From a virus, in the IMG/VR virus record IMGVR_UViG_3300025012_000653, positions 1 to 40,553 of that record: a stretch of DNA of 40,553 nt. One strand, written 5' to 3'. Under the pieces are notes generated by a model, which saw only the letters and a program-made list of their open reading frames with translations, ran no database searches and was not told where the DNA came from. The stretch's first letter is position 1. Each line of letters begins with the position of its first letter. A program made the position numbers and the translations under genes. This document shows, in pieces, positions 1 to 40,553 of the stretch.

Positions 1-647
1 CTGATAACAAGTACTGTCATGATGATTCTCCTTCCCCGCTCTGTGAGCGGAATGTAGTGATTGGAGTCACACTCGATCCACTTGGTGACCAAGCGCTCGA
101 CCGGGTAGACCACCGATTTAAACTCCTTCTTGAACTGCTCATGCGGGACCCGCACCAGGTCCCTGGCCTGGTCCCTGATTCCCACCAGCGTTGCCCCGTC
201 ACTGCCGGAGCAGATGTGTATGTAGATGCTCTGGTTGAAGTCCTTAACCACCCTCAGGGCCAGCCTGAGCTCCAGCATCCTGGGGCCCAGCTTTGAGTCG
301 CGCGGCCAGAAGTTGAGCCGCCCGTTGATCAACATGTCCCAGGCGTCGGCCGCATACTCTCCGCAGCCGGGGAGCGATGCCACCTCTGCCCGGGTCTGGG
401 GGTCGGTGGTCTGCAGGATCTTGCTCAGCTGCCTGAGATGCTTTGCGCGATTGATCAGACCCAGGGGCGCTATAAGCTGCTCCAGACTGTCGTCCGCTGC
501 GGCGAGCTTGGAAGCATCGGGCCAACGGTTGAACAGCTCTTGAAGCACGAGCTCCGACTGTTGACCCTGCGTCCTGTTCAGTAGAATGCAGCACACTAAA
601 ACCTTCCAGGGGTCTTTACCCCCCAATTGCTCTTGGGTCAGCCGCAT
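1..647 (-). CDS. HhH-GPD base-excision DNA glycosylase, MBD4-like, with extra C-terminal domain (partial at window edge)
   Basis: Predicted to remove damaged or mismatched bases from DNA. The frame is open from ATG 647 to the window edge (at least 215 aa), so the C-terminus is missing. Residues 11-128 look like the helix-hairpin-helix GPD fold of MBD4/EndoIII enzymes: DPWKVLVCCILLNRT at 12-26, the hairpin LPGCGEYAADAW at 92-103, and WPRDSK at 114-119, whose Asp117 matches the position of the catalytic Asp of MBD4 (PEDHK). No Fe-S cysteine cluster follows. MBD4-type domains usually end near that Asp, yet about 90 more residues follow, so this may be a fusion. An AGGATTGGAG leader motif and promoter lie upstream. 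The family call is by pattern; the substrate is unknown. Confidence 0.72.
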   Translation of the reverse strand, partial: MRLTQEQLGGKDPWKVLVCCILLNRTQGQQSELVLQELFNRWPDASKLAAADDSLEQLIAPLGLINRAKHLRQLSKILQTTDPQTRAEVASLPGCGEYAADAWDMLINGRLNFWPRDSKLGPRMLELRLALRVVKDFNQSIYIHICSGSDGATLVGIRDQARDLVRVPHEQFKKEFKSVVYPVERLVTKWIECDSNHYIPLTERGRRIIMTVLVI

Positions 648-675
648 GTAAATTCTCCAATCCTGATGCACTGCA

Positions 676-704
676 ATAGTATCACGGTCCGGTGATGCTG
701 TAAA
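676..704 (-). promoter_or_regulatory. Sigma70-like promoter P1
   Basis: The minus strand shows -35 TTTACA (699-704), a 17-nt spacer and -10 TACTAT (676-681), with TGA before the -10 (TGn extended -10). ATCAC/GTGAT arms form a small inverted repeat in the spacer. It would drive the MBD4-like glycosylase gene. Confidence 0.75.
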
Positions 705-715
705 GTGAAAACTTG

Positions 716-925
716 TCAATAATCTCCGTCGCAGAGAATTACCACGCCCTCTTCGGTGGTCTTGACCGGCTTCATGTCATCGACCCTGGCCGTGGGCTCA
801 AGGCCCATCTCGACCAGCTCCTCGTTGAGCAACTCAGCAGCACGGGTGGCATTTGCGGCCACCACTACGGCGGCTGTCCCTACGGGCCACAGGCCCTTGA
901 ACTGATTGTTGGTCCACACTTTCAC
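716..925 (-). CDS. Small hypothetical protein
   Basis: A 69-aa protein starting at GTG 925, whose first bases overlap the stop of the endonuclease V-like gene (GTGA), so the two are probably translationally coupled. A GGGGGT Shine-Dalgarno lies 7 nt upstream. The sequence has an alternating Ala/Val core (VGTAAVVVAANATRAAELL) and an acidic C-terminus, suggesting a small globular alpha/beta protein. No family was recognised. It lies between two DNA-repair genes, so a role in repair or host takeover is possible, but only from position. Confidence 0.6.
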   Translation of the reverse strand: MKVWTNNQFKGLWPVGTAAVVVAANATRAAELLNEELVEMGLEPTARVDDMKPVKTTEEGVVILCDGDY

Positions 926-1266
926 TGGGCACCCCCGCTGATCAGACTCCGGCACTCGGGGCACCGGTTGGCCAACAGGTCCAGCGAACCGTCGATGTTG
1001 ACCCGGTAGCTCCTGTGGTGGGGCGGCAGGTACGAGAAGTCCGGCTGCTCCAGCGGTGAGCCGTGATTCATGCCACGGTTAAGCATCTCGGCTGCGAGCT
1101 GGTCGTGACGGCTCTTGTACGACTCGGGCTCCATTGCGTTGCCCTCGATCCGCCCGGTAACCGCGTGCTGCTTGACCCAGTTGTGCATGAATTTATGCAA
1201 CTCCCCGTGTTCGCCGAGCAGGTGCTTGCGGCACATGATCTTGGGGTCCACCATCCACATTCTCAT
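922..1266 (-). CDS. Pyrimidine-dimer DNA glycosylase / endonuclease V-like (DenV family)
   Basis: A 114-aa protein resembling the phage pyrimidine-dimer glycosylase family, which excises UV photoproducts and nicks the abasic site. KHLLGEHGELHKF at residues 14-26 matches the QHLMAEYRELPR region of T4 endonuclease V, so Glu22 is the likely equivalent of catalytic Glu23. The C-terminus carries CPECRSL, absent from T4. Position 2 is Arg, not Thr: the T4 nucleophile is the alpha-amine of Thr2, whereas Met followed by Arg is normally not trimmed, so Met1 may supply the amine. Start ATG 1266 is chosen for the GGGAGG site upstream; an in-frame ATG at 1302 would translate the leader element. Confidence 0.75.
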   Translation of the reverse strand: MRMWMVDPKIMCRKHLLGEHGELHKFMHNWVKQHAVTGRIEGNAMEPESYKSRHDQLAAEMLNRGMNHGSPLEQPDFSYLPPHHRSYRVNIDGSLDLLANRCPECRSLISGGAQ

Positions 1267-1281
1267 CGTTGATCCTCCCTT

Positions 1282-1292
1282 CCTGTAATCCT
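1282..1292 (-). promoter_or_regulatory. AGGATTANAGG leader element
   Basis: AGGATTACAGG, 15 nt before the start of the endonuclease V-like gene and 9 nt past the P2 -10 box. Confidence 0.6.
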
Positions 1293-1301
1293 GTTTTGTC
1301 A

Positions 1302-1330
1302 TCTATACCACGGAACTCACCTGCTGTAAA
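1302..1330 (-). promoter_or_regulatory. Sigma70-like promoter P2
   Basis: -35 TTTACA (1325-1330), 17-nt spacer, -10 TATAGA (1302-1307) preceded by TGG, fitting an extended -10. It lies just after the stop of the 55-aa gene and drives the endonuclease V-like gene and those beyond. Confidence 0.75.
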
Positions 1331-1333
1331 CAC

Positions 1334-1501
1334 CTATTCTTTAGTTTGACTGGGCAGAGTGACCTTATAGACATCACCGCCTGGGGTGGGAAAGGTGCTG
1401 CCTGTACACCACTTCCAACCCCTTTCAGTTTTGACCCAATGACCGCCACCCACAGAATATGCTTTTGTACCTATAGGGTATTCATCCCAAGGCTTAAACA
1501 T
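1334..1501 (-). CDS. Small conserved-type phage protein
   Basis: A 55-aa protein found by translating the gap; the ATG at 1501 has a near-ideal AAGGAG site 5 nt upstream. It is rich in Gly, Trp and Lys (VGGGHWVKTERGWKWC at residues 17-32, then FPTPGGD), suggesting a small beta-rich fold. It resembles short early proteins of other phages but carries no function I can name. It sits 47 nt downstream of the DUF932 gene and its end abuts promoter P2. Confidence 0.75.
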   Translation of the reverse strand: MFKPWDEYPIGTKAYSVGGGHWVKTERGWKWCTGSTFPTPGGDVYKVTLPSQTKE

Positions 1502-1548
1502 GAGAACTCCTTCCGCGTGCGTCGGATGCGCGGCCCCCGTTGATTTAT

Positions 1549-2553
1549 CTATGCTGCCAGCTTCAGAGCCTCATCCCAGGCCCGCTGCTTCACGTTGGCC
1601 ATGGTCCCAAACCAGGCATTGTCCAGCCGATTGTCGGCGGTGCGTGTCTTGCGCTTGTGATCAGCGAACTGAGTGATGGAATTTACGAGGCCCCAGGCGG
1701 TACCGTCGGCAGACTTCAGATCCGACCCCATACCAGCGCCCTTGTACAGCTCGAAGCACGTCTTGATGGTCTTGGCATCCTGGGCTGCGAGCAGCTCATC
1801 CGAGATGTCCTGGTCGTCGGCAACCTTACCGAACACCCGCACCAGCCACTCCATGGCCTCCCTGTCTGACACCTTCCGCTTGGCCAGCTCGTTGGCGTGG
1901 TCAATGAACGTGCCGAATGAGCTTGCGGCCAGCCCCAGCTCGGCCTTGACCTCGGCCGGGTTGAACTGGCGGCTGTGGGGGATCTTGAGATAGCGGCGAG
2001 CATGCCCGGACTCAGCGTCGTGCACTGCCATATTCAAAGTATTGTTACAAACGGTACGAATAGACGTGAACATGGCCGTCGTGGCCAGAGTACCGTCGCA
2101 CGCGGTGGCGAGCAGCAGGTATCCGTCGATCCGGTCTTGACCCATGATGCGGGCCGACTCTCCGATCTCGGCCAGGGCCCAATACTTCTTCCCGGCGAAC
2201 AGGACCCCGGCGGTGTTCATTTTGAAGCCGGCAGTATCGACCAGGCTCGTGAAGAAGTCCAGCACCTCGGCGGGCTGCACGACCTTGTATCCGTCTGACA
2301 CGATGCTCAGCGGGAGCTGGTTATCGCCCCGCCGCAGGATCTGGCGGCCGTTGAAGGAGCGGAGCAGACCCTCAGCATCCATATAGAGGACTGGGGCCGA
2401 CTCGATCGAGAAGTCCATCCCAGCGGCCGTGGCCCACTCGGTGAGGGGTGCCCCGGGCTGGAGCTGTTGGCCGAGGCCATGCCACGGGGTCTGACCGGTA
2501 AAGGCGATGGGGTTGATGCCGCGCTGCTCGTCAAAGATAATCTCGTGACTCAT
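1549..2553 (-). CDS. DUF932 phage/plasmid-like protein
   Basis: A 334-aa protein of the DUF932 type (phage/plasmid-like family), common on phages and conjugative elements; its molecular role is not established. Typical signatures are TPWHGLG near residue 25, the central SDGYKVVQPAEVLDFF block, CDGTLATTAMFTSIRTVCNNTL in the middle, and a helical C-terminus. Start ATG 2553 follows GGAGGATTACAAA, which both supplies the Shine-Dalgarno and matches part of the leader element. An ATG five codons upstream is less likely. It is the largest gene in this stretch of small early genes and probably acts in DNA metabolism or host takeover. Confidence 0.85.
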   Translation of the reverse strand: MSHEIIFDEQRGINPIAFTGQTPWHGLGQQLQPGAPLTEWATAAGMDFSIESAPVLYMDAEGLLRSFNGRQILRRGDNQLPLSIVSDGYKVVQPAEVLDFFTSLVDTAGFKMNTAGVLFAGKKYWALAEIGESARIMGQDRIDGYLLLATACDGTLATTAMFTSIRTVCNNTLNMAVHDAESGHARRYLKIPHSRQFNPAEVKAELGLAASSFGTFIDHANELAKRKVSDREAMEWLVRVFGKVADDQDISDELLAAQDAKTIKTCFELYKGAGMGSDLKSADGTAWGLVNSITQFADHKRKTRTADNRLDNAWFGTMANVKQRAWDEALKLAA

Positions 2554-2557
2554 TTTG

Positions 2558-2564
2558 TAATCCT
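2558..2564 (-). promoter_or_regulatory. Variant leader element
   Basis: AGGATTA followed by CAAA rather than NAGG, 4 nt before the DUF932 start; it doubles as the ribosome binding site. Confidence 0.45.
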
Positions 2565-2579
2565 CCAATTTCTGTGGTT

Positions 2580-2774
2580 TTACTTCTGAGTAATAAAAAG
2601 CTCTTCGAATCGCTCAACCGACATTGTACTTTCAGGCTCATCTGAAATGGTATCGGAGCCTGTGATAAAGTATTTCACTCTAATAATCGAATTGCCCAAA
2701 AAGTCGGCTGACCGTTTAAATTTTACCCTAACGTCAGAAAATGCAACATGAACGGCTGTGCCAGTCTTTTTCAT
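2580..2774 (-). CDS. Small hypothetical protein
   Basis: A 64-aa protein starting at ATG 2774, with a basic N-terminal half (MKKTGTAVHVAFSDVRVKFK) and an acidic C-terminus. Its beta-like alternation suggests a small soluble domain. It has no Cys cluster or membrane segment and no recognised family. The codon use is more AT-rich than the helicase genes. A full AGGATTANAGG element lies 8 nt upstream and two hairpins precede that. Confidence 0.65.
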   Translation of the reverse strand: MKKTGTAVHVAFSDVRVKFKRSADFLGNSIIRVKYFITGSDTISDEPESTMSVERFEELFITQK

Positions 2775-2782
2775 ATGTCAAC

Positions 2783-2793
2783 CCTCTAATCCT
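2783..2793 (-). promoter_or_regulatory. AGGATTANAGG leader element
   Basis: AGGATTAGAGG, 8 nt before the ATG at 2774; no promoter was recognised directly upstream. Confidence 0.6.
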
Positions 2794-2818
2794 GTGTATT
2801 TTGTTCGGTTATCCCAGG

Positions 2819-2854
2819 ACCCGCCGGAGCGGGTTTCGGCCGGGTACCACCCGG
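2819..2854 (-). terminator. Tandem GC-rich hairpins (possible terminator or 3'-end stabiliser)
   Basis: Two adjacent inverted repeats: CCGGGT/ACCCGG (2840-2854, 3-nt loop) beginning 8 nt after the stop of the 70-aa gene, and ACCCGC/GCGGGT with a TCCG tetraloop (2819-2834). No U-tract follows either, so ordinary intrinsic termination is doubtful. Confidence 0.45.
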
Positions 2855-2861
2855 CGGCTCG

Positions 2862-3074
2862 TCAGCTGGGCTTGCTCGTCTTGGTCATGTCAATGACCGT
2901 ATATCCGAGTTGCCTCATAGACTTGGCTACCTTCTGAGCCTGATTGTAGGTCATATTGTCCGTGATGTAGTTTAACGGAAACGCAGCCCTGATATAATAC
3001 TTTTTAGAATCTAGGCTGTTGGCATCTTTTTTAAGCTGATATGTTACGTCGTCGATGTTTAGATTCGTTGCCAT
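2862..3074 (-). CDS. Small hypothetical protein
   Basis: A 70-aa protein starting at ATG 3074 with promoter P3 upstream and a leader element 10 nt before the start. It is Asn/Lys/Tyr-rich (NYITDNMTYNQAQKVAKSM in the middle, ending QLGYTVIDMTKTSKPS) and clearly more AT-rich than its neighbours, suggesting recent acquisition. The NQAQKVAKSMRQLGYTV segment reads as a helix followed by a strand. No family was recognised. As the first gene after a promoter it may be a strongly expressed early protein. Confidence 0.7.
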   Translation of the reverse strand: MATNLNIDDVTYQLKKDANSLDSKKYYIRAAFPLNYITDNMTYNQAQKVAKSMRQLGYTVIDMTKTSKPS

Positions 3075-3084
3075 GGTCTCAAGT

Positions 3085-3095
3085 CCTATAATCCT
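3085..3095 (-). promoter_or_regulatory. AGGATTANAGG leader element
   Basis: AGGATTATAGG between P3 and the 70-aa gene, 10 nt before its ATG. Confidence 0.6.
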
Positions 3096-3117
3096 GTGTG
3101 ATGTTCAACTTGAGTCA

Positions 3118-3146
3118 AATATATCACGACACGATCATCATGTAAA
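3118..3146 (-). promoter_or_regulatory. Sigma70-like promoter P3
   Basis: -35 TTTACA (3141-3146), 17-nt spacer, -10 TATATT (3118-3123) preceded by TGA. The upstream flank is AT-rich (AAAAGTGTTTACA), as at the promoter near 6020. Confidence 0.78.
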
Positions 3147-3188
3147 CACTTTTCTCAAATTATTTTCATATTTTTCAAAATAATTTGA

Positions 3189-3350
3189 TCAGTCAGCCAT
3201 GACCCTGTTCCAGATCCCGATGGCTCGCTCCGGGTCGCGGTAGTTCCCGGTGCACATTCCGCAGTCGCACCTTACGTAGAAGAACTGGCCGTTAATAACA
3301 CATTCAAGCTGAACAATGTTTCCGCATCGACAGGGGACTGGGAGGATCAT
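3189..3350 (-). CDS. Lar-like restriction-alleviation zinc-finger candidate
   Basis: A 53-aa protein; ATG 3350 overlaps the upstream stop (ATGA) and has GGAGG 6 nt before it. Cysteines at 7, 9, 17, 28, 30 and 33 with a C-terminal AIGIWNR block resemble the Lar/zinc-ribbon restriction-alleviation family (CP.CG ... V.C..CG ... A...WN), whose founding member modulates type I restriction-modification in E. coli. The spacing is not the standard CxxC, so metal binding is likely but the Lar function is tentative. It ends 43 nt before promoter P3. Confidence 0.65.
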   Translation of the reverse strand: MILPVPCRCGNIVQLECVINGQFFYVRCDCGMCTGNYRDPERAIGIWNRVMAD

Positions 3351-3676
3351 TGGCAACCTCCGTTCCACGATCTCTCTGGATCTGCGTCCCAGTAGCAGAA
3401 GTCGAGAAATGAATCGAACATGTCTCCATATTCGATAAATCTCAAATACCGTGCTTGCGAGCGCCCGGGCTTTCTGACCTTTCCCATTTCATCCAGATAT
3501 TCAATATTGTGCGTCGGATGGTAATTGTTCACGTTTCCGGGCTTATCACAGTCCAGTAAAATGCCGATGTAATTACCGCGATCCGCTGCTATCACTCCCG
3601 GCTTTCCGTATGCTATCACTCGGCGACCAATGCAGGCCGGAACTCCATAATAGTCTCTGACATATTGACAACTCAC
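3347..3676 (-). CDS. Conserved phage protein with SH3-like signature
   Basis: A 109-aa protein starting at GTG 3676 with GGAGG 6 nt upstream. The N-terminal YYGVPACIGRRVIAYGKPG, then ADRGNYIGILLD and HPTHNIEYLDEMGKVR, match a small family seen in many tailed phages that reads like a KOW/SH3-type barrel; its function is not known to me. The C-terminal part is aromatic and acidic (FLDFCYWDADPE). It sits in a run of tiny overlapping genes and overlaps the Lar-like gene, so the two are probably co-translated. Confidence 0.75.
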   Translation of the reverse strand: MSCQYVRDYYGVPACIGRRVIAYGKPGVIAADRGNYIGILLDCDKPGNVNNYHPTHNIEYLDEMGKVRKPGRSQARYLRFIEYGDMFDSFLDFCYWDADPERSWNGGCQ

Positions 3677-3789
3677 TTCTCACCTCCCCCAGCCAGCGTG
3701 GCCAGAATCACGAACACGCCGCCGATGGCCAACGCGATGATGATTACCAGTCGGAGTGCGGATTTTATGAACCAGAAAAGCAGCCTCAC
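3673..3789 (-). CDS. Small single-TM membrane protein
   Basis: A 38-aa protein found in the gap; GTG 3789 overlaps the preceding stop (GTGA) with GGAGG 6 nt upstream. Residues 12-33 form one hydrophobic segment (LRLVIIIALAIGGVFVILA) after a basic start, predicting an inner-membrane protein with the N-terminus inside. No family was recognised; superinfection exclusion or membrane modulation is possible but unsupported. Confidence 0.65.
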   Translation of the reverse strand: MRLLFWFIKSALRLVIIIALAIGGVFVILATLAGGGEK

Positions 3790-3941
3790 ACGTCACCTCC
3801 CAAGTCATGCTCCGCAAGCCGCTCCTCATCCTCAAGCAGGGCCCTCTGGAACATCCGCATGGTTTGCTGCCAGAATAGCATCTGATACGACTTCTGCTGA
3901 GCACGCTCGGTGTCGAATAGCTCGTTGAGTGATTTGGCCAC
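3786..3941 (-). CDS. Small alpha-helical hypothetical protein
   Basis: A 51-aa protein starting at GTG 3941, with GGGAGG about 7 nt upstream overlapping the end of the previous gene. It appears wholly helical (KSYQMLFWQQTMRMFQRALL in the centre, then a strongly acidic EDEERLAEHD). No Cys or membrane segment. It is coupled by overlap to the single-TM gene downstream. No family recognised. Confidence 0.62.
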   Translation of the reverse strand: MAKSLNELFDTERAQQKSYQMLFWQQTMRMFQRALLEDEERLAEHDLGGDV

Positions 3942-3943
3942 AG

Positions 3944-4159
3944 CTATACCTCCCTCAAGATTATAACTTCAGTGACCACTGCATCGGCGGGGTCAATTAC
4001 ATAATTGCACACTGAGGTGTGCTCGGTGCTATTCCCCAACTCAGCTGCTGCATCGTAGCTGGTTCTGACCCAGAATCTGTCGTGGGCTTTAAACGGATGA
4101 CCGATATTGACATCAGTAAATGGGATCCTTTTATCGGTACTGATAAGAGTTATTTTCAT
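3944..4159 (-). CDS. Small conserved-type phage protein
   Basis: A 71-aa protein with ATG 4159 directly after the stop of the 35-aa membrane gene (TAAATG). The pattern PFTDVNIGHPFKAHDRFWVRTS followed by a VCNYVIDPADAVVTEV block resembles short beta-barrel proteins found in many phages, where 'function unknown' is the rule. It is part of the tiny-gene operon downstream of the first UvrD-like helicase. Confidence 0.68.
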   Translation of the reverse strand: MKITLISTDKRIPFTDVNIGHPFKAHDRFWVRTSYDAAAELGNSTEHTSVCNYVIDPADAVVTEVIILREV

Positions 4160-4267
4160 TTAGCTTCTCATCCCATACCAAAACCCAACTATATATCCCG
4201 CAACCCACCCGAATCCTAATCCTATTGAAAACCAGAACAGTTTGTCAATAAATTCATGAGCTTCCAT
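4160..4267 (-). CDS. Small single-TM membrane protein
   Basis: A 35-aa protein in the gap after the helicase; ATG 4267 has GGAG 7 nt upstream. Residues 11-30 form a Gly/aromatic-rich membrane segment (FWFSIGLGFGWVAGYIVGFW). The gene fits exactly between the helicase stop (4269) and the next ATG (4159), which supports it being real. Function unknown. Confidence 0.68.
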   Translation of the reverse strand: MEAHEFIDKLFWFSIGLGFGWVAGYIVGFWYGMRS

Positions 4268-4268
4268 A

Positions 4269-5759
4269 TCACTTCTCCTTCGGCGGAGCCGGAACAAGGT
4301 ACAGCTCAGACATTGCCCGGGTCGCCGCCACGTAGTTGAGGTTCAGCTCACACTGCTTCTCCCAGTCCTTGCGGAGCCACTTCGGCTCGCCCATCTGGAG
4401 CCAGAACACCCGGGACCACTCCCTCCCCTTGCTCTTGTGTACGGATGAGAGGAGGATCACGTTGCCCTTGACATCGTCCCCGAACAGCTTGTCGATCTCG
4501 CCGCACAGCGCCTCGACCACGTTGCTCACGTTCGGGTTGATCCTGGTGACCCGCTCGACCAGCAGACCCAGACAGCGGGCCTTGTCCTCGACCGCCACGG
4601 CCAGGCTCTCCTTCTGGCGGATACGGAGCTTGGTCGACTCCTTCTCACGCCAATCGTCCAGCTTGTCCAGGAACTTGTCGACCGACTTGACCTTCCAGCG
4701 GCGGGCCAGAGCCTTGAGCCCGTTGCCAATATCGCGACCCTCGATCTTGGCCGGGATCCCGTCCGATATGAACTTGTATGCCATGCCGATGATCGGCGCG
4801 TTGAAGCGGCACAGGATGGCGTCACCGGGCTTGACCACGGGGTACAGGTCCTCATGCTTGCCCAGACTCATCACCAGACCGTCCTTGGCGTCCGGGTGAC
4901 TCTCGATGTGGTTGACCCAGGTGCGAGCCAGCTCGGTGACCTTCTTCGGGCAGCGGTAGCTGACCGTAAGCGGGATGCGGGATGCTGACACCGCTGAGGC
5001 GATCAGCTCAAGGGCGTCCGAGTCAGCACCCGTGAAGCCGTATATGGCCTGGTGGGGGTCTCCCACCGCGACCAGGCGCCCGCCGCGCTTGAGCATGAGC
5101 AGCGCCAGGGCCCTGCGGGTGGCGTTGGTGTCCTGGGCCTCGTCTATCAGTACCCAGTCATACTCCTTGACCGGCTTGGACTTGTTCAGCAGGGGCAGAT
5201 AGATCATGTCATCGAAGTCGACCACGCCCGTCATCGAGTTGCTCTTGAAGAGGGTCTTGCGGGCCAGGTCGATGACCCGATCCTCCTGGTCATGGCACTC
5301 GACCGAGAAGTGGTCGATCAGATCGTACCAGTCATCATCAGTCCCCGGGACCAGGATCCCGAATCCGGCCTGCTTGGCAAAGCTCACCAGGTCACACACC
5401 GGGCCCCTGAAGTCTGCCTGCTCCTCTGGGGTCACCGCCGAGAAGGCGTTGAACAGCTTGTTCCCATCCACCTGCACGTTCCGCTGGGATCTGCGCCAGA
5501 TGGCGAACCCGGCCGAGTGCATGGTGGACACGTTAAGGGAGCACGTGAGCTTGAGGCCATTGGTCTTGTTCTGGATCTCTTCGGCGATCTTCTTGTTGTA
5601 GGCTCCGAAGAACACGTCACCGTTCATGCGGATCAGGCCCTGGATCAGCGTGGTGGTCTTGCCGCTACCGGCTACCGCCTCCAGAAGGGCTGAGCCCTTG
5701 CCATTCTCGATCCAGTTAAAATACTGAGCTTGCTGGGGGCTGGGCTTGAAGGTGCTCAT
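4269..5759 (-). CDS. UvrD/Rep-like SF1 DNA helicase
   Basis: A 496-aa ATP-dependent helicase, presumably 3'-5', for phage replication or recombination. Visible motifs: Walker A AVAGSGKTT (28-36), motif II VLIDEAQD (203-210), motif III VAVGDPHQAIYGFTGA (230-245), motif IV region SYRCP (about 269), motif V VHKSKGREW (about 441) and motif VI NYVAATRA (about 477). It is shorter than bacterial UvrD (about 700 aa), so the accessory 1B/2B subdomains are reduced. ATG 5759 overlaps the stop of the RMF-like gene (ATGA), with GGAGG 7 nt upstream. A second, divergent SF1 helicase lies at 7946-9361. Confidence 0.93.
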   Translation of the reverse strand: MSTFKPSPQQAQYFNWIENGKGSALLEAVAGSGKTTTLIQGLIRMNGDVFFGAYNKKIAEEIQNKTNGLKLTCSLNVSTMHSAGFAIWRRSQRNVQVDGNKLFNAFSAVTPEEQADFRGPVCDLVSFAKQAGFGILVPGTDDDWYDLIDHFSVECHDQEDRVIDLARKTLFKSNSMTGVVDFDDMIYLPLLNKSKPVKEYDWVLIDEAQDTNATRRALALLMLKRGGRLVAVGDPHQAIYGFTGADSDALELIASAVSASRIPLTVSYRCPKKVTELARTWVNHIESHPDAKDGLVMSLGKHEDLYPVVKPGDAILCRFNAPIIGMAYKFISDGIPAKIEGRDIGNGLKALARRWKVKSVDKFLDKLDDWREKESTKLRIRQKESLAVAVEDKARCLGLLVERVTRINPNVSNVVEALCGEIDKLFGDDVKGNVILLSSVHKSKGREWSRVFWLQMGEPKWLRKDWEKQCELNLNYVAATRAMSELYLVPAPPKEK

Positions 5760-5947
5760 TCGGATACCTCCAGAAGGTCTGCAACGGGATCTTCGCGGTC
5801 AACCGAATCAAAGCCTTTTGCCCACTCGCGATAGAGATAGCAGTCGTTATACGGATTGGCCATAATGCTTTTACCTTCCCAAGCAGCCTTGCGCCCCGCC
5901 CGGAATGCGATGGATGTCGAAACCTGCTCACCGATTGACTTTTTCAT
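5756..5947 (-). CDS. RMF/CrpP-like ribosome-modulation-factor-type protein
   Basis: A 63-aa protein. The core (residues 14-46) reads AFRAGRKAAWEGKS then ANPY then EWAKGFD, matching the layout of ribosome modulation factor (RGYQAGIAGRSKE, CPYQ, QWLGGW), which dimerises 70S ribosomes into inactive 100S particles. Phage and plasmid proteins of this shape (CrpP-like) are known. Here it may bind ribosomes or have been repurposed. It is first in the transcript from promoter P4, follows a leader element with GGAGG, and overlaps the helicase start. Assignment is by motif only. Confidence 0.65.
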   Translation of the reverse strand: MKKSIGEQVSTSIAFRAGRKAAWEGKSIMANPYNDCYLYREWAKGFDSVDREDPVADLLEVSE

Positions 5948-5953
5948 AATCTT

Positions 5954-5965
5954 CCTCCTAATCCT
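5954..5965 (-). promoter_or_regulatory. Variant leader element with ribosome binding site
   Basis: AGGATTAGGAGG, 6 nt before the RMF-like ATG; here the element and a perfect GGAGG Shine-Dalgarno are merged. Confidence 0.55.
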
Positions 5966-5981
5966 GTATTCCTGAAATCAA

Positions 5982-6024
5982 TTCCCGTTGAGTATGTTTT
6001 ATCACATATTCAACGGGAAGTAAA
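5982..6024 (-). promoter_or_regulatory. Promoter P4 with 15-nt inverted-repeat operator
   Basis: -35 TTTACT (6019-6024), 17-nt spacer, -10 TAAAAC (5996-6001) with a TGA extension. Arms TTCCCGTTGAATATG (6005-6019) and CATACTCAACGGGAA (5982-5996) form an inverted repeat with one mismatch, covering the spacer, -10 and start region. The layout suits a dimeric repressor, or a hairpin at the 5' end of the transcript. Confidence 0.72.
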
Positions 6025-6029
6025 CACTT

Positions 6030-6500
6030 TTATTTGAGAAATTTCAAAAAATTTCTCATCTGCTCCACCACGCCACCCACGGTACCGGTGAACGTCACGG
6101 TCATGACAGATCCTTCATCCTTGGGCGCGGTCGGTGGGGTCACTGCTCTTGACCGGGGTGCTCGCGCTGCCCTGCTCAGCGGCTCTGAGAACGGACGTTT
6201 CTGGGTGTGCTCGACCCAGCGGGTAATGGCATTGTTCCAGATGTTGCGGATACCCTGGGCCTCGATCTCCAGCTTGAGCACCGAGGGGGAGTTGTACATG
6301 ACTGCGGCCTTGCCGAGCAGCTGTCCGTCGATCGGGTTGACCCACTTCCGCTCGTCCTTTGGCCCGTCCAGTCTGCGGTATGCCTCGATGAACATCGTCT
6401 TGGCGTCGAGCCTCGTCTGAATGTCCTTGATGGTCAGCTTGCCCTCCGCGCCCGTGTTCACCGCGATCTTGTACTTCCCACTGTTGATCAAGATCCTCAT
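6030..6500 (-). CDS. Hypothetical early protein
   Basis: A 156-aa protein; ATG 6500 has GGAGG 7 nt upstream, with promoter P5 and a leader element above. The N-terminal half (MRILINSGKYKIAVNTG, then NPIDGQLLGKAAVMYNSP) looks globular. Residues about 105-135 are a basic, Pro/Ala-rich linker (RAARAPRSRAVTPPTAPK), and a short hydrophobic tail follows. No family was recognised. The basic linker is compatible with nucleic-acid binding, an inference from composition only. It ends just before promoter P4. Confidence 0.65.
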   Translation of the reverse strand: MRILINSGKYKIAVNTGAEGKLTIKDIQTRLDAKTMFIEAYRRLDGPKDERKWVNPIDGQLLGKAAVMYNSPSVLKLEIEAQGIRNIWNNAITRWVEHTQKRPFSEPLSRAARAPRSRAVTPPTAPKDEGSVMTVTFTGTVGGVVEQMRNFLKFLK

Positions 6501-6509
6501 TCCACACCT

Positions 6510-6520
6510 CCTGTAATCCT
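6510..6520 (-). promoter_or_regulatory. AGGATTANAGG leader element
   Basis: AGGATTACAGG followed directly by AGG, 9 nt before the ATG at 6500. Confidence 0.6.
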
Positions 6521-6528
6521 TAATAGTA

Positions 6529-6582
6529 TATAACACTCACTTCACTTGTGAGTGTTATACTCCAACCCGATCGACCTGTAAA
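6529..6582 (-). promoter_or_regulatory. Promoter P5 with 12-nt inverted-repeat operator
   Basis: -35 TTTACA (6577-6582), 17-nt spacer, -10 TATAAC (6554-6559). A perfect inverted repeat TATAACACTCAC/GTGAGTGTTATA (6548-6559 and 6529-6540, 7-nt spacer) includes the -10 and the start point. The arms differ from those of P4, but their placement is the same. The promoter lies in the 3' end of the 57-aa gene. Confidence 0.78.
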
Positions 6583-6728
6583 GTGAAAGTTTTGCCCTGC
6601 CAAGAGCCGGTAACCCTATAACCGCCTTCCTCAGCGGTTATAGGGTTACCCTTCGCCTGACTCCGCCTCTTGATCACCTTCAGGCAGAGCCTGCCCAGGA
6701 GCACGTCAATCTCAAGGTCAGTTGCCAC
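6555..6728 (-). CDS. Small hypothetical protein containing a 17-bp inverted repeat and promoter P5
   Basis: A 57-aa protein read from GTG 6728, overlapping the end of the zinc-ribbon gene by 11 nt, with GGAG 5 nt upstream. The translation is protein-like: TDLEIDVLLGRLCLKVIKRRS, then a Gly-rich turn region and VTGSWQGKTFTLQVDRVGV at the C-terminus. Two regulatory signals are embedded: a 17-bp perfect inverted repeat across codons for GNPITAEEGGYRVT and the whole promoter P5 at the 3' end. No family recognised. The overlap and the RBS support expression. Confidence 0.55.
   Translation of the reverse strand: MATDLEIDVLLGRLCLKVIKRRSQAKGNPITAEEGGYRVTGSWQGKTFTLQVDRVGV
6609..6650. repeat. Perfect 17-bp inverted repeat
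   Basis: GGTAACCCTATAACCGC (6609-6625) and its exact complement (6634-6650) are separated by an 8-nt loop. The sequence is inside a small coding region and upstream of promoter P5. No T-run follows on either strand, so it is not a standard intrinsic terminator. It could be a protein-binding site or an RNA structure. Confidence 0.8.
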
Positions 6729-6825
6729 ACGCGCTCCATCCGCAGCAGGGGCAGGACGAGCATCCGCCCTGGTGGACCAGCTTGGCTCCGCAGTCTGGGC
6801 AATGCTGAATCTTGTTCTTTTTCAT
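6718..6825 (-). CDS. Tiny zinc-ribbon protein
   Basis: A 35-aa protein; ATG 6825 overlaps the previous stop (TGATG). CPDCGAKLVHQGGC then CPCCGWSAC gives two Cys pairs (C9, C12; C25, C27/C28) typical of a zinc ribbon. It closely resembles the C-terminal zinc-binding tail of B12-dependent ribonucleotide reductases (CP.CG...H..GC..C..CG.S.C), but stands alone here. The role is unknown; such free ribbons may mediate redox or protein contacts. Confidence 0.68.
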   Translation of the reverse strand: MKKNKIQHCPDCGAKLVHQGGCSSCPCCGWSACGN

Positions 6826-7004
6826 CACTGGGACTCCTGGGACTCAGCTCCAACCAGGCCGAGGGCCAGCAGTCCACACCCCGGGAACGCTTCTTCCGTG
6901 CTGGCCACTATGTCCCTAAGAGCTTGTGCTGCGTCATCAACGGCCTTCTGCTGAGGAGTGTCCAGCTCGGATATTACGCCCTTTATAAGCAGTCGCACGC
7001 TCAC
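6825..7004 (-). CDS. Small hypothetical protein
   Basis: A 59-aa protein starting at GTG 7004, overlapping the exonuclease stop (GTGA) with GGAGG 8 nt upstream. It is mostly helical: TPQQKAVDDAAQALRDIVAS at 15-34, followed by a Gly/Leu-rich stretch and an acidic Gln/Ser tail. No family was recognised. It is coupled on both sides, which supports it as a real gene of the exonuclease operon. Confidence 0.62.
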   Translation of the reverse strand: MSVRLLIKGVISELDTPQQKAVDDAAQALRDIVASTEEAFPGCGLLALGLVGAESQESQ

Positions 7005-7603
7005 AGTCCCAACCTCCTCATCTCACGGTAGCATCGCACCGTGGCCCGGACGTCTTCCATGGCATCGTGAGCGCCGTCGAACGTCTCTCCGAACAAAAAT
7101 TGATGAAGCTCCAGCAGCCGAGGCCACTTATACTCGTTCCGCTTGTACTCACTCGGGATCTTGCACAGATCCGTGGACTTCTTCATTGTGCAATAATACG
7201 TACGCGCAGCCAGCTTCTGCAGAGCTGGTCGTGAGCCGTCGCCACCACGGGTCAGCGCGATGGCGGCCAGTTTCCTGTCGAAGTCCACGTTGTGGCACAC
7301 GACCGTGTCCGCTCGGTCCATGAGATGGGTCAGGGTCCGCATGGCGGTGAGCGTCGGTATGCCGGCCAACTCAACGGTCTCTCTGGTGATGCCGTGAACC
7401 TTGGCTGCCCCATCTTCCATGACCCAGTCCGGACACACGTCGGACGGGTTGACGATGCACCGGAACTCGGCGTGAACGTCCTCACCGTCGGACAGGATGC
7501 ACCCCAGCTGAATGATGTTGGGCTGAGCTGGATGACTGTCAACGTCCTTCCAGCGGACCATCCCGGTGGTCTCGGTATCGAATGCCAGTATCAATTCTCC
7601 CAC
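7001..7603 (-). CDS. DnaQ-like 3'-5' exonuclease (DEDDh)
   Basis: A 200-aa exonuclease of the DnaQ/epsilon type. All DEDDh positions are visible: Asp9 and Glu11 in FDTETTG, Asp107 in CHNVDFD, and His179 with Asp184 in HDAMEDV. KWPRLLELHQFLFG before the last motif is typical for epsilon-type domains. It may proofread for the PrimPol or degrade host DNA. Start GTG 7603 is chosen because GGAGG lies 9 nt upstream and homologs begin with this strand; the frame is open for 31 more codons, which overlap the Cys-rich gene. Confidence 0.92.
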   Translation of the reverse strand: MGELILAFDTETTGMVRWKDVDSHPAQPNIIQLGCILSDGEDVHAEFRCIVNPSDVCPDWVMEDGAAKVHGITRETVELAGIPTLTAMRTLTHLMDRADTVVCHNVDFDRKLAAIALTRGGDGSRPALQKLAARTYYCTMKKSTDLCKIPSEYKRNEYKWPRLLELHQFLFGETFDGAHDAMEDVRATVRCYREMRRLGL

Positions 7604-7604
7604 G

Positions 7605-7751
7605 TTATCTACCCTCCCAGCGGCAGCCGTCGCCGCAGTCAATTGAAGTGTCCATGAAGCATGACCGGCACTCGTCCGTGCCCAGGTCAAAGTCACGCTT
7701 GCAGGTGTTGCAGTGATGCTCCTCGTGAGAATCGGTCATGCTGAAGCACAT
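7605..7751 (-). CDS. Tiny Cys-rich zinc-binding-type protein
   Basis: A 48-aa protein from ATG 7751 (GGGGG 6 nt upstream); a second in-frame ATG is at 7739. Cys pairs HHCNTC (C14, C17) and CRSC (C28, C31), plus CGDGC near the end, suggest a zinc finger or treble-clef fold. It abuts the exonuclease gene (2-nt gap), so both are likely made from one transcript. No specific family recognised. Confidence 0.62.
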   Translation of the reverse strand: MCFSMTDSHEEHHCNTCKRDFDLGTDECRSCFMDTSIDCGDGCRWEGR

Positions 7752-7761
7752 GTCACACCCC

Positions 7762-7920
7762 CTATATTCCCAGACTCTGCTCGACGAGCTTCTGCCAATA
7801 GTAGATGTGTGGGAATAACCAGGCTATCATGAACGTAACCAGTCCCAGTGCAAATACTATTACCATAAATATCCCCAGTGCCGTTTTCAGTGCGTCCTTG
7901 TCTTCCTTGTTCAGTCTCAT
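7762..7920 (-). CDS. Small single-TM membrane protein
   Basis: A 52-aa protein between the second UvrD-like helicase and the Cys-rich gene. ATG 7920 follows GGAGG at 9 nt. Residues 1-13 are charged (NKEDKDALK), residues 14-37 form one hydrophobic span (ALGIFMVIVFALGLVTFMIA), and the C-terminus is aromatic (FPHIYYWQKLVEQSLGI). A simple inner-membrane topology is predicted. Function unknown. Confidence 0.68.
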   Translation of the reverse strand: MRLNKEDKDALKTALGIFMVIVFALGLVTFMIAWLFPHIYYWQKLVEQSLGI

Positions 7921-7945
7921 TCCTCAATTCCTCCCGTTCATGAAA

Positions 7946-9361
7946 TCACATGTCAAATGCCATGCGTGTCTGTGGCTGCACCACGTGCAGCGCGTTCTTG
8001 GCCCTGGTGGCTCCCACGTACCACACGCGGTGCTCGCCATCCGGGTCCATCTGGTATCCGCTCCATGACCGCGCACTCATGTCGGTCATCAGCAGTACGT
8101 TATCGGCCTCACCCCCCTTGACAGAGTGAATTGTGGCCACGTTGATCCTGGGTTGCTTGGTCAGACTCTCGCCGCGCCGCAGGATGCCTATGTACCACTC
8201 ACGGTCGATCAGCGGGATCTTGGTCAGCGCCTCGTGCCAGATGAGCCCGGTCACGTCCCGCTTGGGGATGAGCGTCTGCACGATGGCCCAGTCATCCGCG
8301 TCCGGGGACCCCCCCTTGCGCTTTAGCTCCCAGGCCCTTATGGCCCGGACGTGCCGCGGGTCAATGACCGATTCGCCGCGCAGGCTGTACGGGAGTCCCT
8401 GATCCCTTACCAGGGCCGTCAGCTTGGGCAGCAGGTGGGAGTTGCGGGCAAGCAGGTACCAACTCCCCGGGGTCGACAGATCCACGCTGTCCAGGGACAG
8501 ATGATGCTCTACCGAGCCCTGGTCAGCCTTAGGGTGATACGCCTTAAGATACCGGGACGTGATGCCCGAGGCGATCCCTTCGGCCACCCGATGTACAGCG
8601 ACCGGAACCCGGTGTGACTGCGAAAGGACCGTCTGCTCACCATCAAGAGCTTGAAAGTGGCGAACGTCAGCTCCACTCCACTGGAATATAGCCTGGTCAT
8701 CATCTCCCGCCACATACACCCTCCTCGCATTGGGCGTGACCACCCGGTTGACGTACTGCCACTGAAGCGTGCTCAGATCCTGGGCCTCGTCGATGATCAC
8801 CACGTCCACGTCCAGTATGGCCTGGGGCTCGCACAGCATGTCGGTGAAGTCGAGCACGCCCTTGGCCAGCTTGTACTCGGCCATTGTCTCTAAAAACCGC
8901 CTGAACTCCCACCAGTTGAGGTCATCGTCCGAGCACGACCGCCAAGCGTCCTCGAATGGTATGCACTTGGCCATGGCGTACCCGGCAAGGAACGTGTAGC
9001 GGTCGCCGTTGAAGCGTGAACTGGGCACGCCCTCCTCAATATCGAGCTTGGTTGAGAACCCCAGACCGAGCAGCTCACCAACCTCGCGGTACTGCTTGGG
9101 CTGCATGACCTCGTCCCGGCGCAGACCGAGCCGCGAGTATGCCAAGCTGTGGAGGGTGCGGAACCACGGCAGGTCCTCCTTGGTGAAGCTGAACTTGGCC
9201 ATGGCCCGTGACCGCGCCTCGTCGGCCGCGCGGCGAGTGAAGCTGAGGAAAGCGATGCGGTCGGGCCTGATCCCGGTGGCCAGCTCATCCTCCATGATGT
9301 TTAGGAGATGGTGCGTTTTCCCCGTTCCCGGGGGCCCGAGAATTAATTGCTGCTTATGCAC
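7946..9361 (-). CDS. UvrD-like SF1 helicase, second copy
   Basis: A 471-aa ATP-dependent DNA helicase. Motifs: Walker A GPPGTGKT (9-16), FLSFTRRAADEA (motif Ia, about 38-49), VVIIDEAQD (187-195), VAGDDDQAIFQWSGAD (217-232), SQSHRVP, and the C-terminal ATIHSVKGGEADNV and VWYVGATRA. It differs from the helicase at 4269-5759 throughout, so it is a second acquisition or an old duplication. GTG 9361 overlaps the preceding gene by 8 nt. It may act in replication or recombination with the SNF2 helicase and PrimPol. Confidence 0.93.
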   Translation of the reverse strand: MHKQQLILGPPGTGKTHHLLNIMEDELATGIRPDRIAFLSFTRRAADEARSRAMAKFSFTKEDLPWFRTLHSLAYSRLGLRRDEVMQPKQYREVGELLGLGFSTKLDIEEGVPSSRFNGDRYTFLAGYAMAKCIPFEDAWRSCSDDDLNWWEFRRFLETMAEYKLAKGVLDFTDMLCEPQAILDVDVVIIDEAQDLSTLQWQYVNRVVTPNARRVYVAGDDDQAIFQWSGADVRHFQALDGEQTVLSQSHRVPVAVHRVAEGIASGITSRYLKAYHPKADQGSVEHHLSLDSVDLSTPGSWYLLARNSHLLPKLTALVRDQGLPYSLRGESVIDPRHVRAIRAWELKRKGGSPDADDWAIVQTLIPKRDVTGLIWHEALTKIPLIDREWYIGILRRGESLTKQPRINVATIHSVKGGEADNVLLMTDMSARSWSGYQMDPDGEHRVWYVGATRAKNALHVVQPQTRMAFDM

Positions 9362-9653
9362 AGTATTTCTCCCACAGTCGGATGATGTGGTCGCGCTGCT
9401 TCACTGTGTACGACCGCTTCTGAAGGCACAGGTTGTGCATGTCACCGATAAAGTCCAGCTCCCAGTCGGTCACGTTCTCGTTGCCGGCGTACACGTCCAG
9501 CTCCTCGACCATGTGCCACAGATTCTGATTGGGATACTGCTGGCCTTGAATTCGAGGGGCATCTCCCTGCTTCATGGTGGACCCGCAGCAGACTGGCCAG
9601 CCGAATGTCTCCTTATCAACGGTTCGATTGCAGTCGGGGCAGTGGTATCTCAT
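9354..9653 (-). CDS. Zinc-finger-containing hypothetical protein
   Basis: A 99-aa protein; ATG 9653 overlaps the upstream stop (ATGA). The N-terminus has CPDCNRTV (C5, C8) followed by WPVCCG (C19, C20), a zinc-ribbon pattern. The C-terminal half is helical with a charged end (HNLCLQKRSYTVKQRDHIIRLWEKYCA). No strong Shine-Dalgarno precedes this ATG, which fits translational coupling. No family was recognised; it may be an accessory to the helicase gene it overlaps. Confidence 0.65.
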   Translation of the reverse strand: MRYHCPDCNRTVDKETFGWPVCCGSTMKQGDAPRIQGQQYPNQNLWHMVEELDVYAGNENVTDWELDFIGDMHNLCLQKRSYTVKQRDHIIRLWEKYCA

Positions 9654-9790
9654 ATGAGTTTGGCCACTGGGCAGGTACGCTGCCACGTTTGCAATCTCAA
9701 TTCGGCTTTCTCCGGTTCAGACAAGTGAGCATACCAGCGGTTGCTATCAATATCCCTGTAGTCGCTCTGACCCAACTGTAACTTGTTCAT
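9650..9790 (-). CDS. Small hypothetical protein
   Basis: A 46-aa protein found in the gap; ATG 9790 has GGAGG 5 nt upstream. It looks soluble and helical (DYRDIDSNRWYAHLSEPEKA, then LRLQTWQRT), with no membrane segment. It overlaps the zinc-finger gene downstream by ATGA and starts 1 nt after the stop of the frameshifted gene. No family recognised. Confidence 0.62.
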   Translation of the reverse strand: MNKLQLGQSDYRDIDSNRWYAHLSEPEKAELRLQTWQRTCPVAKLI

Positions 9791-9791
9791 G

Positions 9792-9999
9792 CTATTCCTC
9801 CACCCCGTGCAGAAAGGACAGCTGATTGACCACGATCTCTGACGGCGAGCAGTTCAGCTTTTCGGCTGCAACGGTGCGGAAGCCGTTCAAATGATCATTG
9901 GTAGTGACCATCTCTGGCGATCTGACGATCCCCTCGTAGTGGCTGACGGACTCTGACTTGATGTTCAGAGCGTGAAAAGTGATATACGTACCATTTCAT
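9792..9999 (-). pseudogene. Small gene needing a +1 frameshift (or with a broken start)
   Basis: The frame with clear protein character (HALNIKSESVSHYEGIV..., ending LNCSPSEIVVNQLSFLHGVEE, stop 9792-9794) has no usable ATG/GTG/TTG at its beginning. The only well-placed start is ATG 9999, which overlaps the PrimPol stop (TAATG), but it reads frame 0 and ends after 34 codons. A +1 slip on the TTTT run at 9975-9978 (CAC TTT TCA to TTT CAC) would join MKWYVYHF to the 60-residue body. Alternatives are a point indel or a start at the internal ATG within PEMVTTND. The function is not recognised. Confidence 0.5.
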
Positions 10000-11570
10000 T
10001 AGAACGGCGCCCCCTTCTCTTCTGTCTCCGGTATTGCGACCGGGTCGAAGTCTTCGGTCTGCTTCGCAAACGCCGGAAAGCCCCAGGCGCCCACGCACTG
10101 ACCCTTGATCATGAACCTGTGATTCTTGCCACCGTGGCGACGGAACACGGCCCACAGCTCGGCCTCCCTGAATGCCCTGAAGTGGTGCTGGTCACAAAAC
10201 TTGACAAAATCACGGCTCCGAAACCAAGTCACGTTATCATCATCCGTCCAGGGCCTGCCGAGGACCAGCTCCGCCTTGTCGCGGGCCTGGGCTTTACCAG
10301 TGCAGAACGCCTCCAGGTGCAGCATGAGCTGACCCTCCGGCCCGGCATCGGGCGGAAGCTCCAGTACCTCGGCCTCGGCCAGCAAGTCATTGACCTTGCT
10401 CTGCCACCGATCGGCGGGTATCTCCATCCGGACGCGCTCGAACTTCTTGGTGTAGGCCCTCAGAAACAGCTTCTGGTTATACAGCATGTCGAGGGTCACG
10501 TCCAGTTTCTTACCGGCAATGGTGAATACCCACTGAGGCTCGTCGTCGCGGTCATCCACTGGGCGGAACACCTTGACCGGGCGGTCGACCTCGTCCAGCA
10601 CGCTGGGGCCGCTGCTCTCCTTGGACGCGCGACCGGACTTTATCCCATACTTGCGCTTCCCGCACTCTGACTTGTTGCAGTGGTTGCACAGCGGCACGTC
10701 CGAGCACTTGTACTGATAATCCTTCTTCGAGGCCGACCGTATGATGTTGGTCACCTCGGCGTGGGCGCCGTTCATCCACTTCTGGTTATACTCGAATACC
10801 TTGTTCTGCCACTCGCCCTCCGGGTACACCTTCTTGGCGAACACGGCCAAGGACATGAGGGCGTTGTTCCGTGACCCCTCAGGGAAGCCGTCGAGTACCA
10901 GGAACTGGAGGCACGGCGGAGCGTCGGCCCACTCGTCACCGGTCACGGCCCTCGGCTGCAGGGCCTTGAGCTGATCCAGGGTCACGAGGTTCTCCTGGGC
11001 CAGGGCCAGGAACTCCGTGGCTGTCAGCACCTGACCCTTGCGGATGCAGTGCCTGACAGTATCCTGGACGTTCTGGTACGGCATGTTGATCCAGTTGCCG
11101 ATACCGTTGTCGCCGTCCAGCTCGGTCTGCTTGGGGAACACCTCGGCCCTGGGGTGGCCCAGGGCCATGGCGCACTCGCGCAGACGCTGCTGGATGAGAT
11201 TGGCGGGGACTGGTTCGTTGGTGAACATGTATAGGTGAGCGCCTCCGGACTTGCTCCGGAGGATGAGGAGTGGAGCACCGATGCTCTCGACCTGTTGCTC
11301 AAGCTCTGCGTGGTCGAGGCCGTCATACACGTCAATGTCGATGGCTCCCCACAGGCAGGTGCCGTCGTCCCGGATGGGTACGATCCCGATACCAGCGGTT
11401 CCGCTGAGGTGCCGCTCCCACAGGGCGTCGGTCACTGGGGTCTGAACCGTGCGGGCCTTGCCCTTGACCTTACCGTTGTGGGAGCGGTCGCCGTTCTCCC
11501 AGAATCCGTGGGCTCGCTCCAGCCCCTCGAACAGCTCGTGGAATTGTGAGGCAAGCTCGGAGACGGTCAT
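9999..11570 (-). CDS. Archaeo-eukaryotic-type primase-polymerase (PrimPol)
   Basis: A 523-aa protein with an AEP-type catalytic domain at about 1-170: the metal-binding DID at 78-80 (WGAIDIDVYD), SKSGGAHLY at 106-114 (SxGxH motif), EVFPKQ at 143-148 and GNWINMPYQ at 158-166. It resembles the primase of TOTE-type systems and phage PrimPols, which synthesise primers and can extend DNA. A Cys cluster (C289, C295, C298, C303, then KRKYG) resembles the C-terminal primase region of many phage/plasmid primases. No helicase domain is fused. ATG 11570 overlaps the previous stop (ATGA) with GGAGG 9 nt upstream. It is the only nucleotide-polymerising enzyme seen in the window. Confidence 0.85.
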   Translation of the reverse strand: MTVSELASQFHELFEGLERAHGFWENGDRSHNGKVKGKARTVQTPVTDALWERHLSGTAGIGIVPIRDDGTCLWGAIDIDVYDGLDHAELEQQVESIGAPLLILRSKSGGAHLYMFTNEPVPANLIQQRLRECAMALGHPRAEVFPKQTELDGDNGIGNWINMPYQNVQDTVRHCIRKGQVLTATEFLALAQENLVTLDQLKALQPRAVTGDEWADAPPCLQFLVLDGFPEGSRNNALMSLAVFAKKVYPEGEWQNKVFEYNQKWMNGAHAEVTNIIRSASKKDYQYKCSDVPLCNHCNKSECGKRKYGIKSGRASKESSGPSVLDEVDRPVKVFRPVDDRDDEPQWVFTIAGKKLDVTLDMLYNQKLFLRAYTKKFERVRMEIPADRWQSKVNDLLAEAEVLELPPDAGPEGQLMLHLEAFCTGKAQARDKAELVLGRPWTDDDNVTWFRSRDFVKFCDQHHFRAFREAELWAVFRRHGGKNHRFMIKGQCVGAWGFPAFAKQTEDFDPVAIPETEEKGAPF

Positions 11571-11947
11571 GCAGCATGACCTCCGATGCGACGTAGGGCC
11601 AGCTCCTCGACTGTGGCATCCTCCCAACGGTCAGCGCGCATTAATCTCTCGGGTATACTTTCATCGAAATACATTTTGGGCAATTTCGATGAGCAACATT
11701 CTGTCCCCTCCATCCAAAACCACGGACAGATACAGTCAGTCTCGCCCTTAGCCTTATACTCATTGTGTAATAAGTCGAACTTACATAACGAGCATCTCTT
11801 AGTACAGTCAACTGTCTCGTCGATACAGCCTGCGTATTCGGTTATCTGCTCCTGGCCCAGGTACTTGCGCCTTAGGTCCTGGATGGCCAGCAGCGATTCG
11901 GTGAGGATTTCGGTGGGCACTTCTTTGATGGTCTTGTAAACTTGCAT
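11567..11947 (-). CDS. Cys-rich hypothetical protein
   Basis: A 126-aa protein starting at ATG 11947 after GGGAGGGAGCAG. The middle has CIDETVDCTKRCSLCKFD, then CICPWFW and ECCSSK, about nine cysteines in 50 residues, implying a zinc or Fe-S site. Flanking regions are helical and acidic. It overlaps PrimPol by ATGA, so the two are probably made in fixed ratio, and it may assist primase function. No family was recognised. Confidence 0.68.
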   Translation of the reverse strand: MQVYKTIKEVPTEILTESLLAIQDLRRKYLGQEQITEYAGCIDETVDCTKRCSLCKFDLLHNEYKAKGETDCICPWFWMEGTECCSSKLPKMYFDESIPERLMRADRWEDATVEELALRRIGGHAA

Positions 11948-11983
11948 CTGCTCCCTCCCTTGTGGTCATTGAATTGAAAGTGC

Positions 11984-12006
11984 GGGGCCGGTGATCAGCC
12001 GGCCCC
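11984..12006 (-). terminator. GC hairpin after the SSB-like gene
   Basis: GGGGCCGG/CCGGCCCC with a 7-nt loop, 8-bp perfect stem, about 30 nt past the stop at 12036. The downstream GCACTTTC is not a convincing U-tract. Confidence 0.5.
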
Positions 12007-12035
12007 ATAGCCGACGCTCTGCTTGGGAGGGAACG

Positions 12036-12836
12036 TCAGAATTGATCTGTGTACGGTACGTCACCCGCCGCGACCGGATCATCGGTGCCGTAGGAGGCAG
12101 ACTTCACGCTGCCGCTCATGACCATCTCGCGGAACCGCTTGGCCTCGGCATATACGTTCATGCTCGGTACGGAGCCGACGTGGGCCAACTCAAGACCCAT
12201 CCAAGAGCCCTGGTCATTCTTCTCGGGCACGGTGGTCAGGCGGTACACCTGAGAGAACAGCGGCATGGGCTGGCCCTTGTATCGCAGGCCCTGGGCCAGA
12301 GTCAGCCAGCGCTTGCTCTTCTTGAGCTGGGTCTTGGAGAGTGACATGAGCACCGGAGTGCAGGACTCACCGGTCGGATCTATGATCAGGCCGTACCACT
12401 CACGGGTGTCGATCAGGTGAAGGCCGTCGGGAGTGACCTCGTTGTTGCGGTCATCGCGTACGCAGTTGGGCAGGATCGACTCCATCTGGGCCACGTCGAT
12501 TGAGCCCTTGAAGCCGCCACCGTCATCCTTGGGGGTCCAGAGCAGGCCCACGCGGCGGTAGTAACTGGGGACGAACAGGAGGCCCTCGGAGCCCTTGTAC
12601 GACTCGTGGGTCACGCTGTTGTAAAACATACCGGGGCGAAGCTCCTCATCGTATGCGGAGTTGCCGGGGGAGCACTCGGGGCTGAGGGCCTGGAGGATCT
12701 TCAGGAAGGGAATCGCGTAGTCGGTCGAGCTGGTCTCCTCGAATCCGGCTCCCATGTCGTCCGCGAATGCGCTGGGATCCATCACGGTAAGTACGGATCC
12801 GGTGTCGTCCTTTGCTGCGGGCAGGTTCTTTGCCAT
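12036..12836 (-). CDS. Putative single-stranded DNA-binding-type protein
   Basis: A 266-aa protein from ATG 12836 with GGAG about 8 nt upstream. The N-terminus is acidic and flexible, followed by YAIPFLKILQALSPE, GMFYNSVTHESYKGSEGLLFVPSY and GGGFKGS, a pattern seen in phage replication-module proteins often labelled hypothetical or ssDNA-binding. It has an acidic loop-rich C-terminus ending DVPYTDQF, as in many SSBs. It lies two genes upstream of PrimPol, a fitting place for an SSB. The assignment rests on context and tail character; no OB-fold signature is certain. Confidence 0.5.
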   Translation of the reverse strand: MAKNLPAAKDDTGSVLTVMDPSAFADDMGAGFEETSSTDYAIPFLKILQALSPECSPGNSAYDEELRPGMFYNSVTHESYKGSEGLLFVPSYYRRVGLLWTPKDDGGGFKGSIDVAQMESILPNCVRDDRNNEVTPDGLHLIDTREWYGLIIDPTGESCTPVLMSLSKTQLKKSKRWLTLAQGLRYKGQPMPLFSQVYRLTTVPEKNDQGSWMGLELAHVGSVPSMNVYAEAKRFREMVMSGSVKSASYGTDDPVAAGDVPYTDQF

Positions 12837-12864
12837 TGTACTTCTCCTTTTCTTCCGGGGTGTC

Positions 12865-12879
12865 GGGGCCCGGAGCCCC
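12865..12879 (-). terminator. GC hairpin between two replication-module genes
   Basis: GGGGC/GCCCC with a 5-nt loop, 8 nt after the stop of the 227-aa gene; no U-tract. Confidence 0.4.
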
Positions 12880-12887
12880 AGAGTATG

Positions 12888-13571
12888 CTACTCAGCAGCC
12901 ATCTGCTTGTTACCATAGCCGGGGCAGAGTTGCTGGATCAGCTCGGGGTACTTGTCGGACACGCTGGACTTGGCCTTGAGCATAAAATTCATGGCTATGG
13001 TGAGGTCACCCTGTGCCAGATCTTTATATGCAGCGAACTCAGCTGTGATATTCTCGCGCTCGCGCTTCTTGGTCCGTGCTTCTGAGATGGCATCCCAGAC
13101 GGCCTCGGAGATATGGTCACGAGCCTTGAGGGCCTCAGCGTACTCTTTGTCGAGCTTGTCCCAGGCCTCTTTCTTTACGTCAAACGCCCTCTTGTCGTCC
13201 TTGATGGCGTCCCACTGGGCAGCACTGCGGTACATCTGGGATTCCAGCTTGGGGTGGCTATATGACTTGGGGCCGATCGGCTCAAGATACCGTATGGTAT
13301 AATCGCGACCGCAGTAACTGGCCGTGAACATCGGCCCGCTGGTCAGAGCCTGCAGGATGAGCGAAGCGTGCTCAGGGCACGTGGTGATGATGCCTCCGAC
13401 CTCGTACCCTCTAACGTCGGGATCGGGTGCCGTTTCAACCGGCATCGGCCCCGCGGACGGCGGAAGCATGGGCACGCCTTCGATGGCGCACTCATAATCA
13501 ATGAGCTTCTTGACCTCATCATCGGCCAGGGCAAGCAGCTGCTCTTCGTTCAGTTCATAATAACGTACCAT
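12888..13571 (-). CDS. Hypothetical protein of the replication module
   Basis: A 227-aa protein from ATG 13571, directly after an AGGATTAGAGG element. The N-terminal third is acidic and helical (ELNEEQLLALADDEVKKLIDYE), then a Pro-rich linker and a globular middle (ASYCGRDYTIRYLEPIG). Residues about 125-180 form a charged helix, probably a coiled coil (KKEAWDKLDKEYAEALKARD). No family recognised. The coiled coil suggests oligomerisation or partner binding. It sits between the coiled-coil gene at 13617 and the SSB-like gene. Confidence 0.68.
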   Translation of the reverse strand: MVRYYELNEEQLLALADDEVKKLIDYECAIEGVPMLPPSAGPMPVETAPDPDVRGYEVGGIITTCPEHASLILQALTSGPMFTASYCGRDYTIRYLEPIGPKSYSHPKLESQMYRSAAQWDAIKDDKRAFDVKKEAWDKLDKEYAEALKARDHISEAVWDAISEARTKKRERENITAEFAAYKDLAQGDLTIAMNFMLKAKSSVSDKYPELIQQLCPGYGNKQMAAE

Positions 13572-13582
13572 CCTCTAATCCT
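13572..13582 (-). promoter_or_regulatory. AGGATTANAGG leader element
   Basis: AGGATTAGAGG immediately before the ATG at 13571, itself preceded by CACAGG. Confidence 0.6.
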
Positions 13583-13594
13583 CCTGTGCTTGTA

Positions 13595-13611
13595 CCGGGC
13601 AAGCTGCCCGG
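13595..13611 (-). terminator. GC hairpin upstream of a leader element
   Basis: CCGGGCA/TGCCCGG with a 3-nt loop, 5 nt after the stop at 13617 and about 13 nt before the leader element at 13572-13582; no U-tract. Confidence 0.45.
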
Positions 13612-13616
13612 GTGGG

Positions 13617-14198
13617 TTACTTTTTCTTGCGAGGCGCCGTGATGACTGTCTTCTTGTACTGATACACGTTGAACAGCTCGGTCGGGAACTCGATGCCCTT
13701 CTCCAGCTGCTCCTTAACTGTGGCCTTGAGGGTCTGGCTGTGAACGTTGAGCTTCTCGGTGGCGTTCAGGCCGTCACCCAGAAGTCTGAGCATCAGATCG
13801 GTAGCCTGCTGACGTTCTCCCTTGCCGAAGCTGATGATCACGTCGTCCTTGATGATGTCACCCAGTCCCTGCTTGTCGAGCCACTCGGTGGCCGACTCCG
13901 CCATCCCTGCTCTGATGCCGGCGCTGACGTCGTCCTTGACCTTGACCTTGTAGCCGTCCTCCATAACGAACTCGACCATGCCGACCGAGGTCATGGCATC
14001 GGGGAGGGCTTTCTCCTGGATGTTGCGGAGGGCCTCCTTCTCGGTGGCCAGCTGCCCCTCCAGATCAAGTACCTTGTCCTCCAGCTCGCGCTGGCGCTTG
14101 GCCAGAACCGAGATGGTCTGGAGGTCATTGTCGGATGCTTCGAGGATGGTCTCGTCACCCAGGATGTCGTCCAGTATTGCACTGTTCACGTCCGTCAC
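13617..14198 (-). CDS. Coiled-coil hypothetical protein
   Basis: A 193-aa protein from GTG 14198, overlapping the previous stop (GTGA) with GGGGG 7 nt upstream. Residues 28-66 form a clear coiled coil (SVLAKRQRELEDKVLDLEGQ and beyond). The C-terminal half is globular with MVEFVMEDGYKVKVKDDVSAG and a lysine-rich tail (ITAPRKKK). Such N-terminal coiled coils occur in Gam-like nuclease inhibitors, but no Gam signature was found. The basic tail could contact DNA. Function unknown. Confidence 0.68.
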   Translation of the reverse strand: MTDVNSAILDDILGDETILEASDNDLQTISVLAKRQRELEDKVLDLEGQLATEKEALRNIQEKALPDAMTSVGMVEFVMEDGYKVKVKDDVSAGIRAGMAESATEWLDKQGLGDIIKDDVIISFGKGERQQATDLMLRLLGDGLNATEKLNVHSQTLKATVKEQLEKGIEFPTELFNVYQYKKTVITAPRKKK

Positions 14199-14446
14199 GC
14201 GGTCACCCCCTCTCGGAAGATGTGGACCGGGATCCCCTTCTTGAGGTTCTTGTACAGGCGCCTCGCGCTGGTGATCAAGAGTGTGCCGCTTATCTTGACA
14301 ACACCCGTTGGCAAGCCGTTGTGGTCACGTACAGTGCGCATGAACGGACCGTTAATGTCCTTGTAGGTGTGGTGCTGACTCCGGGGCATCGCGTTGCCCT
14401 CTCCGTATGACTGCCTTCGCAGGCCCTTTGCCTTGACTCCCCTCAT
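14195..14446 (-). CDS. Small basic hypothetical protein
   Basis: An 83-aa protein from ATG 14446, 1 nt after a leader element that also holds GGAGG. It is strongly basic (MRGVKAKGLRRQSYGEGN; SARRLYKNLKKG), suggesting nucleic-acid binding. It ends HIFREGVTA and overlaps the coiled-coil gene. No family recognised. Confidence 0.62.
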   Translation of the reverse strand: MRGVKAKGLRRQSYGEGNAMPRSQHHTYKDINGPFMRTVRDHNGLPTGVVKISGTLLITSARRLYKNLKKGIPVHIFREGVTA

Positions 14447-14447
14447 T

Positions 14448-14458
14448 CCTCTAATCCT
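14448..14458 (-). promoter_or_regulatory. AGGATTANAGG leader element
   Basis: AGGATTAGAGG 1 nt before the ATG at 14446, preceded by GGG. Confidence 0.6.
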
Positions 14459-14467
14459 CCCGTGTGG

Positions 14468-14869
14468 TTATTTTCCGCCGAGGCGGTGGTGCAGATCGAA
14501 CTGTACTTCAAAATATTGGCCCAGCTCGCGGTCCCACTTTAGAAACTTGACCCGGCCTCGGTTCATCTCCGCAGCCACGATGGCGGCCATGGCCTGGAGT
14601 GTGGGGTCACCAACCGCTATCAGGTAGTCATCATCGCAGAATCCGCGAAGCTCAGACTTCATCTGCCAGACGGTCGGGGCCGTGTTCAGCGCGACCGGAC
14701 CGGACGGGCACAGGACCACGGGCTCGCCGAACTGGCGGGCCTTGTTAAAATTCATGGTCGATACCATCTTGCCTGTCGACTGGTCACGCCGGGTCGGCTC
14801 CTGGGGGATGTAGACCTTCGGTCCCTTATTGTCACCGAGCAGTCTGTCGTCTGGGGTAATGTTTGTCAC
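14468..14869 (-). CDS. Conserved-type phage hypothetical protein
   Basis: A 133-aa protein from GTG 14869 with GGAGG 7 nt upstream. VYIPQEPTRRDQSTGKMV at 19-36, LRGFCDDDYLIAVGDPTLQAMAAI in the middle and NRGRVKFLKWDRELGQYFEVQFD near the end match a pattern common in phage replication modules, near helicase or primase genes, where it has no assigned function. It is the first gene after promoter P6. Confidence 0.75.
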   Translation of the reverse strand: MTNITPDDRLLGDNKGPKVYIPQEPTRRDQSTGKMVSTMNFNKARQFGEPVVLCPSGPVALNTAPTVWQMKSELRGFCDDDYLIAVGDPTLQAMAAIVAAEMNRGRVKFLKWDRELGQYFEVQFDLHHRLGGK

Positions 14870-14879
14870 GCTGTCTCCT

Positions 14880-14890
14880 CCTGTAATCCT
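14880..14890 (-). promoter_or_regulatory. AGGATTANAGG leader element
   Basis: AGGATTACAGG between P6 and the GTG at 14869 (10 nt), followed by AGG to complete a Shine-Dalgarno. Confidence 0.6.
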
Positions 14891-14927
14891 TGAGGGGCAA
14901 TGTAAAACACCTCAAAGAAAATGTAAA
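14890..14927 (-). promoter_or_regulatory. Sigma70-like promoter P6 with small inverted repeat
   Basis: -35 TTTACA (14922-14927), 17-nt spacer, -10 TACATT (14899-14904). Arms TTGAGG/CCTCAA (14910-14915 and 14890-14895) flank the -10, a shorter version of the operator layout at P4 and P5. It lies in the gap after the SNF2-like helicase. Confidence 0.68.
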
Positions 14928-14952
14928 CTAATTAAGAATTATATTTGTCTAA

Positions 14953-16623
14953 TCAAATCCAGTTGCTGATCCGATCCCCGTTAACCAGGTCCGCCAGCTC
15001 TTTCTTGCTGCGCAGGGCATCGATGACCTTATCGTCCAGAGTGTCCGGAGCCACCAGATCGATATATGTCACGGGGTTCTTCTGTCCAATACGGTGTGCC
15101 CGATCCTCCGACTGTAGCCTGTCGTCCAGGGAGAAGCTGTTCGAGTAGTATACGACCGTGGTCACGGCCGTCATGGTCTGGCCGCGGCTCACGCCCTTGG
15201 CCTGGGGGTTGCCGACGGCGAATCGAAGTGTGGGGTCCTCTTGGAGCCTCTTGATGCTGGCCTGACGCTCTTCCGGGTCAATGCCACCATGAAGCTCACA
15301 GACTGCGGCGAAGCCGTACCGGTCCCGCAGGGCCTGGGTGATGGCCTGAAGCTCGGCCCTGAACCGGGCCCAGATAAGGACCTTGCCGTCGACCTCCTCA
15401 AGCAACTCCATGAGGGAGGCGATGCGGGGGTTGACCTCATCGATGGCCTTGGGCTCCGCCTTTATGCACACGGTCGGAAAGTTATCCGTCTCGGATTCTT
15501 CAAAGAACTTGTCATCCTCGAAGCTGTACTCGGTCGCGTCCGGGACGAAGAACCCGCCCACGACCTGCTGAAGCCTCAGCATCTTGGTGAAGGCCAGCGT
15601 GGCGGTCATCTGCATCCCGCCCATCTCCGCGATCACACCCTTACGGAGCTGGTCGTAGATCCGGCGCTGGCGGTCGGACAGCTCGACATATCGCTTAGTG
15701 AACAGCTTCTCCGGTAGGTCGAGGCAGTCCGCCTTGGTCCGTCTGGTGATGTACGGCGCGATCTTCGCGCGAAGCTCTTCGATGCGCTGATACTGAGGCT
15801 TTCCGTTGTCGTCGGTCAGCACGAACTGGGCAAACTTGGCCTTGGGGTTTCGCTGCATGATGCGGCTGACCTGCATGGCCTGGTCGCGCTCATGCTTTGG
15901 CGCGAACCTGCCCTGAGCCAGTATAGCGGCCACGTCCACGATCTGGCAGTACCTGGCGCGGAACGAGTAGAGGCTGGGTATTCCGATGATCTCGGGGTCG
16001 AGCCAGTTCATCTGGCTCCAGACGTCCTCGGGACCCTGGGTCAGCAGGGTGCCGTTGAGCAGCCTGCGATACGGGAACCGCTCGCGCAGGGCCAGGATCT
16101 GCTTGGTGCATCCGGCCGAGGGATTCTTGATGATCGTGGACTCGTCGATGGCGCCAACGCAGCGGAACGAGCTTATGAACTGGGTGATGTAGTCGCGGCC
16201 GCGCTTGGTGTTAACGGCCTCGACATTGACCGCGAGGAACCGCAGGGCCTGGGACATGTGCTTGGGGGGTTTGTCGAGGAGCTGGAGTGCTGCCTTCTCT
16301 TCCTTATTCGGGGACGCTGACCAGTACGCGGACACGCACTGGATGTAGTCTGGCATGTGGGCCGGTATCTCGTTCAAGATCCAGTTGCGGTGGACCCCGT
16401 TCGGGGCGATGACCAGGACTCCGGTGATCTTACCCTTGAGAAACAGCCACGCCACGGTGTCGATAAGCTTCTTCGACTTGCCGGTGCCCTGCTCGTCTGT
16501 GAAGCCAAATACGACGGCGTCCCTGGATAGGAGAAAGTCCTCTGCCTGGTGGTCAAACGGCTGGGTCTTGAACCGATAATCGGTTACGACTGGTGACAAC
16601 GGTGGGACCTCCAAATATAACAT
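14953..16623 (-). CDS. SNF2/Rad54-type SF2 DNA helicase
   Basis: A 556-aa ATPase of the SNF2 branch of SF2. Walker A is EQGTGKSKK (44-52), motif Ia ITGVLVIAPNGVHRNW (66-81), motif II DEST (160-163) in place of DEAH, motif III LLNGTLLTQGP, motif V near SRGQTMTAVTTVVYYS, and motif VI EDRAHRIGQ (about 512-520). The last is characteristic of the SNF2 class, which translocates on double-stranded DNA to remodel or unwind. A phage protein of this kind is usually a replication/recombination helicase. ATG 16623 lies below the AT-rich gap, opening the early module. Confidence 0.92.
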   Translation of the reverse strand: MLYLEVPPLSPVVTDYRFKTQPFDHQAEDFLLSRDAVVFGFTDEQGTGKSKKLIDTVAWLFLKGKITGVLVIAPNGVHRNWILNEIPAHMPDYIQCVSAYWSASPNKEEKAALQLLDKPPKHMSQALRFLAVNVEAVNTKRGRDYITQFISSFRCVGAIDESTIIKNPSAGCTKQILALRERFPYRRLLNGTLLTQGPEDVWSQMNWLDPEIIGIPSLYSFRARYCQIVDVAAILAQGRFAPKHERDQAMQVSRIMQRNPKAKFAQFVLTDDNGKPQYQRIEELRAKIAPYITRRTKADCLDLPEKLFTKRYVELSDRQRRIYDQLRKGVIAEMGGMQMTATLAFTKMLRLQQVVGGFFVPDATEYSFEDDKFFEESETDNFPTVCIKAEPKAIDEVNPRIASLMELLEEVDGKVLIWARFRAELQAITQALRDRYGFAAVCELHGGIDPEERQASIKRLQEDPTLRFAVGNPQAKGVSRGQTMTAVTTVVYYSNSFSLDDRLQSEDRAHRIGQKNPVTYIDLVAPDTLDDKVIDALRSKKELADLVNGDRISNWI

Positions 16624-16908
16624 AGCAATTCCTAAATCCTACAGTATTTACAACCTTAAATTAATTCGGGGCAAAAGTATATCACAATAATATTATTTTT
16701 CTTTAATACGCATACCCGGGGCCTCCCTATTATAAGGGAAATTACTTGAACAAAATATAAAAACAGGTCAATATTTATCGCGTATCCATTATAGATGCTT
16801 ACCCAGTACGCAATAATAGGATAATACGTAATGTTTCCAGAATACTTTTACTTTATTTAAATTTTGTTCTTTTATTTTTGCTATATATAGGGAGCTGGTT
16901 CGTATAGT
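16624..16908. other. AT-rich non-coding gap with candidate promoters (possible origin)
   Basis: About 285 bp without a credible gene, much more AT-rich than the flanks. It contains an extended -10 TGATATACT on the minus strand (-10 at 16676-16681) with no good -35, a palindromic TCCCTTATAATAGGGA whose centre is a TATAAT box (16727-16742 area), further TATAAT-like sequences, and a weak leader motif AGGATTTAGG (16631-16640). It separates the late terminator from the SNF2 helicase gene and could hold early promoters or a replication origin. No iterons were seen. Confidence 0.5.
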
Positions 16909-16933
16909 AAAAAGCCCCCGCCGGAGCAGGGGC
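16909..16933 (-). terminator. Intrinsic terminator of the late operon
   Basis: GCCCCTGC, loop TCCG, GCGGGGGC (8-bp stem with one G-U pair), followed by TTTTT on the minus strand. It lies 42 nt past the last late gene (16975) and matches a strong factor-independent terminator. Confidence 0.9.
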
Positions 16934-16974
16934 ACCACACGACCAATCCCGAGGCGGGGGAGTGGTAAGCAGAC

Positions 16975-17244
16975 TTACTTTCGTTCCAGCGAGGGCATCT
17001 CACCCCAGGTACTCGATCTCGATGAGGCCAGGGCCCGGATCACATCCTCACGGCTCATGTCCCTGTTCAGTTCGAGGATGATCTTCCCCCCGATGACCGT
17101 GAGCTGGGTGACCAGCGGAGCCACCTGGGACAGAACAGCACCCGCTGCAGGGTTGTATATGCTGACGACCGGCGCCGCCAGTTGGGCCATCTGCCCAGTG
17201 AGCAGCACTCCCTGCTCGATGTTCTTGAGGTCTTGCTCATTCAC
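16975..17244 (-). CDS. Hypothetical protein, last gene of the lysis cassette
   Basis: An 89-aa protein from GTG 17244, overlapping the previous stop (GTGA) with GGAGG 6 nt upstream. Residues 12-55 are moderately hydrophobic (LLTGQMAQLAAPVVSIYNPA, then QVAPLVTQLTVIGGKIILEL), followed by a charged soluble tail. It may be membrane-associated or a small structural protein. Position beside endolysin and holin-like genes suggests lysis, but no family is recognised. Confidence 0.65.
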   Translation of the reverse strand: MNEQDLKNIEQGVLLTGQMAQLAAPVVSIYNPAAGAVLSQVAPLVTQLTVIGGKIILELNRDMSREDVIRALASSRSSTWGEMPSLERK

Positions 17245-17756
17245 TTAACACCTCCGATCCCGCTCTGGGTCTGTAGAATAACGAGCCGCTGCACCAGATC
17301 CTGGAGGGCCAGCATCTGAAGCTCGTACTGGGTGCTGTCTCCGGTAGTCAGGTACACCAGCATGGCGTCTGTGGCGGCGTCGTAGGCGGGCTTGGACATT
17401 TCGTAAATGGTGCCGATCTGCTGGCACACAGCTTGACTCAGTACCCCGTCCTGGCACGGCTTGGCCGCCACGGTTCGGATTCCGATTATGGTCTCCTTGG
17501 CAGCTAGCAGTGACTTCCCGGCCGTGACCGCCGGGTCCTGGGTTCGCCCTGTGGCGCATCCCCCAGCAAGAAGTATAACCAGGACAGCTGCCCCAGCTCC
17601 GCCTCCCCACCTGCTCTTCTTGAGCACGTTGAGCAGTGCCTGAAGCACTCCGTTGGACTTGCTGGGCACGAACGGAAGGAACTCGCTGATCACCAGGATC
17701 AGGGTCGGTACCAGCCACACCGCATTTTCGGTGAACCACTTCATGATCTCGTTCAT
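17241..17756 (-). CDS. Membrane protein with internal lipobox (spanin-like candidate)
   Basis: A 171-aa protein from ATG 17756. Residues 12-31 form a first membrane segment (AVWLVPTLILVISEFLPFV); residues 52-66 form a second that ends in LAGGC, a lipobox with Cys67. The downstream half is a soluble helical domain. A GTG at codon 44 would begin a classic lipoprotein signal (basic start, hydrophobic core, LAGGC), so two products are possible. The place after the endolysin fits a spanin, but the soluble part is not coiled-coil or proline-rich as usual, so this is tentative. Confidence 0.6.
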   Translation of the reverse strand: MNEIMKWFTENAVWLVPTLILVISEFLPFVPSKSNGVLQALLNVLKKSRWGGGAGAAVLVILLAGGCATGRTQDPAVTAGKSLLAAKETIIGIRTVAAKPCQDGVLSQAVCQQIGTIYEMSKPAYDAATDAMLVYLTTGDSTQYELQMLALQDLVQRLVILQTQSGIGGVK

Positions 17757-17812
17757 CTCTGCCTCCTCTCTATTTTTCTATTGTAAATCTGCAGTATCTG
17801 CAGCAGGGCTCT

Positions 17813-17989
17813 TCACCGTGTCGTCCGTTCCGCCTCATCAGCGGACAGTACGAGACGGTTTCTCCCGGGACAGCTTGGACATCCATTTGGGCACCCCTCG
17901 AACATCGTCATACCGAACTCCGGACAGCTGAACATTGCTTCCTCCACATTGTGTATCGAGCGGTGCAGCTGATCAAGGTCCGGTATCAT
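17813..17989 (-). CDS. Small Cys-rich protein
   Basis: A 58-aa protein from ATG 17989 with GGAGG 5 nt upstream. Cysteines at 22, 33, 37 and 40 (CPNGCPSCPG) suggest a metal-binding knuckle; the C-terminus is polar. It sits between the endolysin and the lipobox protein. No family was recognised and its role in lysis is unproven. Confidence 0.6.
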   Translation of the reverse strand: MIPDLDQLHRSIHNVEEAMFSCPEFGMTMFEGCPNGCPSCPGRNRLVLSADEAERTTR

Positions 17990-18006
17990 CACATCCTCCG
18001 ATCGTC

Positions 18007-18633
18007 CTAGAGTGCCCCGACGTACTTCTCTGCTCGCTTGAATATTACTCGTGGGTACTCGTTCACGGCCTTCCACAGGGGTCGTCCGTACAGCACCGAA
18101 TTTTCCAGGGGCCCGTGTGCATCTTCCAAACCTCCGATCCACCTATCGGCAGGCATGCCCTGAGCTGTAGCATATCGTCTCCTGACTGCGATCCGACCTC
18201 CACCCGCGTTATACCGCACCAACGTCATCATCCACGATTCACGCTCGTTTATGGCCTTCGACTGGGAATAGTTGTCCCGGTCCTGGAGCACCAGAAACAT
18301 CAGCTGATATCCGGTGTTGTACGGATCTTTCTGCCAGTCCCATCCCCTCAGGGCCTTGTACTTGACCGCATCGAGGTAAATATTGAACCGCTTGGTGATC
18401 GTCATCTGCACCAGCCCCCGGCCCAGCTCGCGTGAGGTTTTGAGGGTGGCGTTCTCCTTCCATGAGCTCTCCTGCTCAACCTGTCCGCACGAGATATGCT
18501 TGAGCGGGGCCTCGGGCCACTGGGTCTTAAAGGCTTCGCGTAGTGTCGGAATGTGCTTCTGGGCATTGGGGGGTATTGCACCCCCCGCAACCGCAGGCAG
18601 TGTGAGCAGAGCTGCAAGCATGAGCCACTTCAT
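18007..18633 (-). CDS. Endolysin, lysozyme/transglycosylase-like with signal peptide
   Basis: A 208-aa peptidoglycan-cleaving enzyme. Residues 1-19 (KWLMLAALLTLPAVAGGA) form a Sec signal or signal-arrest segment, so it reaches the periplasm through the host Sec system. HISCGQVEQESSWKENA at 46-62 carries the likely catalytic Glu55, and ELGRGLVQMT at 69-78 matches the GxxGLMQ region of soluble lytic transglycosylases; MTLVRYNAGGGR further on matches the YN.G motif. ATG 18633 overlaps the holin-like stop (TGATG). No PG-binding domain seen. Confidence 0.8.
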   Translation of the reverse strand: MKWLMLAALLTLPAVAGGAIPPNAQKHIPTLREAFKTQWPEAPLKHISCGQVEQESSWKENATLKTSRELGRGLVQMTITKRFNIYLDAVKYKALRGWDWQKDPYNTGYQLMFLVLQDRDNYSQSKAINERESWMMTLVRYNAGGGRIAVRRRYATAQGMPADRWIGGLEDAHGPLENSVLYGRPLWKAVNEYPRVIFKRAEKYVGAL

Positions 18634-18929
18634 CAGCTGGCCCTGAACACTGCGAGCACGATCAACCCCAGGAAGATGAGGAACGCCCCGATCACTCTGC
18701 TGGCTCCGTCCGCCGTACACAGGGCGCGAGACACGTCCCGGCGGAACGACACCGCGGGGAGCACCCCCCATCCGTTAGCCACACCTATGACCAGGGCCAG
18801 CGCACCGATCATCAGACACACGATGGCCACGGCAAAGGCTGCCGTCTTGAGGCTGATCAGATCTGGGCAGCCCCAGAGTCCGAGGGTCACGACCAGGAAT
18901 ACTGCTGAGAACTCTCTGATGTACTTCAT
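18633..18929 (-). CDS. Holin candidate (multi-TM membrane protein)
   Basis: A 98-aa protein from ATG 18929 with AGGAGG 6 nt upstream. Hydrophobic spans are visible at about 7-22 (FSAVFLVVTLGLWGC), 30-53 (AAFAVAIVCLMIGALALVIG) and 79-96 (VIGAFLIFLGLIVLAVF), a three-TM layout like class I holins. It is directly upstream of, and overlapping, the endolysin gene, the classic holin position. No sequence family was recognised. Confidence 0.6.
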   Translation of the reverse strand: MKYIREFSAVFLVVTLGLWGCPDLISLKTAAFAVAIVCLMIGALALVIGVANGWGVLPAVSFRRDVSRALCTADGASRVIGAFLIFLGLIVLAVFRAS

Positions 18930-18973
18930 AATTTCCTCCTGTTTCTTTTGAAGGATGTTTTCACACCTTGATG

Positions 18974-20782
18974 TCACCTGTCACCGTACCAAACGCCGAT
19001 AATCTCGTAGTAGATTTTGATACCGCCAACTGGAGCAGCAAGGGATGAAGTCAGGGTGATGACACTGGTCGTCGCGTTATAGGCCACCGAGCTTTTTATA
19101 ACCGGGCTTTCGGTTGATTCGATGGTGTTGATCCTTATCACCGGGTAAACGTTTGAATCGGTACCCATAGGTACGTTGATGGTGGTTGTCGTGTTGCCGC
19201 TGCTGATAGTTGCTTGCCCTCTCCGGTACGTGCTCTGGGTCGCGCCCGTGTTCCGGCCCAGAACGTTGGCCCCGACCGTGTTGGATATGGAATGCAGTCG
19301 CACCGGGATAACTGCGGACTCGTTATTATCCATCACGACGCCGCCGCCACCTCCGGTTTCGACATATACCGAATTAACCGGCTCGGTCGACTTGAACTTG
19401 TTATTAGTGATAGACATTACCTGCTCAATGCCAGTGGCGTTGATGTCGTAGGTGTTGAACCCCATGAAATGGTTGTTGTCTATACTTACGTTCTGGCTGA
19501 GCGGGCGCAGTCTGATGCCGTAGCTGTTGGTCGAGAGCGACCCGTAATTCTCAAATATATTATTATCCCTTATGACAACGCGAACCGCACCTGCGCTGTA
19601 TTGGCTGGTGTTAGCCGCATAAATCCCATAGCCGGTAGCTGTGGATAATCCTGTAACGCCAAGCCAGTTGTCGACGATGGTGAGGTCGTTGTCGGTCGTG
19701 TAGTAGATGCAGTAAAGACTGCAGACGTCGATCATATTCCTGCCGATCTTGATCAACAGCCCCGCTGGCAAAGAAATGCCGGCCTCGTACCCATAGATTT
19801 CGTTCCCCGTAATAGAAACATCCTCCGGCCGATACTCGGTGGCCCCGCCCGGATCATAATCGAGCGCCGACGCCACCTGGACACCTATGGTGCCAGTCGT
19901 GACATTGCCTGGCCCGCGGCGGATCAGGTTATTCTCTATTTTGGTGTTGACCGACAGGCCGCGAACTTTAATACCGAAAGAGACGTTATTCAGGGAATTT
20001 TGTTCAATAATTGTGTCCCAAGCGGTGCGCAGATCTATGCCTGTCATAATGTTCGAGATATAGCAGTCGGTAATCCTCATCTGGACAATTTGGTCATCTT
20101 TGTTGGCGCTGCCCGGAGCGTGGATACCGGTATATCCTCCACTTGCCGGCGGGTTCACTACCCCGCCATCTATAGTGATCCCTTCAATTTTGCCCAACTG
20201 GGCGTAGTTATTGGATACGGCAAGGGTAATGCCGTTGCAGCCTGCCGGCTCAATGGTGGTATGTCCCAGAACTCCGCGCAATGTCTGGTATGCGTACATG
20301 GAGACTGGTGCGGTGGTTTTATGCCGGACCGCAGACATTTCTACCACGGGAAATGCAGCAAGTGCCCGGTTGATAGCAGTCGCCATATCGGTAGTGCCCG
20401 GAACGGCGTTGTCCTCCCACCAGTCAGGCGAAGCGGACTGTACTGCCCTGGCACCAAAAATAACGGCACCTGCCCCCGTGAAAACCTTGGTTTTACTTGC
20501 CTCAAAAGGCCCGTTAATGGTGAGGGTTTTCCCGGTGGCCACGTTGATGCTCCCCCCTTTAATGACTTTGATGGCGCGATCTATGGGGGTTGTGGCGGTG
20601 TTGACGGTGACCGCCTTATCGATGACGATAGTCTTGCCGGCCGTCGCCGGGTTGTTGGCAGCACTGGAAAAATTCGTAAAACCACTTACACTTACCCCCC
20701 ACGGTCCGGAAGTGGGGCCAGCCACGGCTGCAGTGGAAAAAAATATCACTGCAAGAAATACTATGAAGTCATAACGTTTCAT
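18974..20782 (-). CDS. Beta-helix tailspike-like protein with Sec signal peptide
   Basis: A 602-aa protein. Residues 1-22 look like a cleavable signal peptide (KRYDFIVFLAVIFFSTAAVA-G). A Thr/Val-rich region (about 45-110: TIVIDKAVTVNTA, GKTLTING, FTGAGAVIFG) leads into SPDWW, followed by a right-handed parallel beta-helix of repeated short strands with Asn ladders (ITDCYISNI, IENNLIRRG, ITGNEIYGYE, IRDNNIF, IDNNHFMGF, ITNNKF). This is the fold of polysaccharide-binding or cleaving tailspikes. A signal peptide on a virion spike is unusual. The SPDWW segment resembles bacterial and phage proteins of deltaproteobacteria. Confidence 0.75.
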   Translation of the reverse strand: MKRYDFIVFLAVIFFSTAAVAGPTSGPWGVSVSGFTNFSSAANNPATAGKTIVIDKAVTVNTATTPIDRAIKVIKGGSINVATGKTLTINGPFEASKTKVFTGAGAVIFGARAVQSASPDWWEDNAVPGTTDMATAINRALAAFPVVEMSAVRHKTTAPVSMYAYQTLRGVLGHTTIEPAGCNGITLAVSNNYAQLGKIEGITIDGGVVNPPASGGYTGIHAPGSANKDDQIVQMRITDCYISNIMTGIDLRTAWDTIIEQNSLNNVSFGIKVRGLSVNTKIENNLIRRGPGNVTTGTIGVQVASALDYDPGGATEYRPEDVSITGNEIYGYEAGISLPAGLLIKIGRNMIDVCSLYCIYYTTDNDLTIVDNWLGVTGLSTATGYGIYAANTSQYSAGAVRVVIRDNNIFENYGSLSTNSYGIRLRPLSQNVSIDNNHFMGFNTYDINATGIEQVMSITNNKFKSTEPVNSVYVETGGGGGVVMDNNESAVIPVRLHSISNTVGANVLGRNTGATQSTYRRGQATISSGNTTTTINVPMGTDSNVYPVIRINTIESTESPVIKSSVAYNATTSVITLTSSLAAPVGGIKIYYEIIGVWYGDR

Positions 20783-20791
20783 AATCCCTCC

Positions 20792-21226
20792 TTAAATTGT
20801 CTGCCAGTTTGCGCCGTCTTTCGCCACTTCACCCCGGTCCCCTGGTAAGAAGTCCATGGATGCGTCGCCGTCAATAGTCTTGCCGTCGGCGGCGTTAAGG
20901 CGAACCACCCCTTGGCCGATGTTCTTGATTCGGTACCCCTTGATCGACGAGACGGCGAGATACGCCGGTAAGTGAATACATACGGTCACCCCTTCCGCCG
21001 GGTTGACGAATACGGCCCCGTGGGCGGCGGTCAGGGTTGTCTCCTCTAAAAAAGTTGATGCCTCGCCGATCCCTGCCTCGCCCAGGACGTCCTTTTTTAG
21101 ATCCTCATAAGTTAGCTGGCGGATGGAATCTCCTTGCTGAATAAGCATAGTGTGATCATTAGCGCGGGTAACTGCCCCCAGACGTGTCAACCAATATGAC
21201 AAAAACGATATTGTTCCCAGTGCCAT
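20792..21226 (-). CDS. Tail-fibre-associated hypothetical protein
   Basis: A 144-aa protein from ATG 21226 with GGAGG 4 nt upstream, between the collar-domain fibre and the beta-helix spike. The N-terminus carries LTRLGAVTRANDHTMLIQQGD, the middle is helical, and the C-terminal half is beta-rich (HGAVFVNPAEGVTVCIHLPA, KGYRIKNIGQGVVRLNA, ending GANWQTI), the pattern of a fibre-tip or trimeric adhesin domain. It is likely part of the adsorption apparatus. Confidence 0.68.
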   Translation of the reverse strand: MALGTISFLSYWLTRLGAVTRANDHTMLIQQGDSIRQLTYEDLKKDVLGEAGIGEASTFLEETTLTAAHGAVFVNPAEGVTVCIHLPAYLAVSSIKGYRIKNIGQGVVRLNAADGKTIDGDASMDFLPGDRGEVAKDGANWQTI

Positions 21227-21263
21227 AAACCCTCCGATGTTGGGGCATTAGTAAACCTGATAC

Positions 21264-22079
21264 TTAGTGTTTTATGCAGGGCATGAGGGCGATGCTTCTG
21301 GGCCGTGTCTCGGCACCCGACTTTCTAAAGGCAATGTTGTACTGGGTGGTCCCGCCGTACCCAGTGAGTGCCCACGGAGAGTATGTACCGTTATCCGGTA
21401 CAGCCCCAGGGCTGCTGGTGGCAGCACCGGTGGTTGTTTTGAACTCCGACAGGCTGTTACTCTGGGGAGCTTGCGCACTCCCCAGGGCGCGTCCGGCGTC
21501 AATACCCCGGCCGTGGTCCCAGCCTCGAATAAACTCGCCACGGAGGTCAGGCAGCTTGAATGTTGTGGCTCCGTCACCGGCGCCGTAGGTCGTGCCGATG
21601 GCCGCGAACAGATTGGCGTATGTAGCCCTGGTAACCAGATCGCCGTTGGCCTCCAGATACCCGGCAGGCGCCGCATTGGCGGCTGTATAGATAACCGTAC
21701 CGGCGGGCACCTCTGGGGTTATGGCGCTGGTCCAGTAATCCGGATTTGTCGTCGGTTTCTTATTGAGACTGGACACCGTCGAGCGATACGTCATGCCGTC
21801 ACTACCCATGGCCAACGCCCCCACCGGGTACTGAATGGTGGCACACCACGGTAAAGTACCGTATGTTTCAAGTAGCCCCAGCAGACTGGTGAGGCGCCGC
21901 ATGACCTCGTTAAAGTTTTCGCTGCGAACCACAGTGGCGTACGGCCATCCGTCAACTATGGTAGCGGCCTCAAGTTCACTGTTGGCGTAGGTAGTGCCCT
22001 CGGCGGGTGCCCCACCCGGCAGATCCGGAGCTGCATCTGCCCAGACGGCTCCGCCCAATGTTACTATTCTGTCAGCCAT
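21264..22079 (-). CDS. Tail fibre / phage collar-domain protein
   Basis: A 271-aa tail fibre-type protein. Residues about 128-195 form a Phage Tail Collar domain: VPAGTVIYTAANAAPAGYLEANG then YANLFAAIGTTYGAGDGATTFKLPDLRGEFIRGWDHG. The N-terminus (MADRIVTLGGAVWADAAPD) probably docks on the baseplate. The C-terminus ends ETRPRSIALMPCIKH, typical of short fibres. It starts 9 nt after the gpI-like gene and is expected to bind host receptors. Confidence 0.88.
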   Translation of the reverse strand: MADRIVTLGGAVWADAAPDLPGGAPAEGTTYANSELEAATIVDGWPYATVVRSENFNEVMRRLTSLLGLLETYGTLPWCATIQYPVGALAMGSDGMTYRSTVSSLNKKPTTNPDYWTSAITPEVPAGTVIYTAANAAPAGYLEANGDLVTRATYANLFAAIGTTYGAGDGATTFKLPDLRGEFIRGWDHGRGIDAGRALGSAQAPQSNSLSEFKTTTGAATSSPGAVPDNGTYSPWALTGYGGTTQYNIAFRKSGAETRPRSIALMPCIKH

Positions 22080-22088
22080 ATTTACCTC

Positions 22089-22784
22089 TCAGATAGTTAT
22101 TATTTTACTGGTTATTTCATCTATTATAAATTCCATAGAGTCTTCACTGATTATATTGAGCGATACAGTATCAACTATACGCCACGTCATGGGGTATGGC
22201 GGATAGTATATATCGTCACATGAGCTGTTGGATGCGGACTCGGTCAAGAATGTCAGTATGTGGCTCGGTATTGCTTCTGCCGTTACCAGGTTGATGTCCA
22301 TCGGGTCAGCTGCAAACTGAAACGATACCCTGATACCATACGCAGTTTCGATGGCTGCCTGGATCTCAGGGATGGATCCGTATTGAGTAAAGTTCCGCAG
22401 TACCTTGGCCTCGATGAGGTTCCTGTAGATGCCATCTCCGGCAAGCTCCAGAGTGCCCACCGGTGACCCGGTGACCCAGGCCATGGCCGTGTCTGGGGTG
22501 TAACCGGCCGTGTCTGGGGTCAGCCAACTCAGCGTTCCGTAATCGAACACGGTTCTGACCTGACCCACGATCCGCCCTATAGCCTCAAGATTCACGCCCG
22601 AGGCCTTGGTCGGTGTCCTGAGAGACTGGACGTCGGTTGCCGCATCCCGCAGGGCCTGGATCTCTGTCGTCATGGCCGCGAGGATGCTCTTGAGCACGAT
22701 GCTTGAGCTGAACTGCTTGAGCAGCCTGCTCTCGGCCCTTGCGATTATATCCTCCGCTGAGAATGAAACATCAGTAAATGGCAT
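22089..22784 (-). CDS. Baseplate protein, P2 gpI-like (DUF2612-type)
   Basis: A 231-aa protein from ATG 22784, overlapping the gpJ-like stop (TGATG). It contains ALRDAATDVQSLRTPTKASGVNLEAIGRIVGQ in the N-terminal half and IEAKVLRNFTQYGSIPEIQAAIETAYG in the middle, both characteristic of DUF2612/gpI-like proteins that connect the baseplate wedge to fibres. The C-terminus is beta-rich. Gene order gp25-like, gpJ-like, gpI-like, fibre matches P2-type tails. Confidence 0.82.
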   Translation of the reverse strand: MPFTDVSFSAEDIIARAESRLLKQFSSSIVLKSILAAMTTEIQALRDAATDVQSLRTPTKASGVNLEAIGRIVGQVRTVFDYGTLSWLTPDTAGYTPDTAMAWVTGSPVGTLELAGDGIYRNLIEAKVLRNFTQYGSIPEIQAAIETAYGIRVSFQFAADPMDINLVTAEAIPSHILTFLTESASNSSCDDIYYPPYPMTWRIVDTVSLNIISEDSMEFIIDEITSKIITI

Positions 22785-23737
22785 CAGCTCACCGTGACGG
22801 TTATGTTGAGGGTGTCGAATGTACCAATCTCGTCCCAATCAATGACCAGGGTGTCCAGCTCGGCCGGCTCTCCGATACCGACCCCCACGCTCAATATCTG
22901 CGTGCCCGGCACGCTGCCCACAGGAATGTACAGGTCTGAAGCGTATATATCCTCACCAATCTGGATCCTGTCGCGCCCCCAGTTTGTGGTTACCCCAAGC
23001 GCGGCGGTACCGCTCTGGGCGTAGTTGGTTATTGCAGTCTTGATCAGGTCAGCACCGTTGGCTGGCCATGCCGTGGCGTCTATGACCTTTACCGAGACAC
23101 TGACGTAAATCGGCACGGGCGTTGGGCGTATGAAATTCATCGAATACGTCATCCCCTGAGCGTCATACACCTCAACTGAGGTGGTGCCATATTGGGGGAA
23201 TGCCGATGCCTTTAACCACAGGATGTCTGCAATCTCAGCATCATCTCCGCCGTTGATTACCACGGCAATATTCTTGGCCGGTATCCCACGCTCATCAGTC
23301 TCGCTGGTTAGATTTTGATAAACCCGGACATAGGTTACTCCGTCAAGATTGTTCAGGGCACTGTACACGCTCTCGATCAGGCTGGAGCTGGTCGTCATGG
23401 TACTGGCCTGCTGACGGGTACGGAGTACCGTGTCAATCTCTCCCGCATTACGTCGTATCCCGTTTAGCTGCACCAATCCGCTGAGCCCGGCCCCGGTGGC
23501 CTTGAGTGGGTCGAACTGGTTGTAGCAGAGCTGGAGTTGCTCCCAGCACGCGGCCAGCTGATCTGATACTGAGTTTACAATCTGAACCAGCGGATCATTT
23601 TCGTTGTCAAGATCCGGCGTCAGGTACTCGCCGGTCGTAGGGTCTTGGACAGTTGACAGGGTAGTTACCATATCACCGCGTATGTCGCTGAGCCTCTTGA
23701 GGACAAATCCCTGATCGGTCACTCCGTATGTTGTCAT
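22784..23737 (-). CDS. Baseplate J-like wedge protein
   Basis: A 317-aa baseplate wedge protein (P2 gpJ / T4 gp6 type). The N-terminus GVTDQGFVLKRLSDIRGDM and QIVNSVSDQLAACWEQLQ are typical, as are NAGEIDTVLRTRQQAS and YVRVYQNLTSETDERGIPA in the centre. The C-terminus carries VSVSVKVID and DIYASDLYIPVGSVPGTQ. ATG 23737 has GAGG 7 nt upstream. It forms the wedge ring around the hub with the gp25-like and gpI-like proteins. Confidence 0.92.
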   Translation of the reverse strand: MTTYGVTDQGFVLKRLSDIRGDMVTTLSTVQDPTTGEYLTPDLDNENDPLVQIVNSVSDQLAACWEQLQLCYNQFDPLKATGAGLSGLVQLNGIRRNAGEIDTVLRTRQQASTMTTSSSLIESVYSALNNLDGVTYVRVYQNLTSETDERGIPAKNIAVVINGGDDAEIADILWLKASAFPQYGTTSVEVYDAQGMTYSMNFIRPTPVPIYVSVSVKVIDATAWPANGADLIKTAITNYAQSGTAALGVTTNWGRDRIQIGEDIYASDLYIPVGSVPGTQILSVGVGIGEPAELDTLVIDWDEIGTFDTLNITVTVS

Positions 23738-23755
23738 CGCCTCACCTCGTCACTT

Positions 23756-24112
23756 TCAGCTCTGCGCAAATTTGATCGTCACCAGCTCGGGGGCACCCAC
23801 GTCCAACACGACTGCAATGCTAAGATCCCTGCGGGTCATGGTCATATCGAACCGGGCAATACCCACCACCCCGGGGACACCCAGTATAATCTGACGCAGG
23901 ATTGCCTCAACCTGGTGCTTGTCCTTGCTCCCTAGTATGACCTCGTACCAGGGCACCCCGGCCGGAACATTTAGGAAATACTCCTGCCAGTGGTGCTGAA
24001 GGGTCACGATGACCCTCTGCGCGATCTCGTCGATGCCCGACACGGTCACCAGCTGCCCGCTGCGGATCGTCAGATCATGGCGTATACTGTCCAGCTTCCA
24101 GGTAAAACTCAT
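23756..24112 (-). CDS. gp25-like baseplate wedge protein (P2 gpW)
   Basis: A 118-aa protein of the gp25/gpW type, which nucleates sheath assembly on the baseplate. VSGIDEIAQRVIVTLQHHWQEYFLNVPAGVPWYE (about 24-57) contains the conserved QR...L....GEW/F-like region, followed by a helical block and a beta-rich C-terminus. ATG 24112 overlaps the spike gene stop (ATGA). Confidence 0.88.
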   Translation of the reverse strand: MSFTWKLDSIRHDLTIRSGQLVTVSGIDEIAQRVIVTLQHHWQEYFLNVPAGVPWYEVILGSKDKHQVEAILRQIILGVPGVVGIARFDMTMTRRDLSIAVVLDVGAPELVTIKFAQS

Positions 24113-24816
24113 ACCGGTACCCCGACCTGGCCACCCTGCGGGTCAGTGTGCTTGTGGGCGGTCAGATCGATGCCCGCCGATGTGGTGATGCTGCCATTGA
24201 ATACCGTGGCCCCGGTGACCGTCAGGCCGGCGTCCAGGGTTGTGGCTCCCATGACTTCCACGGTCTCGTGAAAAGTCACTGGCTTCAAGAACGAGGCGGG
24301 TCCGTCGAACTCCAGACCGTCATCCCTCACCGTGACCCGCACCGTACGGGCGCGATTGCGGAGCTCGATCCCGTCCGCACACCAGGAGCCTAGGACCTGG
24401 GTCAGCGGAGGCGCACAGGCCAGGGCAAACGCATCATTGAGGCTGTGATGCCTGGCGCCCGTGGCCCCAGTCTCTGCCGACTGAACGCCGCCAAGCTGAT
24501 GCCAGTTATCAATGGCCCGCTGGCTGAACACCAGGAGGCACGGATCTCCCTCCTGGATCGGGAGGGTCAGCGCGAATCCGCCGGTGGCCGCGAACGGGAA
24601 CACCAACGGAACGTTGAACACTGGGGGAAGCTGAACGTCCGTAGCCTGGGAGTCGGCGTAAAACCTGCCCTTTATGGCCGGAGTAACCCTGGCGGTCTGG
24701 GTAGCCGGGTCGAACGAGTCGATCCTCCCGGGGATGCAGGTATTCACTCTCCGCATCATGCTGTCGAACATCTCCCGGGCCTGCAGGAGTGGGGTATTGA
24801 GGTCGTTATTTCTCAT
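24109..24816 (-). CDS. Membrane-piercing spike protein (phage gp138 / P2 gpV-like)
   Basis: A 235-aa baseplate spike. The N-terminal OB-like domain is of the gp138 type: MMRRVNTCIPGRIDSFDPATQTARVTPAI, then VPLVFPFAATGGFALTLPIQEGDPCLLVFSQRAIDNWH. The C-terminus is a repetitive beta-prism (VTFHETVEVMGATTLDAGL...) ending in HKHTDPQGG, an HxH motif like the tip iron site described for P2 gpV and phi92 gp138. ATG 24816 overlaps the hub gene stop. Confidence 0.88.
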   Translation of the reverse strand: MRNNDLNTPLLQAREMFDSMMRRVNTCIPGRIDSFDPATQTARVTPAIKGRFYADSQATDVQLPPVFNVPLVFPFAATGGFALTLPIQEGDPCLLVFSQRAIDNWHQLGGVQSAETGATGARHHSLNDAFALACAPPLTQVLGSWCADGIELRNRARTVRVTVRDDGLEFDGPASFLKPVTFHETVEVMGATTLDAGLTVTGATVFNGSITTSAGIDLTAHKHTDPQGGQVGVPV

Positions 24817-25781
24817 GCGTAAGCGTTCCCCACCAGCATGACCTCGCTGGTCGTGACCCACTGGGTCGAGTGGGTGTCGCCGCTGTGGACCACCGTGGTG
24901 GCCATATAGTCTCCCGTCAGTGAGGGGTTAACTGCACTCACCAGCTCGATCACGCCCTCGGGATTGATCCTAGGGTCGAGCATTGTCTGGATGATCAGGC
25001 CCACCGGGACCTGGAATACGCTGGAGAACACCGGCTCAGCCCGCAGCAAGAAGCCGTTGGCCGAATCCACCCGCACCACTGGGCCCTGGAGGGGCTTCCC
25101 GTCCATCGTGGCCCTGAATGCCCCATTGACCACAGTCCAGCTGAAGCCATACGTCCGGGCGAGGTCGTCCAGACAGTCCATGACGAGCCCGTAATACGAG
25201 TGCCCACCGGGTCCGATGAGCAGCTCGTCATCAATCTGCACATTCTCCGGGTCGAGGGCCACATCCGGAAAGTTTGCAGCCAAGAACAGGACGGCGTCCT
25301 TGATCGTGGTTCCGGGAGGTGAGAAGTATTCGTACAGGTCAGAATCCCCACCGTCAACCTTGGGTGGCGGCACGTAGGTCCTCATCAGGGCCCCGCCGGC
25401 GTCCATGCACAGGAGCGTGGTGATGATGTCCGGGCCCTCGCGGCGGCTGTAGCTGGCCTGGAGGTTGCCCGAGAATATCTTGGTCAGATCCGAATCGCTC
25501 TGCCATCCGACATTGAGCACGACTGCGAGGCCCTGCGTGCGCAGTGCGTTCCTTAGTGCCTGGCTCAGGTTGTACACGTCGATGTGAGTCGGAACGCTGG
25601 TACCCAAGCCGTGCTTGTGCACAGTAAATCTGACGCGGAGTGAATCGAGGTCCCCGTTGCTTCTGATCCTCACAACCTCAGGCTGCTGAGGGCCCTCGAC
25701 GGCATCATCACCCATGCGCCACCCCAGCAGTGGCCCGATGAGCAGTTCGACCTGACGTATCCAAGGCTGAAGGCTGCTCAT
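24813..25781 (-). CDS. Baseplate hub protein (gp27/gpD-like)
   Basis: A 322-aa hub protein linking tube and spike. SLRVRFTVHKHGLGTSVPTHIDVYNLSQALRNAL (about 48-81), the SGNLQASYSRREGPDIITTLLCMDAG segment and DCLDDLARTYGFSWTVVNGAF fit the phage late control/hub fold. Gene order (Dit-like, plug, hub, spike, gp25) matches other simple contractile tails. ATG 25781 overlaps the plug gene by ATGA. Confidence 0.82.
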   Translation of the reverse strand: MSSLQPWIRQVELLIGPLLGWRMGDDAVEGPQQPEVVRIRSNGDLDSLRVRFTVHKHGLGTSVPTHIDVYNLSQALRNALRTQGLAVVLNVGWQSDSDLTKIFSGNLQASYSRREGPDIITTLLCMDAGGALMRTYVPPPKVDGGDSDLYEYFSPPGTTIKDAVLFLAANFPDVALDPENVQIDDELLIGPGGHSYYGLVMDCLDDLARTYGFSWTVVNGAFRATMDGKPLQGPVVRVDSANGFLLRAEPVFSSVFQVPVGLIIQTMLDPRINPEGVIELVSAVNPSLTGDYMATTVVHSGDTHSTQWVTTSEVMLVGNAYA

Positions 25782-26110
25782 GGGAATACCACATCTTCAC
25801 CGGGCGCGAACCAGAGCAGCTGAACGGTCGAGCCGAGGTTATCTGGGTTTAGATACGCATCGGTCTGAGCCTCCACGACCAGCAGTCCGCCGATACTGGC
25901 GGACAGGTCTGGGTACGGCTTCAGCAGGTCAACCCCGGGAACGAGCATAAGGCCGCCTGCGAGCAGATTGCCCCGGGCGTCGAGTATATCCACGGACCAG
26001 ACCCCGGCGCCGTAGTTGTACCGGGTGACCAGCTCAACGGTTATATTGCCCAGGGAGAACTGAACGTGGCCCTCTCCCTCGGGAGTCAACTGAAGTACGT
26101 TATATGCCAC
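25778..26110 (-). CDS. Baseplate plug protein (cyanophage Pam3 gp18-like)
   Basis: A 110-aa protein. The pattern EGHVQFSLGNITVELVTRYN, WSVDILDARGNLLAGGLMLVPGVDLL and a late STVQLLWFAP matches the small baseplate plug described for cyanophage Pam3, which closes the tube channel between hub and tape measure. Start GTG 26110 is chosen for GGAGG 9 nt upstream; the longer frame would begin at TTG 26137 inside the previous gene. Confidence 0.75.
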   Translation of the reverse strand: MAYNVLQLTPEGEGHVQFSLGNITVELVTRYNYGAGVWSVDILDARGNLLAGGLMLVPGVDLLKPYPDLSASIGGLLVVEAQTDAYLNPDNLGSTVQLLWFAPGEDVVFP

Positions 26111-26111
26111 G

Positions 26112-26843
26112 TCAGCGCCCTCCCCATGACACGCCAAGGGCCTTGTCGAACACGCCCTTCTGAGAGTTGACCAGCTTCACGGGCTTCTGTATGGGCTTCG
26201 CGGCAGATTGAGCACTCTTGGGTGTGGCCGGACCGGAAGGTTGCGGCAGCAGGTCAACCTGACCGGTGCCCGACGACACGGTGGCCGATACTCCCTGAAC
26301 GCGATCGCGCGGGAACGTCTGTGACTGGAGGGTGACCAGGCGAATCTCCTGGAAGGTGGCTCTGAAGCTGAGCCTACCCCACTCCGGAGCGTCGTTTGTG
26401 GCGCTGATGCTCAAGCAGACCACGTTCTCCAGTAGCCTGTGGGTGGTCAACAGACTGAACAGCTGCCTCGCGCGCCACACCTTGAGCATATTGTCAAGCG
26501 TCTGCTTGGCAGATATGGCCTCGGTACCAAACCCGTCATAGTTGCTCACCTCGAACGTCATCTCAAATCTGATCGGCCTCAGTATCACGTGGTCAGAGAA
26601 CACGGAGCCGTCCTCAACCGGGTGCTGAGTGACCTCCGCGTGGGCCTCGTATGCCTCCTGGGTCACGGTGGATACGGCCACCATGGGATTCATATAGTTG
26701 AGGTAGAACTTCTCAGGCGTGTATGACCCAGGGAGTGACGGCGCAGCGGCGCGCTGGTACACCTGCCGCTTGAGGATGGCGGCGATGACCGTTCCCACGA
26801 CCTGGTTGCTGATCGGTTGCAGTGTCCCGGGGAGCGAGTACAC
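26112..26843 (-). CDS. Dit-like tail protein
   Basis: A 243-aa protein from GTG 26843 with GGAGG 7 nt upstream. VTQEAYEAHAEVTQHPVEDGSVFSDHVILRPIRFEMTFEVSN in the N-terminal half is typical of the Dit-like tail N-terminal domain (a galectin-like/beta barrel ring joining tube and baseplate). The C-terminus (SGPATPKSAQSAAKPIQKPV) is a flexible linker. It follows the tape measure gene as in other myophages. Confidence 0.82.
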   Translation of the reverse strand: MYSLPGTLQPISNQVVGTVIAAILKRQVYQRAAAPSLPGSYTPEKFYLNYMNPMVAVSTVTQEAYEAHAEVTQHPVEDGSVFSDHVILRPIRFEMTFEVSNYDGFGTEAISAKQTLDNMLKVWRARQLFSLLTTHRLLENVVCLSISATNDAPEWGRLSFRATFQEIRLVTLQSQTFPRDRVQGVSATVSSGTGQVDLLPQPSGPATPKSAQSAAKPIQKPVKLVNSQKGVFDKALGVSWGGR

Positions 26844-26847
26844 GTTC

Positions 26848-28227
26848 CTACCTCCACCCGCCAGCTAACGCTGGGTTGGCCATACGCTCAAGTTGATACA
26901 CGGTCTCCCTGCCGGCGCCGTACGGGTCGGTCGACTGGATCTGGATGGTGTTGGTCTGGGTCACGGTGTTTCCGGTGCTCTGCCTGGGGATCGCGTCGGC
27001 GATGTTCTTCTGTATCTGGGCCACGCCGAGTTGGTCGTTGCGGTACCACTGAGCAAAGTTGTCGAGCATGTCCTTGGCTCGCGACTTGCCTGACGCGCTT
27101 CCTGCGCGCTTCCACTCATTCTCCGGTGTGCGCATCCAATCAGGCAGCTTATCGTGAATCCAATCCAGTCCGCGGTTGATCAGCGTGTCCTTGCCGGACG
27201 AGCTTATCTTTCCTTGCTCATCCACCTCGAAGCTGGTCGAAGCATCCTCCAGAGCCGCGATGATGGCCATGACTGCGGTGCCAATGGCGATATACTTGGC
27301 CGCGATGATAGTGAGCACAGCCGCCACCCCGGCCAGTGCCATCGCCACCCCGCCGCCGAGTAGCTTGGGGTCCGCGATGAGGCCCACGAACTTGGCCACC
27401 CAGGGGATCGCAGCCTTGAGATTATCGAGCATGCCGGAGAACTGGGACACGCCCCGGCCGACCCCTTCGATGAATCTCTGGAGGCCGCCGTTGATCAGAC
27501 GCTGGTTGGCCTCGTACCACTGGATCGTCTTGGTGATCACCTTCTCGATGAATGGCAGGATGCGGATGCCGAGCTGCTGCGCAAACTTCTGAGCATGACC
27601 CAGGGCTCGCTTCCATGCCTGCTCGAACCGGTATGCCTTCTCAGCGTCGGATGCCGTGAGCTTCTGGCGGTCAGCCTCGGCGAACAACTTGGCCAGCCCG
27701 TCCTTTTCGTGCCTCAGCACCATCACGGTGTCGGGGCTGATACCCATGAGCCTGCCCCACTGCATGGCCTTCTGTGCGGTCAGCTTGGGGAACACCTTGG
27801 CCAACTCCTGGAGGACCTGGTTGGCGTCCTTGAAGTCCTTAAGGCGTGATCCGAAGAACAGATACATGCCCTGGTTGAAGTCTCCGGGCATGATGGGGTT
27901 GAGCGATGAGGTTATGCCCTCGATGTCCCTGAGGATCGACTCCTTGCTGCCGGCGATCTGGTTGGCTGCATAGGACCACCGCTGAATGGAGTCTGTAGAC
28001 ATGCCTGTGAGTTGGCGGAACCGCTCAATCTCAGCCCCAGCGTGAGCAGACTTCTCGGCAAAGTACACCAGTGATGTGGCCGCCCCGATGATGCTGGCAC
28101 TGGCCACCATCGCGTACTTGTTGATGCTGTCCAGAGCGCGGGTGAACTTGGCCGCGGTGGGATGAGCACCGGGGTCCACCTTGAATCCGAGCAGCGTTAC
28201 AAGCTCATCGATGATGCTCTGTCCCAT
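26848..28227 (-). CDS. Tail tape measure protein
   Basis: A 459-aa tape measure protein that sets tail length and probably helps DNA cross the host membrane. Long amphipathic helices fill residues 20-280, and a hydrophobic hairpin lies at about 285-325 (GGGVAMALAGVAAVLTIIAA, AIGTAVMAIIAAL). It has the usual position after the tail-assembly chaperone. At 459 aa it is short; if about 0.15 nm per residue applies, the tail would be about 65-70 nm. ATG 28227 is 9 nt past the end of the chaperone extension. Confidence 0.88.
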   Translation of the reverse strand: MGQSIIDELVTLLGFKVDPGAHPTAAKFTRALDSINKYAMVASASIIGAATSLVYFAEKSAHAGAEIERFRQLTGMSTDSIQRWSYAANQIAGSKESILRDIEGITSSLNPIMPGDFNQGMYLFFGSRLKDFKDANQVLQELAKVFPKLTAQKAMQWGRLMGISPDTVMVLRHEKDGLAKLFAEADRQKLTASDAEKAYRFEQAWKRALGHAQKFAQQLGIRILPFIEKVITKTIQWYEANQRLINGGLQRFIEGVGRGVSQFSGMLDNLKAAIPWVAKFVGLIADPKLLGGGVAMALAGVAAVLTIIAAKYIAIGTAVMAIIAALEDASTSFEVDEQGKISSSGKDTLINRGLDWIHDKLPDWMRTPENEWKRAGSASGKSRAKDMLDNFAQWYRNDQLGVAQIQKNIADAIPRQSTGNTVTQTNTIQIQSTDPYGAGRETVYQLERMANPALAGGWR

Positions 28228-28236
28228 TTGAGGTCC

Positions 28237-28865
28237 TTACTTCTGTGGGTTTTCCAGCTTGGTCTGCTCCGCTTCCAGGTGGCCCTTAAGGTTCAGGCTG
28301 CGGTGCATGTCGATCAGGTCACTCAGCGTGAGGCTCCCGTCACGCAGCTCGCGCCAAGAGCACATCCCATCCCATACCGGGCGGCCTAACCAGTAGTCGG
28401 TTGACCACCCGTCTGGGATCTGAACGCCTCCCCGGCCCGAGACATCATGGTCTGGGGGATCGAGGTCAGAGAGGCGGGTAAGAAAGGGCTCGTAATCTCC
28501 CACAGGCACCAGAGCATGACCTGGAAGACCTCACCGCGGCACTGGGAGAAGTGGCGCTCGAAGTTGAGCCCGGTGATCGGCTGGCCATCACAGCATAGCC
28601 CGGAGTGGCTGACCGCATCCATGAGCAGAGCATTGGTGGCGATCGGGTCAAGCTGAGAGATGACCGAACCGAGTCTACCGAGCACGGCTTCAAGTTTCTT
28701 CTCATGGCTGGAGTCTGCCGACACGATTGACCCCAGGTCGGCGAACAGCCCAGCAACTGGGCCGAATACGGTCAGGGTTCTGGTGGCGAGCGGCAGTGCA
28801 ATGGTAACTGCGGGAAGCAACAGCTGATAGCCTCGATCATTTAATTGAAGGTCACGCTTTTCCAT
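28237..28865 (-). CDS. Tail-assembly chaperone long form (predicted -1 frameshift fusion)
   Basis: Predicted 209-aa product: the first 128 codons of the short chaperone, then 81 residues in the -1 frame ending at 28237. The second frame (28237-28509) overlaps the first by 124 nt, sits exactly in -1 phase and has no strong start of its own. A C CCT TTC heptamer (28482-28488) lies in the overlap. The extension is Asp/Pro-rich, then helical (SLTLSDLIDMHRSLNLKGHLEAEQTK). This copies the lambda G/GT and P2 E/E' arrangement, where the long form binds the tape measure. Confidence 0.75.
28386..28865 (-). CDS. Tail-assembly chaperone short form
   Basis: A 159-aa protein from ATG 28865, directly after the tube-like gene stop (TAAATG). 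Residues 15-50 are hydrophobic/helical, and LNFERHFSQCRGEVFQVMLWCLWE near 100-123 is typical of phage tail-assembly chaperones located between tube and tape measure genes. It reads in frame 0 through the slippery site and ends in a Gln/Gly/Thr tail. It would coat the tape measure before tube polymerisation. Confidence 0.75.
   Translation of the reverse strand: MEKRDLQLNDRGYQLLLPAVTIALPLATRTLTVFGPVAGLFADLGSIVSADSSHEKKLEAVLGRLGSVISQLDPIATNALLMDAVSHSGLCCDGQPITGLNFERHFSQCRGEVFQVMLWCLWEITSPFLPASLTSIPQTMMSRAGEAFRSQTGGQPTTG
28482..28488 (-). promoter_or_regulatory. -1 ribosomal frameshift site C CCU UUC
   Basis: The heptamer fits X XXY YYZ in the zero frame (codons CCT TTC). Five nt downstream, CGCCTC (28471-28476) can pair with GAGGCG (28425-28430), enclosing a smaller AGAC/GTCT hairpin: a plausible stimulatory structure at the usual distance. 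Confidence 0.72.
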
Positions 28866-29306
28866 TTACAGGAGTCCTCCCACCACGGCTTCAACCGCGG
28901 AGCCGTCCAGACGGATCTTGAGGGCCTTGAGTGGGAACTGACGTCCCTGCATGGTTGGCCCACCGGTCTGGAACTGGGGCATGTCGGCAAAGGCGCAGCC
29001 GCTGGCCGTGATGATCTCCTCCACCCCAGTGACCAGTGATACGGTGAACAGCCGGGGATTGTTGGCCTGCTCTTCGCGCAGAGCATATAGCGTTCCGAGC
29101 GCGGGGCTGGTGGGCTGAAGCGCGATGGTAACCTCACCACCTTGTTGGGTGCTGATGTTCATCGCGGGGCCGTCGCCACCCTTGGTGATCTCGGCGGCAT
29201 TACCGTCAACCTTGATCTGCATGTAGTCACCCTCGGCAAATCCCTGGATGGGTATGCCGTCGATCACCACGATGTGTCGATTTTGAGAATACAAATTTAC
29301 GCGCAT
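28866..29306 (-). CDS. Tail tube protein paralog A (DUF3277-like)
   Basis: A 146-aa tube-type protein from ATG 29306 with AGGAGG about 8 nt upstream. It shares the frame LYSQN.H...IDG.P..GFA.GD, the SPALG block, LFTVSLVTGVEEII and GCAFAD.P with its neighbour at 29331-29792. This is the pattern of DUF3277-type myophage tube proteins placed after the DUF3383 sheath. Which of the two forms the tube is not decidable from sequence. It directly precedes the chaperone, the usual place for the tube gene. Confidence 0.78.
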   Translation of the reverse strand: MRVNLYSQNRHIVVIDGIPIQGFAEGDYMQIKVDGNAAEITKGGDGPAMNISTQQGGEVTIALQPTSPALGTLYALREEQANNPRLFTVSLVTGVEEIITASGCAFADMPQFQTGGPTMQGRQFPLKALKIRLDGSAVEAVVGGLL

Positions 29307-29330
29307 TATATGAGTCCTCCTCGCTGTTGA

Positions 29331-29792
29331 TCAAGAGCCGAAATTTACAAGACCGCCCAATATACCGTTTTGTGATTTTATGCCGCCCTCAGTCCATCTG
29401 AGTTTTATGCACTCTATGATAAATTCACGGGGTGCCATCACCGGACCACCCATTCGCCACTCGGAAATGTCACCAAATCCACAGCCCATGGCGCTGAATA
29501 TCTCTTCGGTTCCGGTGATCATCGACATGTTAAATAATCTGGCCGCGGTGCGTACCTCGGTTCTAAGGCTTAATAATTCACCCAGTGCGGGGCTGATCGG
29601 AAGCAATCCGATGACTATCTGCCCGCCCTGTGATGCCACCCGATTCAGTACTGGGCCATATGAGCCCTGCGTCCTGGTAACTCCGCCTCCGTCTATCTTT
29701 ACACCCAACCAGTCACCGTCGGCAAATCCGGTGACCGGAAACCCGTCGATGATCAGCGTGTGAAGATTCTGGGAGTACAAGGGCAGTCGCAC
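29331..29792 (-). CDS. Tail tube protein paralog B (DUF3277-like)
   Basis: A 153-aa protein from GTG 29792, 2 nt after the sheath stop. It is clearly homologous to paralog A along its length (LYSQNLHTLIIDGFPVTGFADGD at the start, SPALGELLSLRTEV, LFNMSMITGTEEIFSAMGCGFGD), with a different C-terminus. Its DNA is more AT-rich than paralog A. It may be the main tube, a tube-end specialised copy, or a recent acquisition. Confidence 0.78.
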   Translation of the reverse strand: MRLPLYSQNLHTLIIDGFPVTGFADGDWLGVKIDGGGVTRTQGSYGPVLNRVASQGGQIVIGLLPISPALGELLSLRTEVRTAARLFNMSMITGTEEIFSAMGCGFGDISEWRMGGPVMAPREFIIECIKLRWTEGGIKSQNGILGGLVNFGS

Positions 29793-29794
29793 GT

Positions 29795-31309
29795 TTAGCT
29801 CACCACCTCGACATTGATCGCGACCGAGTGGATGGCCCCGGCCTCCTGGGCAATGATCTGAATCGGCGGCGCGATGCGAGCCGCACGGTCGGCCGCGCTG
29901 GCCTGGTTGATCGGTGTCGGATTGACCTGAACCGCGGGCACCACCCTGGTCCCTCCCTTGCGGGTCGTATCTGTAATCTCGCGGTCAGCAAACGTACCGT
30001 TGAAGGTGTACTGGTTGCCGGTGTCGGTGCAGGCATCCACGAGCATGAGCTGGCCGCGCCGGGTGTAAGGGATCTTTCCGTTCCGCAGGAACACGTTGTA
30101 CACGTTGACACTCAGATCCTCGACGAAGTTGTCCAGGTTGATCGTGGTGTCCATGTAATACGTGGTGTCCTCGGTCGTGCCGTCGCGATACGTTCTGGCC
30201 TGATTGCCCACGAGGGTAAAGGTGTTGTACCCCTTGGCTTGGAGGGCCGACCACTGGGTTTCGGTCAGCATCACGGTCTCGATACCTGGGAGATTCTTGA
30301 ACTTGGCCGTAACGGTGCTGTCCTGGAGCTGGTAGTTGACCGACAGCATGTATGCCAGGATGCTCACGTCCGGATAGCGAGTTGCGTTGTCGTGGTAGAT
30401 GGCCACTGCGCGGCGGTTGCCGGCGTCCTGGAGCACGCTTCCGATGTCGGTCGTATACGAGGGATCGAGGGCGGTCACGTCATTCGTGACCAGGGGCATG
30501 ATGGCCGTGCGGGCCAGGGCCCACTCTGCCGCCAGCGTCTGAGTGGCTGCGACTCTCAGGCCAGCCTCAAGGCACCATCCGTAGATGTAGCGGCCGTTGG
30601 CATTGGCTGCGTTGGCAATGTTCGTCAGCTCGCTGGCAATGTCAACCGGGGTATAGCCGTTCATTGCCTGGGCACCGTCTGCGGCGGTAAGCTTGAGGAG
30701 GGCCTTCACGTCGGTCCCGGTGCCCTCAGCGGATGCGTACGTGATCGTCACATCATCACCTGTGGCCACCGTCGATATGGCCAGTACCTTGGTACCACCC
30801 GGAAGAGTCTTGACCGAGCAGCTCAGGGCTGCTCCGCTCTTGGCATCAATGACTGCCGCGATGGCCTCGATCGTGGATACCCCGGTGAAGTCCATGGCCG
30901 TGAAGCTCTGGGTGGCGGAGCCGGTGCCTGGGTCATATACCACGTCCATCGTTCCGTCGGCCACCGCCGCAATTGCTGCAATCTGGGCTGCGGTCAGGGG
31001 GGTGGACACGAGCAGCCCCGGCTGGGGGGTGAGGAATGCCTGACCCACAGCCATCGTCGTGGCCCGGGGGGTCTGGGAGAAGAAGGCATAGCCAGCCTTG
31101 TACGGCTCGGTGTTGCTTGCGAAGTCTGCTTCGAGCGCGGCCATTGTGCTGTAGAATCTGATCCGGTTGGCATTGGGGAGCAGACCGAGGTCCTCGGCCA
31201 CCAGGCACAGGGTGGAGAGGTCGGTGCGGCTCTCGGTCTGGGGCACGGAGAGTGAGATTTGAACATCGAGGCTGCGGGGCAGCGACTGGGTGGTGTTAAC
31301 GTAGGCCAT
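29795..31309 (-). CDS. Tail sheath protein (DUF3383)
   Basis: A 504-aa contractile sheath protein. Landmarks are ISLSVPQTESRTDLSTLCLV at about 19-38, a variable domain in the middle, AVAIYHDNATRYPDVSILAYMLSVNYQ, KFKNLPGIETVMLTETQW and VYNVFLRNGKIPYTRRGQLMLVDACTDTGNQ, all typical of DUF3383 sheaths. ATG 31309 has AGGAGG about 8 nt upstream. Its presence defines the tail as contractile. Confidence 0.93.
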   Translation of the reverse strand: MAYVNTTQSLPRSLDVQISLSVPQTESRTDLSTLCLVAEDLGLLPNANRIRFYSTMAALEADFASNTEPYKAGYAFFSQTPRATTMAVGQAFLTPQPGLLVSTPLTAAQIAAIAAVADGTMDVVYDPGTGSATQSFTAMDFTGVSTIEAIAAVIDAKSGAALSCSVKTLPGGTKVLAISTVATGDDVTITYASAEGTGTDVKALLKLTAADGAQAMNGYTPVDIASELTNIANAANANGRYIYGWCLEAGLRVAATQTLAAEWALARTAIMPLVTNDVTALDPSYTTDIGSVLQDAGNRRAVAIYHDNATRYPDVSILAYMLSVNYQLQDSTVTAKFKNLPGIETVMLTETQWSALQAKGYNTFTLVGNQARTYRDGTTEDTTYYMDTTINLDNFVEDLSVNVYNVFLRNGKIPYTRRGQLMLVDACTDTGNQYTFNGTFADREITDTTRKGGTRVVPAVQVNPTPINQASAADRAARIAPPIQIIAQEAGAIHSVAINVEVVS

Positions 31310-31321
31310 TGAGTGGTCCTC

Positions 31322-31897
31322 CTAGGCTGGTTTATCTATCGTCAGGTCAGCAACCTTATCATCTGTCGTGTCGCGGAACACCGCTATCTGGGTCGCGTCA
31401 ATCTCATCAATATTGGAGGTCGGCAGCGGACCGCCGGCGTTCGCGTAAAACTTGAACTTGACCATGGCCCGGGGCTCGATATCCGCCCGGAACACCTGAG
31501 TCATGTCAACCACATCCACGTCGCTTCCGGCCAGACCGCACTTGGCCCACACGTCGAGCATGCGAGCCTCCAGGTAGAGCGAGTTGCGGAACTTGAGCGC
31601 CACGTCGTAGACATTGATCGAGCTGTCGTTCCTCCAGAACTCGACCTTGATGCTGAACAGCGTCGCGCCCCATGGCTGCTGGTACATCGTCTCACCGGCT
31701 TCGGACGGCTCGTCCAGAGCAGCATCCTCGACAACCTGGTTGACCTGATATCCGCCCTCCTCGAGGTGCACCGTGGCGTACGGGTCGCGGGGCTGGGTCT
31801 GCATTCCGCCCTTACGCCAGCACGGGTATCCGCTGACTGACTCCGTCAGCGTGATCCACAGGTTGTACAGCTCATCGAGGGAGGTGAGGGTGCTCAT
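31322..31897 (-). CDS. Neck / tail-terminator protein (gp12-like)
   Basis: A 191-aa protein immediately after the previous stop (TAG, ATG 31897). The start TSLDELYNLWITLTESVSGYPCWRKG and the middle EFWRNDSSINVYDVALKFRNSLYL fit neck terminator proteins that cap the tail and join the head. Gene position right before the sheath supports this. The family assignment is by pattern and order. Confidence 0.7.
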   Translation of the reverse strand: MSTLTSLDELYNLWITLTESVSGYPCWRKGGMQTQPRDPYATVHLEEGGYQVNQVVEDAALDEPSEAGETMYQQPWGATLFSIKVEFWRNDSSINVYDVALKFRNSLYLEARMLDVWAKCGLAGSDVDVVDMTQVFRADIEPRAMVKFKFYANAGGPLPTSNIDEIDATQIAVFRDTTDDKVADLTIDKPA

Positions 31898-32314
31898 CTA
31901 TATTCCCAGTGCCGTGTCAAGTCCGGCTGCGACAAAGTTTACGTGCCGTGATGCCAAGTAGATCCTGGCCCCGGCCTGGAGGCTCCAGTCGTCAACAGCA
32001 ACGATCCTGTACCTCTGGCCACGCCAGTTGATGTATGACTGCTTGCGAACCTCACCAGCCTTGAAGGCGTCCAGCATGTGAAACTGTCCGGTGGTGATCA
32101 GACCCACATCACCTGCTGATATGCTGCCCCCAAAAATGTGTTCGAGCCTCTTGCCCCCGGTGGTATCTGCGGCCACGTTCACGGTTCGCGAACCGGAGAT
32201 GGACCCGGTGTCGATCCCGTTAACCTTGGCGTAGATCACGTCCACGGTCTTGACCGGGACCTCGTAAAAGCTGATGGCCAGGGCCACCGGTATGGCGAGG
32301 GGGAGGAGAGTCAT
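31898..32314 (-). CDS. Neck-region hypothetical protein
   Basis: A 138-aa protein from ATG 32314, directly after the stop of the accessory gene (TAAATG). It starts with a hydrophobic stretch (LLPLAIPVALAISFYEVPVK), then beta-rich segments and WRGQRYRIVAVDDWSLQAG, which resembles the beta-barrel of head-tail joining (gpFII-type) proteins. The position between the connector and terminator genes supports a neck role; no firm family match. Confidence 0.62.
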   Translation of the reverse strand: MTLLPLAIPVALAISFYEVPVKTVDVIYAKVNGIDTGSISGSRTVNVAADTTGGKRLEHIFGGSISAGDVGLITTGQFHMLDAFKAGEVRKQSYINWRGQRYRIVAVDDWSLQAGARIYLASRHVNFVAAGLDTALGI

Positions 32315-32719
32315 TTAAATCTTAACCCCAGGAGGGAAGTCGTATTTAGAATCCCCAGTTTTCCAGCGGCCGGATTTCTTATCTACCCCCAGAAATCTTG
32401 GCACCTTATCGGTTCTTGCTTTATAAAGAACAATGGCCATATCTGGTCGATCGGCATATATGTCATATTGAGAAAGATCGGGCTTTGAGCTGTTTAAAAT
32501 TTGCTTACCAATCTCCCGCCTCGCGCGATCGACGCCGTTTTGGAAGGCGGAGTTTGCAATACGATACTGACCTTTTCCTATCTTAACTATCATGCGAAAT
32601 TCACCGTTGATTCTTTTCTGAACTTTGTCAAGATCCTCAAGATGTACAAGCGTACTCTCACCGAAATGAGTCAATATATCCTTCTCAGTCAGAACATCAC
32701 CCGGTTTAAAGTTAGCCAT
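32315..32719 (-). CDS. Accessory hypothetical protein inserted in the neck genes
   Basis: A 134-aa protein from ATG 32719 (AGGAGGGG about 5 nt upstream; an alternative ATG is one codon earlier). The N-terminus (MANFKPGDVLTEKDILTHFG) is followed by NSAFQNGVDRARREIGKQI at about 56-74 and a C-terminal IVLYKARTDKVPRFLGVDKKSG. The DNA is more AT-rich than the surrounding structural genes. The NS.F.NG...A.REI motif recurs in the gene at 36938-37351. It does not look like a structural protein and may be a moron. Confidence 0.68.
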   Translation of the reverse strand: MANFKPGDVLTEKDILTHFGESTLVHLEDLDKVQKRINGEFRMIVKIGKGQYRIANSAFQNGVDRARREIGKQILNSSKPDLSQYDIYADRPDMAIVLYKARTDKVPRFLGVDKKSGRWKTGDSKYDFPPGVKI

Positions 32720-33195
32720 CATCCCCTCCTGTCGCGCACCGCATAGGTGACGGAATTTTTCAAGTGTCCAGTATCGACCAGCGGCTTCGTGCTCTTCTTC
32801 CGAGCAATCGTGCTCGGTGCGTTTGGCGCGTACTCTCCATCGAGGATGGCATCCTGGATGGATGCTGCTCCCTCGGCTCCGGCGGCTTGCATGAGGGCCT
32901 CTTCCGCCACCTGGGATCGCTGCTCCTTGTTCTGCTCTTTGACCAGCTGCTTCAAGATCGGAGCCGTGTTCTGCTGAATGCCCGGCTGAGCCTGCTCCAT
33001 GAAGTTTCGCTCCGGAATACGGTCCGTGCCAAAGTTGTTTTCGAGCGCGACCTTGATCAGATCCGTTCCGTCGGGGTACGCCTGGGCTCGACCCTTGGGG
33101 AAGCCCACCGCGATCTCCTTGCTGGCTACCTGGTGGTAGCGTCCGATCAGTCGGGATATCCAACCCGGATTCTTTTGGGTCACAGTCACGCTCAC
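32719..33195 (-). CDS. Virion morphogenesis / tail-completion protein (gp10/gpG-like)
   Basis: A 158-aa protein from GTG 33195, overlapping the DUF4054 stop (GTGA). LENNFGTDRIPERNFM in the middle and the C-terminal KKSTKPLVDTGHLKNSVTYAVR are typical of HK97 gp10-like / Mu gpG-like minor tail proteins that act at the head-tail joint. The first half has a helix-rich segment after GRYHQVASKEIAVGFPKG. Confidence 0.78.
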   Translation of the reverse strand: MSVTVTQKNPGWISRLIGRYHQVASKEIAVGFPKGRAQAYPDGTDLIKVALENNFGTDRIPERNFMEQAQPGIQQNTAPILKQLVKEQNKEQRSQVAEEALMQAAGAEGAASIQDAILDGEYAPNAPSTIARKKSTKPLVDTGHLKNSVTYAVRDRRG

Positions 33196-33581
33196 GCCAA
33201 AAACCCCACGGGGGCAACCACGTTCCAGATGCGGAGCAGCTGCTGGCCATAGCTTGTCTTGCTGTACCACATCGTCCTGGCGCTCTTGCTGTCCATGGAG
33301 GGTGTGGCAAAACTGGTTGAGGTGCCGGCGGCCGACACACTCGATATGGGGCCGGCGGCCATCTGCAGGGCGCCGAGTCCGTTGGATGACTGGGACAGGG
33401 CGCTGAGCTGGAGGTTGTGGGCAGCATCAAGCAGCACCGCATCACTGTAGAGGTCCTCAAACACGGCGGGATTAACCAGCCTGGAGGACAGATTCAGCTG
33501 AAACTGGATCTCATCCTCAGTCTGCTGGAACTGGGGGTAGGCCGTCTGAAAATCTTCCACAGTGGGTGCGGTGCTCGCCAT
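33192..33581 (-). CDS. Head-tail connector (DUF4054)
   Basis: A 129-aa protein of the DUF4054 type, the adaptor that binds beneath the portal. TVEDFQTAYPQFQ at 7-19, LSSRLVNPAVFEDLYSDAVLLDAAHNLQL at 31-59 and SYGQQLLRIWNV near the end are typical. It lies between the 132-aa protein and the gp10-like protein, the expected order. Confidence 0.85.
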   Translation of the reverse strand: MASTAPTVEDFQTAYPQFQQTEDEIQFQLNLSSRLVNPAVFEDLYSDAVLLDAAHNLQLSALSQSSNGLGALQMAAGPISSVSAAGTSTSFATPSMDSKSARTMWYSKTSYGQQLLRIWNVVAPVGFLA

Positions 33582-33587
33582 GGGCCG

Positions 33588-33986
33588 TTACTCGACTTTT
33601 ACGGTTGACTTGGATGCGCGGCGGATGCCAGCCTTGACGGTCTCTCCGGGGTTGGCTGCACTGGGTACGGATACGTTGCCGTCGGTGTCGGGCTGCAGAT
33701 GCTCCGGGATCTCCAGTTCAGCCACGACCTCGTTGGTCACTTCGACCTCACGGTCGCGCTTCACGATCTCCAGGATGCGCTGATCGAGGTAGTATTTGAT
33801 GATCTCGGTGCCCTTGCGCAGGTCCCACTCATCACCAGGGACAACTTCGACGTGCCCCGGCATGATGGACCGCTGCTCGAAGCGGATCTTCATCGCGGCC
33901 GGATCGCCAGATATGTTGGGATTGTACATGCGCCCCAGGATGACGGGGGCTGAGTGACGGTTTGCCAGATAGATGTCTTTTGCCAT
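33588..33986 (-). CDS. Hypothetical protein after the capsid gene
   Basis: A 132-aa protein from ATG 33986 (GAGG about 3-9 nt upstream); an ATG seven codons earlier exists but lies in the hairpin flank. KDIYLANRHSAPVILGRMYNP at 3-23 and EWDLRKGTEIIKYYLDQRILEIVKRDREVEV in the middle suggest a small alpha/beta domain; the C-terminus is Pro/Ala/Lys-rich. It may be a head-completion protein by position. No family recognised. Confidence 0.68.
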   Translation of the reverse strand: MAKDIYLANRHSAPVILGRMYNPNISGDPAAMKIRFEQRSIMPGHVEVVPGDEWDLRKGTEIIKYYLDQRILEIVKRDREVEVTNEVVAELEIPEHLQPDTDGNVSVPSAANPGETVKAGIRRASKSTVKVE

Positions 33987-34009
33987 AGTCCTCTGCCTCT
34001 CTTTCAAGA

Positions 34010-34036
34010 GATGGTCGGCCCAGGGGACCGACCATC
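34010..34036 (-). terminator. Hairpin after the major capsid gene
   Basis: GATGGTCGG/CCGACCATC, 9-bp perfect stem with a 9-nt loop, 24 nt past the capsid stop. CTCTTG follows, so there is no U-tract; it could instead protect the capsid mRNA 3' end. Confidence 0.55.
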
Positions 34037-34059
34037 ATTCAATGTATGTTCTTCTGATC

Positions 34060-35016
34060 CTACAGGCCGTCTACGTAGAGCATGGCCAGCGGCCGCTTGA
34101 CGTGGAACGAACCGAACACATACTCGGCAAAGCCTTCAACACCGAGGGGGATGGGCACCGGCTGGGTCAGCTGGTACGGGAGCGGAAGGGGCAGCATGTA
34201 GTTGGCGGGGTTGCTGTCCTTGATGATCATGCGGTTGGTTCCGCCGACGCCAGCCCCATCCAGGTACCGAAGGGCCTTGATGTTCAGAGGCTTCTTGGTC
34301 AGCTGGGTGTAGATGTTGTTCTCCTCAATGTACTTGAGGGCGGAGACTGCAACCCCGGCGGTGCCGGCACCGATGACGAATGCCTGGGTCAGCATGGAGA
34401 ACTTGTCAAGCGGAAGCTCGACCGTGTCGGGAAGGTGGACGGTCTTGCTGTTCTTCCACAGGGTCGTCATGTTGTCGTTGATCGACGCGACCCAGTCAGC
34501 GGGGGTGCCGTTGGCCCAGGTGGCCGCAAGGGCAACCTTGGTTACGGTCGGATAGTCCAGGTACGGTAGGAAGTTGGCGTCGGTATCACCGAAGAACCAA
34601 CCTCGCTCCAGGTGGTACTCTGCCGCGCGCTTCATGATGCCGCCGAAGTCCTGGGCAAGCGAGCCCTGGTAGGCGAAGGCGTACCGGCGGGCCTCTGCGT
34701 CCATGAGCGTGAAGCCCACGGCTGCATCGAGGATGGGCACGGTCACCTGGCCGATAACCTGACCGACCCGGGGAATGTTTCGGCTGGAGCCGTTAACGAA
34801 GTTACCCGTGCCCTTGATGTCGCGGGTGCGGTATACGACGTTCAGGGCGCCGGGGTTGATGTCCGTCTTGACGGACTGCTCGGAGAACTGGGAATCGTAC
34901 AGTACCTCCGGGTATTTTACGTCCTCGAACTCGGCCTGGACCTGGTCAAACTGGCTGACGACGAGCTCGGTGGCGGTTACGGTGGAGCTTCCGCCGGTAG
35001 TAAATCCGTATGCCAT
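34060..35016 (-). CDS. Major capsid protein (DUF2184-type, HK97 fold)
   Basis: A 318-aa capsid protein. DVKYPEVLYDSQFSEQSVKT at 32-51, the ARRYAFAYQGSLAQDFGGIMKRAAEYHLERGWFFGD block and KYIEENNIYTQLTKKPLNIKALRYLDGAG are typical of DUF2184 major capsid proteins; the C-terminus is Pro/Leu-rich, then SFHVKRPLAMLYVDGL. ATG 35016 has GGAGG about 12 nt upstream. It follows the cement and protease/scaffold genes as expected. Confidence 0.92.
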   Translation of the reverse strand: MAYGFTTGGSSTVTATELVVSQFDQVQAEFEDVKYPEVLYDSQFSEQSVKTDINPGALNVVYRTRDIKGTGNFVNGSSRNIPRVGQVIGQVTVPILDAAVGFTLMDAEARRYAFAYQGSLAQDFGGIMKRAAEYHLERGWFFGDTDANFLPYLDYPTVTKVALAATWANGTPADWVASINDNMTTLWKNSKTVHLPDTVELPLDKFSMLTQAFVIGAGTAGVAVSALKYIEENNIYTQLTKKPLNIKALRYLDGAGVGGTNRMIIKDSNPANYMLPLPLPYQLTQPVPIPLGVEGFAEYVFGSFHVKRPLAMLYVDGL

Positions 35017-35040
35017 TGCTTTTCTCCTCCTTCCGCTCTG

Positions 35041-35643
35041 TTAGCCGAGCTCGATTGCGAATACCCCGCCGGCTGCTGCGGAGCTGATGACCTTAGCGGT
35101 CGTGATTGCTACAGAATAACCGGCAGCCTCGGAGCCAGCCAGAGCGGCCGGAGCAAACTCACCTGCGCGGTACAGCCCGTCGGTCCCGGCCTTGATGACC
35201 CAGTTGACCGATGCCGTGGCCTTGTCAACTGCCTCAACAGCCTTGACCCAGACCCGACCGCCTGCGCGACCCGGACGAACGACCCGGCATGTGCGGCCAT
35301 CTTCCCAGCCCGGTATGCCGTTGGCGTCCGACTGCATGTTCTCATCGAACACGACCACCCCAGCAAAGGCAGCCAGATCCAGATCAGTTGCATCCGGGAG
35401 CTGAGCGAGCTGGCCCGGGAGCTGGAACTGACCAAGCCCCGCCGCATTGGCGACGAGCTGAACTCCGGCTCCGGCAAATACCCCAGTCTTGACCAGGTAG
35501 CTGTCCACCAGGTCATTGTCGCTAGCGAAGCATAGTTCACCCACGACCCCGAGTCCCGGCTGATCGGTCACGACGGTCTGGATCGAGCCGTTCTGGGAGC
35601 CGCGGAAGCCGGTGTTGAAAGGTCCATAAATTGCTATTGCCAT
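35041..35643 (-). CDS. Structural cement / head decoration protein (gp24-like)
   Basis: A 200-aa protein from ATG 35643 with AGGAGG 7 nt upstream. FNTGFRGSQNGSIQTVV, GELCFASDNDLVDSYLVKTG, AFAGVVVFDEN and VWVKAVEAVDKATASVNWVI are typical of the short head cement proteins beside DUF2184 capsids. The C-terminal Ala/Gly-rich beta segment closes the fold. It probably stabilises the expanded head. Confidence 0.8.
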   Translation of the reverse strand: MAIAIYGPFNTGFRGSQNGSIQTVVTDQPGLGVVGELCFASDNDLVDSYLVKTGVFAGAGVQLVANAAGLGQFQLPGQLAQLPDATDLDLAAFAGVVVFDENMQSDANGIPGWEDGRTCRVVRPGRAGGRVWVKAVEAVDKATASVNWVIKAGTDGLYRAGEFAPAALAGSEAAGYSVAITTAKVISSAAAGGVFAIELG

Positions 35644-35679
35644 TTCACATCCTCCTTATATATTCTCTGTTCGAGTTGC

Positions 35680-36339
35680 TTACTGCTTTTTGCCGCCCCA
35701 CATCTTGGAGACGCGATTCTGAAGGATCTGGCCCACGCCCTTCTCGTCCTTGTTCTGGAACAGGTTGGCGCCGGTGACCGTTTTCTTGTTCTCGACCCGC
35801 TTGGACCTGTTGGCTACAGCCATCTGGTGGTGAACGCGGAATGCGCCCTTGATCTCTCCCGGGCTCATGTTCTCGACGTTCATGCCAATGGCGTTGAGCA
35901 CGGTGGACTGAAGCTCGGAGCCGCGCAGCTTGTGGAGGCCAGTGTTGCCCAGACGCTCAAAGCTGTTCTTGAACTCCTCGGCCTTCTTCTCGTCTTCCAT
36001 GCATGCGGCGGCGTTCTCGATGATCTCGTCGGCGTCTGCGGATTCGGCTGCCATCTCCATGGCCTGGTGCTCGATGGCCTCTTCGGACAGGAGCTCGTCC
36101 AGTTTCTCCTTGTAGACGGACAGCTCGCCCTTGCTCTCATCTGCCTCTGCCTGGAGCTTGGCGATCTCGGCATTCAGCTCCTCGACCTGGGAGATGAGCT
36201 CGTCCACCTTCTTGCCGCTGGTGACCTTCTCTTCTCCGACCTTGGCTTCGGCGGCGGTCTGCTCTGCTTCGAGGGCCGATGCAGTTTCCTCATCGACATT
36301 TACGAACTTGCCCGTATTGGCGAGCTTGATTCTGATCAT
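35680..36339 (-). CDS. Nested scaffold protein from internal start (predicted)
   Basis: A possible separate product of 219 aa. ATG 36339 is in frame with the protease gene (codon 200 counting from GTG 36936) and has AAGGAGG 7 nt upstream, a stronger ribosome binding site than the full-length start. The product is Ala/Glu/Lys-rich with a long coiled coil (about 40-110) and a basic C-terminus (NRSKRVENKKTV, ending RVSKMWGGKKQ), like scaffold proteins. This copies lambda C/Nu3. Confidence 0.7.
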   Translation of the reverse strand: MIRIKLANTGKFVNVDEETASALEAEQTAAEAKVGEEKVTSGKKVDELISQVEELNAEIAKLQAEADESKGELSVYKEKLDELLSEEAIEHQAMEMAAESADADEIIENAAACMEDEKKAEEFKNSFERLGNTGLHKLRGSELQSTVLNAIGMNVENMSPGEIKGAFRVHHQMAVANRSKRVENKKTVTGANLFQNKDEKGVGQILQNRVSKMWGGKKQ

Positions 36340-36936
36340 CGTTATTCCTCCTTCATTATCTTTGGTTTCGGGCTTCTTATTGATGATACGGACATCCACA
36401 CCAGCGCGCCCCGTACCCGGGGGAAGCACTGCGATGTGGTTATAAATGAGATTGGTCTGAAGCAGGTGATACTCCTGGCCGTTCCAGGTGCCTGGGGCAT
36501 AGACGCTCTCGGCGTGGTATGCGGAGGACAGCTCGCCCAGCTCGCGGGACTTAACCTTCTCGATCGTCTCGGGGTCTGTCAGCACGAGGTCAACTTCCTG
36601 GTACTGTCCGGTCACGCAGGCTTTACCGGCGGCCGAGCCCTTGCTGACCTCGGCTGCATTGTCAGTGCTGACCCAGATGTGATCCGGTGCGGTGACCCTG
36701 GCGCCCTCCAGACTGCGCAGCGTCTCGCCGGATGAGAGTGCGTCCATTCCGACGAGCATATAGATGGGCTCGACGCCGTCAAGCTCCGGGGGCAGTTCCG
36801 ACAGCTCATGCCTCATGTACGGCATGACCCCCTCCTTGAGGGGGCGAGCCTTCACGCGAAGGAAGCCGTCGGGCGTTTCTTCCCACACTGTGGGGAACTC
36901 CGCGGCCGTCGTGAACTGGTTGGTGATGGGGGTCAC
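35680..36936 (-). CDS. DUF2213-type prohead protease with C-terminal scaffold
   Basis: A 418-aa protein combining a DUF2213-type putative maturation protease (about 1-190: EETPDGFLRVKARPLKEGVM, LGELSSAYHAESVYAPGTWNGQEYHLLQTNLIYNHIAVLP) and a helical scaffold region. Start GTG 36936 is chosen: it follows the upstream stop by 1 nt, with GGAGG 11 nt before. A TTG at 37011 would add 25 residues overlapping the previous gene. It should cleave the scaffold, and possibly capsid N-termini, during maturation. Confidence 0.85.
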   Translation of the reverse strand: MTPITNQFTTAAEFPTVWEETPDGFLRVKARPLKEGVMPYMRHELSELPPELDGVEPIYMLVGMDALSSGETLRSLEGARVTAPDHIWVSTDNAAEVSKGSAAGKACVTGQYQEVDLVLTDPETIEKVKSRELGELSSAYHAESVYAPGTWNGQEYHLLQTNLIYNHIAVLPPGTGRAGVDVRIINKKPETKDNEGGITMIRIKLANTGKFVNVDEETASALEAEQTAAEAKVGEEKVTSGKKVDELISQVEELNAEIAKLQAEADESKGELSVYKEKLDELLSEEAIEHQAMEMAAESADADEIIENAAACMEDEKKAEEFKNSFERLGNTGLHKLRGSELQSTVLNAIGMNVENMSPGEIKGAFRVHHQMAVANRSKRVENKKTVTGANLFQNKDEKGVGQILQNRVSKMWGGKKQ

Positions 36937-36937
36937 T

Positions 36938-37351
36938 TTAGTAAATGCCTCCGCCTTTGCTACCCACAGGTATGGAATCCACAACTTTTTTACGATCGGT
37001 TCCGGATGCAATCATACGAGTGCCGTGAAATAGTGTATATACCGGGCCGTCTTGCTCCAATATATACCCATCTGCTGTATGAAAATGAACAATATGCCCA
37101 GCACCGCGAGATTGACCTTTGGTGATTTCTTCTCCAAACTTGTCAGTTCTGTTGCTAATTTCCCGCTCCGCCTTGGCTCGGCCGTTGAGGAAGGACTGGG
37201 AATTAAACAACTTGAGCTGAGACACCGGAACTGAAGCTCCGCCACCGCCGTTCCAACTGACATCAGCAACGGTCCCGTCACCGGATATATTGTCAATAAC
37301 GCCGACCTTTCCGTTACGGGTTACATAATCACCTTTTTTGAGGTTGGCCAT
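36938..37351 (-). CDS. Accessory SH3-like hypothetical protein
   Basis: A 137-aa protein from ATG 37351. The N-terminal KKGDYVTRNGKVGVIDNISGDG reads as a KOW/SH3-type barrel; then NSQSFLNGRAKAEREI and a C-terminal block (HIVHFHTADGYILEQDGPVY, HGTRMIASGTDRKKVVDSIP). The DNA is more AT-rich than its structural neighbours. The NS.SF.NG...A.REI motif recurs at 32315-32719. Located just after the late promoter, it may be an accessory gene expressed during assembly. Function unknown. Confidence 0.7.
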   Translation of the reverse strand: MANLKKGDYVTRNGKVGVIDNISGDGTVADVSWNGGGGASVPVSQLKLFNSQSFLNGRAKAEREISNRTDKFGEEITKGQSRGAGHIVHFHTADGYILEQDGPVYTLFHGTRMIASGTDRKKVVDSIPVGSKGGGIY

Positions 37352-37352
37352 C

Positions 37353-37763
37353 CTAGTTCTTCTCCACACACACCCGAGGTGTGACCGAGTTGTCCGAGGC
37401 ACTGTACTTGCCGAATACGATGTTGTCCACTCCGGCTTCGACCGGGAGGTTGTACTCGCCCGTGGAGGGGATCCCAGTGCCACGTGCATTGGCTCCGAGC
37501 CTGCGCTCAAGGGTTACCGCCGTGGCGTTGGTGCTCGAGGTCAGGGACTTCCAGTTGACCATGGTCGTGGCCGACACATCGAAGGTCGCGGTTCCGGTCT
37601 TGCCGGCTGCGATGTTCTTGCACTCGGACTTGGCTGCCTTGGGGACCGTCAGCGGAACATTGACCTTACCCACGGCCGGGGCAGTACCGCCGGCGGTGCC
37701 AGCAATGGCGAAACCAGCAAAAGCGACCAGCAGTGCAAGCGTGATACCGAATACATTTTTCAT
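37353..37763 (-). CDS. Exported hypothetical protein
   Basis: A 136-aa protein from ATG 37763 (GGGGAG 8 nt upstream). Residues 1-22 form a Sec signal peptide (KNVFGITLALLVAFAGFAIA). The mature part is Ala/Thr/Val-rich, beta-like, with two Cys (ECKNIAAGKTGTATFDV and the terminal RVCVEKN) that may form a disulfide. This is odd in a phage structural module: a periplasmic or secreted product. A longer frame (ATG 37805) would pass through the terminator-like hairpin. Confidence 0.72.
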   Translation of the reverse strand: MKNVFGITLALLVAFAGFAIAGTAGGTAPAVGKVNVPLTVPKAAKSECKNIAAGKTGTATFDVSATTMVNWKSLTSSTNATAVTLERRLGANARGTGIPSTGEYNLPVEAGVDNIVFGKYSASDNSVTPRVCVEKN

Positions 37764-37787
37764 TGAGCTGTCTCCCCTTGGAAATAG

Positions 37788-37833
37788 AAAAAGACGGCGA
37801 GCCATCGGGTGCGAAACCCAGGGCAGACCGTCT
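37788..37833 (-). terminator. Leader terminator/attenuator-like hairpin
   Basis: A long stem: AGACGG/CCGTCT (outer), GCC/GGC, GGGT/ACCC with a TTCGC loop, with small internal loops, then TTTTT. It begins about 35 nt after the expected start of the promoter at 37875-37903 and before the first late ORF, so it could stop most transcripts. Confidence 0.72.
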
Positions 37834-37834
37834 T

Positions 37835-37845
37835 CCTCTAATCCT
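37835..37845 (-). promoter_or_regulatory. AGGATTANAGG leader element
   Basis: AGGATTAGAGG 2 nt upstream of the attenuator-like hairpin and 71 nt before the exported protein's ATG, the only copy far from a start codon. Confidence 0.55.
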
Positions 37846-37874
37846 TTTGAGTTAAATTGTAATGGGACACTATC

Positions 37875-37903
37875 ATTATAAACAACGCGGATGTGAAAGT
37901 AAA
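37875..37903 (-). promoter_or_regulatory. Strong promoter P7 for the structural operon
   Basis: -35 TTTACT (37898-37903), 17-nt spacer, -10 TATAAT (37875-37880), the closest to consensus in the window. It is 4 nt downstream of the winged-helix gene's stop. Confidence 0.85.
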
Positions 37904-37906
37904 CGG

Positions 37907-38170
37907 TTATTTTTGATTTGGCAAAAGTTTTTCATTGAACACGTACACGATCCGGGTCCGCGAGCGTCCGTCCCAGTCGTTATCCACGTGGCGCGACCCC
38001 AGCCTGACTTTACCCTCGGACATGAGCTGTCGGAGCACCCTGCGGGTCTTGGTAATGCCGAGCTTGAGCATGGGCGCCAGCTCGGCCACGGTGTAGCCGT
38101 CGTCACTGGGTTGCTGGGACAGTCGCTCGATCTCCTTGAGCCACTCTTCAACCGTGATCTTCTCGGTCAA
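37907..38170 (-). CDS. Winged-helix DNA-binding protein (MarR/ArsR-like fold)
   Basis: An 87-aa protein from TTG 38170 (GGAGG 6 nt upstream). DGYTVAELAPMLKLGITKTRRVLRQLMSEGKVR (about 24-56) is a helix-turn-helix with recognition helix, followed by a wing (LGSRHVDNDWDGRSRTRIVYVFNE). Its gene lies directly upstream of the late promoter, so autoregulation or control of P7 is plausible. A strict family is not assigned. Confidence 0.75.
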   Translation of the reverse strand: MTEKITVEEWLKEIERLSQQPSDDGYTVAELAPMLKLGITKTRRVLRQLMSEGKVRLGSRHVDNDWDGRSRTRIVYVFNEKLLPNQK

Positions 38171-38182
38171 CGTCAGCCTCCT

Positions 38183-39031
38183 CTATTCGGCCTCCGGCCG
38201 CGCCAGGTGATACGTCCTCTGCCTCACGTACACGGGGTCCTCGTCACCGGCCCGTACCAGGATGCCGCCGAACTGAGGTACTGACAGTCTGGCCCCGGCG
38301 ATCCGGAAGCAGAATGGGGTCTTGGCCTGCCACCCCGGGGTTACGACCGCGATCGCGTCCCTGCTGTCACCGTGATCCGATGCCGCGAACGAGGTCTTGA
38401 ACCCCCGATGCCGGTGGCTTCGCACGATCACGTCGGGCGGCGCCTCTCGGTGCTTGGCCGCCTCGACGTAGCACTCGATCAGCTCCTTGTGGACGGCCGT
38501 CGACTCGTATGCGTTGCTGCCCGTGGTACCGATGTGGTGCATGATGTTGACCAGGGCTCCTCCGACCCTCAGCCACAGCTCATGACGGGCGTGCTGCCCT
38601 ATCTCATTGGGTACGGCGCCCAGGTCTGCAGCCAGCCTCTCCTCCTCGACCCCACTCTCACCAACGTGAGCCGACGTTCCCCTGACCCAGTAGAGCCGCT
38701 CGCACTTTGCCATACTCATGGGCACCGCCAGAATGCCCTTGGCTATGAGCGCCTGATCGCGAAGGTTGTGGGATATCTGGGTCGTTGAGCCGTGGTGAAC
38801 GCCGTCGACTGCGTCTCCGTTTACGACCAGATCGAACGGCTCACCCCGGGTCACCTGAGGCACCCACACGTTCCAGAAGTCCAGCCACCAGGACCACACC
38901 TTGAGCTGAAGGTCGCTGGGCATGTAGCGGCCACCGTTGTCAAGCATAGCACCCTCGGGCGGGCACAGGGCCAGCTGACAGCCCGCGTGCAGGTCCGACA
39001 CGACGATGAGGTTCCTGCGATATGCGGTCAC
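38183..39031 (-). CDS. Calcineurin-like metallophosphatase
   Basis: A 282-aa metallophosphoesterase. Metal-binding motifs: SDLHAG (12-17), NGDAVDG (71-77), RGTSAHVG (117-124, in place of GNHD/E), HH at 165-166 and SHRHRG (205-210). Such enzymes in phages hydrolyse nucleic-acid or cyclic-nucleotide phosphoesters; the substrate here is unknown. GTG 39031 abuts the preceding stop. Its place between head genes is noteworthy, but similar neighbours occur in other phages. Confidence 0.85.
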   Translation of the reverse strand: MTAYRRNLIVVSDLHAGCQLALCPPEGAMLDNGGRYMPSDLQLKVWSWWLDFWNVWVPQVTRGEPFDLVVNGDAVDGVHHGSTTQISHNLRDQALIAKGILAVPMSMAKCERLYWVRGTSAHVGESGVEEERLAADLGAVPNEIGQHARHELWLRVGGALVNIMHHIGTTGSNAYESTAVHKELIECYVEAAKHREAPPDVIVRSHRHRGFKTSFAASDHGDSRDAIAVVTPGWQAKTPFCFRIAGARLSVPQFGGILVRAGDEDPVYVRQRTYHLARPEAE

Positions 39032-39157
39032 TCAGTTTACCTCCGTCGTCTTGGCCCGCCAGCATTCCAGATCATCGGTTGTTAGGCACTTCGCGCACCG
39101 TGCGCACTCCGTTGAGAATGATTCAAAGTGACAGCTTCCACATCCCTTACTTTCCAT
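39032..39157 (-). CDS. Tiny Cys-rich protein
   Basis: A 41-aa protein from ATG 39157 found by translating the gap, with GGAGG 7 nt upstream. Cysteines at 6, 9, 19, 22, 25 and 32 (CGSCHF, CARCAKC) suggest zinc binding. It overlaps the membrane-protein gene by 11 nt and abuts the metallophosphatase start exactly, so co-translation is likely. No family recognised. Confidence 0.65.
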   Translation of the reverse strand: MESKGCGSCHFESFSTECARCAKCLTTDDLECWRAKTTEVN

Positions 39158-39470
39158 TGTGATCCTCCGGACAATTTGGGCATAGGTTGTACTTCGTTTC
39201 GAGCTTCACGAGCCTGGTGTCATTATCCCTGTCGCGCGTCTCAAGCTTGTCGAGCCTGTCAGCAGCCTTGGACAGCATCCAGCACCCTACGGTGAACAAC
39301 ATGGCGCACAGCCCGCTGATGATCCACAGGAACAGATTGTTCTGGGACGTCATCTCGGTGATGTTGGCCACCGAGTCCGCGGCGTTGACCACGTGTGCAA
39401 TGAAGAACAGATCCACCCCGGCGGCGCACCCCAGGGTCCCCCAGCGAATGAGCTTAAACCTATGCATCAT
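39147..39470 (-). CDS. Two-TM membrane protein with coiled-coil tail
   Basis: A 107-aa protein with two hydrophobic segments (about 9-30, WGTLGCAAGVDLFFIAHVV; about 46-68, LFLWIISGLCAMLFTVGCWM), then a charged helix (KAADRLDKLETRDRDNDTRLVKLETK) and CPNCPED. The two-TM plus coiled-coil layout is holin- or spanin-like, but it lies in the head region far from the lysis cassette. GGGGG is 4 nt upstream of the first ATG. The role is open. Confidence 0.68.
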   Translation of the reverse strand: MMHRFKLIRWGTLGCAAGVDLFFIAHVVNAADSVANITEMTSQNNLFLWIISGLCAMLFTVGCWMLSKAADRLDKLETRDRDNDTRLVKLETKYNLCPNCPEDHNGK

Positions 39471-40386
39471 AATTCCCCCTGGCTATGGCTGCGATCCTCT
39501 TGGGATCTATAATTGGCCGCGCGTAGCATCGGCACAGGATATCTTGTCCCGGGTGGGTCCTGGTCCATCCCTGCTCCCTGGGTTTCCAGCTCTTGCCGCC
39601 GTCGTCCGAGTACACCGTCGGGTCATCCCAGCGGCACAGCTTGCCGTCGAGGTGATAGTGGTCCCCGTGTTTCGAGTTACCCTTCGGATAATTGCCGCTG
39701 GGATCTCCGACGACCCGCTGATCCTTCGATGATCTCCAGATATAAGTCTCGACCCCGATGCTTGTCTGCCTCGTCTTGGCCAGGAGACCCGTGAGCTTGC
39801 TCGTCTGATCCCGGGCGATGATCTTGGCCCTGCGCTCTGAGACACCGCCGATGTGCTGGATCTGGGCCATCAGGCTGCGGCCCTCCGGGAGGGGCTTTCC
39901 AGCAAAGTTATCTGCCACCGCCCGGGCAACGTGGCCCAGGTATTCTCTAGGTACTGTCTTGATCAGGTTAGCTGCCTCCAGACCTCCGATGCTCATCGCA
40001 TCTCGCACGATAGGGTTGTCCAGGATGACGGCGGTGTCGATGCCCATGGCGTCCCTCAGGCCCCTCTCAATCCCGATTCTGGTGTCACGATCCACGGCCA
40101 ACTTCCACGTATCAACGATATTGTCGGCCGCGATGCCGTACTCAATCTCGGCTCTGCGCAGCGCGACCTCCATCTCGCGCCCCAGCTCGGAAGGGCTCGC
40201 GCCGTCCTTGACCATACCCTTGAGCTTGTCACCGACCGGGAGCAGTACGCGCTTCCACAGTGCGGACATGCGTCTCTTGAGCTCAGTCTCAGCCTTCTTG
40301 CTGGGCTTGATCGGAAGGCCGAGCTTGGCTCTTCGCTTGGCTGCGGCCTTCTTAATATCCTTTTCTGACGGTATGATCAGACTCAT
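39460..40386 (-). CDS. Minor head / head morphogenesis protein (Mu gpF / SPP1 gp7-like)
   Basis: A 308-aa minor head protein. The C-terminal part (about 185-300) has the gpF-like signature: GGVSERRAKIIARDQTSKLTG, YIWRSSKDQRVVGDPSGNYPKG, the HYHLDGKLCRWDD zone and HPGQDILCRCYARPII, with a conserved CxC. The N-terminal half is helical and basic. The usual partner, the portal gene, should lie at higher coordinates. It is packaged inside the head or joins the portal. Confidence 0.88.
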   Translation of the reverse strand: MSLIIPSEKDIKKAAAKRRAKLGLPIKPSKKAETELKRRMSALWKRVLLPVGDKLKGMVKDGASPSELGREMEVALRRAEIEYGIAADNIVDTWKLAVDRDTRIGIERGLRDAMGIDTAVILDNPIVRDAMSIGGLEAANLIKTVPREYLGHVARAVADNFAGKPLPEGRSLMAQIQHIGGVSERRAKIIARDQTSKLTGLLAKTRQTSIGVETYIWRSSKDQRVVGDPSGNYPKGNSKHGDHYHLDGKLCRWDDPTVYSDDGGKSWKPREQGWTRTHPGQDILCRCYARPIIDPKRIAAIARGNYDA

Positions 40387-40416
40387 CGTATCTTTACCCT
40401 TCGGTGTCAGGTATAC

Positions 40417-40500
40417 TTATTGTATTACCTCAATGTCGGCTTCGGTCAGCTTCCTATCCCCCGCTCCCCGCCGCTCCGGTCCTCTATATTCTTCCTGCAC
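40417..40500 (-). CDS. Very small ORF (27 aa)
   Basis: GTG 40500 has GGAGG 5 nt upstream and reads 27 codons (QEEYRGPERRG then DRKLTEADIEVIQ). The EYRGPERR start is a phrase seen at the beginning of longer small phage proteins, so this may be a truncated relative. It ends 30 nt before the gpF-like ATG. Confidence 0.45.
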   Translation of the reverse strand: MQEEYRGPERRGAGDRKLTEADIEVIQ

Positions 40501-40510
40501 AGTCACCTCC

Positions 40511-40553
40511 TCACAGTGTTTGAAGTTCGTTTGCTAGGATGCTGCGTTCGTGG
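40511..40553 (-). CDS. C-terminal end of an upstream gene (possibly portal), partial
   Basis: The frame ending TGA at 40511-40513 reads ERSILANELQTL before the stop, a plausible protein end entering the window. Gene order suggests the portal protein, but the fragment is too short to prove it. Confidence 0.35.
   Translation of the reverse strand, partial: HERSILANELQTL

Follow-up and report, generated by a model that had tools for sequence, protein, structure and literature searches.

Programmed frameshifting has been published in the tape measure chaperone gene of Burkholderia phage Magia (NC_070954; PMC7883833), and a conserved -1 frameshift has been described in the chaperones of the Vandenendeviridae and Andersonviridae (phage Adele), which have contractile tails and multiplied tail tube genes (PMC12846349). 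In phage SPP1, a -1 frameshift at a UUUUUUC heptamer has been predicted in the tail chaperone, giving gp17.5 and gp17.5* (PMC6316719). All 64 X_XX.Z_ZZ.N motifs have been measured in E. coli by Sharma et al. (2014), who considered C_CC.U_UU.C as one of three motifs "because they exhibit high level frameshifting" and who counted H_HH.U_UU.Y with the motifs that work best in bacteria (PMC4066793). Here, we describe a locus in the contractile-tailed phage contig of an uncultivated virus (IMG/VR virus record IMGVR_UViG_3300025012_000653; the whole 40,553-nt stretch analyzed is referred to as the window), in which two overlapping open reading frames, A and B, very probably constitute one recoded gene for a tail-assembly chaperone expressed through a programmed -1 frameshift, a conclusion that we draw with high confidence from sequence comparison.

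The features of the locus are listed in Table 1. ORF A and ORF B overlap by 124 nt, with B in the -1 phase, and the open stretch of the B frame begins at 28530, giving an open overlap of 145 nt. The tail tube stop codon directly precedes the ORF A start, and the gap between the end of ORF B (28237) and the tape measure start is nine bases. A first-pass annotation had described this overlap as lying in exact -1 phase between tube and tape measure genes and had predicted a long form of 209 aa; its coordinates and counts hold, and we compute the fusion as 128 + 81 residues with a mass of 23.1 kDa, compared with 17.1 kDa for the short form. The upstream side of ORF A carries a pair of tail tube paralogues (phrog_280), including the immediate neighbor, and a DUF3383 tail sheath gene. 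The tandem tail tube paralogues at 28866-29306 and 29331-29792 (minus strand), each matching phrog_280, recall the multiplied tube genes of the Vandenendeviridae (PMC12846349). Elsewhere, the window encodes two UvrD-like helicases, a TOTE-type archaeo-eukaryotic primase, and a SNF2-type helicase (4269-5759, 7946-9361, 9999-11627, and 14953-16623, minus strand).

Table 1. Coordinates of the chaperone locus and its neighbors, numbered from the first letter of the window.
Feature	Position	Strand	Details
Tail-assembly chaperone, short form (TAC-N, lambda gpG-like), ORF A	28386..28865	-	159 aa; Pfam Phage_TAC_15; between tail tube and tape measure genes
ORF B	28237-28509	-	90 aa counted from GTG; -1 phase relative to ORF A
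Slippery heptamer C CCT TTC	28482..28488	-	P-site CCU to CCC, A-site UUC to UUU
-1 frame extension (TAC-C, lambda T-like domain)	28237..28488	-	83 codons, heptamer to stop; phrog_4364, DUF6889-like
Predicted fusion (TAC-NC, gpGT-like)	28237..28865	-	209 aa; length and sequence computed
Dual-coding segment	28386..28488	-	103 nt, heptamer to frame-0 stop; low divergence
Possible stimulatory hairpin	28425..28476	-	10-bp stem, arms 28476-28467 and 28434-28425; 5 nt past heptamer
TGGGAG, possible weak Shine-Dalgarno-like element	28497..28502	-	8 nt upstream of heptamer; suggestive only
Tail tube protein, upstream neighbor	28866..29306	-	phrog_280, E 2.4e-18
Tape measure protein, downstream neighbor	26848..28227	-	phrog_2276, E 1.4e-26

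The heptamer C CCT TTC (28488-28482) is correctly phased, as the annotation had proposed: AGC CCT TTC in frame 0 is re-read as CCC TTT C in the -1 frame, and this is the sole in-frame X XXY YYZ site within the overlap. The window's other genes provide a background of 26 in-frame X XXY YYZ sites in 9016 codon positions, only 4 of them of strongly slippery classes; about 0.02 strong sites would be expected by chance in the 41-codon overlap. Since C_CC.U_UU.C supports high-level frameshifting in E. coli (PMC4066793), the window heptamer is slippery by experiment elsewhere. Our search of the open literature, to which subscription papers such as Xu 2004 do not belong, recovered no report of CCCUUUC or CCCTTTC in phage frameshifting. 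The annotation had suggested that C CCU UUC could be a less-described slippery site, and within the family it is indeed confined to this phage and one relative; however, the motif is already efficient in E. coli (PMC4066793) and is a near neighbor in sequence of the C CCT TTT used by Burkholderia phages with published frameshifting, and thus it is a rare variant slip site and not a new kind, with a mechanism already known.

A tblastn search of ORF A against phages gave no matches, and scans with single proteins recovered only a near-identical contig; it was sheath matches and alignments that opened the family, which we gathered by scans of viral contigs and one scan of genome contigs. Comparison of the heptamer across related phages, which the first-pass annotation had named as a check, bears out the arrangement: of 19 family contigs from one scan, 18 have the -1 frame and the chaperone joined in the same place. 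The position homologous to C CCT TTC in these 19 contigs reads T TTT TTT in 15, T TTT TTA in 2, and C CCT TTC in 1, leaving L135 as the exception. Conservation of C CCT TTC itself is only weakly tested, by a single other contig that carries it unchanged (L004, IMGVR_UViG_3300025000_000760), which is independent of the window record, shows the same arrangement, and encodes a chaperone 95% identical to that of the window. The ancestral slip site of the family was probably T TTT TTT, which the lineage of the window replaced with C CCT TTC. High G+C content as the sole reason for this choice was rejected, as T TTT TTT is retained in L022/L131 (one contig, 56-57% GC) and in L123 (55% GC). Two members of the collection have other peculiarities near this region: L135 encodes a B-like domain (1001-1380) upstream of which we found neither an X XXY YYZ slip site nor a clear chaperone frame, and L008 has two adjacent tape-measure-like genes (8825-10528 and 10529-11917), the first of which, as judged by eye, seems to carry a C-terminal part resembling a lytic transglycosylase.

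ORF B could instead be a separate gene whose translation begins at a GTG within it (28509 or 28503), for example through translational coupling, given that in-frame GTGs lie 15 to 21 nt upstream of the heptamer, that the one at 28509 is a possible start, and that B appears in the output of ORF finders with a length of 90 aa. However, no Shine-Dalgarno sequence precedes GTG 28509 at normal spacing, and in many relatives the heptamer is not preceded by any start codon. Nine contigs (L019, L122, L126-L129, and L132-L134; some closely alike, so not nine independent cases) have a B frame that becomes open precisely at the heptamer and lacks an earlier start codon, and in these the conserved part therefore cannot arise by separate initiation. 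Similarity of the B protein begins at the heptamer and not at the GTG, with 44 to 53% identity to relatives from the heptamer onward, and the 30 nt preceding the heptamer remain variable, with 4 differences between the window and L004. We consider a separate gene highly improbable.

Constraint on both frames is evident from three close pairs of contigs (window/L004, L012/L014, and L016/L017), in which divergence is 9 to 13% where only A is encoded, 1 to 5% from the heptamer to the A stop, and 7 to 10% where only B is encoded. For the window and L004 the corresponding values are 9.3%, 1.9%, and 6.7% (P = 0.014 for this pair alone), and pooled over the pairs the dual-coding segment has 7 substitutions in 303 positions versus 164 in 1548 elsewhere (Fisher P = 3.7e-7). 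Changes fall at the wobble position of frame A in 97 of 121 cases before the dual-coding segment and at that of frame B in 32 of 43 cases after it. Family, phase, conserved slip site, and dual coding can be read from the sequences compared here.

A fusion made by transcriptional slippage, with the polymerase and not the ribosome changing register, is conceivable in relatives whose site consists of seven consecutive T. Runs of three C or three T are too short for polymerase slippage, and the window site has only these, while it keeps the tandem-tRNA geometry X XXY YYZ. The replacement of T runs found at the same place in relatives argues that the conserved event is ribosomal, and transcriptional slippage is an extremely improbable explanation. 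Finally, although the window derives from an uncultivated virus record, the notion that the overlap reflects a sequencing indel or a decaying gene has negligible probability, being contradicted by the constraint on both frames and by the recurrence of this arrangement, which we see in an independent contig and also in many relatives and in isolated phages. Programmed -1 frameshifting, which the first-pass annotation had proposed for this chaperone, is supported because family membership, gene order, homologous slip sites, start-less relatives, and dual-coding constraint all favor it.

The sequence flanking the heptamer offers candidate stimulators. The annotation had noted a CGCCTC/GAGGCG stem starting 5 nt downstream; the start is as described and falls within the 4- to 10-nt rule for downstream structures of Sharma et al. 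(PMC4066793), but the stem is longer than stated, with 10 bp and about -23 kcal/mol, and as a stimulator it does not exceed chance expectation. Compared with shuffles and random positions, the hairpin was not stronger than chance (z about -1.2), and an equally strong hairpin occupies the 4- to 10-nt slot at 39 of 150 random coding positions (26%) in this GC-rich genome. The same fold is present in L004, where both substitutions lie outside the 10-bp stem, and a search for a shared fold in the relatives found none in common. Upstream, TGGGAG lies 8 nt from the heptamer in the window and 11 nt in relatives, encoding a conserved Trp-Glu; of 10 family members, 9 use GAG and not GAA for this Glu. 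TGGGAG could be a weak internal Shine-Dalgarno element of the kind known from dnaX, but its role in coding the conserved residues must be set against this. It is possible, though we hold this only tentatively, that the lineage retained the frameshift but exchanged T TTT TTT for C CCT TTC, accompanied by a suitably spaced GC-rich hairpin, which would make it a natural experiment in slip-site class within an otherwise conserved cassette, with a possibly compensating stimulator.

ORF A matches Pfam Phage_TAC_15 (PF21822) with an E value of 1.4e-7 and 32.5 bits, above the curated cutoff of 22, and all 10 aligned family members (the window and nine relatives) match this family at E < 0.01. ORF B matches phrog_4364 (E = 8e-12) and Pfam DUF6889 (PF21829; E = 0.004), the latter with 17.3 bits, below the curated cutoff of 23.9. 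The B parts of Providencia phage PSTCR3, Burkholderia phage Magia, and Aeromonas phage ZPAH14 exceed the DUF6889 cutoff, and that of Erwinia phage Y2 scores exactly at it. A profile comparison of the window-family B with the Burkholderia-type B (E = 1.8e-9), aligned from the first -1-frame residue at the slip site, supports homology of ORF B to DUF6889 despite its score below the cutoff. Because these relatives exceed the cutoff and the profiles match, we infer that DUF6889 is the frameshift-encoded "T" domain of TAC_15 chaperones. Our search of the open-library literature found no mention of DUF6889; the reading suggests a function for this family and indicates that the second chaperone part is missing from several public phage annotations.

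The AlphaFold2 model of ORF A (mean pLDDT 78) has two N-terminal strands followed by helices, of which helix 110-128 ends at the slip site, and that of ORF B (pLDDT 75) has a low-confidence stretch of 19 residues and then a small helical domain. The models would suit a globular N part connected to a separate C domain by a linker that spans the dual-coding stretch. A fold search of the PDB with the chaperone model gave no significant match, while a viral model library yielded seven matches at E < 0.001, one of them named putative tail assembly protein, and weaker matches with weak scores that include named tail-assembly chaperones, such as that of Citrobacter phage Moogle.

Under the frameshift reading, most ribosomes would translate ORF A and stop at 28386, producing the short chaperone. 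In a minority, the peptidyl-tRNA-Pro on CCU and the tRNA-Phe on UUC would re-pair one base upstream with CCC and UUU, and translation would proceed into ORF B to produce the long form. By analogy with lambda gpG/gpGT, the N-terminal part common to both forms may coat the tape measure protein, and tail tube subunits may be recruited by the domain encoded in the -1 frame. Slippage at this heptamer, its rate, and these roles in assembly are what we infer here.

The locus agrees with frameshifted tail-assembly chaperones of the lambda G/GT type in gene position, in a second ORF that overlaps in a shifted frame and needs no start of its own, and in an in-phase slippery site. It differs from lambda gpG/gpGT and the conserved frameshift of Xu, Hendrix, and Duda (2004) in heptamer (G GGA AAG in lambda) and protein family, and the lambda tail, unlike that of the window phage, is non-contractile. 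SPP1 is likewise distinct in its UUUUUUC heptamer, non-contractile tail, and Gram-positive host, and the phage Adele group in its GTTTTT slip motif. Haemophilus phage Aaphi23 (ORF54-54', annotated as a joined coding sequence) and Chaseviridae such as Erwinia phage Y2 have the same sheath family and TAC_15 as the window, but their -1 extension occurs at T-run heptamers, T TTT TTT or T TTT TTC, versus C CCT TTC. In the Chaseviridae-type records L010 (2884-3171), L025 (1863-2147), L026 (1863-2150), L028 (1875-2153), and L029 (1884-2171), the extension is unannotated, leaving an empty gap before the tape measure gene despite a T TTT TTC slip site. Among Burkholderia-type loci, strict C CCT TTT is present in 58 of 80 by our script criteria, and most others keep TTTT with the first base changed. 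About 20 of the 80 have no strict X XXY YYZ site and show G CCT TTT, T CCT TTT, A CCT TTT, or T TCT TTT instead (L055, L063, L064, L091, L103, L106, and others of L037-L116, near position 1195-1205), which suggests that a P-site mismatch may be tolerated there. Magia shares TAC_15 and DUF6889 with the window and has C CCT TTT at the aligned position, differing in a heptamer that ends in T rather than C and in a sheath only about 26% identical. To these systems the window adds a rare natural use, in a phage chaperone, of C CCU UUC, a motif known to us mainly from E. coli reporter assays.
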